Below, in pieces: positions 1 through 64,000 of a stretch of 64,000 nucleotides of DNA. Below the pieces are notes generated by a model. That model was not told where the DNA came from. It saw only the letters and a list, made by a program, of their open reading frames with translations, and searched no databases. The stretch's first letter is position 1. The number at the start of each line of letters is the position of its first letter. The position numbers were made by a program, and so were the translations under genes. The stretch is from Ostreibacterium oceani (GTDB taxonomy: Bacteria > Pseudomonadota > Gammaproteobacteria > Cardiobacteriales > Ostreibacteriaceae): positions 87,191 through 151,190 of the forward strand of contig NZ_WHNW01000007.1 of NCBI RefSeq assembly GCF_009362845.1. The letters are read 5' to 3'.

Positions 1-238
1 TCCCAAGTATCTTTAAATATTTAATATGCTGAACCAATAAGCACATATTTAATAATTTATAAAATGGCACGTTACTGTATCCCTCATACAAATGTGGAAA
101 AATATGTTTTTTAAGCTTTTTAATGTCTTTTTTTTGTTTAAAGATCAACTTATAAGACTCCCCATCAAGGGCATATTTACCTGCTGTGCGGATACTTTCA
201 CAGTCACGCATAGTGATTTTATATTCGATCTCTTTCAT
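1..238 (-). CDS. hypothetical protein, partial (runs off left edge)
   Basis: An open frame starts at ATG 238 on the minus strand and stays open to the window edge (79 codons, no stop reached). The product begins MKEIEYKITMRDCES and is Lys/Tyr-rich, with no signal peptide or recognised motif. There is no clear ribosome binding site. Base composition is AT-rich, like the next gene and unlike the plsY-folB region, which suggests a horizontally acquired edge. Function unknown. It could be the start of a longer protein continuing to the left. Confidence 0.45.
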   Translation of the reverse strand, partial: MKEIEYKITMRDCESIRTAGKYALDGESYKLIFKQKKDIKKLKKHIFPHLYEGYSNVPFYKLLNMCLLVQHIKYLKILG

Positions 239-370
239 TAATTTGTCATCAGTATTAGTTAGTTGTTATTAGCGGTCACCCTTTGATTCAACAGCAACAC
301 AAAGGACGAAGGCGATAGCGTACAACCAGTCACACACCTAGCCGAAAAGACAAAGGCAAATTTTTACAGG

Positions 371-769
371 CTATAAGCCATAAAACAAAGGCAGAATAAA
401 CTCTTTCAAAACAAAAGATGAAATCCATGTAATAATCCATGCGTATAGGATTAAAATAACACCAAGTATTATCATATTCTTTTTATTATAAGCTGTATCA
501 GCCTTACAATTTTTATTTGTGCATACAAGATGAGAGACAAATCCAATAAGAGCATAACCCAAAAAAAGCATCAGCAGATTAGTGGTTAAAGTTTGTAATA
601 ATAAATTCAAACCCTTAAAACGAAAATAGACCTGCATTCCCATCATAGCAACATGTATTGGCACAATAAATAAAAAGGTCGCAAGTAAAAACTCTTTACT
701 TTTTATTATGTTGATATTATTAGCGATCAATTTAACTGAGTTAAAATCTACTTTATACATTTCATTCAC
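371..769 (-). CDS. hypothetical small membrane protein
   Basis: 132 residues with about four hydrophobic stretches (roughly residues 28-48, 56-80 and 98-125, the first two long). This fits a small polytopic inner-membrane protein. A short Lys/Asn-rich loop containing a Cys pair (CTNKNC, around residues 83-88) lies between helices. I do not recognise the family. The codons are strongly AT-biased, matching the partial gene to its left, so the two probably form one acquired patch next to conserved plsY. The start is the ATG at 769; the first residues MNEMYKVDF contain a second Met three codons later. Confidence 0.55.
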   Translation of the reverse strand: MNEMYKVDFNSVKLIANNINIIKSKEFLLATFLFIVPIHVAMMGMQVYFRFKGLNLLLQTLTTNLLMLFLGYALIGFVSHLVCTNKNCKADTAYNKKNMIILGVILILYAWIITWISSFVLKEFILPLFYGL

Positions 770-857
770 ATATTCGTTATAGCTGGGATGCCGACATTAA
801 AAAATTCGCTTTTTTTAAGCTTTTTAGTAGTCAGTTTTTGTAGGCTATCGTGCTATA

Positions 858-1475
858 TCAACGCTGTTTTCGACGAATTTTATTTTCGGTGCCGTTCATC
901 AAATTAATGATATTTTGCCGATGTCGGATAAACATTATCCCCGTCATAATAACAAAAAGTGTCAATACCGCATTAGTGTAGCCTAACCACCAAGCGCTTA
1001 ACAATACCGCCAATGCACCAACGAGTGAGGCGACAGAGACATAGCCCAGCGTAAAGGTTAGTAGCAGCCAAGTCAATCCAAACACGACCAAAGACAACGG
1101 TTGCAGCAGCGTAATAATACCGACGTAGGTTGCCACGCCTTTGCCACCTTTAAAGCCAAAATACAGCGGGTACAAGTGCCCGATAAACGCACCCAAAGCT
1201 GCCGCCACAATAACCCATTGATTATCAGTTAGTAATCGTGCTAATAGAATAACAATAACGCCTTTTAAGCAATCGCCTGCAAAGGTTAATAGCCCTGCTT
1301 TTTTACCGCCTAGACGCATCACATTGGTTGCGCCTGGGTTTTTAGAGCCTTGTTGACGGGGGTCGGGTAGTTTTAGCAAACGGCAAACAACGATGGCACA
1401 AGAAATTGAGCCAAACAAATAGCCAGCAAAAAGTCCTGTCAGGATAAAGAATAAGAAAACCGCTAAATCAATCAC
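858..1475 (-). CDS. plsY: glycerol-3-phosphate acyltransferase PlsY
   Basis: PlsY is an integral membrane enzyme that transfers an acyl group from acyl-phosphate to glycerol-3-phosphate, the first step of phospholipid synthesis. The 205-residue product has the family hallmarks: GSISCAIVV near residue 22, the GSKNPGATNVMR block around 43-54, and the cytoplasmic glycine-rich loop YFGFKGGKGVATY around 105-117. Five or so membrane segments are visible, and the length is normal for the family. It is divergent from folB with about 65 bp between them, an arrangement common in gammaproteobacteria. Confidence 0.95.
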   Translation of the reverse strand: MIDLAVFLFFILTGLFAGYLFGSISCAIVVCRLLKLPDPRQQGSKNPGATNVMRLGGKKAGLLTFAGDCLKGVIVILLARLLTDNQWVIVAAALGAFIGHLYPLYFGFKGGKGVATYVGIITLLQPLSLVVFGLTWLLLTFTLGYVSVASLVGALAVLLSAWWLGYTNAVLTLFVIMTGIMFIRHRQNIINLMNGTENKIRRKQR

Positions 1476-1540
1476 ACCGATTCAAAATGTTTCAAAGGTG
1501 TGTCATAATAACGCAATCTTAGCGTTTTTTGTAGAAAAAC

Positions 1541-1897
1541 ATGACCGACATTATTTTTATCGACAATATCCCCACCCAATCGGTGATTGGCATTCACGAT
1601 TTTGAAAAGGCGGCACCACAAAAACTCATTATCAGCGTACAGCTAGAGACTTGCATCCGCGCCGCCGCCGCCAGCGATAGCATAAAAGACGCATTAGACT
1701 ACGATGCCATTAGCCGCTTTATCGATACGTTTGCAAGACGCACTAACGTGCAACTACTCGAAAGCTTTGCCGAGCGCCTAGTGGCTGAATTATTCGCTAA
1801 TTTCGCGCTGACAGGCGTCCATTTACGCATACAAAAGCCTGGCGCTATCACTTTGACTCAACAAGTCGGCGTCGCTATTTATCGCAAGGCCAATTAA
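1541..1897 (+). CDS. folB: dihydroneopterin aldolase FolB
   Basis: Cytoplasmic enzyme of folate synthesis that cleaves 7,8-dihydroneopterin to 6-hydroxymethyl-dihydropterin and glycolaldehyde. The 118 residues match the usual family length. Visible hallmarks are the N-terminal strand with IGIHDFEK, the LDYDAISRFI segment, the LLESFAERL helix carrying the pterin-binding Glu, and the C-terminal KPGAI motif whose Lys is catalytic. Start at ATG 1541. It is transcribed away from plsY. Folate supply is relevant to the tetrahydrofolate-using methyl-transfer genes downstream, although the two are not co-transcribed. Confidence 0.93.
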   Translation: MTDIIFIDNIPTQSVIGIHDFEKAAPQKLIISVQLETCIRAAAASDSIKDALDYDAISRFIDTFARRTNVQLLESFAERLVAELFANFALTGVHLRIQKPGAITLTQQVGVAIYRKAN

Positions 1898-1964
1898 GTG
1901 TAATTAAATCTATGCATTGCAAAACAAGTATCAGCTAACACCACAACCAAGTTTTAACGTATTG

Positions 1965-2426
1965 ATGAAATTATCTCGTACTCTCATTACGCTACTGGCG
2001 TTAACGAGCCTACAAATAGGTTGCCAACGCTTATACCCTGCACAAAAAGGCTATAGCGAAGTGCATGAAACTCACGCAAACCAAACAGCTTGGCGTATCA
2101 TGGGCGGTGACGCCTTATCGCAATTCAATGCAGCGCTGTCTAAATCAAAACAGCCCGCCACAGCAAAAGCTATCATGCAACTATACACCCCAACAGAGAC
2201 AGAGGGGCAATCAGCTAATCAGATAACGGAAAAACGCATCGATGCAAACACGACTGCGATTGAATTATTCGAAAATGAATTATTAGATGATTCGCTCAAA
2301 GCACGAAAGGTAAAAATAACCCTATCTCAGCACGCAGGGCAACTACACGCGACAAGCATCCAAGAGACCTACCAATGCTATCGAAACAACACGCCTAATC
2401 GCTGGGTAAGTATTTTGTGCCCATAG
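1965..2426 (+). CDS. hypothetical lipoprotein
   Basis: A TTG-initiated extension to 1917 is possible, but ATG 1965 gives a clean type II signal peptide: MKLSRT, a hydrophobic stretch, and a lipobox-like LQIGC near residue 20. The mature protein would therefore be anchored as a lipoprotein. It has about 153 residues, is polar and mostly helical in composition, and shows no motif I recognise. Two further Cys residues (QCYRN and the C-terminal LCP) could form a disulfide. It follows folB by 67 bp and converges on cobO. Function unknown. Confidence 0.55.
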   Translation: MKLSRTLITLLALTSLQIGCQRLYPAQKGYSEVHETHANQTAWRIMGGDALSQFNAALSKSKQPATAKAIMQLYTPTETEGQSANQITEKRIDANTTAIELFENELLDDSLKARKVKITLSQHAGQLHATSIQETYQCYRNNTPNRWVSILCP

Positions 2427-2535
2427 CCTTAGACAACTAGGCAACTAAAATCAACTGAAGCCAACTGAAATCAGCAAAAATTCGTAGTCAAAGGCTTGTG
2501 ATGCATACCCAGTCTATGGTTTTCCAGCGACTACG

Positions 2536-3183
2536 CTACCAATCCACGCCTGGTCGTGCCTTAATCCCTGCTCGAAAGGCATGTTTCACATCATCAATCA
2601 CAGAGACCGTATCAGCGATTTCCTTTAATTCGGGTTTGGCGCCACGCCCAGTAATAATGACCGTTTGCATTTTTGGGCGCTGTCTTAACGCAGTTAAAAA
2701 CGGCTCGATGGGCAAGTAGTCATACTTAAACATATAGGTGATTTCATCGAGCACGACCAAGTCGACTGATTCGTCTTGTAAAAATTTTTCGGTTTGGGCG
2801 TAGGCTTTTTTTGCCGTTGCAATGTCGCTATCGCGGTCTTGGGTATTCCAAGTAAACCCATCACCAATGGCATGGTATTCACAATTAGGCTGCTGCGAAA
2901 AAAACAAAAACTCGCCTGTCGTAAACTCCCCTTTCAAAAACTGCACGACACCAACTTTGTGTCCGTGCCCTAATGCTCTCGCTGCCGAACCAAACCCTGA
3001 ACTGGATTTTCCTTTGCCATTACCTGTCATCAAAATAATAATGCCTTGCTCCTTATCAGCAGCGGCAATACTCGCATCAACCACGGATTTGAGTTTTTGC
3101 ATTTTGGTTTTGTGCTTGTCGCTTTTTCCTGTCGTTTCGTTCGGTTGCGACGTCTCAATGGAATTTTCGTTATTTGTGCTCAT
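2536..3183 (-). CDS. cobO: cob(I)alamin adenosyltransferase, CobO/BtuR type
   Basis: Adds the 5'-deoxyadenosyl group from ATP to cob(I)alamin, cytoplasmic. The P-loop GNGKGKSSSGFG lies near residues 54-65, followed by ALGHGHKVGVVQFLKG. The Walker B-like VVLDEITYM and the C-terminal GIKARPGVDW are both typical of the BtuR/CobO fold. A Lys/Thr-rich leader of about 30 residues precedes the conserved region. It is the last gene of the minus-strand corrinoid cluster, 96 bp after the ASKHA gene. Its job here is probably to adenosylate or salvage corrinoid for the methyl-transfer proteins encoded upstream, rather than de novo cobalamin synthesis, since no other cob genes are near. Confidence 0.93.
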   Translation of the reverse strand: MSTNNENSIETSQPNETTGKSDKHKTKMQKLKSVVDASIAAADKEQGIIILMTGNGKGKSSSGFGSAARALGHGHKVGVVQFLKGEFTTGEFLFFSQQPNCEYHAIGDGFTWNTQDRDSDIATAKKAYAQTEKFLQDESVDLVVLDEITYMFKYDYLPIEPFLTALRQRPKMQTVIITGRGAKPELKEIADTVSVIDDVKHAFRAGIKARPGVDW

Positions 3184-3279
3184 TAAATTTCCTGTGGGTT
3201 TATCTGTGGGGTTATCAATGTTGAATCAAACTGCAGCACTGCCTTGTCATCAATTGCCATTTAGCTTATCGTTTCTGAG

Positions 3280-5325
3280 TTAACTGGGTTCTCGGCGACG
3301 GCGACGGCGACGATTGCCGCTGTCTCCACCGCGACTATCACTATCTCCTGCAGACGCTGAAGGTCGATCTTTATTTGCTACTGGTAAATCAACGATTTTG
3401 GCTAACGCAGGGAACGCATCGCTTTTATTCGGTAATGCCATTGCATCGATAAAATAAACTTGGAATTTTTCTTCGATGGCTGTTTCAATTTTATAGATTT
3501 TACGCACCGCCGTTTCAATATCCTCGCGCGCCTCTGTGCTAAGCAACGCCTTAATCGCGCCATCGCCAGCCGCATTACCGATGGATTTAACACGATCTAA
3601 TTGGCAGTCGGGAATAATCCCTAGTACCATCGCGTGCTTGGTGTCAATGTGCGTACCAAAAGCGCCCGCCAAAAAGATATCGTCCAATTGCGTAATGCCC
3701 GCCTTGTCCATTAATAGCTTAATACCTGCATACAACGCGGCCTTTGCCAACTGAATTTGGCGTACATCGTTTTGACTTACGCTAATCACTCGTGTTTCAT
3801 CCGCATACAGTTTGTAAGCGTACGTTCTGCCTTGGGCAAAAACGCGGTCAGTTTTTTCTGCGAGGTTTGCGTCAAAAACGCCATCTTCGTTAATAATTTC
3901 AGCCAAAAATAACGCACTCATGACCTCGATAATGCCCGATCCGCAAATGCCCGTAATTTGAATATCGGCGGTGGCGGCGGCAAACGCTGGGTCGTCTGAC
4001 CATAAGTCACAGCCGATAATTTTAAATCGTGGGGCTAAGGTTGCTTTGTCAATGTCAACTCGCTCAATTGCGCCAACCGCTGCGCGCTGACCACAGCTAA
4101 TTTGCGCCCCCTCAAAAGCAGGGCCTGTCGGCGATGAACACGCATAAACTCTGCTGTCATTCGCTAAAATAATCTCTGCGTTCGTCCCAATATCCACAAT
4201 CAAGGTCCAACCCGCGTATTGCACGGGATTGACCGATAACAGCGCCGATGCCGCGTCGGCGCCAACATGGCCTGCGATACAGGGTAAAATATAGGCCATC
4301 GCATGGTCATTGACATCAATTCCTAATGCGTTGGTTGGCACATATAACGACTCGTTGGTTGCCAAATCAAAAGGCGACTGTCCGAGCGGCACGGGATCAA
4401 TATTCAATAAAATATGGTGCATAATAGGATTGGCAACAAAGACACACTCTAATACGCGCGCGCGCTCAATACCCGCTTCATCAATTAGCGCTGTAATAAT
4501 CTCGGTCACTGTCTGGGTGACGGCTTGGTTCATTGCACCCAGCCCTTCGGGGTTCATCATGACATACGAAACCCGTGCCATAACATCCTCTCCAAAACGA
4601 ATTTGCGGATTCATTTTACCACTAGATGCAAGGACTTTCCCCGACTGTAAATCCAGTAGATGCGCGGCCACCGTTGTCGAACCGACATCAAAAGCAACCC
4701 CATATAGCGAATCATTATCGATGCGCCCATCAAAGACAGCAACGATTTCATTATCACGAACGGCGACAGCGATGTGTCGCTTTGACTGGGTTAGTTGTGC
4801 GTGTATTTTTTGCAGTACAGCAAAGCTGACCGTTAAATCCGTTAACCCATATTCAAACCACAGGGCTTTTTTGACCAATTGGATATCGCCATCTTGATCG
4901 TGCATATTTGGTTCGGCGACGTCGATTCGATACAGCTGGATTTTGGGAACAATGGCAAGCCCCGAAACATTAGTGGTTTTGCGGACCATTTGTTGTTGGG
5001 CTTGTGAAAAACTGGGGACATCAATCACCAAATCACCCCTGACTTTGGTGCAACACGCCAGTCGACAGTTAGGTCTGAGGTAGCCTGTCTGTTGGTGCGA
5101 TTTCTCTGCCCGCGTAAAATGACTCACATGGTCAAGGGTTGAGTGGATACCATACTTGGAAAATTCGCCTTCTGAAATTTGAATTTGGCATTTTCCACAT
5201 TGACCATTACCCCCACAAGTTGACTCAATCGCAACACCTAACTGACGTGCCGCTTCTAACAAGTCAGTGTCGGTTGCGATTTCACCTTTTAAACCCGATG
5301 GGCTGAATGCGACTTTATGTGCCAT
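3280..5325 (-). CDS. [2Fe-2S] ferredoxin/ASKHA (DUF4445) corrinoid-protein reactivator, RamA/RACo-like
   Basis: A 681-residue protein with an N-terminal ferredoxin-like domain. C37, C43, C46 and a later Cys in the 87-92 CRLACC segment fit a plant-type [2Fe-2S] centre. A linker and a C-terminal ASKHA/actin-like ATPase region follow, with ATP-site signatures (GVAFDVGSTTVAAHLLDL, VDIGTNAEI, FLAGAFGTHID). In the RACo/RamA families such proteins reduce inactive Co(II) corrinoid to Co(I) using ATP. It sits next to the methyltransferase and corrinoid-protein genes, which supports that role. Odd feature: the C-terminus ends in a Gly/Asp/Ser stretch and seven consecutive arginines before EPS. The gene upstream has a similar basic tail. 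Exact substrate protein is inferred from context. Confidence 0.88.
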   Translation of the reverse strand: MAHKVAFSPSGLKGEIATDTDLLEAARQLGVAIESTCGGNGQCGKCQIQISEGEFSKYGIHSTLDHVSHFTRAEKSHQQTGYLRPNCRLACCTKVRGDLVIDVPSFSQAQQQMVRKTTNVSGLAIVPKIQLYRIDVAEPNMHDQDGDIQLVKKALWFEYGLTDLTVSFAVLQKIHAQLTQSKRHIAVAVRDNEIVAVFDGRIDNDSLYGVAFDVGSTTVAAHLLDLQSGKVLASSGKMNPQIRFGEDVMARVSYVMMNPEGLGAMNQAVTQTVTEIITALIDEAGIERARVLECVFVANPIMHHILLNIDPVPLGQSPFDLATNESLYVPTNALGIDVNDHAMAYILPCIAGHVGADAASALLSVNPVQYAGWTLIVDIGTNAEIILANDSRVYACSSPTGPAFEGAQISCGQRAAVGAIERVDIDKATLAPRFKIIGCDLWSDDPAFAAATADIQITGICGSGIIEVMSALFLAEIINEDGVFDANLAEKTDRVFAQGRTYAYKLYADETRVISVSQNDVRQIQLAKAALYAGIKLLMDKAGITQLDDIFLAGAFGTHIDTKHAMVLGIIPDCQLDRVKSIGNAAGDGAIKALLSTEAREDIETAVRKIYKIETAIEEKFQVYFIDAMALPNKSDAFPALAKIVDLPVANKDRPSASAGDSDSRGGDSGNRRRRRRREPS

Positions 5326-5421
5326 GAATGCTCTATAATTAATAAAATAATGGATAAATACAAGGGCTTTGGGATTATTTCAGATTATCTGTACGCCATC
5401 TATAGACAATCTGTTAACCAA

Positions 5422-6330
5422 CTATCCTCGGCGGCGGCGGCGTTCGCCACGCCCGCCTCTAGCACCTGCATCGGCACCTTCTGGCGCTGGCTCACGGTAA
5501 TTGCTAATCCAGCTACGACAATCTGGGTCAACTGCGTTCATTACGTCAGCGCCACGAACGGCAACCACGTCTTCGCTATGCAGCGGATTCATAATTGCAG
5601 ATGTCATTCCATAGCTTGCCGCAGTCGTCAAAAATGCGGCATTAATGGCACGACGGTGTGGTAATCCAAATGAAATATTTGATGCACCGCAAGTGGTATT
5701 GACTTTGAAGTCTTCTTTGAGCACTTTGAGCATGGCAAAGACTTGTCTGCCTGCTGTCGCAATCGCAGAAATCGGCATGACAAGCGGGTCAACGACAATA
5801 CGGTCATGCGAAATACCATGATCGGCCGCCCGTTCAATAATGCGTTTGGCAACTTTTAAACGCTCGTTAGGATCTTGTGAAATACCTGTCTCGTCATTTG
5901 AAATGGCCACCACCGACGCATCATATTTTTTCACTAGTGGCAAGACACGTTCCAATGACTCATCTTCACCTGTCACCGAGTTCACCAAAGCACGACCTTG
6001 GTAAACCGACAGCCCAGCCTCCAATGCATCGATAATCGACGAATCAATGGCAAGCGGCACATCTGTCACTGCTTGCACGCGACGAATGGCTTCGGCTAGA
6101 ATTCTTGGTTCGTCGGCAAGCGGTATACCCGCGTTGACATCTAGCATATGCGCACCCGCAGCAACTTGCGCCAAAGCATCGGCTTCTACACGACTGTAAT
6201 CCCCGTTTTTCATTTCTTCGGCTAACATTTTTCGTCCTGTTGGGTTGATACGTTCGCCAATGATACAAAAAGGCTTATCGAACCCAATAATGACTTCCTT
6301 TGAAGCCGAGGTAATGATGGTATGTGTCAT
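5422..6330 (-). CDS. methyltetrahydrofolate:corrinoid methyltransferase (pterin-binding, DHPS-like)
   Basis: A 302-residue dihydropteroate-synthase-like TIM barrel. Visible family motifs are IIGERINPTGRK at residues 23-34, the HMLDVNAG pterin-site strand near 61-68, PLAIDSS, LVNSVTGEDE, VVAISNDETG, DPLVMPIS and NTTCGASNISFGLP. This group moves methyl between corrinoid protein and tetrahydrofolate in MtgA/MetH-like and AcsE-like systems. Here it would take methyl from the cobalamin protein encoded at the head of the cluster and form methyl-THF. Beyond the barrel there is a roughly 30-residue extension ending in Gly and Arg with five arginines. That tail mirrors the one on the downstream ASKHA protein and is absent from the catalytic core. 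Confidence 0.9.
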   Translation of the reverse strand: MTHTIITSASKEVIIGFDKPFCIIGERINPTGRKMLAEEMKNGDYSRVEADALAQVAAGAHMLDVNAGIPLADEPRILAEAIRRVQAVTDVPLAIDSSIIDALEAGLSVYQGRALVNSVTGEDESLERVLPLVKKYDASVVAISNDETGISQDPNERLKVAKRIIERAADHGISHDRIVVDPLVMPISAIATAGRQVFAMLKVLKEDFKVNTTCGASNISFGLPHRRAINAAFLTTAASYGMTSAIMNPLHSEDVVAVRGADVMNAVDPDCRSWISNYREPAPEGADAGARGGRGERRRRRG

Positions 6331-6538
6331 GTTTACTCCTGCCGCCGACGCGGTAATGTCATATTAATGTAATAAATGCTAAATAATGCTAATAAAAAAC
6401 TAAATCAAATTAACTTATATCCAGTAACTGTTTCGTACGCTGCGTCTGAGTACTACGTATAAATACGCTGTACAAACGCTACGTATGGGTGCTAAGTATG
6501 GGCGCCACGCTGGACCGCCACGTTGGAATTTTTACTAT

Positions 6539-6841
6539 TCATTCGTTGTTGTAACCGCTATTTTGAATCATTGCGGATAAGATTTCTTGTGTGAATTCGC
6601 TTTCTAGTTGCTCAACTTTCGCAACAACCGCCGCCTGCATATCACCATCTGGGATATCGATGACTTCATTATGCCAATCGTTTAGATAAGCATCAGTATC
6701 CGCTGCACCGCCAACCATCGCTGCGGTATCCACCGCCTCCATAAAACGAGCAGACAGCATGGCTTTTTCGACTTCTTTTCGCGATTTTTTTATCATGACC
6801 TGTGTTGGTATATCACGCCACTTAATAATCGTTAGTTTCAT
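6539..6841 (-). CDS. 'virulence factor' family small protein (PF13769-like)
   Basis: A 100-residue protein beginning MKLTIIKWRDIPTQV and continuing with KKSRKEVEKAMLSARFMEAVD, AYLNDWHNE and the C-terminal EILSAMIQNSGYN. I recognise this as the small family labelled 'virulence factor' in databases. Despite the name, its members commonly sit in corrinoid methyltransferase clusters, and nothing here suggests virulence. It lies between the DUF1638 and methyltransferase genes with gaps of 147 and 208 bp. Soluble, no signal peptide, no Cys. Its role in the methyl-transfer system is unknown; an assembly or accessory factor is an inference from context only. Confidence 0.75.
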   Translation of the reverse strand: MKLTIIKWRDIPTQVMIKKSRKEVEKAMLSARFMEAVDTAAMVGGAADTDAYLNDWHNEVIDIPDGDMQAAVVAKVEQLESEFTQEILSAMIQNSGYNNE

Positions 6842-6988
6842 TGGTTATCTCCTATTTCGTCGTTTTATCGTTTTACCTTGCTGTTATTGCGTTAACCTAT
6901 CAAGCGCTAACCTATTAATCAAACACCACAACACAGGTTGACTGCGACTAAGTTAGACTTTATTTTTGCTTTATCATTTATTGTTTTA

Positions 6989-7672
6989 TCATTTTTTAGG
7001 CTGTGCCACGTTTACGTTAACATGTGCTGGTTTGTTAATATGCCAATGCACTAACTGCGTATCAAGCTGCCCATAGCCGGTGATTTTTTCTTCGTACGCT
7101 AACCCGAGCTGTTGTGCGGCGTGTTTGGCTTGTTCACGGTAATGCTTGTTTGGATTTTGAATCAAGTACAAGACCCGATGATAATGCCCAAACAGCATGT
7201 CGCGTAATTCTGGGGTTTGAGCAATACCTAACTCTTGCATAACCAATCGATCAAAGTGACGTGCTAAAAAATCGGTCAAATAAAACGTCCCCAAATCAGA
7301 CACGTCATCGCTAATACTTGCAAAGGTGTCTGGCGAAAAAAATTCGTAGCAGTGCGCGCCTGGCAAGCGCTCAATACCATACTTATCTAGCATCGCATCC
7401 AATCGTCCGCCTGTGCCGCAGTCTGCATAGGCGACATAAATCGACTGATAGTGCGTCAAATTCTCAACGATGAGTTTTTCTACGCTAGACGGAATGCGCT
7501 CAGGGTAATTGTGTAGATTGGCGTTTAGGCATTTGACGTCAAAATGGAGCGGTTGTTGGCGTTTGATTGCTTCAATTTCGTGCGCCAACGCCCCACAAGC
7601 AATAACCAGTGAATGATTGGCATATGGATTGGCATAGGGCAATGTGGCCGGCGGTTTAGTGATGTGTTCCAT
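6989..7672 (-). CDS. DUF1638 family protein
   Basis: A 227-residue soluble protein with the DUF1638 landmarks: VIACGALAHEI near residues 24-33, CLNANLHNYPERIP near 48-61, YADCGTGGRLD near 82-92 and GAHCYEFFSPD near 106-116. The recurring Cys and His positions (C26, H31, C48, H54, C85, H107, C108) look like a possible metal or corrinoid ligand set. That is my reading, not an established fact. The family often accompanies corrinoid methyltransferases in bacteria and methanogens, as it does here, 49 bp after the corrinoid-protein gene. No biochemical function is assumed. Confidence 0.8.
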   Translation of the reverse strand: MEHITKPPATLPYANPYANHSLVIACGALAHEIEAIKRQQPLHFDVKCLNANLHNYPERIPSSVEKLIVENLTHYQSIYVAYADCGTGGRLDAMLDKYGIERLPGAHCYEFFSPDTFASISDDVSDLGTFYLTDFLARHFDRLVMQELGIAQTPELRDMLFGHYHRVLYLIQNPNKHYREQAKHAAQQLGLAYEEKITGYGQLDTQLVHWHINKPAHVNVNVAQPKK

Positions 7673-7721
7673 CAGTTTTCACCGCCTCAATAGCCAGTTT
7701 TCGTTACGATTTTTGGATGAG

Positions 7722-8417
7722 TTAGGCTGCTGCACGGCGCTTAAGCACCAAGTCTTTGGCGACATCAACCGCTACCGCCGCATCACGACAATACGCGCAC
7801 GCGCCAATCGCCTCACCAAACTCTTCGTTTAGTGGCGCACCACCGACCAACACGATATAATCATCACGGATACCCTGCTCTTTCATCGTATCAATAACGA
7901 CTTTCATATAAGGCATCGTTGTAGTCAACAAAGCAGACATACCCAAAATATCAGGCTTATGCGCTTCGATGGCTTCTAAGTATTTTTCAACGGGCACGTT
8001 AATACCAATATCAATCACCTCAAAACCAGCGCCCTCTAACATCATAGAGACGAGGTTTTTGCCGATATCATGAATATCCCCTTTGACCGTGCCAATGACG
8101 ATTTTACCAATGGTTTCTGCACCAGTCTCAGCCAGTAGTGGACGTAAGATTTCCATGCCGCCTTTCATCGCGTTGGCGGCTTTTAGCACCTCAGGCACGA
8201 ATAAAATCCCGTCACGAAAATCAATACCTACGATATTCATCCCGCCGACTAATGCTTCGTTTAGGACTTTATCAGGCGACCAGCCGCGCTTTAATAAAAT
8301 TTCGGTTCCTTCAACGACTTCTTCGCGTAACCCGTCATAAAGGTCATCGAACATTTGCTCAACAAGCTCATCATCAGGTAGGTCGTCTAGGATAATATCT
8401 TCGTATTCTTCTGACAT
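7722..8417 (-). CDS. corrinoid protein, MtbC/MtmC/MttC-like (B12-binding methyl carrier)
   Basis: 231 residues carrying the two domains of methyltransferase corrinoid proteins. The first is an N-terminal helical cap (B12-binding_2, about residues 15-95, with the LLKRGWSPDKVLNEALV and GILFVPEVL segments). The second is a Rossmann B12 domain with the base-off motif GDIHDIGKN, where H116 would be the lower cobalt ligand, followed by SALLTTTM and VGGAP. It is the first gene of the minus-strand cluster and accepts a methyl group from a substrate methyltransferase. No MttB/MtbB/MtmB partner is encoded next to it; the upstream neighbour is ettA. The methyl donor is therefore unknown from this window. 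Confidence 0.9.
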   Translation of the reverse strand: MSEEYEDIILDDLPDDELVEQMFDDLYDGLREEVVEGTEILLKRGWSPDKVLNEALVGGMNIVGIDFRDGILFVPEVLKAANAMKGGMEILRPLLAETGAETIGKIVIGTVKGDIHDIGKNLVSMMLEGAGFEVIDIGINVPVEKYLEAIEAHKPDILGMSALLTTTMPYMKVVIDTMKEQGIRDDYIVLVGGAPLNEEFGEAIGACAYCRDAAVAVDVAKDLVLKRRAAA

Positions 8418-8564
8418 AATTTTATTCTCTCAGGTTATGTTGTTCATCTAATTGCTAAGGTTACCGAAATATGACAAAAACAATAGCATTTTTACGACTG
8501 CCATTAATGTGAATGCGACAATTTCGGTTTATTTACGCTATTGTGTTACTGTATTGTTGCTAAC

Positions 8565-10232
8565 TTAGGTTTTTAATTTTTTATATTTAATCCGAACCGG
8601 CTGATTGGCGTCGATTCCTAGGCGTTTTTTCCTATCTTCTTCGTAGTCGGAATACCCGCCTTCAAACCAAACCGTTTTTGAATCACCCTCAAACGCCAAA
8701 ATGTGTGTCGCAACACGATCTAAAAACCACCGATCGTGCGAGATGACCACAACACAGCCAGGATAGATTAGCAAGGCTTCTTCGAGTGCGCGCAAGGTTT
8801 CGACGTCTAAATCATTGGTTGGCTCATCAAGCAGCAATACATTACCGCCTGATTTTAACAACTGCGCCAGGTGTAGTCGATTGCGTTCACCGCCTGATAA
8901 ATCTTTGACGCGTTTTTGCTGGTCGCTGCCTTTAAAGTTAAAGCGACTAATGTAGGCTCTTGAATTAATCTGCACATTGCCAACTTGAATATTATCTAGT
9001 CCATCGGAAATGCATTCCCACACGGTTTTTGTGTCGTCTAAGCTGTCTCTGGATTGGTTGACATAGGCAAACTGAACCGTCTCTCCAATATCCATCGTGC
9101 CAGCATCAGGCTGCGCTGCACCAACCATTAAATTAAATAACGTGGACTTACCCGCGCCATTTGGACCAATAATCCCAACAATTCCCCCTGGCGGCAAATT
9201 AAAGGACAAATCCTCATACAATATTTTATCGCCAAAGGCTTTTTGCAATCCGTCAGCCAAGACGACTTTGTTTCCTAAGCGCGGGCCGGGCGGAATGTAA
9301 AGATCCTGCGTTTCGTTACGCTTTTGAAAGGTTTGGCTCGATAATTCGTCAAATTTTGCCAGTCGCGCTTTGCTTTTGGCGCGTCGCCCTTTGGGGTTTT
9401 GTCTGACCCATTCTAGCTCTTGGGCGATGGTTTTTTGTAAATTGCTTTGTTGTTTTTCTTCGGTCGCCAAGCGTTTTTCTTTTTGCGCCAACCAAGAACT
9501 GTAATTACCTTCCCAAGGGATTCCTTGCCCACGGTCTAATTCTAAAATCCATCCGGCGACGTTATCCAAAAAATAACGATCGTGCGTGACCGCAACGACT
9601 GTGCCGCTGTAATCATGCAAAAACCGTTCTAACCAAGCCACTGACTCCGCATCCAAATGGTTCGTTGGCTCATCGAGCAGTAACATTTCAGGTTTAGATA
9701 ACAACAGACGACAAAGCGCAACACGCCGTCTTTCTCCACCGGATAAATTGGCTGCTTTTGCATCCCATGCTGGTAAACGTAGGGCGTCCGCAGCAATATC
9801 AAGGTTGCGCTCTAGGTTATGCGAATCGGTGGCACTGAGTAAATTCTCTAATTCGGCTTGGCGTGCGGCGAGCGCATCAAAATCCGCATCTGGCTCAGCG
9901 TATGCCGCATAGACAGCATCAAGCTCAGCTTGGGCCGCTTTTAACTCTGCCACTGCTTCTTCGACGATTTCACGCACGGTTTTATCAGGGTCTAACTCGG
10001 GCTCCTGCGGCAAATAACCGATATTTAGCCCTGGTTGGGGTCGCGCTTCTCCAACAATATCGGTATCAATCCCTGCCATAATCCGCAATAAGGTCGATTT
10101 ACCCGCCCCGTTAAGCCCTAGCACACCAATTTTCGCACCCGGGAAAAACGATAAATAAATGTCTTTTAAGATATGTTTGCCAGGCGGCACCACTTTACCA
10201 ACGCCTTGCATGGTATAAACATATTGCGCCAT
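8565..10232 (-). CDS. ettA: energy-dependent translational throttle protein EttA (ABC-F)
   Basis: A soluble ABC-F ATPase that binds the ribosomal E site and gates entry into elongation according to the ATP/ADP ratio. The start at ATG 10232 gives MAQYVYTMQGVGKVVPPGKH, matching EttA starts; a further in-frame start lies two codons earlier. Two ABC domains are present. The first has GLNGAGKST (about 39-47), LSGGERRRVAL and LLLDEPTNHLD. The second has GPNGAGKST, LSGGERNRLHL and LLLDEPTNDLD. The EttA-typical arm and linker lie between and within them (NPKGRRAKSKARL). The length (555 aa) is normal. It is separated from holA by 157 bp. Confidence 0.95.
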   Translation of the reverse strand: MAQYVYTMQGVGKVVPPGKHILKDIYLSFFPGAKIGVLGLNGAGKSTLLRIMAGIDTDIVGEARPQPGLNIGYLPQEPELDPDKTVREIVEEAVAELKAAQAELDAVYAAYAEPDADFDALAARQAELENLLSATDSHNLERNLDIAADALRLPAWDAKAANLSGGERRRVALCRLLLSKPEMLLLDEPTNHLDAESVAWLERFLHDYSGTVVAVTHDRYFLDNVAGWILELDRGQGIPWEGNYSSWLAQKEKRLATEEKQQSNLQKTIAQELEWVRQNPKGRRAKSKARLAKFDELSSQTFQKRNETQDLYIPPGPRLGNKVVLADGLQKAFGDKILYEDLSFNLPPGGIVGIIGPNGAGKSTLFNLMVGAAQPDAGTMDIGETVQFAYVNQSRDSLDDTKTVWECISDGLDNIQVGNVQINSRAYISRFNFKGSDQQKRVKDLSGGERNRLHLAQLLKSGGNVLLLDEPTNDLDVETLRALEEALLIYPGCVVVISHDRWFLDRVATHILAFEGDSKTVWFEGGYSDYEEDRKKRLGIDANQPVRIKYKKLKT

Positions 10233-10389
10233 AATCACCCCATCGTTAGTTGCTTTATTTTAATTGCTTTATTTGCATTGTTTCATGGTAATTCACCACG
10301 TACTTACGCATCCGTGATGTTTCATTTACGTGGTATTTTATTAACTCCACTGCGTTTTGCCTAGTCATTTCACACAGAAATCGTTATTT

Positions 10390-11418
10390 TTATGCTTTAT
10401 GACAGACAACGGTCGTTGCCATGTGCTGTAACACTAACCAACCATTGCCTTTTTCTTGACCTTTATTCATTCTATCTAGTCGCGAAAGCTGTTGTAACAA
10501 CGCACATACCGTGGCGCTTGAAAATCGCTGTAGCGCCTGTTGGTACAATTTTTGTCGCGTCGCCCAAATGCGGTAATGCTGACACGCCTTGGCAAAAGAC
10601 AAATTCGTTCGTAATAATTGCTCTATCAGCTCAAATTCTCGGTATAGCGTCGCTACAATCAACACCAGCGAGACATTTTCTGTCTTTAATTTTTCAACGA
10701 TGTTGATTGCAGTTGGCTGGCGCATAAAGAGCGCATAAACGAGGTCGTTAACATTAAAAATCGGATGCGCCGAAAATAAGTCGTCTATGATAGTTTCAGT
10801 CAGCGGATGGTTATATTCCCCGTGGCTTAGTTGGCTTAGCATTTGTGCGGTTAATAAAATATTGCCTTGTGAAAAATTCACGATTTTACGAACGGCATCA
10901 CTGGTTAGTGTCAACCCAACGAGTTTTGCTCGGCGATTAATCCAATTGGGCAAATCAGTCGCATAAACCGCTTGACTAACTACCGTCTCACAACCCCCTG
11001 CGAGGGATTTGAACCAAGCCGTCTTGAGTGTATTGCTATCTATTTCACCCGCCTGAATGATTAGTATTTGGCGTTGCGGTGTATCTTGTAGGCGCTGTGC
11101 CAAGTCGATTAATCCCTCACCGATGGCTTTGGTCGGTTTGGTTGTTTCTAATCGAATTTCAATTATCTTTAAAGGGTCAAATAATCCTGGGCTTTGCAGA
11201 CTATCGCGAATAGGCGCGAGTTTGCCACGCGCATCAATATAAAAAATCTCGCGATGGGTGTAGCCTTGGGATTTGGCATTATTCACAAGTAGCTGGGCGC
11301 TTTCGTCACTCAAAAACGCGGATTTCCCATAAAATAAATAACGGGGCTTTAGTTCATATTGCTTCGCGTGATTAACGCATTCGATTAATTGTGTATTAAA
11401 AACTTGGCTATCTGGCAT
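10390..11418 (-). CDS. holA: DNA polymerase III delta subunit HolA
   Basis: Delta subunit of the clamp loader, which opens the beta clamp. 342 residues. The N-terminal part matches the HolA fold: LKPRYLFYGKSAFLSDESAQLL, then REIFYIDARG and the SPGLFDPLKIIEIRL segment that contains the clamp-contact region. The C-terminal collar has the LLQQLSRLDRMNKGQ helix. It lies 14 bp after rdgB and probably belongs to the rph-rdgB-holA transcript. In Escherichia coli holA lies with lptE and leuS, so the linkage to rdgB here is lineage-specific. Confidence 0.85.
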   Translation of the reverse strand: MPDSQVFNTQLIECVNHAKQYELKPRYLFYGKSAFLSDESAQLLVNNAKSQGYTHREIFYIDARGKLAPIRDSLQSPGLFDPLKIIEIRLETTKPTKAIGEGLIDLAQRLQDTPQRQILIIQAGEIDSNTLKTAWFKSLAGGCETVVSQAVYATDLPNWINRRAKLVGLTLTSDAVRKIVNFSQGNILLTAQMLSQLSHGEYNHPLTETIIDDLFSAHPIFNVNDLVYALFMRQPTAINIVEKLKTENVSLVLIVATLYREFELIEQLLRTNLSFAKACQHYRIWATRQKLYQQALQRFSSATVCALLQQLSRLDRMNKGQEKGNGWLVLQHMATTVVCHKA

Positions 11419-11432
11419 CGCGTTTTAACCAC

Positions 11433-12173
11433 CTAATCGTTACTAATGCCAAGCGGTGAGATTTTTTCGTCATTCGTGCCCTGCCCGCCTGCTATGGACT
11501 GTGTCTGATTGAGCTGCGCCTGATTGAGCGGCATCTGATTAAGCTGCGTTATCAATTGAGTTAACGCAATCGCGCGATGGCTATATTGATTTTTTTCGGC
11601 CGTCGTCAGTGTTGCCGCCGAGCGTTTGAGCGCTGGCAAATAAAACAAAGGGTCATACCCAAACCCATGATGACCGCTGGGGGCCGTCAAGATCTCGCCC
11701 TGCCACTGCCCACTCGCGATAAGCGGCAGCGGGTGTTCATGATGCCAGCACAATGCCAATACACAGACAAACTGCGCTCGCCGATTTGATTGGTGCTGCA
11801 TGGCTTGTAATAGCTTTTCATTATTTTGACTGTCGCTTTTAGGCTCGCCTGCATAACGCGCGGAATGAACACCTGGTGCCCCGTGCAGCGCATCAACCAC
11901 TAGCCCAGAGTCATCGGCCAGCGCGGGCAATCCTGTCAACGCGCTGGCATGTTTTGCCTTAATCAACGCATTTTCAATAAACGTTGTACCCGTTTCTTCG
12001 GCTGCGGCCACGCCTAAATCCGCTTGTGCAATGACCTGAATCGACAGCGGGCTAAGTAATGCGGTTAATTCATGTAGTTTGCCTGCGTTATCTGAGGCAA
12101 GGACTAATTGATTAAAGCTAGCCTGGGTAACTTGGGCAGCCTGAGTAGCCTGAGAAGTGTGGGTAGTTTGCAT
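11433..12173 (-). CDS. rdgB: XTP/dITP diphosphatase (RdgB/HAM1 family)
   Basis: Housecleaning enzyme that hydrolyses dITP, dITP-like and XTP nucleotides. Motifs: LVLASDNAGKLHEL near residues 25-38, EETGTTFIENALIKAKHA, GLPALADDSGLVVDAL with catalytic acids, GVHSARYAG and GHHGFGYDPLFYLP. ATG 12173 overlaps the rph stop codon by one base (TGATG), so translation is probably coupled. The protein is longer than usual. Both ends carry low-complexity Gln/Asn/Thr or Ala repeats (TQAAQVTQAS at the start, LNQMPLNQAQLNQTQS at the end) encoded by short tandem DNA repeats. Confidence 0.92.
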   Translation of the reverse strand: MQTTHTSQATQAAQVTQASFNQLVLASDNAGKLHELTALLSPLSIQVIAQADLGVAAAEETGTTFIENALIKAKHASALTGLPALADDSGLVVDALHGAPGVHSARYAGEPKSDSQNNEKLLQAMQHQSNRRAQFVCVLALCWHHEHPLPLIASGQWQGEILTAPSGHHGFGYDPLFYLPALKRSAATLTTAEKNQYSHRAIALTQLITQLNQMPLNQAQLNQTQSIAGGQGTNDEKISPLGISND

Positions 12174-13024
12174 CAAGCCAATCCTAACACATTGCGTTGT
12201 GCGACCAAAATCTGACCAATACCACTTTCGGCTAACGCCAACATGGCATTGAGCTGCTCACGTGAAAAGTCTCGGTCTTCGGCTGTCCCTTGTATTTCGA
12301 TGAATTTTTTGTGCTCGTTCATAATCACATTCATGTCGGTTTCGGCACAACTGTCTTCGGCATAATCTAAGTCTAGCACAGGTAACCCTTGATAAACCCC
12401 GACTGAGATAGCCGCCACCTGACCAAGCAATGGATTTTTTTCTATTTTTTTATTCGCGATTAATACTTTGATGCAATCAGCCAAGGCGACAAACCCACCG
12501 TTGATGGCGGCTGTTCGTGTTCCGCCATCGGCTTGGATGACATCACAGTCTATGGTGATACTTCGCTCGCCCAGTAGCGACAAGTCAACCACGGACCGCA
12601 AAGAACGGGCAATCAATCGTTGTATCTCCATGGTTCGTCCTGTTTGCTTGCCTTTGGCGGCTTCACGAATATTTCGGGTATTGGTGGCACGTGGTAGCAT
12701 ACCGTATTCAGCTGTCACCCAACCTTGTTTTTTCCCTTTTAAAAAAGGTGGAACGCGCTCTTCGACCGAGGCAGTACAAATCACCTTTGTCTGCCCAAAC
12801 TCAACCAGCACAGAACCCTCAGCATGCATCGTGTACTGGCGGGTAAACTGAATGCGACGTAATTCATCCGCTTGTCTGTGGCTGGGGCGCTGCGTATTTT
12901 GCAGATTGCCCGTTACAGGTGCCGTTACAGATGCCCCTACAGAGGCTATACTCGCCGTATTATTTGGGGCATTTTCTAATAGACTATCAGTGGTGTTTTG
13001 ACTGGTAGGTTGGTTTGATTGCAT
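12173..13024 (-). CDS. rph: ribonuclease PH, with N-terminal extension
   Basis: Phosphorolytic 3'-5' exoribonuclease that trims tRNA 3' ends. The core from [15 protein letters not shown] onward follows the family closely: [54 protein letters not shown] and the C-terminal [18 protein letters not shown]. Unusually, about 45 Ser/Thr/Asn/Ala-rich residues precede the normal start. No ATG, GTG or TTG codon lies between 13024 and the conserved region that could serve as a shorter start, so the extension is probably translated. It is first in the rph-rdgB-holA group. Confidence 0.93.
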
Positions 13025-13360
13025 GGCACCTCCACGTGCTATCGTATACGATTATTCGCAGTACACATTGATTTATTTTTTGGCTTGTTTTTTGTGTTAT
13101 CTATTGTATCAGAGATGAGGCGGCCTTGTCTTTTAGAATTAGCGCTGTCTGTGTACGAGGCAAAAACAAACCCCATCAAACGCGGCATTTTGTGGTATGC
13201 TTTAGCGCAAAATTAGGTGATTACATCAATCTATTATTCAACAAAATTAATCGCCAAAAATAACCAACTAAACTAACTAAAAGAGCCCAATTAAATAAGC
13301 CTAATTGAGCAAACCGAATTGAGCAAACCTACTTTTGACCACAAAACCGACGACAACATC
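13025..13360. other. intergenic region between divergent rph and yicC
   Basis: About 336 bp with no convincing gene. It must hold the promoters for both divergent genes, but I see no clear sigma-70 hexamer pair. A TATGCT at about 13195-13200 could be a -10 element for yicC. The right half contains short imperfect repeats of the type 'taattgagcaaac' (about 13290-13328). No hairpin with a T-tract was seen. Confidence 0.4.
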
Positions 13361-14236
13361 ATGAAAACTTACAGTATGACGGGATTTTCCCGTAGCCAAC
13401 GTGACAACGACCAAGCCCAGTGTATCATTGAATTAAAGTCAGTTAACAGCCGATATATTGACCTTCATTTTCGTCTGCCCGATTGTATCAAATCTTTTGA
13501 GATGGATATTCGCAAGCAAATCACCCAAGCGCTCAACCGTGGTAAAATCGAGTGTTCCGTTCAGTGGATAACACAAAATCAAACCAACTTTACGGTTGAC
13601 CAAACCGCCGTTAATCATATTATCGAAACAACACAGCCGTTAGTTAACCGCTACAATTTAGCCCCATTAAGCATGGCGGAATTACTCGGTCTACCCAATG
13701 TCTTGACACGGCAGCCGATTGACAACGAAATGATTGCTTCGTTGCTGATGCCCGCCTTATCAGAGGCTATCACGGCGCTAATGGCACAGCGCCAGCAAGA
13801 AGGCACACAACTCGTTCAACACATTGAATCTCGCCTTATTCGCATTGACCACCACATTGACGCATTGATTGAGAACGCCCACCTAGCCAGCACAGCGCGC
13901 AGTGAATTACTGCGCCAAAAACTAACTGAACTTATGCAAAAACAAGCCAACATTCCCCTTGACGAAAGTCGGTTTGAGCAAGAACTTATCTATTATTTAC
14001 AGAAAATGGATATCACCGAAGAAATCGATCGCCTGCGTAGCCATATCCAATCAACCAAAACACTGCTTAACACCGCAGAACCCAAAGGGCGAAAACTGGA
14101 TTTTCTTATCCAAGAGATGAATCGAGAAGCCAACACCATCGGCGCAAAATCTCAGCACGTCGAGTTAAGCACGCATGTTATCGAATTAAAAGTACTACTT
14201 GAACAAATTCGGGAACAGGTGCAAAATATCGAATAG
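13361..14236 (+). CDS. yicC: YicC family endoribonuclease
   Basis: Members of this family are endoribonucleases; E. coli YicC acts on some small RNAs. A TTG start at 13319 is possible, but ATG 13361 gives MKTYSMTGFSRSQRD, the conserved family N-terminus. Further motifs are ELKSVNSRYIDLHFRLP, the long helical middle, and the C-terminal GRKLDFLIQEMNREANTIGAKS block, which is the strongest signature (DUF1732 part). 291 residues, typical. It precedes gmk by 130 bp, a neighbourhood conserved in many gammaproteobacteria. Confidence 0.93.
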   Translation: MKTYSMTGFSRSQRDNDQAQCIIELKSVNSRYIDLHFRLPDCIKSFEMDIRKQITQALNRGKIECSVQWITQNQTNFTVDQTAVNHIIETTQPLVNRYNLAPLSMAELLGLPNVLTRQPIDNEMIASLLMPALSEAITALMAQRQQEGTQLVQHIESRLIRIDHHIDALIENAHLASTARSELLRQKLTELMQKQANIPLDESRFEQELIYYLQKMDITEEIDRLRSHIQSTKTLLNTAEPKGRKLDFLIQEMNREANTIGAKSQHVELSTHVIELKVLLEQIREQVQNIE

Positions 14237-14366
14237 AAATAGAAATGGAGATAGGAGCAAGCATCGCTAAACGGGCTAATTAACCTGTAAGTAGCCATTG
14301 ACCTAAAGCCGCATCCATCCATATTAAAACCACAGTTAAAACCATATTAAAACCGCGACTATCAAT

Positions 14367-15029
14367 ATGAATATGCCAAATCACTCACGACCGCCAAAGC
14401 AACTCAATGCGCTATCGACGGGACAATTATGGGTCGTTGCTGCGCCCAGTGGCGGCGGAAAAACCTCACTAGTGGAGGCAGCGATAAACAAACTGCCCCA
14501 TCTTGTCCGTTCCATCTCATTCACCACCCGCCCTCAACGCCCTGGCGAGTTAGATGGTGTTGATTATCGATTTGTTGACTTAATGACCTTTCAACACTTA
14601 ATTGATAGTGGCGATATGCTCGAATATGAACAAGTCTTTGATAACTACTACGGCACCAGTTCAAGTTTCATCAATACACATTTAGATAACGGCAATGATG
14701 TCATACTGACTATTGATTGGCAAGGCGCACGCCAAATACGGCAAAAACGCCCGCACTCGAAAAGTATTTTTATTTTACCCCCCGATATTGCCGCACTAGA
14801 AAAGCGACTCAGTAACCGAGGGCAAGACAACCACCAAATCATCACAAAGCGCATGGCACAAGCACCCGAGCAAATCACCCATCATGTAGAATTCGATTAC
14901 TTGGTGATTAATGACTACTTTGATAATGCACTGCAAGACATCATCACCATTATCCGTGCCAACCGCCTTAGCCAACCACGACAAGCCCAACAACATACCG
15001 AATTAATTGATAAACTACTGTCTATTTAA
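14367..15029 (+). CDS. gmk: guanylate kinase
   Basis: Phosphorylates GMP to GDP. 220 residues. The P-loop VVAAPSGGGKTSL is near residues 23-35. The GMP-binding region has SISFTTRPQRPGELDGVDYRFVD and YGTSSSFI, followed by VILTIDWQGARQIR and FILPPDIAALEKRL. About 18 extra residues precede the usual start; a second ATG lies two codons in. rpoZ, which often follows gmk, is absent. The next features are a mini-ORF and an unknown membrane protein, so this is a synteny break. Confidence 0.95.
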   Translation: MNMPNHSRPPKQLNALSTGQLWVVAAPSGGGKTSLVEAAINKLPHLVRSISFTTRPQRPGELDGVDYRFVDLMTFQHLIDSGDMLEYEQVFDNYYGTSSSFINTHLDNGNDVILTIDWQGARQIRQKRPHSKSIFILPPDIAALEKRLSNRGQDNHQIITKRMAQAPEQITHHVEFDYLVINDYFDNALQDIITIIRANRLSQPRQAQQHTELIDKLLSI

Positions 15030-15048
15030 CGACAAACCCTCTCAATTC

Positions 15049-15159
15049 ATGGAGCAAAATTATTGTCGCAAATTAAAATCAAACGATTGGAAATACACAG
15101 CTAATGGTTATCGTAGTTACCAAGGTAATATTTATCGGGTGCTATTATTAGCAGAATGA
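15049..15159 (+). CDS. mini-ORF, possible gene remnant (36 aa)
   Basis: An ATG-initiated 36-codon frame, Tyr/Asn-rich, ending with GYRSYQGNIYRVLLLAE. The Y-x-GN-aromatic ending resembles the end of the mini-ORF at 15842 (RRYQGNNFVISYRV). The two may be C-terminal relics of one gene family flanking the DUF3592-like gene. No ribosome binding site is convincing. Function unknown; it may not be expressed. Confidence 0.3.
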   Translation: MEQNYCRKLKSNDWKYTANGYRSYQGNIYRVLLLAE

Positions 15160-15184
15160 ATAATATAAAGAACTGGTGTACATA

Positions 15185-15829
15185 ATGAAAAATTTTATTA
15201 AACTGTTGCTTATAGTCGCTATCTATATAAATCTGGTCATTTACTTTGATATAGTAATAAAGGGCATATTGATATTCTTTATCATTCTTTGCTTATTAGC
15301 CTTTTATTACTATGGAAGAAATATTTATTTTTTTTATTTCATTGAGAAATCCCTAGAAATAACAAAAGGAAAAGCATCAACTCTTTCTTGGGATACTAAG
15401 TTTGTTAACCTGCACAAGCATACGGGAAAAATTTTAATACCGACGCTTCAGTATACCTATTCTATTAACAACCATAGGTATACTAACGACAAATTTTCTC
15501 CTGAGAAAATAGGTATTGGTAAGTTAAACGACAGTATCATCTTCTTAGAGCCAATAATTTCTAATGACTTAATAGCACCTGCTGACCCAAATGACTATGA
15601 ATTAGATCATATACACAGATTATTCGATGTTAACGAGATTGAATCACTAGCTGGTCAACAGATAGATGTCTATTATTACCCTAAAAACCCTAATATTGCC
15701 TATCTTTACCCTTGGCTATATAGGAAGTGGTATAAAATTCGTTGTTGGATTCTTGCGACTCTATCGCTATTTGCATTAATTTCTATGCTTGCCATGACAT
15801 ATATATTATGGGACTATCAGCTACCTTAA
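15185..15829 (+). CDS. DUF3592-like membrane protein
   Basis: About 214 residues from ATG 15185; a GTG three codons upstream is an alternative. Two hydrophobic helices near the N-terminus (about 8-48) and one near the C-terminus (about 185-208) flank an extracytoplasmic domain. That domain carries TLQYTYSINNHRYTNDKFSP and IDVYYYPKNPNIAYLYP, which resemble DUF3592 proteins. Codons are AT-rich compared with gmk, suggesting acquisition. It sits between two similar mini-ORFs and next to an IS remnant. No function can be assigned. Confidence 0.6.
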   Translation: MKNFIKLLLIVAIYINLVIYFDIVIKGILIFFIILCLLAFYYYGRNIYFFYFIEKSLEITKGKASTLSWDTKFVNLHKHTGKILIPTLQYTYSINNHRYTNDKFSPEKIGIGKLNDSIIFLEPIISNDLIAPADPNDYELDHIHRLFDVNEIESLAGQQIDVYYYPKNPNIAYLYPWLYRKWYKIRCWILATLSLFALISMLAMTYILWDYQLP

Positions 15830-15841
15830 TAACTAAACATA

Positions 15842-15964
15842 ATGCAGCAAAGTATGACACTACACGATTTTGTTGGTCCAATTGGCTCTGATGGCTCAAC
15901 GGTTACAGAGCGCCGTTACCAAGGAAATAACTTTGTTATAAGCTATAGGGTAGTTCAGAATTAG
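15842..15964 (+). CDS. mini-ORF, possible gene remnant (40 aa)
   Basis: A 40-codon frame from ATG 15842, containing DFVGPIGSDGSTVTERRYQGNN split around a Gly/Ser turn and ending in VISYRVVQN. It shares the YQGN-aromatic pattern with the mini-ORF at 15049. It ends about 65 bp before the IS-type transposase frame and may have been cut by that element. Unknown function. Confidence 0.3.
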   Translation: MQQSMTLHDFVGPIGSDGSTVTERRYQGNNFVISYRVVQN

Positions 15965-16030
15965 CATTTTCCCCCACCGTCAGGCTAGTTGCAGCATGTA
16001 AATTTACGGGGGCGGCAGAGGATTTAAACG

Positions 16031-16576
16031 ATGCCAAAATTTTCACCTGAACGAAAAGAAGCGATTTTAGTAAAGTTATTAAGCCCTGATTTAATTTCAA
16101 TCGCAGATTTAGCTAGAAAAGAAGGCATCAGCGATAAAACGTTGTATGCTTGGAGAGATCAAGCGAAAAAATCGGGAGCATTTATGCCAAATAAAAACCA
16201 CTCAGCCCACTTCAATCGTCAAACTAAATTGACCGTTGTGCTTGAAACACAAGCCATGAATGCGCATGAATTATCCGCGTATTGTCGAGAAAAAGGGTTA
16301 TATCCCAAACAAGTCAATGAGTGGCGAGACGCCTGTTTGCACGCGATGGAAAAAGACGTGGTTGACCCAAAGGTGGTACGCGCACAAGTGCGCGATTTAC
16401 AGCAAAACAAAAAGGCGCTTGAACGAGAATTACGTCGTAAAAACAAGGACTTGGCGGAGGCGGCGGCTTTAAGGCGGTTGGACGTTGATCGACGAATACC
16501 GTCTTTGAATCAACGGGTTTCCAACGACGATAGGTCGTGCTGGCAATGCCCATCATTTGTAGTAGTCAACACTTAA
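16031..16576 (+). pseudogene. IS3-type transposase OrfA, truncated and rearranged
   Basis: The first ~145 codons match the OrfA type of an IS3-family element. There are two helix-turn-helix units (IADLARKEGISDKTLYAWRD near residues 22-41, and YCREKGLYPKQVNEWRDAC) followed by a coiled-coil with LERELRRKNKDLAEAAAL. In intact relatives the reading continues from AEAAALLVL into more OrfA and then OrfB. Here the sequence switches after AEAAAL to the complement of an OrfB piece, so the last ~33 codons are nonsense. The element is not functional by itself. Confidence 0.75.
16470..16556 (-). pseudogene. inverted fragment of IS OrfB
   Basis: On the minus strand this segment reads MMGIASTTYRRWK, then KTVFVDQRPTA. 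It resembles the N-terminal helix-turn-helix region of IS3-type OrfB (usual pattern ...G-hydrophobic-S/A-x-T-hydrophobic-x-RW...DGRPTA). It is fused head-on to the truncated OrfA, indicating an inversion-deletion inside the former IS. About 29 codons remain. Confidence 0.5.
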
Positions 16577-16622
16577 TCTGACAAAATGATACTGTCCGTC
16601 AAATTAAGTGTTGACTACTACA
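16558..16622. repeat. 65-bp palindromic element: 25-bp inverted repeats beginning TG and ending CA
   Basis: The arms 16558-16582 and 16598-16622 are inverted copies with 24 of 25 positions matching (left arm begins TGTAGTAGTCAACACTTAAT). They are separated by 15 bp. The TG...CA termini suggest the two ends of the neighbouring IS brought together after loss of its interior. The same hairpin could also act as a bidirectional terminator between the + strand transposase remnant and mutM, but no strong T-tract follows. Confidence 0.7.
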
Positions 16623-16638
16623 CTAACTTGTCGATTGA

Positions 16639-17541
16639 TTACGTCTGACACACAGGACAATAAAAGCTATTGCGTCCACCAAGCTGGCGTGACAAAATCA
16701 ACGAATGACAAACGTGGCAGCGTTGATGATGTCGACCATAGACCAAAAGCTTTTGCTGGAAATATCCAGGATTCGCCTCTGCATTCACAAAATCCCGTAG
16801 TGTTGTGCCACCCTGCTCAATCGCCGCTAACAGCACGGCTTTAATCGTCTGCGCTAGGCGTTCGTAACGCACTAAGCTGATACGATTGGCGCCTCGGTGC
16901 GGTGCGATGCCAGCCATAAATAATGCTTCACACGCATAAATATTACCCACACCGACGACGATTGATTGATCCATAATGGTGTTTTTAATCGACTGTTTTT
17001 TCTGCCGCGTTTTGGCATACAAATACGCGCCATCAAACACATCATCTAGTGGCTCAACCCCCCAATGCGCAATATCGGCGTAAAAGGCGGCCGCGGTGTC
17101 ATAGTATTTTAGGTAGCCAAATCGTCTAGGGTCGTGAAAGCGAATGACGGTTGATTGGTTTGGGTTTGAATCAGCGCTACGGCTAACGACTAACGCCACA
17201 TGGTCGTGTTTTTTTTTCGGTGTAGTGCCATCTACTATCCTTAGGCTACCCGACATCCCTAAATGCCAAACTAAATAGCCTGCATTATCATCCGCATTAT
17301 CATCCGCATTATCCTCTGCGTTATCACTTCCGTCACCCACGCCATTTTGAAGCTGCATAACAATCAGTTTTGCACGCCTATAGACCGAGACAATCGTTTT
17401 ATCAGACACCTTATTTATCCAATTAGTGTCAAGAGGATAACGTAGATTTTCGCGGAAAAACGTCAATTCATGCACCGTCTGACCGACTAAATACGGGGCA
17501 ATTCCTGAAACGGTGGTTTGTACTTCGGGTAACTCTGGCAT
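16639..17541 (-). CDS. mutM: formamidopyrimidine-DNA glycosylase MutM (Fpg)
   Basis: Base-excision repair enzyme that removes 8-oxoguanine. It starts MPELPEVQTTVSGI, where Pro2 and Glu3 are catalytic. VVGVGNIYACEALF and the C-terminal zinc finger (CHVC...CPVC, about residues 274-298) are clear. 300 residues, longer than the usual ~270 because of a low-complexity acidic insert around residues 73-88 (NAEDNADDNADDNA). The insert is encoded by four 12-bp tandem units at 17282-17329 and lies in a loop between N-terminal strands, before the conserved HLGMSGSLR, so activity is probably kept. Confidence 0.95.
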   Translation of the reverse strand: MPELPEVQTTVSGIAPYLVGQTVHELTFFRENLRYPLDTNWINKVSDKTIVSVYRRAKLIVMQLQNGVGDGSDNAEDNADDNADDNAGYLVWHLGMSGSLRIVDGTTPKKKHDHVALVVSRSADSNPNQSTVIRFHDPRRFGYLKYYDTAAAFYADIAHWGVEPLDDVFDGAYLYAKTRQKKQSIKNTIMDQSIVVGVGNIYACEALFMAGIAPHRGANRISLVRYERLAQTIKAVLLAAIEQGGTTLRDFVNAEANPGYFQQKLLVYGRHHQRCHVCHSLILSRQLGGRNSFYCPVCQT

Positions 17542-17674
17542 CGTTAGCTAGTAGGTTGGTTAATGGACTGGCTTATAGACTGGTTAATCAATTGGTTAAT
17601 TAGTTAGCGTATAGTACACTGGTTTCTGACAGATTGGTTTTTCGATAGGTTAGCTTTGACCAAATCAGTTTGTA

Positions 17675-18469
17675 TTAATTACCGATAATCTGTTGCAGAC
17701 TAGGGTGCGCCGCTATCACATAAATGATCGATTTTTCCTTGGCAAGCAACAATACATGCGCAGGATTGTCGCCTGCAATGACGGTATAATTTGCTTCGCC
17801 TTGGTCTGTCACAAAACGTAAATTAGCTAGTGCAAAGGCGTTTAACGCCGCTTCGCTGGCAGGCGCGATATCCAGCACCGATAAATCAATGCCATCCAGT
17901 GCTTCAATCGCGCCAAACGTGCCGACAATTTTTTGTAATTCGCCTTGATATAACTGCTTATCGATAAATTTAATCGCAGGCGCTAGCGCAATTGCTGCCA
18001 GCAATTGATCACAAAAATACCACTGCTGCCCCTGCGCAACATAGATTTTTTCATTGGCGCGGTTGAGTTCACCAATGCGGTAAGGCATAGTCTCATCACC
18101 TAGTGTGATATCGGCAAAAAACTCAACTGCTATCTCGTTATTTGGGTTGTTAGCATCGTTAGATATCGGCTCACAACCGGCGATTAGTTTCGTCAACAGT
18201 GCTTCTGCAACGGCATCAGATGCCTTATCCACCCTAGGCGAGGTCAGCTGCCATTGCCCATCTTGTTTTTTAAGCGTCACGGTATTTTGCTCACGCACAA
18301 TGGTGATTTGGCTAGTTTGTGTAATGCGTTGTTGGCGCCCATCGATGGTGGTTATTTCAGCATAAAACAACCAACCCACCCAAAGCATTACCGCAAAAAA
18401 CACCACAAATAAGGATTGATTCAATCGTCGGCGACGTGCCATGACTTGTGTTAAATTCATCGTAGCCAC
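17675..18469 (-). CDS. DUF4340 domain membrane-anchored protein
   Basis: 264 residues with an N-terminal membrane helix (about 18-36, LFVVFFAVMLWVGWLFY). An extracytoplasmic domain follows with VTLKKQDGQWQLTSPRVDKASDAVAE, a pattern typical of DUF4340. Its start overlaps the end of the GldG-like gene by 13 bp, so the two are translationally coupled. In other bacteria these two partner an ABC-2 ATPase and permease; neither is encoded here. The likely role is as an extracytoplasmic accessory subunit of an ABC-2 type transporter encoded elsewhere (inference). Confidence 0.75.
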   Translation of the reverse strand: MATMNLTQVMARRRRLNQSLFVVFFAVMLWVGWLFYAEITTIDGRQQRITQTSQITIVREQNTVTLKKQDGQWQLTSPRVDKASDAVAEALLTKLIAGCEPISNDANNPNNEIAVEFFADITLGDETMPYRIGELNRANEKIYVAQGQQWYFCDQLLAAIALAPAIKFIDKQLYQGELQKIVGTFGAIEALDGIDLSVLDIAPASEAALNAFALANLRFVTDQGEANYTVIAGDNPAHVLLLAKEKSIIYVIAAHPSLQQIIGN

Positions 18470-19839
18470 CTCCGAATAACAAAGCCCTTAATCAATACGA
18501 TTAGCGGCGCTATCACAACCAAAATCAGCACCAATAGCGACCGTGTTTTTTCGGCGATAACCACTGGTTCAGGCAATGACTTTGCGATTTGGATAAAGCT
18601 CGCATCTGGGGCAACCAATCGCCGAATCAAGGACTCGGCAAAATCTCGGTTTTGCCCGATGCCCAAAAATTGATTGCTCATAAAATCTGCATCGCCAATC
18701 ATCACCACCGATTGTTTATGCGTGGCTTGATTTTGCATGATGTACTCACGCTGTGACTCAACGCCAATAATCGGGGATGACTCAGCCTGTGTGATTTCGT
18801 TTTGCATTGATTGTAGCAAGAGATTATCCCCGTCTTTATCGATGACTAAAAATGGATACGTCTGCCAAGCGCCGTTGATATTATGGCTTGGTGCAGCAAT
18901 CGGTGCAGCAGTCGGCGCAACAGTCGGCACAGCAATCGGTGCAACACTGGGCAGCAATAAAAACGTATCAATATCACTAAAGACAGGCGTGTTTTCTCGC
19001 ATCGAAAGACTAGGCTCAATCGCGAGATAAGTCGGATGCGTATAGCCATACTTTTTGCCCGATTGAGAAAGTAGCGTCTGTGGCAATACATTGACACCCA
19101 ATTCATTAGCCAGCCAATCGATGGGGATGCTATCAGGCTCAAATAACCACAAAAGCGGGCGCCCCGTAGCCAAATAATTTATCAAGTGCTGTTTGGCGTG
19201 GTCAGGATAAGGGCGCGTGGGCGCCGCGATAATGAGTAAATCAATATTTTGCGGTAGCGTATCTAACCCTTGTAAATCAATTTGTCCAAAGCGCAGGGTT
19301 GTATCGGATAGCTGCTCAACTAGTTGCGAATAACTTGATTTACGTTCATCCAGGCTACGTTTACCCAGGCTACGCTCACCTTGCCCTGTCACAAAAAACA
19401 CATTAAATTGGCGCTGGGATAATAGCGTATAAATCGCCCGTGTAATCGTTGTCTCGCTCAAGTCTGATGCATAAGCCGTTTTGCCTTGGTACTGCAATAC
19501 CAGCTCCCCATCACGACTAATTTGATACCGACGGACTAAATCAGGTGCCGCATCCGGATTTTTAAACGTCAAGTCAACCTCACCATGTTCGGCATAACGC
19601 GCAATCATTTCGCGGATTAAGGTTTGTGTTTGTGGGTTGCCGCGCACAAAAGCGATAATCTCTAATGGTGCGTCTAATTGCGCCATCATTTCAATGCTCA
19701 TTTCTGACAAGCTATTACGTTGACTTTGCGTCAAATCATAGCGTTTATCGTAATAAATCGCCAATAGCCCAATCCCTATAAAAAGACCAAATAACAGCAA
19801 AACAAAAACCGTATTCTGTCGTCGCCAAGCACTCATCAA
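18457..19839 (-). CDS. GldG-family ABC-type auxiliary transport protein
   Basis: 460 residues: N-terminal membrane helix (about 10-28), a GldG/IFT-like periplasmic domain (LSEMSIEMMAQLDAPLEII, FVTGQGERSLG, LIIAAPTRPYPDHAKQHL, VMIGDADFMSNQ) and a C-terminal membrane helix (about 432-452). A Val/Ala/Pro repeat of about 20 residues interrupts the periplasmic domain near residue 300, encoded by 12-bp repeats (about 18893-18953). It is cotranscribed with the DUF4340 gene. The usual ATPase and permease partners are missing from the window. Gliding is not implied; the family is widespread in non-gliding bacteria. Confidence 0.78.
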   Translation of the reverse strand: MMSAWRRQNTVFVLLLFGLFIGIGLLAIYYDKRYDLTQSQRNSLSEMSIEMMAQLDAPLEIIAFVRGNPQTQTLIREMIARYAEHGEVDLTFKNPDAAPDLVRRYQISRDGELVLQYQGKTAYASDLSETTITRAIYTLLSQRQFNVFFVTGQGERSLGKRSLDERKSSYSQLVEQLSDTTLRFGQIDLQGLDTLPQNIDLLIIAAPTRPYPDHAKQHLINYLATGRPLLWLFEPDSIPIDWLANELGVNVLPQTLLSQSGKKYGYTHPTYLAIEPSLSMRENTPVFSDIDTFLLLPSVAPIAVPTVAPTAAPIAAPSHNINGAWQTYPFLVIDKDGDNLLLQSMQNEITQAESSPIIGVESQREYIMQNQATHKQSVVMIGDADFMSNQFLGIGQNRDFAESLIRRLVAPDASFIQIAKSLPEPVVIAEKTRSLLVLILVVIAPLIVLIKGFVIRRWLR

Positions 19840-19879
19840 TTAACTCCTGTTGGTTATTTTCATCAGCCAGCCTCGCCCA

Positions 19880-20644
19880 CTAAACACAATTAGACTGAGA
19901 TGCATAGTCAAATCTAGGCAGGAAGTCTTGGGCAATCCAGTCAGCAATAACTGTGGCGTTGTTTAAGTCTAACACGGGTAATTCCAATGGCAAATCACCT
20001 GACAAATCACTTGATAAATCACCTGACAAATCACCTAACAAATCACTGGGCAAGTCAGCCCGCAAAGTGCTTTCTGTCGTTTTTTGTAGGATTCGCTGCA
20101 TCTCGTATGATTTTCGCTGCTCCTGCTGTTTTTGCTGTTCTCGCTGCTTTCGTTTTATTCCCAGCGCAAGTAACTCAGGGCAATCAGTTGCAAGGGCGAT
20201 AACCCGTTGATCCGACGGCGCAAAAAGTGGCGCTTGACACGCGCGACGATGCAGTTCAATTTTGGGGAAATCCAACGATTTAAACCCCTCGACTAACAAT
20301 AAATCAATTGAGCGTGCTTGCTGATAGGCAAGCTGCTGGTAATGGTTGATGGCTTGGTCAAACGCGCGCGCTGCATCGTCATAATGCCACTCCGCGAACG
20401 AAATACCCTCACCACAGCCCAATACATCCACCCCACTCGCAAAGGCGCGTTGGGTGGTCCCTGCATTGTCAAATTGAATACCGTGGTGCGTATGCTTGAT
20501 GAGACCAATGCGTAGACCGTGTGCTTTTAGCTTTGGTATAATTTGCAACAATAGGGTCGTTTTCCCCGTGCCGCTTCTCGCCATTAGCCCCAGCAACGGG
20601 AAAGGCAAACGATTGCCTTTGTACTGTGGTATCATAACGCTCAT
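19880..20644 (-). CDS. mobB: molybdopterin-guanine dinucleotide biosynthesis adaptor MobB
   Basis: A GTP-binding protein that assists MobA in attaching GMP to molybdopterin. P-loop GLMARSGTGKTTLLLQIIPKL, then GLIKHTHHGIQFDNAGTTQRAF and LLLVEGFKSLDFPKIEL are diagnostic. The C-terminal third carries a Gln/Glu/Arg-rich segment and a repeat of the type SGDL/SSDL before the final LDLNNATVIADWI, encoded by ~12-bp tandem units at about 19987-20050. The ATG at 20644 shares the CATG palindrome with the xerD start on the other strand. An ATG nine bases downstream is another candidate start, and a longer start at 20659 would overlap xerD. No mobA is nearby. Confidence 0.88.
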   Translation of the reverse strand: MSVMIPQYKGNRLPFPLLGLMARSGTGKTTLLLQIIPKLKAHGLRIGLIKHTHHGIQFDNAGTTQRAFASGVDVLGCGEGISFAEWHYDDAARAFDQAINHYQQLAYQQARSIDLLLVEGFKSLDFPKIELHRRACQAPLFAPSDQRVIALATDCPELLALGIKRKQREQQKQQEQRKSYEMQRILQKTTESTLRADLPSDLLGDLSGDLSSDLSGDLPLELPVLDLNNATVIADWIAQDFLPRFDYASQSNCV

Positions 20645-21539
20645 GAGTGAATTAGCCAACCAACGATTGATTGAAGATTTTATATTGCATTTGCAGCGTG
20701 TCGAAAATTTATCAAAAAATACCTGCCAATCTTACCATAATGATTTAGGTATTTTTGTTAAATATTTGGATAATGCCCAGCAAACGGTTACTGGTGCCAG
20801 CCCTGATGATATCGCCAATTTTTTGCTCTCGCGCATCAATGAGGGTATTAAACACAGTAGCAACGCACGTATGCAAAGCACCATTAGACGATTTTATCAC
20901 TATTTAGTCAAAGAAAATCACCTAAGCGAAAACCCAACTGCGCAGCTCGCCCACAGTAAACCACGCCGCACCATCCCCAAAACGCTCACCGAATCTGATG
21001 TCGAATTGTTACTAAACACCCCTGACTGCACTACGGCAATCGGGCTACGTGACCGCACGATGCTAGAAGTCCTGTATGCGACTGGGTTACGGGTGAGCGA
21101 ACTGATTAATATTCGGCTGTATGATTTTGATTTGAATGCGGGCGTCTTAAAAGTGATGGGCAAAGGCAGCAAAGAACGTATTCTACCCCTAGGAGAACAC
21201 GCCCACGACTGGGTGCTACAGTACCTTGATATCCGCGCCGCTTTGCTTAATCAAAAAGCATGCGATACGTTATTTTTGTCCAAACGTGGACAAACCATGA
21301 CCAGACAAACGTTTTGGCACGCCATTAAACGCTATGCCAATCAAGCGGGTATTCATTCAGAGTTATCACCACACACACTACGACATGCGTTTGCCACGCA
21401 TTTGCTCAATCATGGGGCGGATTTGCGTATTGTGCAACTCTTATTGGGGCATAGCAGTATCAGCACCACACAAATTTACACCCATGTTGCGACGGCACGG
21501 CTAAAAACCTTGCACGGCGAACACCACCCGCGCGGTTAG
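20643..21539 (+). CDS. xerD: site-specific tyrosine recombinase XerD
   Basis: Resolves chromosome dimers at dif with XerC. The start at ATG 20643 gives MSELANQRLIEDFILHLQRV, matching XerD. The frame is open further upstream, but that part is the antisense of mobB. The N-terminal SAM-like domain spans about residues 1-105 and the catalytic domain 115-298. All six catalytic residues are visible: R150 (TGLRVSE), K174 (MGKGSK), H244 and R247 (SPHTLRHAF), H270 (LLGH) and Y279 (TQIYTHV). The length of 298 is exactly typical. It is head-to-head with mobB, with overlapping start codons. Confidence 0.93.
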   Translation: MSELANQRLIEDFILHLQRVENLSKNTCQSYHNDLGIFVKYLDNAQQTVTGASPDDIANFLLSRINEGIKHSSNARMQSTIRRFYHYLVKENHLSENPTAQLAHSKPRRTIPKTLTESDVELLLNTPDCTTAIGLRDRTMLEVLYATGLRVSELINIRLYDFDLNAGVLKVMGKGSKERILPLGEHAHDWVLQYLDIRAALLNQKACDTLFLSKRGQTMTRQTFWHAIKRYANQAGIHSELSPHTLRHAFATHLLNHGADLRIVQLLLGHSSISTTQIYTHVATARLKTLHGEHHPRG

Positions 21540-21540
21540 C

Positions 21541-21588
21541 TCATACTGCAATAATGTCATACTGCAATAATGTCATACTGCAATAATG
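21541..21588. repeat. three perfect 16-bp tandem repeats
   Basis: The unit TCATACTGCAATAATG occurs three times in a row immediately after the xerD stop codon (21541-21556, 21557-21572, 21573-21588). It is non-coding and does not form an obvious terminator. It looks like recent slippage duplication. Confidence 0.9.
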
Positions 21589-21705
21589 GCATCAAACCCC
21601 AATGCCACACGCAGTGACGAACAATAGCAAAGGTTAATCTTTACATCGCCAAAAAACGCAGTATCCTGTGTCAATATCTATTTTCCATTTATTTAGCAAA
21701 GTCCA

Positions 21706-22728
21706 ATGATAATACTCGGTATAGAAACCAGCTGTGACGAAACAGGCATCGCCGTTTATGACACCGAACGCGGCACACTCGCACAACAGTTATTTAGTCA
21801 GATTGACATTCACCGACAATACGGCGGTGTCGTGCCCGAACTGGCTTCACGCGATCATATCAACCGCACCATTCCACTGATTGATACGTGTTTACAAACG
21901 GCTGGCATTTCGCTTAGTGCGTTAGATGCTGTCGCTTATACCGCAGGGCCTGGGCTGTTAGGCGCACTGCTTTGCGGCAGTGCCGTTGCACAATCGCTTG
22001 CGTTTTCGTTATCAATTCCTAGTATCGCAATACACCACATGGAAGGACATTTGCTAACCCCATTACTAGATAATCCTAGCCCCCCTGCTTTGCCATTTTT
22101 GGCGTTATTGGTCTCTGGCGGTCACACCATGATGGTATTGGTCAACGCCATTGGTGACTATGATATTTTAGGCACTACCCTAGACGATGCCGTGGGCGAA
22201 GCCTTTGACAAAACCGCCAAACTCATGGGGCTGCCCTATCCTGGCGGTCCAGAACTAGCGGCACTGGCAGACACAGGCGATTCAACCCGCTATCAACTAC
22301 CGCGCCCCATGACGCAACGGGCTGGGCTGGATTTTAGTTTTAGTGGGTTAAAAACGCAAGTGCGCCTACTGATTGAGCAAGCACCACCCAGCGCGCATCC
22401 TGATATTGCGGCGGCTTTTCAGGCGGCGGTTATTGATACGTTGACCATAAAATGTCGACGTGCCCTCAAACAAACCAACGCCAAAGATCTAGTCATTGCA
22501 GGCGGGGTTGGGGCAAACCGTGCCTTACGCCAACAGATTGAAGCTTACTGTCAATCCAATCAAGTTCGCCTGCACATTCCACCACAAAATTTATGTACTG
22601 ATAACGGTTTGATGATTGCCCATGCGGGCGCTATGCGATTAGCCGAAGCCAACAAAGATTATCGCATTGATTGCCAAGCAAGATGGCCATTAACGGCACT
22701 TAAACCCTGCCCACCCAGCTGTAGCTAG
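21706..22728 (+). CDS. tsaD: tRNA N6-adenosine threonylcarbamoyltransferase TsaD
   Basis: Transfers the threonylcarbamoyl group from TC-AMP to A37 of ANN-decoding tRNAs (t6A). 340 residues with MIILGIETSCDETGIAVYD, the metal-binding HHMEGH motif (HxxxH), LLVSGGHTMM, DDAVGEAFDKTAKLMGLPYPGGP, LDFSFSGLKTQV and VIAGGVGANRALR, all canonical. The partner TsaE is at 32843 in this window; TsaB and TsaC are not seen. It converges with tcdA with only 18 bp between the stops. Confidence 0.97.
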   Translation: MIILGIETSCDETGIAVYDTERGTLAQQLFSQIDIHRQYGGVVPELASRDHINRTIPLIDTCLQTAGISLSALDAVAYTAGPGLLGALLCGSAVAQSLAFSLSIPSIAIHHMEGHLLTPLLDNPSPPALPFLALLVSGGHTMMVLVNAIGDYDILGTTLDDAVGEAFDKTAKLMGLPYPGGPELAALADTGDSTRYQLPRPMTQRAGLDFSFSGLKTQVRLLIEQAPPSAHPDIAAAFQAAVIDTLTIKCRRALKQTNAKDLVIAGGVGANRALRQQIEAYCQSNQVRLHIPPQNLCTDNGLMIAHAGAMRLAEANKDYRIDCQARWPLTALKPCPPSCS

Positions 22729-22746
22729 TCTGCAAGTAATCTACCA

Positions 22747-23505
22747 CTAGCCTGGCGCTTTGGCCGAATCAATTAGCGTTTTCATTATCTCACCTGCTAA
22801 CATAACACCAATCATCGCGGGCATATAGGATATCGTGCCATTGGTTGCTTTTTCGTTGTAATTGGTGCTGGTGATATGATTAACAAAAGGCTTGGATCGC
22901 GTTTCATCCGTATAAACAACAGGATATTTCAAGCTTGCTCGCAACGCGCGAAGGCGGCGACGCATTTCACGTGCCAAAGGACAGCCTTGCGTTTTGTGTA
23001 ATTTGGCGACGCGAACACGGGTAGCGTCATAGCAATTGCCTGCACCCATTGCCGATATAATCGGGATATTGGCTTGTTGCGCCGCATAAACCAACTGCGC
23101 TTTGCACGCAATCGTATCAATACAGTCTGCGATAAAATCAAACGCTGTCGAATTAACGATTGTCTCAGCATTGTCGGTATTCATAAATTCGTCAATCACG
23201 TGTACCCGAATGCTTGGATCAATATCCGCAATACGGGCTTTCATCACGTCGGTTTTTTTTTGCTCAAACGTTGATTCTAACGCGACAATCTGGCGATTAA
23301 TATTAGACATTGCCACCACATCACGGTCTAGCAGCGTTATTTCTCCGATACCAGCCCGTGCAATATTTTCAGCAACATAACCACCAACACCACCAATACC
23401 AGCGACCAATATATGCTGCTGACGGAGATAAGGCAGTATGTCATTCCCAAGGAGGATTTCTGTTCTGGCATGGCGTGTTGGCATGGTGATTGATCTCATG
23501 AACAA
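22747..23505 (-). CDS. tcdA: tRNA threonylcarbamoyladenosine dehydratase TcdA (CsdL)
   Basis: An E1-like (ThiF/MoeB superfamily) enzyme that converts t6A to cyclic ct6A with ATP. 252 residues, with the nucleotide-binding GIGGVGGYVAENIARAGIG, DRDVVAMSNINRQ, DFIADCIDTIACKAQLV and SAMGAGN. The C-terminal region has the family's PAMIGVMLAGEIMKTLI helix. The start is uncertain: ATG 23505, or a later in-frame ATG at 23484 which gives MPTRHARTEILLG, closer to relatives. It is convergent with tsaD, whose product makes its substrate. Confidence 0.9.
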   Translation of the reverse strand: MFMRSITMPTRHARTEILLGNDILPYLRQQHILVAGIGGVGGYVAENIARAGIGEITLLDRDVVAMSNINRQIVALESTFEQKKTDVMKARIADIDPSIRVHVIDEFMNTDNAETIVNSTAFDFIADCIDTIACKAQLVYAAQQANIPIISAMGAGNCYDATRVRVAKLHKTQGCPLAREMRRRLRALRASLKYPVVYTDETRSKPFVNHITSTNYNEKATNGTISYMPAMIGVMLAGEIMKTLIDSAKAPG

Positions 23506-23813
23506 ATAATATCGACAATTCTACCGAATACGATGCAAATTATAAAGACAAATATACAGGCAAATCCCACAGAATGCCAAATCCCACAGAATTCAGTCAC
23601 CGCGCAAGTCTAAGCCACTCAGCTTATCCCTGCCCATTGCGATTTACCTGTTATTTTTTGTTATGACCGATAAAAACGATGTTTTGTGACTAAAAAGCGC
23701 GTATTATAGACCTAATTAATGGTCAATCGTCAATCGTCAACCGCTACTTTCAATCAAGCGACAAAATTACATAATAAAAACATACCAATAGCTTATAAAA
23801 AACCTATAAACAC
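23506..23813. other. intergenic region between tcdA and the AbrB-type gene
   Basis: About 308 bp between divergent genes with no supported ORF or structural RNA. It contains a duplicated segment 'aaatcccacagaat' (about 23563-23595) and a run of imperfect 'gtcaatc' repeats near 23730. Promoters for both divergent genes must lie here. A TATTAT at about 23702 is a possible -10 element for the permease, with no good -35. Confidence 0.35.
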
Positions 23814-24854
23814 ATGATAACAACTAGACGACTACTCACGCTACTCCTATCGCTGATGGGCGTGGGTTTGTTTTACTGGTTGGCTTTACCCCTACCCTTT
23901 TTATTTGGCCCTATGTCTGCGTGTTTAATCGCCTCATTGCTTGGTGTCAAATTACAAGGCATGAAACCCTTTTCTATTGGTGCACGCACGGTTTTGGGCA
24001 TTGCCGTTGGCACAGCCATTACACCCGCTATATTACAGCAAGCCAGTCAAATGGCATTTACATTATTGCTCATTCCGATTTATATCATACTCATCGGCGC
24101 GATTGGTGTGCCTTTTTATCAGCGTTTTTTTGGTTATGATCGTGTCACGAGCTTTTATGCTGCGATGCCAGGTGGCGCATCTGATATGATTATTTTTGGC
24201 CAAGCAGCAGGTGGGAATGCGCGCGCGCTATCATTAATTCACGCAACGCGAATGCTGATTATCATTACCATCGTCCCGTTTTTTCTCGCCTATTTTAACG
24301 ACATTTCGCTTGATGCGCCGATTGGTCAATCTGCGTCGCAACTCCCTTGGCATGAGATGGCTATTATGGTTGTCGTTGCAATAATCGGCTGGAAAGGTGG
24401 AGAAAAAATCAGGCTTTTTGGCGCCGCCATTCTAGGGCCTTTGATTTTGTCGTTAGTGCTGTCATTGGGCGACATTTTGCATCATCGCCCGCCATCCGAA
24501 GCCATCCTGGTTGCTCAATTCTTTTTAGGCATGGGCATTGGCATGCATTATCAAGGCATTACGCTGAAAGAAATCAAAAAAGACATCACCGCTGGCGCGC
24601 TATTTGCGCTGATATTGACGACGATTGCGGCATTTTTTGCGCTACTTGCACACGCTATCGGTAACGTGCCTTGGCTAGAGGCTATCATGGCTTTTTCTCC
24701 TGGCGGACAAGCAGAGATGACCATTTTAGCCATCGTTGCAGGCGCTGATTTAGGGTTTATTGTATTGCATCATTTGCTGCGCATTTTACTGGTTATCTTA
24801 GGGGCACCGCTGTTAGCACGATTTTTGCTAAAAAAAACCAACCATAAGGTATAA
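23814..24854 (+). CDS. AbrB family membrane protein (DUF AbrB, 'ammonia monooxygenase'-like)
   Basis: 346 residues with ten or so hydrophobic helices arranged as two similar halves. Each half has a GxxxG-rich segment (FGPMSACLIASLLGVKL early; MPGGASDMIIFGQAAGG near 118-134; FSPGGQAEMTILAIVAGAD near 300-318). This is the AbrB_dup/AbrB permease family. Some members were mis-named ammonia monooxygenase; it has no relation to that enzyme or to the Bacillus regulator AbrB. Substrate unknown. It stands just upstream of the CoA-transferase/TTT genes, but a separate promoter follows it, so linkage in function is only suggestive. Confidence 0.75.
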   Translation: MITTRRLLTLLLSLMGVGLFYWLALPLPFLFGPMSACLIASLLGVKLQGMKPFSIGARTVLGIAVGTAITPAILQQASQMAFTLLLIPIYIILIGAIGVPFYQRFFGYDRVTSFYAAMPGGASDMIIFGQAAGGNARALSLIHATRMLIIITIVPFFLAYFNDISLDAPIGQSASQLPWHEMAIMVVVAIIGWKGGEKIRLFGAAILGPLILSLVLSLGDILHHRPPSEAILVAQFFLGMGIGMHYQGITLKEIKKDITAGALFALILTTIAAFFALLAHAIGNVPWLEAIMAFSPGGQAEMTILAIVAGADLGFIVLHHLLRILLVILGAPLLARFLLKKTNHKV

Positions 24855-24912
24855 AACCACCCAATACAGTCATTCAAATGGCGACAAAAATAACGGGAAA
24901 ACAAAAAACCGC

Positions 24913-24941
24913 TTGACCCGCCTATCACAGGATGCTATAAC
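24913..24941 (+). promoter_or_regulatory. sigma-70-type promoter for the CoA-transferase/TTT operon
   Basis: TTGACC (24913-24918) and TATAAC (24936-24941) are separated by exactly 17 bp. They lie about 70 bp upstream of the CoA-transferase ATG at 25010. This is the best promoter match I found in the window. Confidence 0.6.
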
Positions 24942-25009
24942 AGATATACAAAAATTCGAGCACCATGATAAATTAATAATCTTTAAAAACAATGGAATAA
25001 TAAAAACTC

Positions 25010-26242
25010 ATGCAATCACCGCTGAAAAATATTCGCGTACTCGATTTGACTAATGTGTTGGCAGGGCCATTTTGTGGTCAACAGCTTGCGCACCTAGGCG
25101 CAGAAGTCATCAAAATCGAAACGCCAGGTATTGGTGATTTGGCCAGAAAACTGGGTGCCGATGAGGCATTAAATGCCGTCAATATGGGGGCTTCATTTTT
25201 AGCACAAAATATCGGCAAGCAATCGCTCACTATCAACCTCAAAACGCCAGACGGCAAAACGCTATTTAAAGAACTGGTCAGCAGCGCTGATGTCGTTGTT
25301 GAAAATTTCCGTCCAGGCGTTATGGAACGACTTGATTTATCCTACGATACCCTATCGCAAATCAACCCTAGCATTATTTATTGCGCTATCTCTGGTTTTG
25401 GCCAAGACGGTCCCATGCACGAATTACCTGCCTACGACCAAATTATCCAAGGCTTATCTGGCATAATGGATATCACTGGCGATGAAGACTCAGGGCCGTA
25501 TCGGGTTGGCTATCCGATTGCTGATACGGTCGGGGGAATGACGGCCGCATTTGCCATCGCCGCCTGTCTTGCTGGTCGTGCCATGCACCACCACCCAAAT
25601 AATAAACACGCAGTAGAAAAAACAGGCAGCTACATCGATGTCTCCATGCTAGATTCGACCCTTGCAACCATGGGATGGGTGGTGTCAAATTTTTTAACCA
25701 CTGGCCAACCACCCAAGCGTATGGGCAATAATAACTTTACCAACAGCCCTTCGGGCACATTTAAAACAGGCGATGGGCTCCTTAATATTGCGGCGAATAA
25801 ACAAGCACAATTCGAAGCCGTTTGTCACGTCATCGGTCGCCCAGAACTCATTCAACAACCTGAATTTGCCGACCGCTACCAACGAATACAACACCGTGAA
25901 ACACTCACCACAGCGATTGAGTCGGCATTAGCCGAAAAGTCAGCCACCGAATGGCAACAGGCACTCAATAAAGTTGGCGTACCCGCAGGCTGCGTCTTAT
26001 CACTGCCGCAAACACTGGCACTGGAACAAATACAGCACCGAGAATTTATCCGTACTTTTGCGCCTGTCGAACCGACTGGGCGAACCTTGCAATTGGCGGG
26101 CACTGGCTATCGTATCGATCGGCAAACCACAGGGGCAAACCAGCCACCACCACAATTAGGTCAGCATAATATGACCATTCTACAGTCATTGGGCTATACA
26201 CCGCAGCAAATCGAAGCGCTCACTGCTCAGGGTGTGCTGTGA
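25010..26242 (+). CDS. CaiB/BaiF family (class III) CoA transferase
   Basis: 410 residues. The N-terminus LKNIRVLDLTNVLAGPFCGQ, then LGAEVIKIETP, VVENFRPGVMERL, AISGFGQDGP and the PAYDQIIQGLSG segment are standard for family III CoA transferases. The Asp of that last segment is the covalent carboxylate. It moves CoA between an acyl-CoA donor (often succinyl-CoA) and a carboxylic acid. Its stop overlaps the next gene's GTG start by four bases, so it is coupled to the citryl-CoA-lyase-like enzyme, and TTT transporter genes follow. That context argues for activating an imported tri- or dicarboxylate such as citrate. The substrate is inferred. Confidence 0.88.
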   Translation: MQSPLKNIRVLDLTNVLAGPFCGQQLAHLGAEVIKIETPGIGDLARKLGADEALNAVNMGASFLAQNIGKQSLTINLKTPDGKTLFKELVSSADVVVENFRPGVMERLDLSYDTLSQINPSIIYCAISGFGQDGPMHELPAYDQIIQGLSGIMDITGDEDSGPYRVGYPIADTVGGMTAAFAIAACLAGRAMHHHPNNKHAVEKTGSYIDVSMLDSTLATMGWVVSNFLTTGQPPKRMGNNNFTNSPSGTFKTGDGLLNIAANKQAQFEAVCHVIGRPELIQQPEFADRYQRIQHRETLTTAIESALAEKSATEWQQALNKVGVPAGCVLSLPQTLALEQIQHREFIRTFAPVEPTGRTLQLAGTGYRIDRQTTGANQPPPQLGQHNMTILQSLGYTPQQIEALTAQGVL

Positions 26243-27108
26243 ATATAGATAAATCAACGCAAAATAAGTCGATGCAACCTTGTGCAAACACAGACGTCAG
26301 TGATTGGTGGCGCTCTGCCATTATTGATATGTCACCTGGCATCATCCGATTCCGTGGCTACCCCATCGAACAATTGATTGGCAATGTGAGTTTTGTCGAT
26401 ATGATATGGTTGATGACCCGTGGCGAATTACCATCGCCTCAACAGGCTGAGTTACTTGAGGGCGCTTTAGTCGCCGCAGTCGATCACGGGCCACAAGCAC
26501 CCAGTATTGGCATTGCCCGAATGGCCATCACTTGCGGCATTGATTTAAACAACGCACTTGGCTCTGCTGTCAATGTCTTGGGGGATATTCATGGCGGTGC
26601 TGGACAACAGGCCATGCTGCTTTACCAGCAAATTGATAGTGCAGTACAAGCAGGACAAGACCTCAATAATGCCGTCGAAAACACACTGGACGCGTATGCC
26701 AACGAAGGGCAAAAAATCATCCCAGGGTTTGGCCACCGTTTTCACCCGATAGACCCTCGCACACCGCGATTGCTTGCGTTAGTTCAGCACGCTGTTGACA
26801 ACGCCATTGTCACGGGGCATTTCCGTGATATTGCACTCGCTGTTGAATCCCATCTGGCAAAACGCAAAGGCAAAGCCATCCCAATGAACATTGATGGGGT
26901 CACTGCGGTTATATACGCTGAGCTTGGGTTTAGCCCTGCGTTAGCAAGGGGACTATTTTGTTTATCGCGCTCCGTGGGCATCTTGGCGCATGCGTGGGAA
27001 CAAAGTGAAAAAAACGAACGCCTAAAAGGCGCAACACCCCCCCATTACCGCTGGACTTACGATGGCCCCGAACCTAGAGACATAGCAAAACATCAAACCG
27101 ACAAATAA
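26239..27108 (+). CDS. citrate synthase-fold protein, citryl-CoA lyase-like
   Basis: 289 residues from GTG 26239, translated from a GTGA overlap with the CoA-transferase stop. It retains only the citrate-synthase core. The three catalytic positions are visible: His in LGDIHGGAGQ (about residue 117), His in IPGFGHRFHPIDPR (about 160-173) and Asp in IPMNIDGVTAVIYAELG. It is much shorter than full citrate synthases (~430), matching citryl-CoA lyase-type proteins that split citryl-CoA to acetyl-CoA and oxaloacetate. Beside a CoA transferase, this would allow citrate use without ATP citrate lyase. A different acyl-CoA substrate such as a methylcitryl or citramalyl type cannot be excluded. Confidence 0.78.
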   Translation: MNIDKSTQNKSMQPCANTDVSDWWRSAIIDMSPGIIRFRGYPIEQLIGNVSFVDMIWLMTRGELPSPQQAELLEGALVAAVDHGPQAPSIGIARMAITCGIDLNNALGSAVNVLGDIHGGAGQQAMLLYQQIDSAVQAGQDLNNAVENTLDAYANEGQKIIPGFGHRFHPIDPRTPRLLALVQHAVDNAIVTGHFRDIALAVESHLAKRKGKAIPMNIDGVTAVIYAELGFSPALARGLFCLSRSVGILAHAWEQSEKNERLKGATPPHYRWTYDGPEPRDIAKHQTDK

Positions 27109-27171
27109 TACAATTAACCCATTAATTACGATATAAATCACGATATAAACCACAACAAACTAAAAGAGGAC

Positions 27172-28158
27172 ATGATGAAAAAAACCATGAATAATTATTT
27201 TAACAAACCACTACTTAAAGCCTCATTGCTCGCACTGGTGCTGGGTGCGAGTGTCAATGCGCAGGCAACCGATATTGACAAAATTCACTTTCTCGTGCCA
27301 GGCGGTGCAGGTGGTGGCTGGGATGGTACCGCACGCGGAACTGGCGAAGCGCTCACGAGAGCTGGTATCGTTGGTAATGCATCCTATGAAAACATGTCAG
27401 GCGGTGGTGGCGGTAAGGCCATCGCACACTTGATAGAATCCGCCAACGATGAGACATTGATGGTTAACTCAACACCCATCATCATTCGCTCGTTGCAAAA
27501 ACAATTTCCACAAAATTTCCGTGACTTAACCCCTGTCGCAGGCATTATTGGTGACTATGCGGCAATGGTCGTACACAAAGACTCAGAAATCAATCAATTC
27601 GATGATTTGGTACAAGCCTACAAAGCCGACCCGACTAAAGTCGCTATCGGCGGTGGTTCGGTTGCTGGTGGTATGGATCACTTGGTCGCCGCGCTTGTCA
27701 TGAAAGGCGTAGGCGCAAACCCAGTCGATGTCAAATACATCCCCTATGATGCGGGCGGAAAAGCAATGGCAGGATTACTGTCAGGTGAAATCAAAGCATT
27801 ATCAACGGGCATGAGTGAAGCACTAGAGTTGGCCAGACAAGGTGAGGTTAAAATTTTATGCGTCACGGCCGCAGAGCGTGTTGCTGATGCGCCAGACTAC
27901 CCAACGTGTAAAGAGTCGGGTTCTGATACCGAGTTTGTCAATTGGCGTGGTTATTTTGCCGCCCCCAACTTAGCCGAAGACAAAAAAGCGGCTTATATCG
28001 CGGCCTTTGAAAAAATGTACGAAACAGAGGCGTGGGAAACCGTTCGCTCGCGTAACGGCTGGATTAACATATGGCATCCAGGCGATGACTTTTCGGCTTT
28101 TTTAGAAGCCCAAGAAAAAGCCATTGCGGATTTGATGCGTGAGCTAGGGTTCTTATAA
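27172..28158 (+). CDS. tctC: TTT transporter periplasmic binding protein TctC
   Basis: 328 residues with a Sec signal peptide (positive MKK start, hydrophobic LLKASLLALVLGASV, likely cleavage after NAQA). The mature part follows the Bug/TctC fold: IHFLVPGGAGGGWDGTARG near the N-terminus, GGGGGKAIAHL and GGGSVAGGMDHL, and the acidic C-terminal helix. It captures carboxylates in the periplasm for TctAB. A ribosome binding site AAGAGGA lies just before two adjacent ATGs (27172 and 27175). It is followed by a long hairpin before tctB, which may raise its expression above the membrane subunits. Confidence 0.9.
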   Translation: MMKKTMNNYFNKPLLKASLLALVLGASVNAQATDIDKIHFLVPGGAGGGWDGTARGTGEALTRAGIVGNASYENMSGGGGGKAIAHLIESANDETLMVNSTPIIIRSLQKQFPQNFRDLTPVAGIIGDYAAMVVHKDSEINQFDDLVQAYKADPTKVAIGGGSVAGGMDHLVAALVMKGVGANPVDVKYIPYDAGGKAMAGLLSGEIKALSTGMSEALELARQGEVKILCVTAAERVADAPDYPTCKESGSDTEFVNWRGYFAAPNLAEDKKAAYIAAFEKMYETEAWETVRSRNGWINIWHPGDDFSAFLEAQEKAIADLMRELGFL

Positions 28159-28163
28159 AACAA

Positions 28164-28241
28164 TGGGTTGCCAGTGGTCTTATCGCCCTGAAGCAGGACG
28201 GTCACAAAGACTAACCCCAAGCGACAAGGCCACTGCCCCAT
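28164..28241 (+). promoter_or_regulatory. large stem-loop between tctC and tctB
   Basis: Arms 28170-28186 and 28221-28237 pair over about 15 of 17 positions including one wobble. The stem can extend outward through ATGGG (28163-28167) pairing with CCCAT (28237-28241). The loop is about 34 nt. No T-tract follows, so it looks more like an mRNA-stabilising or attenuating structure than a classic terminator. Confidence 0.55.
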
Positions 28242-28339
28242 AAATAAAATATAAAAAAACATAAACACCTATTGCAGTAGCATGAATAAAGATGCTATGG
28301 CATTGATGTACACCGACTATATTACAAAGGATAACCGTC

Positions 28340-28789
28340 ATGACCAATGATCGTATCGGCGCCTTGTTGCTACTGGTTTTTTGTATCACCTACGGCATAT
28401 TGGCGACACAAATCCCGTTGCTGCCCATACAAGCCAAAGCGGCGTTTACCGCCAAAACGATGCCCATGGCATTAACAGGGCTGGGGATTGTTTTATCCCT
28501 TATCTTACTTATAAAACCAGGCAGTAATGCACGCCCTGCGATAAAAGGCTTTGATTGGCAATCAGCCATACTGATTTGTGCACTCATGGTCGCCTACGGA
28601 TTTTTAGTTAAGCCGCTCGGTTTTATTTTAGCCACTATTTTATTCCTTGCATCCATGATGCTTGTTTTAGGTGAGCGGCGCTGGTGGCTAATCGCAACCG
28701 TTGCTATTACCTTTTCTGTTTCGTTTTGGCTTTTAATGAATAAGGGGCTAGATGTTTACATCGAGGCCTTGCCAGCGTTTCTTACCTAA
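28340..28789 (+). CDS. tctB: TTT transporter small membrane subunit TctB
   Basis: 149 residues with four predicted membrane helices (about 7-25, 40-58, 78-112 and 117-140), typical for the poorly conserved TctB subunit. It starts MTNDRIGALLLLVFCITYGI. It lies between tctC and tctA and 17 bp before tctA. It pairs with TctA to form the sodium-coupled permease. Confidence 0.85.
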   Translation: MTNDRIGALLLLVFCITYGILATQIPLLPIQAKAAFTAKTMPMALTGLGIVLSLILLIKPGSNARPAIKGFDWQSAILICALMVAYGFLVKPLGFILATILFLASMMLVLGERRWWLIATVAITFSVSFWLLMNKGLDVYIEALPAFLT

Positions 28790-28806
28790 CCATAGCGAGG
28801 ATTACC

Positions 28807-30345
28807 ATGTTAGAAGGCATTTTAATTGGACTCAGCACCGCCATCACCCCGACCAATCTGATGATGGTCGTGCTTGGTTGCTTTATTGGTACATTTATTG
28901 GCATGCTACCTGGGCTAGGCCCCATCTCAGCCATTGCGCTGATGATTCCAATCACCTATGGTTTTGAACCTGCAACGGGCATGATTCTAATGGCAGGGGT
29001 TTATTACGGCGCGATTTTTGGCGGGTCGACTTCCTCAATCTTAATTAACGCCCCAGGCGTTGCAGGCACGGTAGCGACTGCATTTGATGGCTACCCGATG
29101 GCGAAAAACGGGATGGCAGGAAAAGCCCTCGCCATCGCCGCCTATTCATCATTTAGCGGTGGCACCATCGCTGCGTTGTTTCTATTATTTGCAGCGCCTT
29201 CGTTGGCCAAAATTTCGCTTTCTTTTCAATCCAGTGATTATTTTGCCCTGATGGTACTGGGCTTGACTGCTGTGGCCGCTTTTGCCGGTAAAGGCAGCAT
29301 GGTCAAAGCCCTCCTAATGACTGTATTTGGATTGATGCTTTCTACCGTAGGCACCGATGAAACACAGGGCATCCCTCGATTCACTTTAGGTATGCTGGAT
29401 TTACTGGATGGTATTAGCTTTTTATTGCTAGCCATGGCAGCCTTTGCTTTATCAGAAGCCTTGATGACTATCTTAAAACGCCCGAATGAAGCCAATCGCC
29501 AGCAAGAACGCGAGGCCCAAAAAAACATCGGCTCGATTCGTCTCAGCAAAGCCGAAGTCAAAGAAATGGCGCCTACTGTCGCTCGCTCTTCGGTATTGGG
29601 ATTTTTCGTCGGCGTACTGCCTGGTGCAGGCGCCACCATTGCCAGTTTTTTGGCCTATGGCATGGAACAACGCCTAGGCGGCGCCAAACGTGCCAAAGAA
29701 TTTGGCAAAGGCTCTATCCGTGGCTTGGCCGCGCCCGAAACCGCCAATAATGCGGCTTGCTCAGGGTCATTTGTTCCGCTGCTGACGCTAGGTATTCCAG
29801 GCTCTGGCACTACCGCGATTATGTTAGGCGCGCTAATTTCTTATGGCGTACAACCTGGACCGCGGCTGTTTGTGGACAACCCCGAAGTATTTTGGTCTGT
29901 TATTATCTCTATGTATATCGGTTGTCTTGTCCTGTTAATTCTGAATTTGCCGTTGATTCCTTATATTTCTAAAATATTGACCATCCCGACAAATTTACTG
30001 TTACCCATGATTATTTTCTTTTCTCTCATCGGGGTTTATTTTGTCACATTCAATACATTTGACATCCATTTGATGGTCATTTTTGCCATTGCGGCGGTAA
30101 TATTACGACTGCTAGACTTTCCGCTTGCCCCCATGCTGCTAGGCTTTATCCTAGGCGGCATGATGGAAGAAAACTTGCGTCGAGCCTTACTGATTAATGA
30201 TGATAGCTGGTCATTTGTATGGGAGCGCCCATTGACGCTCAGTATTTTGGTTATTGCTGTTTTAATTTTGGTTGTTCCTATGCTAATGCCTACCTTAAGA
30301 AATCTATTGGGCAAACGCCAAGAACGTGCTGGTGAAGGTGGCTAA
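28807..30345 (+). CDS. tctA: TTT transporter large permease subunit TctA
   Basis: 512 residues, 12 or so helices, with the family signature region [19 protein letters not shown] and [19 protein letters not shown] near residues 26-80. A duplicated second half contains [20 protein letters not shown] and [18 protein letters not shown]. It carries carboxylates across the inner membrane with sodium. A good ribosome binding site (GCGAGGA) precedes ATG 28807. The presence of the three TTT subunits next to a CoA transferase and a lyase suggests that import and first catabolic steps are one unit. Confidence 0.94.
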
Positions 30346-30481
30346 ACATAGGCCATATCGCCATTCAAACTAAATTTAATCCGCAATTTAATCCCGATTT
30401 AACCGTAAGTTAACTGCGATTTCACTGCGATTTAACCCATTACGCCAAAACAAAACAATGCGCACCATATACAGGCACTAA

Positions 30482-31378
30482 ATGCTCTGGGCATTTATCA
30501 CGGTTTTTGCCGCACTCATGCAGGCACTTCGAAATGCAGGTCAAAAGACGCTCGGTACGCACCTACCTGTGTTAATTGTCACTTGGGTACGGTTTGCATT
30601 TGGTTTACCGATTGCTGCGGGTTTGGTACTGCTGCTTTTTGCTGACAAATCGCCTGCTAACCAATTACAAACAGCGTTTCTTAGTTATGCCGCCATTGCC
30701 GCGCTGGCGCAATTTTCAGGGGCATTATGCGCCGTTAAACTACTCAATCGACGAAATTTCGCGGTCGGCGCAACGCTGGTCAAAAGCGAAACGCTGTTTG
30801 CCGCCCTACTTAGCCTATTTCTATTAGGAGAGTCTTTATCGTTAGTGGCGTGGCTTTCAGTCGCCATCGGCGTCACGGGTGTTTTTATTATCTCCGTCCA
30901 GCAAGCCAATCTGGATGCCGCAACCTTAATCAAAAAATTAGACACGCCCTCTGCTGGGCTGGGTTTACTGTCTGGATTATTATTTGCCATTGCTGCTATT
31001 TATATCCGCAAAGCCAACCTATCACTGACAGATTCGACCAGCTACCAAGCCGCCAGCCTGACTTTGCTCACGGTTTTATTCGCACAAAGCCTATTGGGTG
31101 GTTGCTATATTGCTTTACTCAGCCCCACATTATTTAAAAGCATCCGACGGCATCTAAAGGCTTGTCTGTTTATCGGCACGGTTTCTGTACTCGGATCCTT
31201 TGGTTGGTTTTGGGCCTACGCCTTGCAAAATATCACACTAGTCAAAACGCTAGGACACCTTGAAATCCTCTTTGCAATGGCGATTACTTGGCGCTATTTC
31301 CGTGAAAAAATTCATTGGCTTGAATACCTCGCGATTCTCATGATTGTTGGTTCGAGTTTACTGGTGATTTGGCTATAA
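30482..31378 (+). CDS. EamA/DMT family transporter
   Basis: 298 residues, about ten transmembrane helices in two EamA repeats (first around residues 1-138, second about 155-298). Signatures are AALAQFSGALCAVKLLNRRNF near 60-80, LLGESLSLVAWLSVAIGVTGV around 115-135, and the C-terminal HWLEYLAILMIVGSSLLVI. Drug/metabolite superfamily members mostly export metabolites or amino acids; the substrate here is unknown. It lies 136 bp after tctA, in the same direction. Confidence 0.85.
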   Translation: MLWAFITVFAALMQALRNAGQKTLGTHLPVLIVTWVRFAFGLPIAAGLVLLLFADKSPANQLQTAFLSYAAIAALAQFSGALCAVKLLNRRNFAVGATLVKSETLFAALLSLFLLGESLSLVAWLSVAIGVTGVFIISVQQANLDAATLIKKLDTPSAGLGLLSGLLFAIAAIYIRKANLSLTDSTSYQAASLTLLTVLFAQSLLGGCYIALLSPTLFKSIRRHLKACLFIGTVSVLGSFGWFWAYALQNITLVKTLGHLEILFAMAITWRYFREKIHWLEYLAILMIVGSSLLVIWL

Positions 31379-31533
31379 AAGACAAACCGCACAACAGAAA
31401 AATTAACACAAAAATAATCAGCTATTCATTGCTTCAGCACCGACTTAAATAACACGATATTAACCGCAGTAATAAGTGTGGTAATAAGCGTGGTAATAAG
31501 CGCGCATTTTACGCTAGTAACTTAGTTAAAAAT

Positions 31534-31562
31534 TTGAGATAATGGCGATAAAATAATATACA
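31534..31562 (+). promoter_or_regulatory. possible promoter of the TAXI binding-protein gene
   Basis: TTGAGA (31534-31539) and TATACA (31557-31562) lie 17 bp apart just before the start region. It would give a very short leader that begins near the ribosome binding site GGAGAAG at 31565, so this call is tentative. Confidence 0.3.
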
Positions 31563-31575
31563 TTGGAGAAGTACG

Positions 31576-32595
31576 TTGAATAAATCCACACGAATCAGTA
31601 CGTTTGCCAGTACATTTACCAATACCGTTGCCAGTACTGTCACCAGTGCTGTTGTCTTACTTGCTGCTTTCACGCAATCAGCGCATGCGGTACAAATCAC
31701 CATGGCGACATCTGGTAGCCCAGGCGGTACTTATAACCGTATCGTTGGTGATATCTGCAAAGAAATCAACCAAAGCGATATTGGCAAATGCGTCACCCAA
31801 CCATCCAAAGGCTCTGTTGAAAACATGCAGCGTGTCAATGATGGTCGAGTCAATATTGGCGTGGTCCAATCAGACGTACTCGCCAAAGAAATGGACAATC
31901 ACCCTAACGTGATGCCACTCATGGGGCTCTACACCGAAACCGTATTGATTGTTGCGCGAAAAGATGCCAATATTCGCTCAATCACGGATTTCACAGGCAA
32001 AAGAATTAATCTAGGCCCTGAAGGCAGCGGTGTTTGGGATACGTCAAACTTCTTACTCAAAGAGAGTAACGTCATGTTACCCGACTTAGAATCAGTCTCT
32101 AACCTAAGCCCATACGGCGAAGATGGGAGAAACGGACTATGTAACGGAAGCTTTGACGCACTGATTTACATTGGTGGTACACCCGCCTTGGCGCTGCATA
32201 GCATTGTTTCTGCCTGCGAGGTTGATTTGATTGGTTTACCTGATGAATTAATCGAAAAGCTAACGACAGAACACAATTATTTTTACCGCGCCACAATCCC
32301 TGCAAACACCTATCATGGCTCACCACAACTTGAATCGATTGGCGTGAACGCCATTTTAATCGCCAATAAAAATACCGTGAGTAATGAGACTGCGGGCGCC
32401 ATTGTTGGCAGAATTGTCGAAAAACTAAGCGACATTAAAAACAATGTCAAAGCGCTAGGCAATACAAATGCAGAACTAATTGTCTCTGCACAGTCGATTC
32501 TTGACTTTCATCCAGGTGCTAAAGCTTACTTTATAGCGCAAGGCTATTTAGAAAATGAAAATGAAGATGAAGATGAAGCGCCCAAAGCTGAATAA
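31576..32595 (+). CDS. TAXI family TRAP transporter substrate-binding protein
   Basis: 339 residues. It starts at TTG 31576; a strong ribosome binding site GGAGAAG precedes it, and the next in-frame ATG lies inside the mature domain. The signal peptide is long and Ser/Thr-rich with VVLLAAFTQSAHA before the cleavage site. The mature part begins VQITMATSGSPGGTYNRIVGDIC, followed by VNIGVVQSDVLA and RINLGPEGSGVWDT, the TAXI signature. Family members bind glutamate-like or other small organic acids. No DctM-like membrane subunit is adjacent, so it is an orphan. The C-terminus is very acidic (NENEDEDEAPKAE). Confidence 0.88.
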   Translation: MNKSTRISTFASTFTNTVASTVTSAVVLLAAFTQSAHAVQITMATSGSPGGTYNRIVGDICKEINQSDIGKCVTQPSKGSVENMQRVNDGRVNIGVVQSDVLAKEMDNHPNVMPLMGLYTETVLIVARKDANIRSITDFTGKRINLGPEGSGVWDTSNFLLKESNVMLPDLESVSNLSPYGEDGRNGLCNGSFDALIYIGGTPALALHSIVSACEVDLIGLPDELIEKLTTEHNYFYRATIPANTYHGSPQLESIGVNAILIANKNTVSNETAGAIVGRIVEKLSDIKNNVKALGNTNAELIVSAQSILDFHPGAKAYFIAQGYLENENEDEDEAPKAE

Positions 32596-32680
32596 CCAAG
32601 ACTAACGGCAAACGCTAACGAAAAATACGCGAGAAAAACGCTAACGGCAAGGTTAAATACCGTCCGCGATTATTATTAGT

Positions 32681-32727
32681 CGCCACCTTGGCTAACCAAG
32701 ATTAAACCACGATTAGCTCAGGTGGCG
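32681..32727 (+). terminator. stem-loop downstream of the TAXI gene
   Basis: 32681-32695 pairs with 32713-32727 (CGCCACC against GGTGGCG at the base, 13 of 15 matching) around a 17-nt loop. Only a short TTT follows, so termination is plausible but not strong. Just beyond, 32795-32828 contains three copies of a 'cttttaacatgca'-like unit. Confidence 0.4.
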
Positions 32728-32842
32728 TTTGCCAATGTTGGATTAATGTAGGTGGCCTAACACCGCGAATTAACACAGTGCATTAGTGCCACGCACTTTT
32801 AACATGCACTTTTAACATGCACTTCTAACGCGCCCCGACAAC

Positions 32843-33307
32843 ATGCAAAGCCACTCCATCGACATTACTGATATTAGCCAGCTAGCACAAGTTGCAAAAC
32901 AACTATCACATGATTCTCATGGTAGCTTGTGGATATATCTCATCGGTGATTTAGGCGCAGGCAAAACGACATTTAGCCAACTTTTCATTCAAGCCAAAGA
33001 CTATTCAGGGATTGTCAACAGCCCAACTTATGCGATTATGAATGAGTATGACATTGATAACAATGCTAACAATAGCAATTCGACTAATATCGACAAACCC
33101 GTATCGATTATTCACTGTGATTTATATCGCCTTGGCTCACCTGAAGAATTATATGAAATTGGGCTGATTGACATGGTACTGGAAAAGCAAGCGACTTGCC
33201 TCGTTGAATGGCCAGAAAAGGGGCGCGGCGTTCTCCCACGACCAGACATCCAACTGCATTTTCAGTATACCGCTGATGGACGCCGTACATTAACTATAAC
33301 GCGTTAA
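32843..33307 (+). CDS. tsaE: tRNA threonylcarbamoyladenosine biosynthesis ATPase TsaE
   Basis: An ATPase that works with TsaB-TsaD in forming t6A. 154 residues, with P-loop GDLGAGKTTFSQLF near residues 36-49, NSPTYAIMNEY, the HCDLYRL motif and LVEWPEKG. It has a short Asn/Ser-rich insert (about residues 74-86) after NEYDI, where relatives are shorter. That insert is consistent with the small repeat expansions seen in other genes of this window. It is followed by rapZ at 88 bp. Confidence 0.92.
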   Translation: MQSHSIDITDISQLAQVAKQLSHDSHGSLWIYLIGDLGAGKTTFSQLFIQAKDYSGIVNSPTYAIMNEYDIDNNANNSNSTNIDKPVSIIHCDLYRLGSPEELYEIGLIDMVLEKQATCLVEWPEKGRGVLPRPDIQLHFQYTADGRRTLTITR

Positions 33308-33395
33308 TTAGCGCGCTAACCAGGCATTACCGTTAATTTATCATCAATCATCGTTTTTTTGATAAAACTTTCATCGAGTATGCTAGACTGAGCCA

Positions 33396-34247
33396 ATGAT
33401 TATCATAAGCGGACTTTCTGGCGCTGGTAAGACAGTCGCCCTGCACACATTAGAGGATTTAGGGTATTATTGCATTGACAATTTACCTATCACGCTGTTG
33501 CCTGCGTTGTATAAAGAACAACAAAATATCGATGTACCCATTGCGGTGGGTATTGATATCCGCAGCCAAACGAGTAACACCAAAACCATTCCGCAGCTCA
33601 TTGCATCGTTTAAAAAGCAAGACCCCGCCAATCCAGCCCGTGTGTTATTTTTAACCGCTAAAAATAGCGTGCTCATCAAGCGGTTCAGCGAATCACGGCG
33701 CAAGCACCCATTAAGCATGCAAGGCATCACGCTCACCGACGCCATTGAAAAAGAAAAAAAAGTATTATCCCCGCTCCTGCTTAGTGCAGATTATCGCATT
33801 GATACTAGCGCACTGAATATTTACGAGCTTAAATCACGCATCACCGACTGGCTGTCGATTGCTAACGATACCATTCCTGTTATTACCCTAGAATCGTTTG
33901 GTTTTAAATATGGGGTTCCTATTGACGCGGATTTGGTCTATGACGTTCGTTTTTTACCCAATCCTTACTGGGACAGCTCGCTTCGTCACTTCAATGGCAA
34001 AGACGAAGCGATACAAACCTATTTATCGCAATTCGACGTGACACATGATTTTGCCAATGACACGCTTGCGTACCTGAAAAAATGGCTACCGACGTATTTA
34101 CAGAGCAGCCGTTCGTATCTCACTATCGCCGTGGGCTGTACAGGCGGCAAGCACCGCAGTGTTTTTATGACAGAGACCTTGGCCAAAGCCCTGCGAATCG
34201 ACTACCCAAAATTAAACCTACGCCATCGCGACTTGCCCGATCATTAA
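33396..34247 (+). CDS. rapZ: RNase adapter protein RapZ
   Basis: In E. coli RapZ brings the small RNA GlmZ to RNase E and so controls amino-sugar synthesis. 283 residues. Walker A is ISGLSGAGKTVALHTLEDLGY (residues 4 onward, GLSGAGKT). Other motifs are IDNLP, VGIDIR, RFSESRRKHPL, SFGFKYGVP, VRFLPNPYW and the C-terminal VGCTGGKHRSVF. In E. coli it lies in the rpoN cluster; here it follows tsaE and converges with rpoH. Confidence 0.95.
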   Translation: MIIISGLSGAGKTVALHTLEDLGYYCIDNLPITLLPALYKEQQNIDVPIAVGIDIRSQTSNTKTIPQLIASFKKQDPANPARVLFLTAKNSVLIKRFSESRRKHPLSMQGITLTDAIEKEKKVLSPLLLSADYRIDTSALNIYELKSRITDWLSIANDTIPVITLESFGFKYGVPIDADLVYDVRFLPNPYWDSSLRHFNGKDEAIQTYLSQFDVTHDFANDTLAYLKKWLPTYLQSSRSYLTIAVGCTGGKHRSVFMTETLAKALRIDYPKLNLRHRDLPDH

Positions 34248-34321
34248 TCCTGACACCTACTCTGCCTGACAGACCACAAAATAACAGATAAATGATACTT
34301 TTCAGCAGATTACGCAAATAG

Positions 34322-35191
34322 CTACATAATCATATGGCTGCGTAATTTCTTCATGGCTTGTGTCTCAATTTGTCGAATGCGCTCAGGTGAGACACCGTAC
34401 TCATCGGCTAAATTTTGCAGGGTGGATTTGTTGTCTTCGTCTAGCCAGCGTTTCATGACAATTTCACGACTCCGCTCATCCAATGAATTGAGCGCGGCAT
34501 GAATCGCCATTTGATTGTTTGCAGATGTTTCATTTTGTTCTGCAATTATTGCAGGGTCTTCGCTTTCTGAAGTGCTAAGCCAATGGCTAGGGACCAAGGC
34601 ATTGCTACTCTCGCTATCCTCGTCTTGATCAGTAAAGTCAAAGGAAACATCCTGTCCAGCTAGGCGGGACTCCATTTCAAACACTTGTTCTTTGCTCACA
34701 TGTAAATCATCGGCAATTTTTTGTGCCTCGTCTACCGTTAACCAATTAAATGTTTTCTTTTGACTACGCAAGTTAAAAAAGAGTTTGCGTTGCTCTTTGG
34801 TGGTGGCGACTTTGACCATTTTCCAATTTTTGATGACAAATTCATTGATTTCAGACTTTATCCAATGCACAGCAAACGAAGCCAACCGCACATTTTTATT
34901 GGGGTCAAAATTTTTCACCGCCTTCATGAGACCAACGTTGCCTTCTTGGATTAAATCTGGCAATGCCAAGCCATAACCACGATAGTTTTTAGCGATATAA
35001 ACGACAAAGCGCAGGTGATGCAAAATGAGCGTTCGCGCCGCCTCAATGCTATTGTTATAGTATAACTCGTGCGTTAGCGCTTGTTCCTCTTCTTTTGTCA
35101 GAACAGGAATCTTGCTGATTTTACTGAAATAACTACCAATATCATCTTGGGCAGCAGGTAGTTGATTGACGGTACTGAGATATTTACTCAT
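34322..35191 (-). CDS. rpoH: RNA polymerase heat-shock sigma factor RpoH (sigma-32)
   Basis: 289 residues from ATG 35191 (an upstream ATG two codons earlier is also possible). Sigma region 2 has LRFVVYIAKNYRGYGLALPDLIQEGNVGLMKAVKNFDP and RLASFAVHWIKSEI. The RpoH box follows (TTKEQRKLFFNLRSQKKTFNW). Region 4 has the helix-turn-helix LQNLADEYGVSPERIRQIETQAMKKLR. It converges with rapZ. A promoter match lies about 30 bp upstream of the start, giving a short leader without room for the long thermosensor fold of E. coli rpoH. Confidence 0.95.
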   Translation of the reverse strand: MSKYLSTVNQLPAAQDDIGSYFSKISKIPVLTKEEEQALTHELYYNNSIEAARTLILHHLRFVVYIAKNYRGYGLALPDLIQEGNVGLMKAVKNFDPNKNVRLASFAVHWIKSEINEFVIKNWKMVKVATTKEQRKLFFNLRSQKKTFNWLTVDEAQKIADDLHVSKEQVFEMESRLAGQDVSFDFTDQDEDSESSNALVPSHWLSTSESEDPAIIAEQNETSANNQMAIHAALNSLDERSREIVMKRWLDEDNKSTLQNLADEYGVSPERIRQIETQAMKKLRSHMIM

Positions 35192-35218
35192 AATCACTCT
35201 TTTGCTATCGATACCATT

Positions 35219-35246
35219 ATTATGAGGGTAATTGAATTAATTTCAA
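35219..35246 (-). promoter_or_regulatory. promoter for rpoH
   Basis: On the minus strand TTGAAA (35246-35241) is followed after 16 bp by CATAAT (35224-35219). The predicted start of RNA would be roughly 15-25 nt before the rpoH start codon. Confidence 0.45.
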
Positions 35247-35353
35247 GACTTCATTGCCAATCTGTTGACGATAGCCAGCTTCCCTTGTTGATTTATCATC
35301 GTCACGGCATACATTGCAAGTACCCACATTGCAAATACCCACATTGCAAATAC

Positions 35354-36529
35354 TCACGAGTCAATGGGAATGGTTCGGTTCGTAATACAATCTAAAATTA
35401 GCGATTCATCAATGCCTTCGCAAATAACCGCTTCGCCCAGTGCTTTTACTAAAATCAGTCGTAATCGCTCACCCAACACTTTTTTATCATGCTGCATGGC
35501 AGAGCGAATCGTATCCGCTGCGATGGGTATTTGTAGCGTTGTTGGGCAGCCTGCACGCACAAACAATGACTCAGCCAAATCACAGTCTGCTTGGTCAATC
35601 CACCCCAACGTTTTGGATAAATCCAGCGCCATCATCATGCCGATGGCAATTGCTTCGCCGTGCAAATACGTTTTGTACTGGGTGACTGATTCGATAGCAT
35701 GACCAAAAGTATGTCCTAGGTTTAGTGTCGCCCGTTCGCCTTTTTCCTTTTCATCGTTGGCAACGACGGCTGCTTTGTGTCGACAGGCAGTTTCAATCAC
35801 CTCGGTTATCGCTGATGGTGATAATGCGATAGTGCTTTCCAATATCGTGTCCAACCGCATCAAAAAAGCCTTATCACGAATCAAACCATACTTAATCACC
35901 TCGGCCATGCCGGCTGCAATTTCTCGCTGCGGCAAGGTTGACAGCACATCTGTGTCTATAATGACGGCATTAGGCTGCTTAAATGCACCAATCATATTTT
36001 TACCTAGCCGATGATTAATACCGGTTTTGCCACCGACCGAAGAATCGACTTGCGCCAATAACGTCGTTGGTATTTGTATAAAATCAACGCCACGCTGATA
36101 AGACGCAGCCGCAAACCCTGCCACATCACCAACAATACCACCACCTAACGCAATAATCACGCAATCACGAGCAAATCGTTTTGTCAGCAAGGACTCATAA
36201 ATTTGGTCAATTGCTGCTTGGTTTTTGTGTGTTTCACCCTCTGGCAAAATCACCGTTTCAATGCGGCTGTTTGTTTTGTTTTCCTGCTCTGATTGGCTAA
36301 CTGGCTGAGTAACTGGTTGAGTGAGTGGCTGACTCATTGATTGATTGAGTAAGTCATTGAGCGTTCGTTTGAACCCATCCAAATAATGCGTTGCAATCAC
36401 GGCATTGGTTATGATACAAATTTGTCTGCCATGAATATGTTTTGCCAGCAGACTCGCTTGCGTCAATAGGCCGCTACCGATATAAATCGGGTAACGAAAT
36501 TGATCGAGCTCAACATAAACCGTTTTCAT
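35354..36529 (-). CDS. aroB: 3-dehydroquinate synthase AroB
   Basis: Second step of the shikimate pathway, NAD- and metal-dependent. 391 residues. Motifs: ALGGGIVGDVAGFAAASY near 130-147, PTTLLAQVDSSVGGKTGIN, IKYGLIRD, and metal-ligand His motifs NLGHTFGHAIE and HGEAIAIGM. It is longer than the usual ~360 because of a Gln/Pro/Ser/Thr repeat (MSQPLTQPVTQPVSQSEQ, about residues 66-83) from ~12-bp tandem DNA units near 36297-36345. The aroK gene that usually precedes it is absent; the toxin array lies upstream instead. Confidence 0.95.
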   Translation of the reverse strand: MKTVYVELDQFRYPIYIGSGLLTQASLLAKHIHGRQICIITNAVIATHYLDGFKRTLNDLLNQSMSQPLTQPVTQPVSQSEQENKTNSRIETVILPEGETHKNQAAIDQIYESLLTKRFARDCVIIALGGGIVGDVAGFAAASYQRGVDFIQIPTTLLAQVDSSVGGKTGINHRLGKNMIGAFKQPNAVIIDTDVLSTLPQREIAAGMAEVIKYGLIRDKAFLMRLDTILESTIALSPSAITEVIETACRHKAAVVANDEKEKGERATLNLGHTFGHAIESVTQYKTYLHGEAIAIGMMMALDLSKTLGWIDQADCDLAESLFVRAGCPTTLQIPIAADTIRSAMQHDKKVLGERLRLILVKALGEAVICEGIDESLILDCITNRTIPIDS

Positions 36530-36714
36530 AGAATACCTTTTGATCTTATTAACGTAATAATTAACGCCCTAGCGCAACTAGGCTACGCCTAGAAAGCCGA
36601 AGCACGCTCAGAGAGCAGTTAGGGGTAAACTGACCCCAATTCCAAACAACTCAAAAAGGTATTTTAAGGCACCCAATGTTAATTACAAGGGTTATTTGAT
36701 TAGTTAATGATTAG

Positions 36715-36816
36715 TTATTCATTAACAGCGGAGTTGACGGCGGGATTAACAACCGCACCCACCTGCTGCCCAACCAACGTCAGCAATAATAAAATAAAAG
36801 TCAAATAACGAAACAT
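36715..36816 (-). pseudogene. orphan RHS leader (signal peptide only)
   Basis: The minus strand encodes MFRYLTFILLLLTLVGQQVG exactly as the starts of the two RHS genes at 38839 and 40723. It continues AVVNPAVNSAVNE and stops after 33 residues. It is the third copy of the RHS 5' end, without core or toxin. It lies downstream of the second immunity gene. Either a remnant of a lost cassette or a recombination landing pad. Confidence 0.7.
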
Positions 36817-36912
36817 ACGGTTATTTTAATCGCCAAAGGCGATTGTGGCAACTGGGAATAGCCATATGAAATCCACTTTTAATTTTATCCCACCTAAAAA
36901 AATACCGTTTTT
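36750..36912. repeat. RHS leader/upstream repeat, copy 1 (~163 bp)
   Basis: Nearly identical to 38773-38936. It covers the signal-peptide codons plus about 95 bp upstream of the ATG, ending in a run near 'ataccgttttt'. A shorter version (about 110 bp, more diverged upstream of the ATG) lies at 40657-40766. These direct repeats bound each toxin cassette. Confidence 0.8.
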
Positions 36913-36955
36913 TGTTGAGCAAATTAATGCATTTTATATCTCATCTTTGAAACGG

Positions 36956-37483
36956 TTAATTAGTAAACTTAAAAAAACAATTCCCTGCCAAAGGTATTAT
37001 TTTCACTCCTTCGTCATACAAAGCTTTTGCACCCTCTGTATAGCGATGGGTGCGAGCGTTCGCCTCAGCACCATTGATTGGATCTACTGCTATTGCTCCG
37101 GCTTTGGTTATCTTTTTCAATCTTAAAGCAACCTTATTGGCAATTGCAATTTCTTCCTTGTTATCGGACATAAACGACAAAGCTGACTCTTTTAATCCTT
37201 GCTCTGTCAATCTTCCAATGAGTAAACCAATAGCACCTTGGTTCAAGTCGAAAAAATTATTTTGTGAAGTAGCGTCCATAGAGGGTTTTTGAGTGGTGAA
37301 AATGATACGAATGTAGCCATCAAAATTCAGTGCCTCAACTGACAATTCCCCAGCTATTTCCTTTAAAGAAAAGGGCTTTAGAACCATCACCGTTACAAAC
37401 AACTCAAACTCGGAACTAACTGAGTTTACATACCCAACTAACTCCTCTAACGTAGCGTGAAACTGAATCATTATTTTTTTCAT
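36956..37483 (-). CDS. putative immunity protein for the second RHS toxin
   Basis: 175 residues, soluble, no signal peptide. I do not recognise the family. It starts MKKIMIQFHATLEELVGYV, 9 bp after the stop of the RHS gene at 37493-38839. This tight placement directly behind a toxin tip is the usual position of a cognate immunity gene, which is the only basis for the call. The AT-rich codons contrast with the RHS core, as expected for a swapped toxin-immunity tip. A cytoplasmic location would fit a nuclease-type toxin. Confidence 0.6.
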   Translation of the reverse strand: MKKIMIQFHATLEELVGYVNSVSSEFELFVTVMVLKPFSLKEIAGELSVEALNFDGYIRIIFTTQKPSMDATSQNNFFDLNQGAIGLLIGRLTEQGLKESALSFMSDNKEEIAIANKVALRLKKITKAGAIAVDPINGAEANARTHRYTEGAKALYDEGVKIIPLAGNCFFKFTN

Positions 37484-37492
37484 AGTTACGTC

Positions 37493-38839
37493 CTAATCAT
37501 ACCGCTCAAATTTTGTGGGGAGGCCAGCACCGTTCAAGTCATCAAGTGCTTCTTGTTCACGTTTAATCGGTGAGCCATCTACTTTGGTTTTCCCTACGTT
37601 TACCCCACACAAGTTACCTTTACAGTCTTGGTAAAGAACGTCTGGTCTGCGACCACCTTTGTTTCCGTTAGGAGTCTTGACTAACTGCTCAGGGAATCTA
37701 CCGCCTCCGGCTATAACCGTACCACCATCTGCTTCGATTTGATCGCCAATTTCGCGAATTTTTTTATTGTGCGGAGCATTTGGGTCTGTTTTAGGACCTC
37801 TCTTCTTCCCAGCATCCCCAACCTCATCTGCCGATTTAGCGGCGACCTTGGTGGCATCTGCTGCGGCGTCGCTAGCATCGGCGATGTTCTCCACTATTTT
37901 ACCGACTTTAAATACTTTGGCAACGGGGAATATCATCGCGACTTCGCCAGCGCAACCCCAAGATACCGATGAACAAGCCGTATAGTCAAAAACAAGCAGT
38001 TGAATAGCTGGACGCCAATCATTGTTGTCGCCCGACGGACCATACAGCGCCGCATTACTCATCCCGACCATCCCCGTCGGGTCCGTGTACTTATACGGGT
38101 TATTCGCGCCGTAAGCATAGCGGTTAAAGCTCGTTAAATCACTCGCCCTAAACGCAATCGGATCAGGGGCGTAAAAACGACCAATCACGGGGTGATAATA
38201 ACGCGCCTTGGCGTAGATGAGGTTGCCCTCAATGTCTTCTTGATGCCCCGTATAGCCTAGCGTAAAGACACTGTTATCGCGTGGTGTTGATGCCGCGGTA
38301 TTGATCGTCCCGTACGCACGGCGCTCCTCTTGCCATAACGTCATCCCCAGCGCGTCACTGGCAGCCACTGGCGTGCCTAACGTGTCGTGATGCAAATACG
38401 TGATTGGCAGGCTTGCATCACCCAGTCTGGCGACGGCTTGCTCACCCAAATAAACGTATTCCTTAACCCGTGAGCCAGTGAGACTATCGTAAACCCCGAC
38501 TAAGCGTTGGTTGGCATCGTAAACAAACGCACGACCGTCTTTTTCAACACGGTGATTGTTCGTATCATAACTACGCAACGCCCCACTACTAACCTGTACT
38601 AAAGTATTGTCTGCTAGGTAAGTATACTGCGCAATGCCATCATCAATGACATTGCCGTAATCATCGTAGGTAAACGTATAGTCTTGGTTATTTTGGTTAC
38701 GACCTACCCATAACAAACGGTTAACCGAACCATCATAGCTGATTTGGTGGGATAAAGTGTTAGCCGAAGCGGCAACCGCACCCACCTGCTGCCCAACCAA
38801 CGTCAGCAATAATAAAATAAAAGTCAAATAACGAAACAT
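37493..38839 (-). CDS. short secreted RHS-repeat protein with C-terminal toxin domain
   Basis: 448 residues. Signal peptide MFRYLTFILLLLTLVGQQVG (about 1-22), then only about three or four YD/RHS repeats (YTFTYDDYGNV, YTYLADNTL, FVYDANQRLVGVYD). The RHS core end follows (GYTGHQEDIEGNLIYAKARYY, GRFYAPDPI, NRYAYGANNPYKYTDPTG), then a hydrophobic Ala/Asp linker. The variable tip starts near residue 345 (KKRGPKTDPNAPHNKKIREI) and ends GRRPDVLYQD, VNVGK, KREQEALDDL. The PD-x(n)-x-x-K pattern hints at a nuclease of the restriction-endonuclease fold, but weakly. Normal RHS toxins exceed 1000 residues. The core is almost identical to the gene at 39755-40723. An immunity-like gene follows 9 bp later. 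Confidence 0.82.
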   Translation of the reverse strand: MFRYLTFILLLLTLVGQQVGAVAASANTLSHQISYDGSVNRLLWVGRNQNNQDYTFTYDDYGNVIDDGIAQYTYLADNTLVQVSSGALRSYDTNNHRVEKDGRAFVYDANQRLVGVYDSLTGSRVKEYVYLGEQAVARLGDASLPITYLHHDTLGTPVAASDALGMTLWQEERRAYGTINTAASTPRDNSVFTLGYTGHQEDIEGNLIYAKARYYHPVIGRFYAPDPIAFRASDLTSFNRYAYGANNPYKYTDPTGMVGMSNAALYGPSGDNNDWRPAIQLLVFDYTACSSVSWGCAGEVAMIFPVAKVFKVGKIVENIADASDAAADATKVAAKSADEVGDAGKKRGPKTDPNAPHNKKIREIGDQIEADGGTVIAGGGRFPEQLVKTPNGNKGGRRPDVLYQDCKGNLCGVNVGKTKVDGSPIKREQEALDDLNGAGLPTKFERYD

Positions 38840-38936
38840 ACGGTTATTTTAATCGCCAAAGGCGATTGTGGCAAATTGGAAGTAGCCATATGAAATCCAC
38901 TTTTAATTTTATCCCACCTAAAAAAATACCGTTTTT
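38773..38936. repeat. RHS leader/upstream repeat, copy 2 (~164 bp)
   Basis: A direct copy of 36750-36912 with a few substitutions, over the signal-peptide codons and upstream region of the second RHS gene. It abuts the relic toxin tip at 38946-39205. Confidence 0.8.
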
Positions 38937-38945
38937 GTGGGCAGA

Positions 38946-39205
38946 TCAAGCATCCCACTCAAACGCTTGCCCTTTCGTCCGAGATGGCCCACGAACCCAC
39001 TCATTACCAAAGCGATCAATAAAGCCATTATTTGGTCCTCGTGCCAACGGGTTGATGGGTTATACCCCTTTTGAGGTACAAAGCGAATTTTTCCTGTGGT
39101 GGGTAACCGTGCAGTTTTAAGTCGACCTTTGATGGAAGTGAAAGCTTTTGCCGCTCCTGCTGTGCCACGCGGGTCGACAGCTGATTCCGCGGGTGTCCTC
39201 TTTGT
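38946..39205 (-). pseudogene. orphan toxin tip resembling polymorphic toxin type 17 (Ntox17), frameshifted
   Basis: In one minus frame from 39205 the sequence reads GAAKAFTSIKGRL, TTGKIRFVPQKGYNPS. After a shift near 39050 another frame continues PLARGPNNGFIDRFGNEW and VRGPSRTKGQAFEWDA, then stops at 38946. The RYVPPKG-type, RGP, DRFGNEWVKGPSRT and FEWD blocks match my memory of the Ntox17 domain. There is no start codon or RHS core, and the C-terminal end is missing. It is a displaced dead toxin module between the AHH pair and the second RHS gene. Confidence 0.6.
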
Positions 39206-39209
39206 AACA

Positions 39210-39758
39210 TTAGACTACAGCAGTTAAATCCAACCCAGTCGTACTTACAGACTCTAGCCTTTGTTTGACTCGTTCACTGACGATTACAGCAACTTCAAAC
39301 TTCATTAATCTAAAAATATCTATGCCTACGATTTTACTCGCATCCAAACGTAATTTCATGAATGCCCTATATTCTCCAGCTTTGTCCGGTCTGACAGGAT
39401 CATTTTCCTCAAACTTTTGAAACTCTGAATTTGCCTCATCAACACATTCAACTATTTCATTAGTTACCAAAACAAAGTATTTAGTAGAGCACTGCCTCCC
39501 CAGAACCTGCAAAGGAATAAAATTTATACCCTGTATACCATCAAGTGCTTCCTTTACTTTCAGACTAACAACTGGCACACCGTAAGCTTCAGTGAAAGTG
39601 AAATCCATTTCTTCACCATTACGAACAATCTCTATATTTAAACTAACGGTGCCTTCTGGGATCGAAGTTGACAACTCCCAATTGTCAACTTCGGAAATAT
39701 CACCCAAATACCACCTGTTAGGAAAATTAATATCATCGTTTAGTTCGAAGTATTTCAT
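39210..39758 (-). CDS. Imm11 (DUF1629)-like immunity protein
   Basis: 182 residues from ATG 39758, which overlaps the toxin stop codon by four bases (ATGA); a longer frame extends to 39773. It begins MKYFELNDDINFPNRWYLGD, with an inner FIPLQVLGRQCSTKYFVLV and a C-terminal FRLMKFEVAVIVSERVKQRL. These resemble the Imm11/DUF1629 family, a known partner of AHH nucleases. It would bind and block the AHH tip in the cytoplasm. Overlap with the toxin gene ensures coupled synthesis. Confidence 0.75.
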   Translation of the reverse strand: MKYFELNDDINFPNRWYLGDISEVDNWELSTSIPEGTVSLNIEIVRNGEEMDFTFTEAYGVPVVSLKVKEALDGIQGINFIPLQVLGRQCSTKYFVLVTNEIVECVDEANSEFQKFEENDPVRPDKAGEYRAFMKLRLDASKIVGIDIFRLMKFEVAVIVSERVKQRLESVSTTGLDLTAVV

Positions 39759-40723
39759 TGCTTCGTCAACCACCTATTAACTTGACTGCCCACCGTAGTC
39801 GCTTCGGTTTTAATACGATCCAAAGTTCCAGTAACCGCGTTTCGATACGCATCTGAATTCGCTTTCAAACCACGGGTTGCTGACAAAAGCTCTTTATGCA
39901 CGTAGGAGTGATATGCTTCTGGATGGGGACCTTTATGGCCAGGTATAGCCACCTTGTTTACAGCATCATCTAAATCCAGACCGGCTTTCTTAAATATTTC
40001 ATCAAATCGTGGAGTCCAAGGCCCCCCACGTGCTGTAGAGACACAGTTTTTGTTAGTACATATGTGGTGGACTGGTGCTTTCTTTGTAACCTCCCCAACC
40101 TCATCAGCCGATTTAGCGGCGACCTTGGTGGCATCTGCTGCGGCATCTGCTGCGGCGTCGCTAGCATCGGCGATGTTCTCCACTATTTTACCGACTTTAA
40201 ATACTTTGGCAACGGGGAATATCATCGCGACTTCGCCAGCGCAACCCCAAGATACCGATGAACAAGCCGTATAGTCAAAAACAAGCAGTTGAATGGCTGG
40301 ACGCCAATCATTGTTATCGCCCGACGGACCATACAGCGCCGCATTACTCATCCCGACCATCCCCGTCGGATCCGTGTACTTATACGGGTTATTCGCGCCG
40401 TAAGCATAGCGGTTAAAGCTCGTTAAATCGCTCGCCCTAAACGCAATCGGATCAGGTGCGTAAAATCGACCTATCTCAGGGTGATAATAACGCGCCTTAG
40501 CGTAGATAAGGTTGCTATTGATGTCCTCTTGATGCCCGGTGTAGCCTACGGTGAATAATTGCTTATTACGATTGCTGGCAATGGTACTATTTGTAGTACT
40601 ATTTGTAGCACTATCTGTGGCATAGGCTTGCACAGCGGGATTAACGGCGGAATTAACAACCGCACCCACCTGCTGCCCGACCAACGTCAGCAATAATAAA
40701 ATAAAAGTCAAATAACGAAACAT
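39755..40723 (-). CDS. short secreted RHS protein with AHH nuclease toxin domain
   Basis: 322 residues. It has the same signal peptide as the gene at 38839 and a short Asn/Thr/Ser stretch. The end of the RHS core follows (FTVGYTGHQEDINSNLIYAK, GRFYAPDPI, YKYTDPTG), then the same Ala/Asp linker. The tip begins around residue 215 (APVHHICTNKNC) and continues WTPRFDEIFKKAGLDLDDAVN and HKGPHPEAYHSYV. This is the AHH (HNH/endonuclease VII superfamily) nuclease pattern, with conserved His residues. No upstream RHS repeats exist, so no closed RHS cocoon can be built from this protein alone. Imm11-like immunity follows with a 4-bp overlap. Confidence 0.85.
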   Translation of the reverse strand: MFRYLTFILLLLTLVGQQVGAVVNSAVNPAVQAYATDSATNSTTNSTIASNRNKQLFTVGYTGHQEDINSNLIYAKARYYHPEIGRFYAPDPIAFRASDLTSFNRYAYGANNPYKYTDPTGMVGMSNAALYGPSGDNNDWRPAIQLLVFDYTACSSVSWGCAGEVAMIFPVAKVFKVGKIVENIADASDAAADAAADATKVAAKSADEVGEVTKKAPVHHICTNKNCVSTARGGPWTPRFDEIFKKAGLDLDDAVNKVAIPGHKGPHPEAYHSYVHKELLSATRGLKANSDAYRNAVTGTLDRIKTEATTVGSQVNRWLTKQ

Positions 40724-40766
40724 ACGGTCATTCTAATCGTCAAAGGCGATTGTGGCAATTGGAAAT
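40657..40766. repeat. RHS leader/upstream repeat, copy 3 (partial, ~110 bp)
   Basis: Shares the signal-peptide codons and about 45 bp upstream of the ATG with copies 1 and 2, then diverges into sequence leading to the ppiD terminator. This is probably the original upstream region of the array, with the others being duplicates. Confidence 0.7.
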
Positions 40767-40819
40767 ATAAGTGTAATTTGTTAGTAAAGCATTAATCCGC
40801 AATGCCTCAACAAACAGCA

Positions 40820-40855
40820 AATCAAAAAAGCCCGCGGACGCGGGCTTTTTTGATT
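40820..40855. terminator. bidirectional rho-independent terminator after ppiD
   Basis: A perfect hairpin: GCCCGC (40830-40835), loop GGAC, GCGGGC (40840-40845). It is flanked by an A-run on the left and T-run on the right that extend the stem (AATCAAAAAA against TTTTTTGATT). It lies about 85 bp past the ppiD stop on the minus strand and separates ppiD from the RHS array. Confidence 0.92.
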
Positions 40856-40938
40856 AACCGAACAAGCAAGAGAAAAAATAACGGCTAAGCAACTTGTCAA
40901 AAATGAAGCCAGCCTCACCCCTATACCCTGCAAATACG

Positions 40939-42798
40939 CTACTGCATTGGTATATTTACCGTGTCATCCGTTGCGTTTAACACACGCGCGGAGCGGTCTT
41001 TGATATTGGCGCGCTCGGTTATCGCGTTAGCAAAGCTGCTTAGCTGTGACGCGCCTAGCTGTTGGGCTAAATTGGCCTTTAGTGTTTCGCGTTGCTGGTC
41101 GTCTGCGGTCTCGTCAAAGCGTACCTCCTCGTTAACATAGACATAGAAATCGCCTGTCGGTGAGTCAACCAGCTCAGCATATTCATTACCCAACAAAGGC
41201 GGCTGTTGTGCAATCAAAAATTTAGCAATGACATCGACAAAATCATCTTCACTCATTTGCGCATCAAAGTTTTCTATCAATTTAACGGGGTAGTCACTTG
41301 CCTTAGCTGCCGTTTCTAGTCCGTCGGTTTTAGCTGATTCGACTAACGCCTCTGCCATCGATTGTAGCTCGGCTTTGTTTTTGTCGGCGATGATTTGCTG
41401 CTCAATCTGGTCACGGACTTCGTCAAGTGCTAGCTGTTCTGGTGCAATCACGTCAGTGAGTTGATAGACAATCACGCGATCACCGATGACGACGGGTTCT
41501 TGTAATTCGTTGGTATTGCGATTGCTGTCTTGGATTGACTGCACCAATTCAGGGGTTGCCAAAATCCCTTGGTTGCTCGTCAGCGCAGTCAAGCTTTGGG
41601 TTTGCTGTGCCAATCCTGTCGCCTCAGCAATCGCAGCCACCGTCGGTGTGGCGGCTTCAAAAACGGCTGTATTTAGTTTGTCGTTTATTTCACGAATTTT
41701 TGGCTCGGCTTTGGCTGCACGGAGTGTCGCAATTAGCTCGTCACGCACCGCATCCAATGGTTGGCTATCCGACATGTCGGTTAATTCGACCAAATAAACA
41801 CCCAGTTCGGTGACGACCGGTGCTGAAAATTGCCCTGTTGCGTTGATGGCATAGAGTGCATCGGCAATCGCCTGCGGGACAATATCATCCGCGCCGACTT
41901 CAGGATTAATCGCGCCCAAATCACCGCTGTCTTCTAGCGTAGCGCCTGCGGCTTGTTTCACGGCATCAATAGGTTCGCCTGCGACCAATTTGTCATAGGC
42001 GGATTGTGCCGATGCTTCATCGCTAAATAGATAATAATTTGCGCTTCGAATTGGGGCGTTTGCGGTGGCAATTTCTTCGTCTGTCACGGTAATCGTGCTT
42101 TCAATATCAGCAGGGTTTAGCTCAACATAGGTGAATGCGACTTGCTCATCGCTCAAAAAGTCACCTTTGTTTTCCTCATAATAGGCAGCAATTTCATCCG
42201 TGCTGGCAGTATTGCTGACCGTGCTAGCGGCAATTTTAGCAATACGCACATCGCGTGAAACGTTATTTAGCAGCAAAAACGGCGCAACTTCAACGTCACT
42301 CACGATACTGCTATTAATGATTGTGCGCTGAATGATATCTAACCCCATTTCTTTGGCTAAACTCTGGCGGTATTCGCTGAGCTGCATGCGAAACTGTCCT
42401 TGAACAACGCGATTCATGGCTTCTTGGTTAAATTCGCCGCCTAGCTGAAAACTGGGATTATTCACAATGGCGTTATCAATCGTTGCTGCATCTGGCAGCA
42501 CGGGATATTGATTAATAAAATCTTCGAGCGCAACTTGGCGTCTCAGGCTATCCAACACCAATTGCTGTGTTTGCGCTAGCGGCATATCAGGATTGCTTGC
42601 TTGCACACGTGACAAACGATTACGGTATTCGGCTTCGGTGATTTTGGCTTTACCGGCTTCAAAAATCTCTGTTTGGCGGGTTTCACGATTGAGGCCGAAC
42701 TCACTCGTACCAAACCCAATCATCCCTAACAGTAATAATCCGATGACAACATAAACGCCTTTGCCACTTTTGTTTTGTCTGATTTCCTCTAATGCCAT
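40939..42798 (-). CDS. ppiD: periplasmic folding chaperone PpiD (SurA-N/parvulin)
   Basis: 619 residues, inner-membrane anchored by one helix (about 15-33, VYVVIGLLLLGMIGFGTSEF). It has a SurA-like N-terminal chaperone domain, then a parvulin-like domain (about 255-365, with SANYYLFSDEASAQSAYDKLVAGEP and GQFSAPVVTELGVYLVEL) and a long helical tail. It helps outer-membrane and secreted proteins fold at the Sec translocon. Length and layout match PpiD (about 620 residues in E. coli). A clear terminator follows. It is next to an S49 peptidase, also an envelope quality protein. Confidence 0.9.
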   Translation of the reverse strand: MALEEIRQNKSGKGVYVVIGLLLLGMIGFGTSEFGLNRETRQTEIFEAGKAKITEAEYRNRLSRVQASNPDMPLAQTQQLVLDSLRRQVALEDFINQYPVLPDAATIDNAIVNNPSFQLGGEFNQEAMNRVVQGQFRMQLSEYRQSLAKEMGLDIIQRTIINSSIVSDVEVAPFLLLNNVSRDVRIAKIAASTVSNTASTDEIAAYYEENKGDFLSDEQVAFTYVELNPADIESTITVTDEEIATANAPIRSANYYLFSDEASAQSAYDKLVAGEPIDAVKQAAGATLEDSGDLGAINPEVGADDIVPQAIADALYAINATGQFSAPVVTELGVYLVELTDMSDSQPLDAVRDELIATLRAAKAEPKIREINDKLNTAVFEAATPTVAAIAEATGLAQQTQSLTALTSNQGILATPELVQSIQDSNRNTNELQEPVVIGDRVIVYQLTDVIAPEQLALDEVRDQIEQQIIADKNKAELQSMAEALVESAKTDGLETAAKASDYPVKLIENFDAQMSEDDFVDVIAKFLIAQQPPLLGNEYAELVDSPTGDFYVYVNEEVRFDETADDQQRETLKANLAQQLGASQLSSFANAITERANIKDRSARVLNATDDTVNIPMQ

Positions 42799-42972
42799 TT
42801 GTAACCTCTGTAAACTATGTGTCCGTGTGGATTAATAAATCCCATGATTAACTATAATAAATGAATAATGATAATACACTATGATAAAACTTCTTTTCAC
42901 AACCATGACCATCGCTGCGTTATTCAATAAAGCCCCCTCGCTACCGAAAGTCCTCGCTACCGAAAGCCCTCG

Positions 42973-43992
42973 TTATCGAAAATGAAGGCGTTGCGTCGGG
43001 TTGACTATATTATCCATGCTTTTCTCAACAATGCCAGTTGCTTCTACACCAAAATCTTCTAACACCTTTTCAAAGGGTGATTTACGCATGTAGTCATAGA
43101 CGGGGTAATTGCCTATTTTTTGCGCGACTTCGTTTGGGGTTGCAATACCATCGATCAAGCCCAGTGTCTGCGCCTGCTGTCCCGTCCAAAAGAGACCGCT
43201 AAAAATGGTCTCGTCTTGTTGTAGGCGCTCGCCACGACCTAATTTAACCGCATCAATAAATTGCTGGTGTAATTCGTCTAACAATCCCTTTAAAAAATCG
43301 ATTTCTTCTGGCTTAATGGGGCGCGAGGGATCCATAAAGTCTTTGTTTTCACCTGCGGTGAAGGTTCTTGGGTCAAGCCCTAGTTTTTTGAGTGTTTCGC
43401 CATAGCCAAAGCTTTGCGCAATCACGCCAATCGAGCCAACAATACTAGACGCATCTGCGTAAATTTCGTCGCTTGCCGAGGCAATATAATAACACCCTGA
43501 AGCACAAACATCGTTGACCACCGTTAAAATCGGTTTATCAGGATAGTCTTGTTTTGCCGCTTGGATTGCCTGATAGACGATGGACGATTGCACGGGCGAC
43601 CCACCACCGCTATTGGCATCAATCACAATGCCCTTGACCGTTGGTTTGGCAATTGCACGGCGAATAGTGGCTGATAATTGCTCAGCGTTTGCGTCTGTGT
43701 CGGTTGCAATAGTGCCATGTATCCTAAGCAACGCCACGTGATCCGATTGTGCATTGGTCACGGCATTACCGAATTGATCGGTGGCAGGCGTACGTTCGCT
43801 TTGGCTAAAAATACCAAATACGATTAGCGTTAAATACAAGACAAATAAAATCTTAAAGAAAATACCCCAACGCCGTGCACGACGCTGTTCCTTGATACCT
43901 TCTAGGGCAATTTTCTCTAGAATTTGTCGCTCCCATCCGGGTTTGTTGGTCGCAGAATTTGTGTTTTTTTCTGAGATGATAGATTCTGTCAT
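42973..43992 (-). CDS. S49 family signal peptide peptidase (SppA-like, short form)
   Basis: From ATG 43992 (an upstream TTG at 44013 is possible) 339 residues. One membrane helix lies near 43-60. The S49 core has VKGIVIDANSGGGSPVQSS, VVNDVCASGCYYIASASDEIYA with SSIVGSIGVI (catalytic Ser), and the Lys of AGENKDFMDPSRP. It cleaves leftover signal peptides in the inner membrane. This is the short SppA form (~340) rather than the duplicated 618-residue E. coli SppA. It lies between ppiD and rluC. Confidence 0.88.
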   Translation of the reverse strand: MTESIISEKNTNSATNKPGWERQILEKIALEGIKEQRRARRWGIFFKILFVLYLTLIVFGIFSQSERTPATDQFGNAVTNAQSDHVALLRIHGTIATDTDANAEQLSATIRRAIAKPTVKGIVIDANSGGGSPVQSSIVYQAIQAAKQDYPDKPILTVVNDVCASGCYYIASASDEIYADASSIVGSIGVIAQSFGYGETLKKLGLDPRTFTAGENKDFMDPSRPIKPEEIDFLKGLLDELHQQFIDAVKLGRGERLQQDETIFSGLFWTGQQAQTLGLIDGIATPNEVAQKIGNYPVYDYMRKSPFEKVLEDFGVEATGIVEKSMDNIVNPTQRLHFR

Positions 43993-44180
43993 CAGTTGTA
44001 TTGTCCTAATCAATGATTGAGGCGATATTGTAAATGACTACCGCCTCGCTGTATAGTCTATTGTTATCTATTTCTTACCTAAATGGTCTTTGTATTTCGC
44101 TTGAATACTGTTTATACTTATGTCTGTACCCATGCCTGTACCCGTGTCTATACGCACATCTGTCAGCGTGTTAGCATCAC

Positions 44181-45422
44181 TCAGCGCTGTTGGTCGATGT
44201 AGCGTTGTAAATCCTCAGGCAATGGGGCTGAGACGTGAATCGTCTCATCTTCACTGCGAAACTGAATCACGTGCGCGTGTAAAAACAACCGTGAAATGCC
44301 ATATTTTTCTAAGGTACGATTCCATCTGAAATTACCATATTTATCATCCATTGCCACGGGGTGTTCTTGGCGAGCAGCGTGGATACGGATTTGGTGTGTA
44401 CGGCCTGTTTTAATGACAACTTGCATTAAACTGGTGCTTTTATAAGTCTCTAGTGTCGTAAAAATACTCACTGCGGTTTTTTCGTCTCCAGTGAAGGTCT
44501 CTAACGCATCAACGGTGTCGATTTTTTCAATCGGTGAGTCAACGATTAAATGATTGACCTCCCAACGTCCCTTGACCAATGCCAGATAAGACTTAGTCAT
44601 CCCATCTGACTGCGACAGCATTTGAAAGTGCCGAAGCGCATCACGATTACTGGCAAAAACTAAACACCCCGAGGTTGGCTTATCCAGTCGGTGGCAAAGC
44701 TCCCACGGCGTATCTGGGTAGGCAGCGCGAACCATATCAATCACACCAAACTCAGTTTTCGTGCCTGCATGGACCGCAAAGCCAGCAGGTTTATTGATCA
44801 CCAAATACGTGCCGTTGTTAAATAAAACGCTTTGTTGAATTTTGTCGATTAAAGCGCGGGGGATATGGTGCTTGGCTTTTTCGTCAATGGTGGTTGGCGG
44901 CAATCGTAACACGTCACCTGCTGTGAGCCGATCATCGGCACTGATGCGTTTTTTATTGAGACGAACCTCGCCTTTTCTGAGCATTTGATAGCGCCGTGAT
45001 TTGGGTACATTGGGGAGTATTTTTCGTAAATAATTATCAACGCGCTGGCCATCGTCTGATGCGCTGATGACGAGATGGCGGACGCCAAAGCTTTGACGGG
45101 TATCCTCATCGGTTTTGGGTGAGATTGCACGGGCTGGTGCTGTAACTTTTGCTGTGCTGATTTTTGCTGTGCGAGTTTTAGATGTTGTTTTTTGGGTCGC
45201 TTTTGGGGTCGTTTTTGCTGTCGTTTTTTGGGCCACTTTTGGTGTAGATTTCGGATTACGCCGCGTTTGATTCTCGGCACGAGGATTGCCGCCAGCTTTT
45301 ACCGCCGCTGGGCGCTTGCGCGCAGGATTTTTAGTCGGTGGCTGTTTGCTGGATTTTTTAGTATTCGACCGTTTTTTGACGGAGGCACTGGTTTTTGGCG
45401 CGTGATGTCGGTGAGTTGGCAT
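44181..45422 (-). CDS. rluC: 23S rRNA pseudouridine synthase RluC-like, with long basic N-terminal extension
   Basis: An RluA-family pseudouridine synthase. The S4 domain is about residues 120-170 (DNYLRKILPNVPKSRRYQML, VRLNKKRI). The catalytic domain has the active-site Asp in CHRLDKPTSGCLVF, then KSYLALVKGRW, GRTHQIRIHAA and HPVAMDDKYG. 413 residues against ~320 for RluC. The excess is an N-terminal tail of about 95 residues rich in Lys, Thr, Ala and Pro with repeats of type KTTxKxT, likely disordered and RNA-binding. RluC versus RluD assignment rests on overall resemblance and is not certain. Confidence 0.85.
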   Translation of the reverse strand: MPTHRHHAPKTSASVKKRSNTKKSSKQPPTKNPARKRPAAVKAGGNPRAENQTRRNPKSTPKVAQKTTAKTTPKATQKTTSKTRTAKISTAKVTAPARAISPKTDEDTRQSFGVRHLVISASDDGQRVDNYLRKILPNVPKSRRYQMLRKGEVRLNKKRISADDRLTAGDVLRLPPTTIDEKAKHHIPRALIDKIQQSVLFNNGTYLVINKPAGFAVHAGTKTEFGVIDMVRAAYPDTPWELCHRLDKPTSGCLVFASNRDALRHFQMLSQSDGMTKSYLALVKGRWEVNHLIVDSPIEKIDTVDALETFTGDEKTAVSIFTTLETYKSTSLMQVVIKTGRTHQIRIHAARQEHPVAMDDKYGNFRWNRTLEKYGISRLFLHAHVIQFRSEDETIHVSAPLPEDLQRYIDQQR

Positions 45423-45443
45423 AATAGGATGGCTAAGTGAGGG

Positions 45444-46031
45444 TTAAAAGCCTTTGTACTGTTTAATCGTATGATAGGCTTGGTTAATGGCGATGACATT
45501 GTCTGCCGCCGCGCGTTTGTCTTGTATGCTTGCTTGATATAATTTATCAGGGTGGCATTGACTAATCTTTTTTTTACGTGCATTTTCAATCATTTTTGGT
45601 GTTGCATCAAGCGTCACTCCTAGTAGTTCACAGGCTTGCGCCAGCGACTGGCTCACTGTTTGATTAGCCGCTTGATTAGCTGCTTTATTAGCCGCTTGAT
45701 TAGACGATTCATTGGTCATTTCATCCATTCGGTGGCGACCGGTATTCTGTGCGGGAGGACGCGATTGGCCTAAAAAAAACCAATAATAAATCAGCAGCAA
45801 TCCCAGCGCGCCGAGATAGCGCCCACTATAAAAACCAATCACAACGAGTAGCAGTACCACAACCCATTGGGTATTAGATAGCCTTTTACAGCGAAAAAGC
45901 CTGGTCAGTTTCAGCCACTGTTTTATCATTTGTATTGCCGCATTGTAGTAATAAAGTGGGGTCGCGTAGCGGGTTGCGTGGCTGGCTGCGTAGCTGGTTG
46001 CGTAAGGGGTCGCATCAAACCAATAACGCAC
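45444..46031 (-). CDS. membrane-anchored J-domain (DnaJ-like) protein
   Basis: 195 residues if started at the GTG directly after the ispH stop (46031), or 161 from ATG 45929, which starts just before the hydrophobic region. There are two membrane stretches (about residues 56-90 of the longer form). An Asn/Gln/Ala repeat follows, then a C-terminal J domain with LLGVTLDATPKMIENA and the essential HPD (QCHPDKLYQ) and ending INQAYHTIKQYKGF. It likely recruits DnaK at the membrane. The N-terminal part of the long form is a 12-bp-repeat-encoded Ala/Thr/Tyr sequence, so the true start is unresolved. Confidence 0.75.
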   Translation of the reverse strand: MRYWFDATPYATSYAASHATRYATPLYYYNAAIQMIKQWLKLTRLFRCKRLSNTQWVVVLLLVVIGFYSGRYLGALGLLLIYYWFFLGQSRPPAQNTGRHRMDEMTNESSNQAANKAANQAANQTVSQSLAQACELLGVTLDATPKMIENARKKKISQCHPDKLYQASIQDKRAAADNVIAINQAYHTIKQYKGF

Positions 46032-46991
46032 TTAGCGTAAGGGTTTAGGCAGTACAAAATGGATGGTCTCTTCGATACCTGATATTTCTGACACGGTGGT
46101 TTTCCCCGCGCGGCGCAAATGCGCAATCACATCTTGTACCAATACCTCAGGCGCAGAAGCACCCGCAGTCACACCAATGCGTTGACTATTTAACAACCAA
46201 TCTTCGTGAATTTCAGACGCATTATCAATCAAATACGCCAGCGCACCATTGTCTTCGGCAAGTTCGCGTAGGCGATTAGAATTGGATGAATTTACCGACC
46301 CCACCACCAGCACCAAATCGCATTGTTTGGCAAGCTCACGTACGGCGTCTTGACGGTTTTGCGTGGCATAACAAATATCGTCTTGCCTGGGCCCACAAAT
46401 GGCGGGAAACTTGGCTTTGAGCGCATCAATAATACTGCGGGTTTCATCAACCGACAACGTGGTCTGGGTCACATGGTAGAGCTTTGTCGGGTCTTTGACT
46501 TGAAGGGTTTCGACATCGTCAGTGCTTTCAACCAAATAAATCCCTGCGTCGGCATTGCTGTATTGCCCCATTGTGCCGATGACCTCAGGATGTCCCGCAT
46601 GTCCGATTAGGACAACTTCGTAGCCAAGTTTGCTATAGCGACTGACTTCGATATGGACTTTGGTGACCAGTGGGCACGTTGCATCAAATACCTGCAAATC
46701 GCGTTGCTTTGCTTCGTTTTGTACCGATTTGGAGACCCCGTGCGCCGAAAAAATCACGGTCGCGCCATCAGGGACTTCGTCTAATTCTTTGACGAAAATT
46801 GCCCCTTTTTCTTTTAAGTCATTGACTACAAATTTATTATGCACCACCTCATGACGAACATAAATCGGCGCACCAAGGCGCTCGATAGCGCGTTCAACAA
46901 TTAAAATCGCGCGGTCAACGCCTGCGCAAAATCCGCGCGGGTTCGCCAACAGAATATGGCTATTAGGGGTTGTGTCGTTTAGTTGATTCAT
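46032..46991 (-). CDS. ispH: 4-hydroxy-3-methylbut-2-enyl diphosphate reductase IspH (LytB)
   Basis: Last step of the MEP isoprenoid pathway. The start at ATG 46991 gives [20 protein letters not shown]; the upstream open frame is unlikely to be used. The three Cys that hold the iron-sulfur cluster are visible in [25 protein letters not shown] and [24 protein letters not shown] and [10 protein letters not shown] are also canonical. About 319 residues, typical. It follows lspA in the conserved ileS-lspA-ispH order; fkpB is missing between them. Confidence 0.96.
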
Positions 46992-47141
46992 TGAACTATT
47001 CGTTGTTAAGTGAAATAGAATTAGCGTTAAATTTTTAAATTTGTCGGCTTTTAAATTTGTCGGCAATTTGTCGAGACTCTTACCCTATTTTAGCATACTC
47101 AAGCTACGTTAGAATGAAGCGCTCGTGATTAAAGCCAAATA

Positions 47142-47624
47142 CTACCGACGTCGCTCCAATAACCAACTAAGCAGCATCGCGCCAACACCAATAGAAATCG
47201 CCATGTCTGCCACATTAAAAATAGCAAAGTAAAAATTAATCGGCTCGTAATAAACACTAATCATATCGCGCACATACCCCAAAGTATAGCGGTCATAGAT
47301 ATTGCCGACCGCCCCCCCTAAAATCGAGGCATAGGCAAATAAAGTTAAGTATTCTTTTTTAGGCGTTTTGACAATCAGCACCAACAACATGACCGTGGCA
47401 ACAACACCAATCAATAGCAACAACCACCGCTGGCCCGACAGCAAGCTAAATGCTGCCCCATGATTTTCGGCATAAAGCCAGCGCAATACAGGTAATACAT
47501 CAATATTGCCCAGCCCAGTTTCTTTGAGTGTATCGACAGCCCACTGCTTGGACCATAAATCAACCACCAACCAAACCAATGCAACAGCAAACCAAAACCC
47601 TTTACTAACCACTTGATTTAACAT
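47142..47624 (-). CDS. lspA: lipoprotein signal peptidase II LspA
   Basis: Inner-membrane aspartic peptidase that cleaves prolipoproteins. 160 residues from ATG 47624, preceded at a 5-bp spacing by GGTGG; a TTG at 47636 is the longer alternative. Four membrane helices. Conserved motifs are DLWSKQWA, ENHGAAFSLL, GGAVGNIYDRYTLGYVRDMI and FNVADMAIS, with the two catalytic Asp in the NIYDR and NVADM segments. The gene follows ileS. Confidence 0.95.
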   Translation of the reverse strand: MLNQVVSKGFWFAVALVWLVVDLWSKQWAVDTLKETGLGNIDVLPVLRWLYAENHGAAFSLLSGQRWLLLLIGVVATVMLLVLIVKTPKKEYLTLFAYASILGGAVGNIYDRYTLGYVRDMISVYYEPINFYFAIFNVADMAISIGVGAMLLSWLLERRR

Positions 47625-47640
47625 CCTATCCACCAAAATC

Positions 47641-47682
47641 TTATCGCTTATCGTTTATCGCTTATCGCTTATCGTTTATCAG
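47641..47682. repeat. six 7-bp tandem repeats between ileS and lspA
   Basis: The unit TTATCG(C/T) is repeated six times from 47641 to 47682, with the last unit ending AG. It fills the short gap between the ileS stop and the lspA start. Confidence 0.85.
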
Positions 47683-47690
47683 TCACTACA

Positions 47691-50561
47691 TTACACAAAC
47701 TGGCGGACTTCACCACGCCCCGAGACATTATCAACACACCGACCGCAAAGCGCAGGATGTTCGGCATGTGTGCCCACATCCTCGCGATAGTGCCAACAGC
47801 GTGCGCATTTTTTGGCCTGGCTTTTTTGCGCGATAATAGCGAATTGCTGACCATCTATATGACTGATAAGGGGGGTTCTCGCATCAGTATCAAGGTTAGT
47901 CAAGGGTAATAACGTGACTTTAGAGGTAATTAGGACAAAGCGTAGTGCATCACCTAACTGGCTTAATTGATTAAGCAATTCAGACGCAGCATAAATACTG
48001 ACCTCGGCGTCTAATGATGCGCCAATTTCCCCTGCCGCGCGGCATTTTTCTAATTCGGTGGCTACAGCTTCGCGCACTTGGCTAATCGTTTGCCAATAGG
48101 CATGATCAAAACGATTTGACGGTGCCAACGTAAATAATTGATTAGAAAACGTGGTTAAAAATACCGACTCAACGCCTTGGTCGGCCGCAACACGGGGCGT
48201 AAACGACCAAATTTCATCCGCGGTAAACGGCAAAATGGGCGCAATCCAACGCGTCAATGCATCCAAAACAAGGTACATCGCGGTTTGTGCCGAACGGCGC
48301 GCGATATTATCGGCATTAATCGTATACTGCCTATCTTTGATGACATCGAGATAAAATCCGCCCAAATCCAAACTGCAAAAATGGTGTATGGATTGATACA
48401 CCATATGAAATTGGTAATGATTGTAAGCCTGTTCTATCTCTGTTTGGACATGCGCGGCACGAGAGACAATATACTGATCAAACTCCAGCATATCATCACG
48501 GCTAACCCAGTGTACTTGTGGGTCAAAGTCGTGCAAGTTTGACAACAAAAACCGAGCGGTATTACGAATGCGGCGGTACGCATCGGCTGATTGCTTTAAA
48601 ATATTATCTGATAATCTGATTTCACGCGTATAATCCGTCGACGCGACCCATAGCCGCAGAATATCAGCACCTAATGTCCCCACAATCTTTTGTGGCTCGA
48701 CAATATTGCCCAGCGATTTAGACATTTTATGGCCATTTTCATCGACCACAAAGCCATGTGTGAGCAACGCTTTGTAAGGCGGCACACCATTAATCGCAGA
48801 CGAGGTTAATAATGACGAGTGAAACCAACCACGGTGCTGATCAGACCCTTCTAAATATAAATCCGCAGGGAATTGCAAATGCGGTTCGGCGCGAAGCACG
48901 GCTTCATGGGTCGAGCCAGAATCAAACCAAACATCTAAAATATCTTGGGTTTTTTCATAATCGGCAGCGTCTGCACCAATCAAATCCTCTACCGACAAAT
49001 CAAACCAAGCATCAACCCCTGATTGTGCCACCCTATCGGCTACTTGGCGCATAATGCTGACGGTATCAGGATGCAGCTCACCTGTCTCTTTGTGCACCAG
49101 TAAACAAAGCGGAACGCCCCAATAACGTTGGCGAGAAATACACCAATCAGGACGGTTTTCAATCATGTCATAAAGCCGTGCTTTGCCCCACTCAGGGATA
49201 AATTTAACGGTATTAATTCCGTCCAATGCGGTTTGTCGCAAACCCGCTTTGTCCATACCCACAAACCACTGCGAAGTCGCGCGAAAAATCGTCGGTGTTT
49301 TGTGTCGCCAACAATGTGGATAGCTGTGATTAAATTTTGACTGCGCACAGAGTCGTTGGTTTTCAATGAGCTTTTCAACAATGGCAGGGTTGGCATCAAA
49401 TACTTTTGTCCCTGCAAAAAATGGCGTACTCTCGGTAAATCGCCCTGTGCCATCGACAAAACTATCAAAGCTTAATCCATAATCGAGTACAGCGACCTGA
49501 TAATCATCCACACCATGCGCGGGGGCGGTATGCACACAACCTGTTCCTTGCTCGGTGGTGACGTGCGTGCCTAGCATCATTAATATATCGCGGTCTAAAA
49601 AAGGATGGCGTAGTACCGCACGGTCTAACGCTTGTCCATCAATGGTTGCCAACCTGTGATAGGTGCCAAAATCACATGCACTGACGACCGACTCAACTAA
49701 CTCATCGGCTACCACAAAAGCACTACCATCTTGGCGCTGATATAATCCGTAGCTTAATTCAGGGTGTACACTCATACCAATGGATGATGGCAATGTCCAT
49801 GGCGTGGTTGTCCACATAATAACGTCTAACGTTGTCTCTGCCGCAGTCTTGAATACATCAGTCGTGAGACCAAATCGCGCCAATAAATCAACGCTGTCTT
49901 TTGCAGCGTATGCCACATAAATTGAATAAGATTGTTTGTTTTGGTACTCGACCTCGGCTTCAGCCAATGCCGAGCCACAGTCCATACACCAATTGACTGG
50001 CTTCGAACCCCGTACGACGTGGTTTTTCTCAACGATTTTAGCCAGCGTACGAATAATATTGGCCTCAGTGGCGTAATTCATCGTTTTATAGGGTGTGTCC
50101 CATTCACCAAATACGCCTAAACGAATGAAATCTTGACGTTGCTGATCGATTTGCTTTTCCGCATATTCACGGCAAGCGGCACGAAACTCACGCGCCGTCA
50201 GCTTGTTACCCACTTTACCGTGTTTTTTCTCAACTTGGAGCTCAATCGGCAAACCATGACAGTCCCAGCCAGGCAAATACGGGGCATCTTTACCCAACAT
50301 CTGCTGTGATTTGATAATCATGTCTTTTAGCGTCTTATTTAAGGCATGCCCCATGTGCAGCTGACCATTTGCATACGGTGGCCCGTCATGTAAGATGAAT
50401 TTTTCACGTCCTTGGCTAATCTGACGTTGTTTGTTGTACAGGTCAATGGCTTGCCAATGCGCCAGTCTATCGGGTTCACGTTGTGCCAAATTACCCCGCA
50501 TTGGAAAATCCGTATGCGGTAAATTTAATGTGGACTTATAATCAGCGTTGTTGTCGCTCAT
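47691..50561 (-). CDS. ileS: isoleucyl-tRNA synthetase IleS
   Basis: 956 residues. The class I signature appears as GQLHMGHALNK (HIGH motif, about residues 66-76) and HKMSKSLGN (KMSKS). An editing domain lies in between (WTTTPWTLPSSIG). The C-terminal zinc finger has CARCWHY and CGRCVDN. The length is normal for the bacterial type. ribF, which usually lies before ileS in gammaproteobacteria, is missing; a repeat-rich gap and a TauE-like gene lie there instead. Confidence 0.97.
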   Translation of the reverse strand: MSDNNADYKSTLNLPHTDFPMRGNLAQREPDRLAHWQAIDLYNKQRQISQGREKFILHDGPPYANGQLHMGHALNKTLKDMIIKSQQMLGKDAPYLPGWDCHGLPIELQVEKKHGKVGNKLTAREFRAACREYAEKQIDQQRQDFIRLGVFGEWDTPYKTMNYATEANIIRTLAKIVEKNHVVRGSKPVNWCMDCGSALAEAEVEYQNKQSYSIYVAYAAKDSVDLLARFGLTTDVFKTAAETTLDVIMWTTTPWTLPSSIGMSVHPELSYGLYQRQDGSAFVVADELVESVVSACDFGTYHRLATIDGQALDRAVLRHPFLDRDILMMLGTHVTTEQGTGCVHTAPAHGVDDYQVAVLDYGLSFDSFVDGTGRFTESTPFFAGTKVFDANPAIVEKLIENQRLCAQSKFNHSYPHCWRHKTPTIFRATSQWFVGMDKAGLRQTALDGINTVKFIPEWGKARLYDMIENRPDWCISRQRYWGVPLCLLVHKETGELHPDTVSIMRQVADRVAQSGVDAWFDLSVEDLIGADAADYEKTQDILDVWFDSGSTHEAVLRAEPHLQFPADLYLEGSDQHRGWFHSSLLTSSAINGVPPYKALLTHGFVVDENGHKMSKSLGNIVEPQKIVGTLGADILRLWVASTDYTREIRLSDNILKQSADAYRRIRNTARFLLSNLHDFDPQVHWVSRDDMLEFDQYIVSRAAHVQTEIEQAYNHYQFHMVYQSIHHFCSLDLGGFYLDVIKDRQYTINADNIARRSAQTAMYLVLDALTRWIAPILPFTADEIWSFTPRVAADQGVESVFLTTFSNQLFTLAPSNRFDHAYWQTISQVREAVATELEKCRAAGEIGASLDAEVSIYAASELLNQLSQLGDALRFVLITSKVTLLPLTNLDTDARTPLISHIDGQQFAIIAQKSQAKKCARCWHYREDVGTHAEHPALCGRCVDNVSGRGEVRQFV

Positions 50562-50915
50562 ACCTTCACCAAACCAATTGATTAAATAAGGTCGCTATCA
50601 TAACAAAAAACCAGTCATTTGTATGCGCTTTGTATACGCTTTGTCCTCGCTTTGTCCTCGCTTTGTCCTCTCTTTATCCTTTCATGGTAAGAGAAACACC
50701 ACAATAAATACCATGACAAATATGCCAGAATTGCTACAATGCGATGCGTAACCTTTGATAAAGCAACGCCATCACGTTATGTCACCCTTTGGTAATACCG
50801 CCGGCAATATCACCATCTAGCCATATCATTTGATATTCGCGTTTTATGGTGTGTAATGATGTGTGATGACGTGTGATGGGGCTTTATCGTCTCTATTCTT
50901 TTTTTTGGCATCGAC
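50562..50915. other. intergenic region upstream of ileS
   Basis: About 354 bp between divergent ileS and tauE-like genes. It contains a slippage-type repeat at about 50620-50675 (units of 11-12 bp around 'cgctttgtcct', four to five copies). Around 50845-50885 there is a short 'gatgtgtgatgacgtgtgatgg' type repetition, given in pieces as 'gtgtaatgat' and 'gtgtgatgac'. An antisense ORF at 50810-51163 is not credible. No tRNA or terminator was seen. Confidence 0.45.
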
Positions 50916-51674
50916 ATGGAATATACACTAATTGAAGCCGTTATTTTGATGGGGCTTGGTTTAGTTGCTGGCGTCATTAACGTTTTGGCGGGGGGTGGCT
51001 CAAACTTAACCGTGCCTGCATTAATGGTGCTGGGCATGCCTGCTGACATTGCGAACGCGACCAACCGCGTTGGTATTTTTTTACAAGGCATTATCGGTGT
51101 CACTGGATTTAAACGACATAAAAAATTACCAACAGGCGATTTTAAGGCCATTCTAGTCCCCACATTGATGGGTGGATTAGCGGGGAGTTTGATGGCGGCT
51201 TATACACCACCTGTTTTACTCAAATATATTTTACTCGGTGCGATGTTATCAGTGGCGTTAATCGTCCTCGTTCGTCCCAACATCATTATCCCGCCAGCGG
51301 GAACCATACCATTTATGGTGTCTGAACGCCCACAAGCGTGGTGGTTGCTGCTATTGGCAGGATTTTATGGCGGACTAGTACAAGCTGGTGTTGGCTTTAT
51401 CCTGATTGCCGCCTTTGCAGGTGCGCTGCGTTACGATTTGGTCGCAAGTAATGCGTTAAAACTACTCACTACCCTCTTTTTTACGGGTATCGCGTTGATT
51501 ATTTTTATTGCCAATGACCAAGTACGCTGGATTCCTGGCCTCATACTCGCTGTTGGCACTATGCTCGGCGCCCATATTGGCGTCAAACTGGCATTAAAAG
51601 TCAGTCAAAATACGCTCAAATGGTTTTTATTTTTGATGACACTCGCGGCCAGTGCTGCGGCAATTTTCTTTTAG
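50916..51674 (+). CDS. TauE/SafE family sulfite/organosulfonate exporter-like membrane protein
   Basis: 252 residues, about seven or eight helices. The TauE/SafE hallmark is at the start: AVILMGLGLVAGVINVLAGGGSNLTVPAL, with the glycine motif near residues 25-29, followed by NATNRVGIFLQGIIG. The second half repeats the fold (LLLLAGFYGGLVQAGVGFIL, DLVASNALKLLTTLFFTGIAL). Substrate unknown; family members carry sulfite, sulfonates or other small acids. Confidence 0.85.
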   Translation: MEYTLIEAVILMGLGLVAGVINVLAGGGSNLTVPALMVLGMPADIANATNRVGIFLQGIIGVTGFKRHKKLPTGDFKAILVPTLMGGLAGSLMAAYTPPVLLKYILLGAMLSVALIVLVRPNIIIPPAGTIPFMVSERPQAWWLLLLAGFYGGLVQAGVGFILIAAFAGALRYDLVASNALKLLTTLFFTGIALIIFIANDQVRWIPGLILAVGTMLGAHIGVKLALKVSQNTLKWFLFLMTLAASAAAIFF

Positions 51675-51822
51675 CCAGCAACCAACGACTACGTGATCAG
51701 TCATCAAAGATTAACTTGCTGTTAGGACGTCATTTTTGTACACTAAAATACGGCATAAAATACGGGTTAGGATACCGAACAAAAATCCACTAAATATTCG
51801 ATGACTCATCAGGAAATAACCC

Positions 51823-52611
51823 ATGCACCAAGCAACGAAGCAAACAATGCAAAAAGCAATACACCAAGCAACCCACAAAATCATCAAAATAACACAAACC
51901 ACAAGGGTACAAATAAAATCTTGCATGGGAATTGGCTTATGGTTTCTGATACCCTATTTTTATCTCTCCCCTGTCCAAGCTGAGACCATTGTTAACATCA
52001 GCGACTTTGCGAATGAGCCGCTATCTGCTTGGGAAAGCAAATCCTTTGACGGCGAGACATCCTATGACATTATGACCGACGCTGACGCACCAGTAGATAG
52101 TCCATCAGGCGCAACCCGACACATTCTCGTCGCGCGTAGTAACAGCAGCGCATCGGGGCTTTTTAAACGCCAGCGAATTGATCTGCAAGAAACCCCATAC
52201 CTTAACTGGCGTTGGCGCATTGATAAAGGAATAACCAATGCTAATGGCAGCATAGATGAAACACAAAAATCAGGCGATGATTACGCGGCGCGTATTTATG
52301 TTATTGTCGATGGTAAACTGATTCGTATCAATAGCAAAGCCGTCAACTATGTGTGGTCCAGCCATCAAGCGGCAGGCAGTCGCTGGGATAACGCATTTGC
52401 CCCCAATAACGCCAAAATGCTCGCGGTGCGTGGAAAAGACGATACCACGGGTCAGTGGCGACAAGAAAAACGCCACGTTGCTAACGACTTTAAACTGTTG
52501 TTTAACCGCGATGTGCGCTATATCGATGCGGTTGCGATTATGACCGACACCGACAATACCCAGCAACAAGCCCAAGCGGCTTATGCGGATATTTACTTTT
52601 CGGCAGACTAA
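51823..52611 (+). CDS. DUF3047 domain secreted protein
   Basis: 262 residues from ATG 51823. The signal peptide is likely formed by the stretch GIGLWFLIPYFYLSPVQA; the ATG at residue 35 is a possible shorter start. The mature protein has the DUF3047 pattern: LSAWESKSFDGETSYDIM, LNWRWRIDKGI, GDDYAARIYVIVDG and the VWSSHQAAGS segment, ending VAIMTDTDNTQQQAQAAYADIYF. It is a periplasmic beta-sandwich-like family of unknown function. It converges with mrpG. Confidence 0.8.
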   Translation: MHQATKQTMQKAIHQATHKIIKITQTTRVQIKSCMGIGLWFLIPYFYLSPVQAETIVNISDFANEPLSAWESKSFDGETSYDIMTDADAPVDSPSGATRHILVARSNSSASGLFKRQRIDLQETPYLNWRWRIDKGITNANGSIDETQKSGDDYAARIYVIVDGKLIRINSKAVNYVWSSHQAAGSRWDNAFAPNNAKMLAVRGKDDTTGQWRQEKRHVANDFKLLFNRDVRYIDAVAIMTDTDNTQQQAQAAYADIYFSAD

Positions 52612-52665
52612 CGCGATGAGATCGCACGATACTCTCTGGCTAGATAGCGACCAGTTATCTGGCAA

Positions 52666-53181
52666 TCATCCGTTTAAATTTTTGTGTTTTTCAGCGCCAG
52701 ACGGATTATCATCCGCCACATTACCATTCTTATTATCGTAAGCAGTAGTATCTAGCGTGGCATCTAGCGTGTTCATCGTTTTATTTTGTGGCGCGTGTTG
52801 GTGCGCTTCTCCTTTTTGCTGTGGTTCTTGCTGTGGTTCTTGCTGTGCTTGTTGCTGACTTTTATAATCCTCATACTCATTAATGCGGGTTTTTTTCCAA
52901 AGTGGTACGCGGTCGTTATAGGCCGCACGGCCAATGATATGCGCGGCTATTGGTGAGGTAATTAACAGGAAAACGACGATAATCAGTGCTTTAAATGCCA
53001 CACCAACATCATCGGCATGAATCGCCACACCAATGACAATACAGGCAACTCCTGCCGTTGCCGCTTTGGTGATGGCGGAAACGCGGATATAAAAATCCGG
53101 TAGGCGTAAAAGCCCAATGGCGCCGATAAAGACAAATATCACACCCAAAATCACCATGATTGCGCTTAGGATTTCTATCAT
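52666..53181 (-). CDS. mrpG: Na+/H+ antiporter subunit MrpG (MnhG)
   Basis: 171 residues. The first ~105 contain the three helices of MrpG (LSAIMVILGVIFVFIGAIGLLRLPDFYIR, then the KAATAGVACIVIG and ALIIVVFLLITSPIAAHIIGRAAY segments). A hydrophilic C-terminal extension of about 60 residues with Gln/Glu/Pro repeats (QQEPQQEPQQKG) is unusual for this subunit and is repeat-encoded. Its start overlaps the mrpF stop by one base. Last gene of the operon. Confidence 0.92.
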   Translation of the reverse strand: MIEILSAIMVILGVIFVFIGAIGLLRLPDFYIRVSAITKAATAGVACIVIGVAIHADDVGVAFKALIIVVFLLITSPIAAHIIGRAAYNDRVPLWKKTRINEYEDYKSQQQAQQEPQQEPQQKGEAHQHAPQNKTMNTLDATLDTTAYDNKNGNVADDNPSGAEKHKNLNG

Positions 53182-53450
53182 TATTTATGATCCTTTTTCA
53201 TATAATAGGCAAACGCCACCGAACCGAGGAACAGTACCAGTGATAGAATTATGGCCGCATCCATATAGGCGTGCACGCCGGTGGACATTGAATATATGGC
53301 AATCATGCCAATCATAATTGTGCCAATTAAATCAAATGAAATCACGCGATCTGGCAAACTCGGCCCTATTACAATGCGCACAAATACCAAAATAATTGAA
53401 AAACTAAGTACGATCAAAGCACTTAATAAAACTATATCAAACCAACTCAT
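53181..53450 (-). CDS. mrpF: Na+/H+ antiporter subunit MrpF (MnhF)
   Basis: 89 residues with three membrane helices. RIVIGPSLPDRVISFDLIGTI is the MrpF signature, then MIGMIAIYSM and AAIILSLVLFLGSVAFAYYM. It is a small subunit of the seven-part Mrp complex, related to bile-acid transport genes in some species. Start overlaps the mrpE stop by four bases and its stop overlaps mrpG. Confidence 0.93.
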   Translation of the reverse strand: MSWFDIVLLSALIVLSFSIILVFVRIVIGPSLPDRVISFDLIGTIMIGMIAIYSMSTGVHAYMDAAIILSLVLFLGSVAFAYYMKKDHK

Positions 53451-53938
53451 CGTGTAACCCTCAATAATCGTTGTTCAAATCCTTGTTTTAATTCTTGCTT
53501 AATGGCCTCTGGATCCATGGTGGAAAATGTAATTGCATGGACAAATAATAAGGAGCGATCTTCTGATAAACCCAGACTTAACGTACCGGGCGTTAATGAA
53601 ATCATGCATGCCAATATGGTAATTTCGATATCGGTTTTGGCATCAAGTGGCACCGCCACCACACAAGGGCGCATATAGGTTGTCGGCGTCACTACGTCAT
53701 AGGCGACGCGTAAATTTGCCATGAACAATTCCTTAATAAAAAACACAATTAAATTTACCAAGCGCGGCAATTTTACAAAATAGGTTTTTGCAAATAGATA
53801 ACTAAGCGGCCAGGTTAAGGTGAATATGCCCCACATTAACAGCAAATAGCCGTTACCTCCGATGTCAAACGGCAAATAGCCTTGTGCGATATAGGCTAAT
53901 GCAAAAGCGAGGATAAAATGTGGAATGAGTAATTTCAT
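53447..53938 (-). CDS. mrpE: Na+/H+ antiporter subunit MrpE (MnhE)
   Basis: 163 residues. Two N-terminal helices, then the family core: FIKELFMANLRVAYDVVTP, EITILACMISLTPGTLSLGLSED and LFVHAIT. It is located 28 bp after mrpD; the other gene junctions in this operon overlap. Needed for assembly of the Mrp complex. Confidence 0.93.
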   Translation of the reverse strand: MKLLIPHFILAFALAYIAQGYLPFDIGGNGYLLLMWGIFTLTWPLSYLFAKTYFVKLPRLVNLIVFFIKELFMANLRVAYDVVTPTTYMRPCVVAVPLDAKTDIEITILACMISLTPGTLSLGLSEDRSLLFVHAITFSTMDPEAIKQELKQGFEQRLLRVTR

Positions 53939-53966
53939 AAGGTAATTATAGCCTAATCAATTTCAT

Positions 53967-55466
53967 CTAGTTTCCAAGCACAGCGCGAATATAGTCTGTC
54001 GGATTTAATAATTGTGTTGCGGTTTTTTGTGCCAATACAAAAACCGGCTCCGCGAACACACCAATACACAATGTCATGGTTGATAACAGCACAATCGGCA
54101 GCATCATAAACCATCTGGTTTTTTTCGCAGCAATGCTTTGTACCGAATTGTCATTTTCAGGCATCGGTTTCCAAAAGGCTTCATTCCATATTTTCGTCAT
54201 CGAGTACAGCGTCAGTAAACCGACCACAAGCGCCACGATAACAATGAAATACTGCTTGGCTTCGATGCCGCCTTTTATGACAACAAATTTTGCCCAAAAG
54301 CCCGAAAGCGGCGGAAAACCCGCAAGTGAGAATGCCGAAACCACAAAAAGTATACTTAAAAATGGGTATGCGCTATAAACACCACCAATTTTCTTTAAAT
54401 GAAAACTGCCTTGAAAGCGGCGCACGACACCACTAATCAGAAATAAATTTGATTTTACAATGATGTGGTGCATGATATAAAACACACTGCCAGCTAACGC
54501 CATTTTTGTGCCAATGGCCAAACCCATAATCATATAGCCGATTTGGCTAATGATATGGAACGACAGAACTTTTCTAAAATCCATCTGTGCGGCGGCGCCA
54601 AGTACACCAAAAAACATGGTGGTTGCCGCAACAAATAACAACAAATTCTCGATGAACACACTTTCATGGTTAAAAATGAGTGTGAAAAAGCGAATAAATG
54701 CATACACCCCCACTTTTGTCAGCATGCCGGCAAAAAACGCCGAGACACTGATAGGTGGCGTATGGTACGAGGCGGGCAACCAATTATAAAGTGGGAACAC
54801 CGCCGCCTTAACGCCAAAGGCAATAAAAAAGAATACCGCGGCTAAATCAAGCAAGGCTGGGTTATTCACAGCCGGCAAACGAAGCGCAATATCGGCCATA
54901 TTTAAGGTACCTGTTAGCCCATAAATCACTCCGATACCGGCTAAAAAGAATGCTGATGCAACCATATTGATGGTGACATATTTAATGCTGGCTTCTAATT
55001 GTGCTTTGCTGTTACCAAGGGCCATTAACACAAATGAACTAATCAGCATTAATTCAAACCACACGAACAGGTTAAATATATCGCCGGTTAAAAAGGCTCC
55101 GCAGACACTGAACACCAAAAAGTTCATTAACGGATAAAAGCCAAATTTTATGCGATGTTCGTCTATTTCACTAAGTGCATATAAGCTGGTCATAAAAGCA
55201 ATGATGGCGGTCAACATAACCATAATGGCGCTGAATAAATCGGCGACCAAAGTAATGCCAAATGGCGCTTGCCAGCTCGCCGATTGAATCACCAAAAAAT
55301 CATTAAGATTCACAGCATAGAGCAAATAGATGGCAGCCAATACCAGCGCCGACATCGCGGCGATAAAAAGCGCTTTTTGGATGCGTGCATGTCCCCACGC
55401 AAACAAACTGAATATGCCCGTCAGCAAAGGAATCAGCAATACAAATAAAATAGCGTTATGCATCAC
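53967..55466 (-). CDS. mrpD: Na+/H+ antiporter subunit MrpD (MnhD), NuoN/NuoM-like
   Basis: 499 residues, 14 or so helices, of the proton-translocating NADH-quinone oxidoreductase family. Conserved features include the Glu in [18 protein letters not shown] (TM5), the Lys in [22 protein letters not shown] (TM7 region) and the mid-helix Lys/His positions in [19 protein letters not shown]. Start at ATG 55466 or 55463 overlaps mrpC by about 8-11 bp. One of two large ion-channel subunits with MrpA. Confidence 0.95.
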
Positions 55467-55821
55467 TTGAATCCAGCTTATCTGATGTGGTTAATTCGTC
55501 GATATTGTCCGTTTTCAATCGTCGATAGGCGACTTTAATAAGCACAATGGCAAAGGTTTGTATTCCAAAGCCAATAACAATGGCGGTCAAGATTAAGGCT
55601 TGTGGTAAGGGGTCGGCAAATGGCTCGATTAATCGCGTGGCATTGTCCGCAATTAAAGGTGGCTGGCCAAGCGTGACGCGACCAATGGCGAATAATAATA
55701 AATTGGAGGCATAGCCTAAAATTAACAAGCCGATAATCAATTTCACAAAACTACGATGTAAAATCATATACACCGCCGCGGTATACAGGCCACCAATTAA
55801 AAATGGCAAGATTTGCTCCAT
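55456..55821 (-). CDS. mrpC: Na+/H+ antiporter subunit MrpC (MnhC), NuoK-like
   Basis: About 121 residues from ATG 55821, which overlaps the mrpB stop codon (TAATG). An in-frame start at 55836 is also possible. Three helices, with [27 protein letters not shown] and [25 protein letters not shown] given in the NuoK/MnhC order. The Asp/Ser-rich tail ([15 protein letters not shown]) is extra. Confidence 0.93.
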
Positions 55822-56234
55822 TACTCGGCCTCCCACAAAGTGAAAATTAATGCAAGAATTGTCCCCGCAACAGTCAGATATACTCCAATATCAAACAAAA
55901 TCGGCGTGCCGGGCTTGCCTAAAACGGGCAAACTAATTGCCTCATACCAAAGTCCCGTAAAAAACGGCTGCCCAACAAATACGGGCAACGTTGCACTAAT
56001 TGTTGCGATAAGTAGCCCAAATGCAATCATTTTCACGGGTTGAATTTTATATTTTTGTTTGGTTTTGGTAACCCCTGCACTTAATGTATGCAGTGAAAAT
56101 GCAATGGCAAACACCAAACCGCCAACAAAACCGCCACCAGGGGCATTATGCCCACGAAGCAATAAGAACAATGAAAAAATCACGAACAACGGTACAAATA
56201 ATTTCACACCGGTTGCTAAAATCGTCGAACTCAT
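55821..56234 (-). CDS. mrpB: Na+/H+ antiporter subunit MrpB (MnhB)
   Basis: 137 residues, four helices. The [20 protein letters not shown] segment (about 28-47) is the MnhB signature, and the C-terminal [21 protein letters not shown] matches the domain. The start overlaps the mrpA stop by four bases. The separate MrpB matches the group I order A-B-C-D-E-F-G. Confidence 0.94.
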
Positions 56235-58537
56235 ATCTGTGCCTTATTCGTTGTTTTACTAAATTTCACCAATGCATACACGCCAATGGCCGCGATACCC
56301 AGTACCACAATTTCTCCTAAAGTATCCAGTGACCGAAAATCTACCAAAATCACATTCACCACATTCTTCCCTTTTGCCAGTAAATAACTATTCTCAGCAA
56401 AATAGGCTTTTAAATGTGAATCTAATGGGTATTGCGTGACAATCATTGTAACCCACGCCATAATGGCACCGAATAAAATTGAAACCACTAAATAACGAAA
56501 CGGTATTGCGCCTTGATTAAACACCAAATATTTTGGCAATTTCCATAACACCAAGACGAAAATCACCACCGTTAACGTCTCAATCAAAAATTGCGTAATC
56601 GCCAAATCAGGCGCACCGAACATAATAAAAATAAACGCCAAACCATATCCAACCACGCCAAGTAGCGCGATTGCTAACAACCTCGACTGCGCAACGACAG
56701 TATAAAAACACGCGGTTAACATAATTAGCCCCACCACAATGTCATAGACGCGAAACTCTTGCCAAGAAATATTGATGGCTGGGATAGACAAGTCTTTTAA
56801 TATCCAAAGGGCAAGCAAACAAAACGTCACGAATATCGTAAACAGGTACATCCGTACATATCCGTGCTGAATTCGGCGAGTTATTTTTATCGCTACATCA
56901 ATGATGCTTTGCATGATTTCATCATAGGCATGCGAGATGCGTACGTTCTCGGAAATGGTAATTGCTTTCATGTGTTTTGGTTTCAAATAGATGAACAGAA
57001 ACACACAAAAACCAACCACAATCGTCACGACACTTAATAATAGTGCAATATTAAAGCCGTGCCAAAGTGACAGTTTTAATGCATTGCTGGTCGGCAAAAT
57101 CGCCACGGCCGCTTGATTCAGTAACGGCGCAATTAAGCCACCAAACAAACCAAATACCAACGATAGCCCCGTCATAATTAACGGCCCAATCCATAAACCA
57201 ATAGATGCCTCATTTACGACCGCAAGTGTATGTCTCTTTTTTCCAAAGAATATAAAATAGCTAATCATTAACGCCGCCGCCATAAACATGACGCTCGCGA
57301 TAAAAAATGCGGTTGTGGTAAGCGGCGCATTGCTTTGCATATCAAGCATCGCTGCATAACTGGTTTCTTTACTAATAAACCCAAAAAGCGGCGCAATGCC
57401 GGCCATAGATAAACAGGCAAATAGCGTAATCGTGCCAGTAATTGGCATGTCGCGAAATAATTGCCCTAGTTGACGAATTTGCCGCGTACCGGTTTGTTTA
57501 TCGATAATGCCGGTAATTAAAAAAAGCGAACCTTTATAAAGTGCATGCGCGAATATAAAAATTACCGCAGCATGCAGGGCATATTCAGTCCCAATCCCAA
57601 TTAGCATCGTAATCAAGCCAAGCGCGCTCACAGTGGTATTAGCTAAAAGCGTTTTTAGATCACTTTGAATGACCGCAACTGTTGCACCAATGAGCATAGT
57701 TATCGCACCAAAAATTACCAAACTTGCATTCCAGCCGTCTTCGCCATTAAACAATGGACTCATACGCGCGAGTAAATAAATACCCGCTTTAACCATTGTC
57801 GCAGAATGTAAATAGGCACTCACGGGCGTTGGCGCGGCCATCGCTGCGGGCAACCAAAATTGAAATGGAAATTGCGCGGATTTACTAAAACAACCAATAA
57901 TAATCAGCGCCATGGCCGCTGGCAGTAAAGCGTGCTCTTGTAGTACTTGGGCACTTGCTAAAATGCGCGATAAATCATAACTTTGTGCGCTGCTGCCTAA
58001 AATAATAAAGCCCGCTAACAATGCCAAGCCGCCACCGGCCGTTATGATTAAGGCTTTTAGTGCCGCTTCTCGTGACTGCGAGTTTTCATGCGTAAAGCCA
58101 ATTAAAAAATAGGAGGTTAAACTGGTTAACTCCCAAAAGACAAATAAACTGATGATATTATCGCTAAGCACAACACCCAGCATAGAGGCCATAAATAACA
58201 GCAAAACCACGTAAAAGCGGCTGACTCGTGCATAGCTTTTCATATAGCCGTTTGAATACACCAGCACTAACACACCAATGCCCGTAATTAACAGCGCAAA
58301 AAGTAGTGACAAGCCATCTAATTTAAACGAAAGCTCAACCCCTAAACTTGGCAACCAGTCAAAACGGTGAATAATGCTTTGCTTTGCAATGACTTCGTTA
58401 TATTGCGTTATAAACCAGATAAAGGCAGCACCTGGATATAGTGCGAGAAACAACCCAGTGTAAGCGCGAAACACCCGATAAAGCCAAGGGGTTAACAACG
58501 CGACAAAAAAACCCAATAAAACTAACGCTAGCATCAT
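56231..58537 (-). CDS. mrpA: Na+/H+ antiporter subunit MrpA (MnhA), NuoL-like
   Basis: 768 residues, about 20 helices. The N-terminal NuoL-like part includes FVFWELTSLTSYFLIGFTHE, SKSAQFPFQFWLPAAMAAPTP and KTLLANTTVSALGLITMLIG. A C-terminal MrpA-specific part includes APDLAITQFLIETLTVVIFVLVLWKLP and the MrpB-like domain (DFRSLDTLGEIVVLGIAAIGVYAL). With MrpB-G it forms a complex that expels sodium in exchange for protons. This is typical of marine, alkaliphilic or salt-tolerant bacteria. First gene of the operon; the promoter would lie in the 58538-58726 gap, which contains three copies of 'caatatta' but no clear hexamers. Confidence 0.96.
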   Translation of the reverse strand: MMLALVLLGFFVALLTPWLYRVFRAYTGLFLALYPGAAFIWFITQYNEVIAKQSIIHRFDWLPSLGVELSFKLDGLSLLFALLITGIGVLVLVYSNGYMKSYARVSRFYVVLLLFMASMLGVVLSDNIISLFVFWELTSLTSYFLIGFTHENSQSREAALKALIITAGGGLALLAGFIILGSSAQSYDLSRILASAQVLQEHALLPAAMALIIIGCFSKSAQFPFQFWLPAAMAAPTPVSAYLHSATMVKAGIYLLARMSPLFNGEDGWNASLVIFGAITMLIGATVAVIQSDLKTLLANTTVSALGLITMLIGIGTEYALHAAVIFIFAHALYKGSLFLITGIIDKQTGTRQIRQLGQLFRDMPITGTITLFACLSMAGIAPLFGFISKETSYAAMLDMQSNAPLTTTAFFIASVMFMAAALMISYFIFFGKKRHTLAVVNEASIGLWIGPLIMTGLSLVFGLFGGLIAPLLNQAAVAILPTSNALKLSLWHGFNIALLLSVVTIVVGFCVFLFIYLKPKHMKAITISENVRISHAYDEIMQSIIDVAIKITRRIQHGYVRMYLFTIFVTFCLLALWILKDLSIPAINISWQEFRVYDIVVGLIMLTACFYTVVAQSRLLAIALLGVVGYGLAFIFIMFGAPDLAITQFLIETLTVVIFVLVLWKLPKYLVFNQGAIPFRYLVVSILFGAIMAWVTMIVTQYPLDSHLKAYFAENSYLLAKGKNVVNVILVDFRSLDTLGEIVVLGIAAIGVYALVKFSKTTNKAQI

Positions 58538-58726
58538 AAAGCATCGTTACCTAGAAAGCGACCTAAATAGGATACACCGCCAATTAAAATAAGCAACTAT
58601 TCTATCATTAATTCGACAAACCTACGTCAAACGCATGGTGAAATTCAGTTAATTTTCAGTTAATTTGAAATTTCATTAACCGCATGCACCGCGTTGCTCA
58701 ATATTACTCAATATTACCCAATATTA

Positions 58727-59497
58727 CTATTGTTCAACAAAGGCACGTTCAATCGCATAGTGCCCCTGCTCTTTTTTAGTGCCTTCGCGAAAGCCCATCG
58801 CATTTAAGATGGCACAGGTGTCTTTTAGCATACTGGGGCTACCGCAGACCATAAATCGATCGACTTCAGGATTCATCGGTGGCAACCCTAAATCTAGATT
58901 AATTTTACCGTATTTGATCAAATCGGTTATGCGGCCTTGGTGTTGGTAAGGCTCACGCGTTACCGTTGGATAATAGAGGAGTTTATCCTTGACCCACTCA
59001 CCAAAAAATTCATTATTGGGGAGCGCTTCAGTAATATATTTATTATAAGCCAATTCAGATACATAGCGCACGCCATGCGTTAAAATGACTTTGTCAAATT
59101 GCTCATAAATTTCGGGGTCTTTGATAATACTCATAAACGGCGCAAGCCCTGTGCCCGTGCTAATCAACCACAGATTTTTGCCTGGCAATATATAGTCAGT
59201 GACTAGTGTGCCTGTTGATTTATCCGACATGAGCAGTTCATCACCGACTTGGATTTTTTGCAACCGTGACGTCAGTGGTCCGTCGGGGACTTTGATACTT
59301 AAAAATTCTAACTCATCTTCGTAGTTGGCGCTGGCAATCGAATATGCGCGCATGAGTGGTTTGCCTTCGACTTCTAAACCAATCATAATAAAGTGCCCGT
59401 TTTTAAATCGAAAAGTCGGTTGACGGGTGGTTTTAAAACTAAACAATGTTTCATTCCAATGGTGAACTGCGGTGACTTTTTCGGTTAAATATCCCAT
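58727..59497 (-). CDS. fpr: ferredoxin/flavodoxin-NADP+ reductase
   Basis: 256 residues, cytoplasmic flavoprotein. FAD-binding segment RAYSIAS (about residue 51), GPLTSRLQ, then the NADP-binding STGTGLAPFMS and HGVRY. MVCGSPSML and GHYAIERAFVEQ, with an aromatic-free terminal end, are typical of bacterial Fpr. It transfers electrons between NADPH and ferredoxin or flavodoxin. It could in principle supply the reductant for the [2Fe-2S] corrinoid reactivator, though it is not linked to that cluster. Confidence 0.93.
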   Translation of the reverse strand: MGYLTEKVTAVHHWNETLFSFKTTRQPTFRFKNGHFIMIGLEVEGKPLMRAYSIASANYEDELEFLSIKVPDGPLTSRLQKIQVGDELLMSDKSTGTLVTDYILPGKNLWLISTGTGLAPFMSIIKDPEIYEQFDKVILTHGVRYVSELAYNKYITEALPNNEFFGEWVKDKLLYYPTVTREPYQHQGRITDLIKYGKINLDLGLPPMNPEVDRFMVCGSPSMLKDTCAILNAMGFREGTKKEQGHYAIERAFVEQ

Positions 59498-59631
59498 GTA
59501 ATGACAATCCTCTAATAATTTAATGTCTATTTACTTTTTACTTTAACAAACAAATCACGCAATGCCTACAAGCAATCACAGACCGCGCCATTCCATTTGT
59601 TGATAAGGTGTTGCCAAAGATTATACCAAAG

Positions 59632-60957
59632 TCACTGCACAGTACAACCAAGGTTGTATTCATTGGCTAATTTGACCAATTGAAATGCCACTTGACCATC
59701 CTTGCCATCTAATGTCATTGTTGCTCGATTGCAGCCATGAAACTGTAGCGTCATCGTGCCCCAAACTTCGATTCCTGGTGGACTAGATGGCGCGGTTGAA
59801 AAGTCCGCACCATTACCCAAAAAGCCCTGATATACAGTGAATGTATAAACCGCGTCTTTGACGATACGTGCATCGCTTAATTGACCATTTAGTTCTGCCA
59901 TCAACCATTGCGCCTGCCCATCTCCTGTGCCTTTGTAACCATAATAGTACGCTAGCAAACGATTGGCATCGGGGCGAATAATATTAATCCCGAGGCCACT
60001 ATAAACAGGATCATACCACGCGCCAGATACAGCGGACAACGCTGCTACACTCGTGTTGGTAACAAACTGCGCACCTGATGCGTGCTGCAAAATAAACGAT
60101 TCATACGATGCAACGTCTGTGTACCCACTAGGATTACCCGATGCACAGCCACCCACGAGAAAACTCGCAATCCCTGCTTGCACATTGATACCGTTTTGTT
60201 TGATGTACAAAGGCGCGCCCGTATCGCCATAGCAAATATCTTTCGCCTGTGTATCACCAGCGCACAGGGTTGGCGGTGAATCATAGCCAAAAAGCGTTTG
60301 GCATTGCGCGTAATCGACTATCGGCAAATCCACCATCTGCAATGTGCGCGGATTCGTAATCGATAAAGGTGATACCGACGTACTTCCCATTCCTGCGACA
60401 GTGGCGATACGACTCGCCAATACATCGCCTGACCCATTAAGTACGGCATTAGGATAATTATGCGGCGTGGCAAGTTTTAGTAGTGCGATATCGTTAAATG
60501 TTGAACTCGATGTTGTGCGGTTGTAGTTTGGATGCACAACAATCTGTGAGACCGCCATTCGGTCATCGGCCACCAGCCGATTTGCCACAAAGCCTTGTGG
60601 ATTTGGATTAACGTTCACGCGACTGGCATCCACTGGTGTATGGCTTGGATTGTTACTGACGCAGTGCGCTGAAGTCATCACCCACTCCTTATCTATAAAC
60701 GCACCACCGCAAATACCGGTCGATGTGGGGCCTTGTGCCACAGATATCACAACAAACGATGGGTAGGCCGCGGCAAGGCTATCTTCGCCGCCGACAATTG
60801 CATGGGCAGTATTGACCACCAAGCTTAAACCAACGCTCAAAACCAGCCTAAAGCCAGAGTAAAAATCCAAGTTAAAACAATTAATTAAATACTTACCTAA
60901 ACCCTTATCTAAACGAGCGATCCCTAATAAAATTGACTGGTTGTTCATCTTTGCCAT
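59632..60957 (-). CDS. secreted trypsin-fold (S1) protein with Thr in the catalytic Ser position
   Basis: The start at ATG 60957, after the ribosome binding site AAGGAGA, gives 441 residues. A signal peptide ends at TAHA, directly followed by IVGGED, the mature S1 N-terminus. His of TSAHC (about H98) and Asp of FNDIALL (about D156) are in place. The usual GDSGGP is GDTGAP (T246, codon at 60220-60222), so Ser195 is Thr and Gly197 is Ala. The Asp six residues before (DICYGDT) is the trypsin S1-pocket Asp. The C-terminal ~130 residues (SGAWYDPVYSGLGINII) form a domain seen in other proteobacterial secreted proteins. Possibly inactive, or a slow Thr nucleophile. Confidence 0.85.
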   Translation of the reverse strand: MAKMNNQSILLGIARLDKGLGKYLINCFNLDFYSGFRLVLSVGLSLVVNTAHAIVGGEDSLAAAYPSFVVISVAQGPTSTGICGGAFIDKEWVMTSAHCVSNNPSHTPVDASRVNVNPNPQGFVANRLVADDRMAVSQIVVHPNYNRTTSSSTFNDIALLKLATPHNYPNAVLNGSGDVLASRIATVAGMGSTSVSPLSITNPRTLQMVDLPIVDYAQCQTLFGYDSPPTLCAGDTQAKDICYGDTGAPLYIKQNGINVQAGIASFLVGGCASGNPSGYTDVASYESFILQHASGAQFVTNTSVAALSAVSGAWYDPVYSGLGINIIRPDANRLLAYYYGYKGTGDGQAQWLMAELNGQLSDARIVKDAVYTFTVYQGFLGNGADFSTAPSSPPGIEVWGTMTLQFHGCNRATMTLDGKDGQVAFQLVKLANEYNLGCTVQ

Positions 60958-61312
60958 AACGTCTCCTTGATTGTTAGTTAGTTGCACATTCATCGCCAGA
61001 TTGCTTGCGGCAGCAGAATTGCAATGTAAATGCTCATACTTTTATGTTGCCCTTATGTTGCCCTTATGTTGCCCTTATGTTGCCCTTATGTTGCCCTTAT
61101 GCTGCCCTTATGCTGCGCTTGTATTATCCACTCTATCACAATGGCGCGCTTGATGCATCGTTTTGATAGCACTTTACACCGTTAAAACCGCTATGGCGAC
61201 TTTGGTTTTGCAGGTTGAACATTGATTTTGCGTTGCTTGTGAATATTTTTGTGAATATAAATAATGCTTTAAAATACCCAGCAAGTTGTCCTAAAGTTGG
61301 GGTGTAAGCTCA
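60958..61312. other. region upstream of the protease gene
   Basis: About 355 bp. It contains the 11-bp repeat array at 61042-61118 and otherwise no supported gene or RNA. The protease ribosome binding site is at about 60963-60968 on the minus strand. No clear promoter was identified. Confidence 0.4.
61042..61118. repeat. seven 11-bp tandem repeats
   Basis: The unit TTATGTTGCCC occurs from 61042; the first five copies are perfect and the last two have T to C changes (TTATGCTGC). The spacing of 11 bp is close to one helical turn. It lies about 85 bp upstream of the protease start codon on the minus strand. Confidence 0.92.
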
Positions 61313-61726
61313 CTATTCAACAGATGATTCAAACCATGCTGATGCTGAGGGTTTGTTCAGCGAATAATAAGCAAGCAAAAAACAACCCGCTTCACCCACA
61401 CCAAAATAGATAGAATAACAGCCCATCGGAAAGACAATTGCGCCAGCGAAAACGACAAATGCTAATAACAAAAATGTATACTTGGGATTTCCTCGACGCT
61501 TAGAAATAGAAAGCATTACCCAGAATAAAATCCCTCCCCAAATGATAATAAATAGATAGTTCATGGGATTACGCCAACCAGCATCTAAAACAGTCGAACA
61601 AGTTAAACTGTCAAGCGCGAAAAAAATAAAACTCAATCCGACAAGGCAATACACCTTGGCTATTATTGACGGTGTTCCCAAATTTGTCGGCTTTGTGTTG
61701 GATTGGGGCGGTTTGTATGGGTTCAT
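61313..61726 (-). CDS. hypothetical small membrane protein
   Basis: 137 residues with a Pro/Asn-rich cytoplasmic start (MNPYKPPQSNTKPTN) and four hydrophobic helices (about 24-44, 53-73, 83-103 and 106-124). I do not recognise the family; the MNPYxPPxS start is common to several small membrane families of unknown role. It is followed on the same strand by the gap before the protease. A possible ribosome binding site (AGAAAATTT region) is weak. Codons are somewhat AT-rich. Confidence 0.55.
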   Translation of the reverse strand: MNPYKPPQSNTKPTNLGTPSIIAKVYCLVGLSFIFFALDSLTCSTVLDAGWRNPMNYLFIIIWGGILFWVMLSISKRRGNPKYTFLLLAFVVFAGAIVFPMGCYSIYFGVGEAGCFLLAYYSLNKPSASAWFESSVE

Positions 61727-61855
61727 AAATTTTCTCTTGTCTTTTTTTACAAAAGGAGTTAGCTACCATTGGCGATAGGACGGCTCAACCAACGTTCAAA
61801 TTTTAGTGCGTGTAATCCGCTTTAAACTTAACCCGTCATCACCCAATGTGCTGTG

Positions 61856-63112
61856 TCACGGACTGACAACGTCACGGTACAGCTCGGTGGTAAGAAATCC
61901 ATCTGCCACCATGCCTTTTGATTGCTGAAATTGCTGCAAAGCACGGCGCGTTTTATTCCCAAACAGTCCATCGACAGCGCCTGCGTCAAACCCTTTGGAA
62001 TTAAGGGATTGCTGGATGAGTTTAATATCATTACTGCTAACTGGTTTGGCGTTATTCGGCCAAGCAACTGACAACGGTGCGCGCCCAGCAATTTGGTCGC
62101 TCAGCAGCCCCACCGCCAGCGCATAAGCATCCGAGTTATTATAACGCTTAATAACATCAAAATTACGGTATAGCAAAAACTTAGGCCCAAAACGACCCGC
62201 AGGTACAAATAACTGCGCCTCAATGTCTACCGCTGGCAAAGGCGCCCCGTCAACCGCACGTACACCATGGCTTTGCCATTGAGATAACGATAGCCAATCA
62301 CTACGATTATTAGCAAGCCAATAATCAAAATCGGTAGGTAAGCTAACTTCACGCCCCCAAGTATAGCCACTTTGCCAGCCCATCTCCGCTAAATAAAACC
62401 CTGCTGACGCGAGTGCATCATTTGCTTCCCACAAGTCTCGGCGTCCATCTTGGTTAAAATCGATGGCATACTGCAAATAAGTGGATGGAATAAACTGCGT
62501 ATGCCCCATGCCACCTGCCCAAGAACCTGTGATATCCAGCGATGATAAATCACCGCGGCTGATGAGCTTGAGCGCAGCGAGGAGTTCTTGCTCAAAAAAC
62601 GCGCGTCGCCGACCATCGTACGCCAGCGTTGCCATCGCCGAAATAATCGGGACATTGCCCATAAAACCGCCGTAGTTACTTTCCATACCCCATATTGCCG
62701 TAACAATATGGCCTGGCACGCCCGTCTGCTGACTTATCTTATCAAACAGCCCTGTATACTGTTGATATTGCGCTTTACCCGTAATAACGCGCTGCGCTGA
62801 TACCGCTGATGACAGGTAATCCCACAGGAATTTTTTAAATTCAGACTGATTGTTATCGTGGGTTATCGCCCGTTCATACGGTTGCGTTTTTTGCACAAAT
62901 TCGGTTATTAACGGCTCAGCAATCCCTGCTGCCAATGCTTTGCCTGCAAAGTCGCGCTTCCAGTCTGAAAACGACATCATCTGCACATCCGATTGCGCGT
63001 CCGATTGTACGCTGGCTGGCGTATCAGCAAACACAGGGGTAATCAGCCCGTACCCACCAAGCATCGCGCCTATTGCGCCTATTAAGCTAACGAATCGTAT
63101 TTTTCTCATCAT
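61856..63112 (-). CDS. lytic murein transglycosylase B family with peptidoglycan-binding domain
   Basis: 418 residues from ATG 63112 (a TTG at 63130 is the longer form). The signal peptide has SLIGAIGAMLGGYGLITPVFA. The catalytic SLT-2/MltB domain includes VTAIWGMESNYGGFMG with the active-site Glu, and then GSWAGGMGHTQFIPSTYLQ, DLWEANDALASAGFYL. The C-terminal peptidoglycan-binding domain (about 355-415) has LIQQSLNSKGFDAGAVDGLF and RALQQFQ. It cleaves murein with formation of 1,6-anhydro-MurNAc. No lipobox, so a periplasmic soluble form (MltB2-type) is likely. Confidence 0.92.
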   Translation of the reverse strand: MMRKIRFVSLIGAIGAMLGGYGLITPVFADTPASVQSDAQSDVQMMSFSDWKRDFAGKALAAGIAEPLITEFVQKTQPYERAITHDNNQSEFKKFLWDYLSSAVSAQRVITGKAQYQQYTGLFDKISQQTGVPGHIVTAIWGMESNYGGFMGNVPIISAMATLAYDGRRRAFFEQELLAALKLISRGDLSSLDITGSWAGGMGHTQFIPSTYLQYAIDFNQDGRRDLWEANDALASAGFYLAEMGWQSGYTWGREVSLPTDFDYWLANNRSDWLSLSQWQSHGVRAVDGAPLPAVDIEAQLFVPAGRFGPKFLLYRNFDVIKRYNNSDAYALAVGLLSDQIAGRAPLSVAWPNNAKPVSSNDIKLIQQSLNSKGFDAGAVDGLFGNKTRRALQQFQQSKGMVADGFLTTELYRDVVSP

Positions 63113-63421
63113 ACTTAAATCACAACCCAAAAAAATAAATCATACCTAACTGTATTATAAGCCCTAGCCACGCCACGGGTCTATGTAATTATCTGCGTTT
63201 TTCAAATATTTAAAAGACCCGTTACATCAATGCCAGTTACCTCAACACCCATTACCTCGATAAAAAAACATCCTCTACCCTATCATTACGCAATCATTAC
63301 TGGCCAGAACGGACAGACACGGATAAGCACGGACAAGAATAACATAATCACCTGCAACAAACCCAAAAAATGACCAAATTGGTATATAATAAAGCGCTAT
63401 TCAACACACGTTATGTAACCC

Positions 63422-64000
63422 ATGAATCAACCGCCAAATCAGCCCATAAACCAGCCACCAAATCAGCCCGTGAAGTATGCCAGTTTTATACAACGCTTTG
63501 CCGCGTTTGTCATCGATAACATTTTATTGTTGGTTGTTTTTACCCCGTTAATTCCGCTACTAACCGGCCCTGAATTTGAGATTGCGCAGCAAGCACTAGA
63601 GTCAGCATTAACGACACTAGAACAAGCCACAACACCCGAAGCCATTAACCAAGCCAATGCCCAATTTTGGCAAGCTTCTGTCGATTTTTTCAAAGCACAA
63701 AATGCACCACTCATTCAATTTATCACGCTATTAATCACCTTGTTTTTTTGGGTGCGTTTTGCAGGCACGCCTGGCAAGCGTTTGCTCGGGTTAAAAGTGG
63801 TCAATGCTGACACGCTCGCACCACTGAATATACTGCCTGCGACATTGCGTTATCTCGGTTATTTTGTCTCTTTTTTCTTTTTTGGGATGGGGTTTTTATG
63901 GATACTAATTGACCCAAAAAAACAAGGCTGGCATGACAAAATGGGGCGTTCTGTGGTGATTGTTGAATCGAAGCAAACGACCTTCAATCGCAAGCCAACA
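63422..64000 (+). CDS. RDD family membrane protein, partial (runs off right edge)
   Basis: An open frame from ATG 63422 to the window end, 193 codons with no stop reached. Asn/Gln/Pro repeats at the start (NQPPNQPINQPPNQP, encoded by a 24-bp near-repeat) precede YASFIQRFAAFVIDNILLLV. Further on are the RDD hallmarks FAGTPGKRLLGLKVV and QGWHDKMGRSVVIV, with three hydrophobic stretches. RDD proteins are poorly understood; some are sodium/proton antiporters, which would be in keeping with the Mrp operon, but that is inference. A TATAAT at 63385-63390 upstream may be its -10 element, with no good -35. Confidence 0.85.
   Translation, partial: MNQPPNQPINQPPNQPVKYASFIQRFAAFVIDNILLLVVFTPLIPLLTGPEFEIAQQALESALTTLEQATTPEAINQANAQFWQASVDFFKAQNAPLIQFITLLITLFFWVRFAGTPGKRLLGLKVVNADTLAPLNILPATLRYLGYFVSFFFFGMGFLWILIDPKKQGWHDKMGRSVVIVESKQTTFNRKPT

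What the first reader, a model, noticed from the sequence alone, without database searches (positions are those of the whole stretch)
59632..60957. Trypsin-fold protein with catalytic Ser replaced by Thr (GDTGAP)
The His and Asp of the triad, the S1-pocket Asp and the IVGG mature N-terminus are all kept, while the nucleophile is Thr (ACG at 60220-60222) and the following Gly is Ala. The rest of the gene is intact, with signal peptide and an additional C-terminal domain. Ser-to-Thr usually abolishes or strongly slows S1 activity, so this may be a pseudo-enzyme (binding, decoy or adhesive role) or a rare Thr protease.
Basis: partly seen in the sequence, partly recalled or inferred. Interest (0 to 1): 0.6.

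Follow-up and report, generated by a model that had tools for sequence, protein, structure and literature searches.

The report
Secreted trypsin look-alike, threonine replaces serine
A bacterium carries two related secreted trypsin-type proteins; this copy has lost the usual active-site serine, part of its substrate groove and its activation segment, so it is most likely an inactive or barely active relative that binds rather than cuts, a kind already known mainly from animals.

Summary
The gene is on the minus strand (59632-60957, ATG with a good Shine-Dalgarno). It has the trypsin (S1A) fold with H110, D168 and D252 kept, and Thr258 (ACG, 60220-60222) at the nucleophile position. All 35 homologues compared, and the 42%-identical paralogue in the same genome, have Ser. 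In 398 genomes of the phylum the D189...GDxG(G/A)P motif matched 26 Ser sites and one Thr site, this one; the other 12 hits were chance.

Gly216 (substrate groove) is lost. Residue 190 is Ile. The propeptide is gone: IVGG directly follows a signal-peptidase site (AHA|IVGG), while 23 of 27 homologues carry Arg/Lys there. The 'Ala' is at position 197, not directly after the Thr, and is minor. The Cys42-Cys58 bond, whose removal partly rescues S195T thrombin, is kept.

Best reading: a duplicated, secreted, constitutively folded S1 pseudoprotease, or at most a very slow enzyme. It carries an unnamed lineage-expanded C-terminal module. Thr195 S1 homologues are already known (TSP50; cestode Ag5), so this is a new bacterial member of a known kind. 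No orthologue was found, so conservation of Thr could not be tested.

The parts
59632..60957 (-). Coding sequence of the trypsin-like protein (441 aa from ATG 60957; an in-frame ATG at 60993 would give 453 aa)
   Evidence: ORF list and SD AAGGAG 5 nt upstream of ATG 60957
60963..60968 (-). Shine-Dalgarno sequence AAGGAG
   Evidence: sequence read directly
60799..60957 (-). Export signal with a long n-region, hydrophobic core LVLSVGLSLVV and AHA|IVGG signal-peptidase I-like site; no propeptide
   Evidence: hydropathy; N-termini of homologues; cleavage site inferred by the -3,-1 rule
60091..60798 (-). S1A (trypsin-fold) domain, residues 66-301
   Evidence: Pfam PF00089 E 2.1e-35; PDB sequence match to elastase 1 E 3e-23
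60220..60222 (-). Thr258 (ACG) in place of catalytic Ser195
60664..60666 (-). His110 (His57), kept
60490..60492 (-). Asp168 (Asp102), kept
60238..60240 (-). Asp252 (Asp189), kept; next residue Ile (190), Ser in the paralogue
60157..60159 (-). Leu279 where Gly216 is expected (substituted or deleted, depending on the alignment)
   Evidence: 33 of 34 homologues have Gly; aligned as a gap against the paralogue
59635..60036 (-). C-terminal ~130-aa module, unnamed; 8 full or nearly full copies in this genome including this one
   Evidence: no Pfam or PDB match; copies in G000 and G036
61042..61120 (.). Array of 7.2 copies of 11-bp TTATGTTGCCC upstream of the gene
   Evidence: TRF score 137, the highest in the window; only place in the genome; role unknown

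Best explanation
A secreted S1A pseudoprotease, the diverged duplicate of a normal-looking trypsin encoded elsewhere in the same genome. Steps inferred: it is exported, signal peptidase cuts AHA|IVGG and directly frees the Ile16-type N-terminus, which pairs with Asp194 so the domain folds in its mature shape without an activating protease. Thr195 is hindered (Cys42-Cys58 kept) and the S1/S3 groove is altered (Ile190, no Gly216), so peptide bonds are cut very slowly or not at all. The protein then acts through binding, by the dead protease face and/or the C-terminal module, for example on a protein of the host or the matrix, or by sequestering inhibitors or substrates of its active paralogue. 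Shown: fold, substitutions, paralogue, loss of the propeptide, module copies. Inferred: inactivity, cleavage site, binding role.
For: 35 of 35 homologues have Ser195. All four departures of this protein from columns conserved in at least 90% of homologues fall in the catalytic cleft (positions 55, 195, 197, 216), while every scaffold column, including the three disulphide pairs, is kept. The paralogue's departures spare position 195 and lie elsewhere, apart from a loop alignment at 216. The paralogue has GDSGGP and a long propeptide ending in Lys|IVNG. IVGG is preceded by AHA and no basic residue, unlike 23 of 27 homologues. S195T strongly lowers activity of thrombin and trypsin, and removing Cys42-Cys58 only partly corrects it (PMC8695361); here both Cys are kept. 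The ORF is intact over a branch of 1.14 changes per site, and 4% of its single-base changes would create stops, so the protein was under selection for most of that time.
Against: His57, Asp102, Asp189, Gly193, Asp194 and Ser214 are intact, which a long-dead enzyme need not keep. Thr still offers a hydroxyl, and TSP50 with Thr is reported to be active (PMC3344824). No orthologue was found, so conservation of the Thr state is untested. No activity or binding data exist.
Confidence: 0.62

Rival explanations
1. A slow but genuine Thr-nucleophile S1 protease, as claimed for TSP50, perhaps with an unusual substrate accommodated by the changed groove.
For: The rest of the triad, the oxyanion Gly and Asp189 are kept; TSP50 T310A is described as protease-dead, implying a working Thr (PMC3344824); echinococcal/Taenia Ag5 is reported to have marginal activity (PMC5931690).
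Against: S195T is greatly impaired in thrombin and trypsin (PMC8695361); the Cys42-Cys58 bond is not lost; Gly216 is lost and position 190 is Ile, which would hinder substrate binding too.
Confidence: 0.2
2. A recently inactivated gene on its way to loss: catalysis was lost a short time ago and nothing has replaced it.
For: The paralogue may supply the activity; the rest of the triad is intact; no orthologue is known.
Against: Several independent cleft changes plus a new propeptide-free N-terminus need time; ORF, Shine-Dalgarno and C-terminal module are intact.
Confidence: 0.13
3. Sequencing or assembly error at one base (TCG read as ACG).
For: One base separates TCG (Ser) and ACG (Thr); no reads are available (one search shows the codon only).
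Against: The other cleft departures and the missing propeptide are independent of this base.
Confidence: 0.04

Closest known systems
TSP50/PRSS50 (human testes-specific protease 50)
   Same: S1 domain with His and Asp kept and Thr in place of Ser (PMC3344824)
   Different: Animal protein reported to have Thr-dependent activity; 26-36% identical to serine proteases; no such C-terminal module
Antigen 5 (Ag5) of Echinococcus and Taenia
   Same: Secreted trypsin-like protein with catalytic Ser replaced by Thr and only marginal activity (PMC5931690)
   Different: Cestode protein of another architecture
Paralogue in the same genome (L001, G000:C1:38310-39464)
   Same: 42% identical over the S1 domain and the same C-terminal module
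   Different: GDSGGP, Ser190, Gly216 (SFG) and a long propeptide with a Lys|IVNG activation site; expected to be active
Engineered S195T thrombin and trypsin
   Same: The same Ser-to-Thr change in the trypsin fold (PMC8695361)
   Different: Laboratory mutants; otherwise wild-type clefts

Membership tests
Peptidase family S1A (chymotrypsin/trypsin fold) | Trypsin-domain homology over the full length | tested here: met
   PF00089 positions 1-220/220, E 2.1e-35; PDB elastase E 3e-23
Peptidase family S1A (chymotrypsin/trypsin fold) | Three core disulphide Cys pairs and the IVGG N-terminus | tested here: met
   C95, C111, C231, C244, C254, C283 and I66VGG
Active S1A serine protease | His-Asp-Ser triad | tested here: not met
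   Ser195 is Thr258; His and Asp kept
Active S1A serine protease | Zymogen propeptide with a basic activation site | tested here: not met
   AHA|IVGG; 23 of 27 homologues have Arg/Lys. Not universal in the family
Active S1A serine protease | Gly216 in the substrate groove | tested here: not met
   Leu or gap; Gly in 33 of 34 homologues
Thr-type S1 homologues (TSP50, Ag5) | Thr at 195 with His57 and Asp102 kept | tested here: met
Thr-type S1 homologues (TSP50, Ag5) | Common descent with TSP50 or Ag5 (as opposed to parallel change) | not tested
   Nearest relative found is the Ser paralogue of the same genome; grouping support weak
Thr-dependent protease | Catalysis lost on changing the Thr | not testable with these tools
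   needs an enzyme assay
Conserved pseudoprotease clade | Thr conserved in orthologues | tested here: inconclusive
   No orthologue in 57 relatives, 369 class genomes, plasmids, phages or viral contigs

The most novel reading that the evidence does not exclude
A natural bacterial trypsin-fold protease that uses Thr as nucleophile, made constitutively mature by signal peptidase without a zymogen stage, with a reshaped substrate groove that accommodates the Thr methyl group.
Probability: 0.1. Interest if true: 0.75.

Novelty: new member of a known kind. Interest (0 to 1): 0.36.

Why it matters
[quoted passage not shown] A natural bacterial Thr195 protein with a Ser paralogue in the same cell is a tractable pair for deciding whether nature uses Thr in this fold or only tolerates it in non-enzymes. 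It would also be a bacterial case of S1 pseudoprotease evolution, with loss of the activation step alongside loss of the nucleophile.

Tried and rejected
Orthologues with Thr were sought in 57 relatives, 369 genomes of the class, genome contigs, plasmids, phages and viral contigs: none found. The plasmid hits were not read residue by residue. The 12 matches in the phylum scan with other residues at 195 were read in frame and are not trypsins, so they are not extra pseudoproteases. An AlphaFold model from five sequences had mean pLDDT 53.5 and was not used. The tree pairs the window protein with its paralogue only weakly (support 42/94), so a lineage-specific duplication rests mostly on the shared C-terminal module. 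The C-terminal module gave no usable family or structure match. Organism not identified: a Cardiobacteriales such as Ostreibacterium is only a guess from genome sizes and kinship groups. Searching papers for GDTGGP gave none.

Full report
What is there. The gene lies on the minus strand. Pfam finds one trypsin domain, residues 66-301, full model, E = 2.1e-35, and the nearest solved chains are pancreatic elastases and coagulation proteases. The catalytic His (H110) and Asp (D168), the S1-pocket Asp (D252), the six cysteines of the three core disulphides and IVGG are present. The nucleophile position reads GDTGAP with T258 = ACG at 60220-60222. The Gly directly after the Thr is kept; the Ala stands at chymotrypsin position 197, which also varies in other homologues, so it is of little weight.

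Is it unusual? I aligned the S1 domains found in relatives of the class and in genome contigs. Ser195 is invariant in 35 of 35 distinct homologues and in the paralogue. A DNA pattern for Asp189-x-Cys-x-Gly-Asp-Thr-Gly-Gly/Ala-Pro hit only this gene in 369 genomes of the class. The same pattern with any codon at 195, in 398 genomes of the phylum, gave 26 Ser, one Thr (this gene) and 12 others; the 12 were read in frame and are not trypsins. Two further samples (4 genomes, 250 genomes) gave only Ser among sites with a residue other than stop. The Thr is therefore a real rarity in this sample. These patterns cover only trypsins with Asp189 and Gly/Ala at 197 in Proteobacteria; other phyla were not sampled.

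What else has changed. Of the columns conserved in at least 90% of homologues, the protein departs at four: positions 55 (Ala to Ser), 195, 197 and 216. All four are in or beside the catalytic cleft by chymotrypsin numbering (established knowledge of the fold). Gly216, which holds the substrate backbone, is replaced or deleted; position 190, Ser in the paralogue, is Ile. One distant homologue (L055) also has Leu at 216 but keeps Ser195. IVGG follows directly on AHA at the end of a hydrophobic stretch. By the -3,-1 rule (inference) signal peptidase I would cut there and free the Ile16-type N-terminus at once. Of 27 homologues with a recognisable N-terminus, 23 have Arg or Lys just before it, after a propeptide. 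The paralogue has a long propeptide ending in Lys|IVNG. So the activation step has gone together with the nucleophile. A trypsin made mature at the moment of export would be dangerous to the cell if active; an inactive one is harmless (inference).

Origin. The same genome (2.18 Mb) holds one other trypsin with the same layout, 42% identical over residues 65-452, with GDSGGP, and a DegP/HtrA-like protease. A lineage-specific duplication is likely, from the shared C-terminal module, but the tree of the S1 domain supports the pair only weakly (42/94). The ORF is intact although its branch is 1.14 changes per site and 159 of 3,969 single-base changes would make a stop; the protein was selected for most of its history. 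No orthologue was found, so whether the Thr state itself is conserved could not be tested.

Mechanism. From the literature: S195T greatly compromises thrombin and trypsin; the Thr methyl group clashes with incoming substrate and its Ogamma is less mobile; removal of the Cys42-Cys58 bond corrects part of the deficit (PMC8695361). This protein keeps both cysteines and adds changes in the S1 and S3 sites. The best reading is a pseudoprotease, or an enzyme so slow that its role is binding. The C-terminal module occurs in 8 full or nearly full copies in this genome, including this one, on several probably exported proteins and in pairs, and in at least 13 in one other genome of 143 searched. It matches no Pfam family or solved structure. 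It may carry the binding or surface-attachment role (inference).

Known or new. Thr195 homologues of S1 are known: human TSP50, reported as a Thr protease with a protease-dead T310A variant (PMC3344824), and Ag5 of Echinococcus and Taenia, with marginal activity (PMC5931690). The finding is thus a new, bacterial member of a known kind. It is of moderate interest because the same genome supplies the natural Ser control, and because a 2021 paper states that no trypsin-family protease with an active-site Thr is documented (PMC8695361).

Noticed in passing
window 59635-60036 (-); G000 C1, C2, C4, C5, C14; G036: An unnamed ~130-aa C-terminal module (SGxWYDp..SGxGF...Y.YGY...W...WG...F..C...C) with no Pfam or PDB match, expanded to 8 full or nearly full copies here and at least 13 in one other genome, absent from the other 141 class genomes searched.
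   Followed up: partly
window 61042-61120: 7.2 copies of the 11-bp unit TTATGTTGCCC, the strongest tandem array of the window and found nowhere else in the genome, 85 bp upstream of the start codon; copy-number variation might tune expression.
   Followed up: partly
G000:C2:12041-12873 (L012, L019) versus G000:C5:4274-5107 (L017): Two near-duplicate genes with repeated 'ADGRYVAF..DNLVAGDTN' segments and two tail modules; the C5 copy is one open 736-aa frame, the C2 copy is interrupted at the first module.
   Followed up: no
L055 (G286): A homologue with Ser195 but Ser at 189 and SFL at 214-216, showing that loss of Gly216 also occurs in a Ser-type relative.
   Followed up: no
window, whole: TRF gives 53 rows of short tandem arrays in 64 kb, many with periods of 10-16 bp, which suggests a genome rich in minisatellites.
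   Followed up: no
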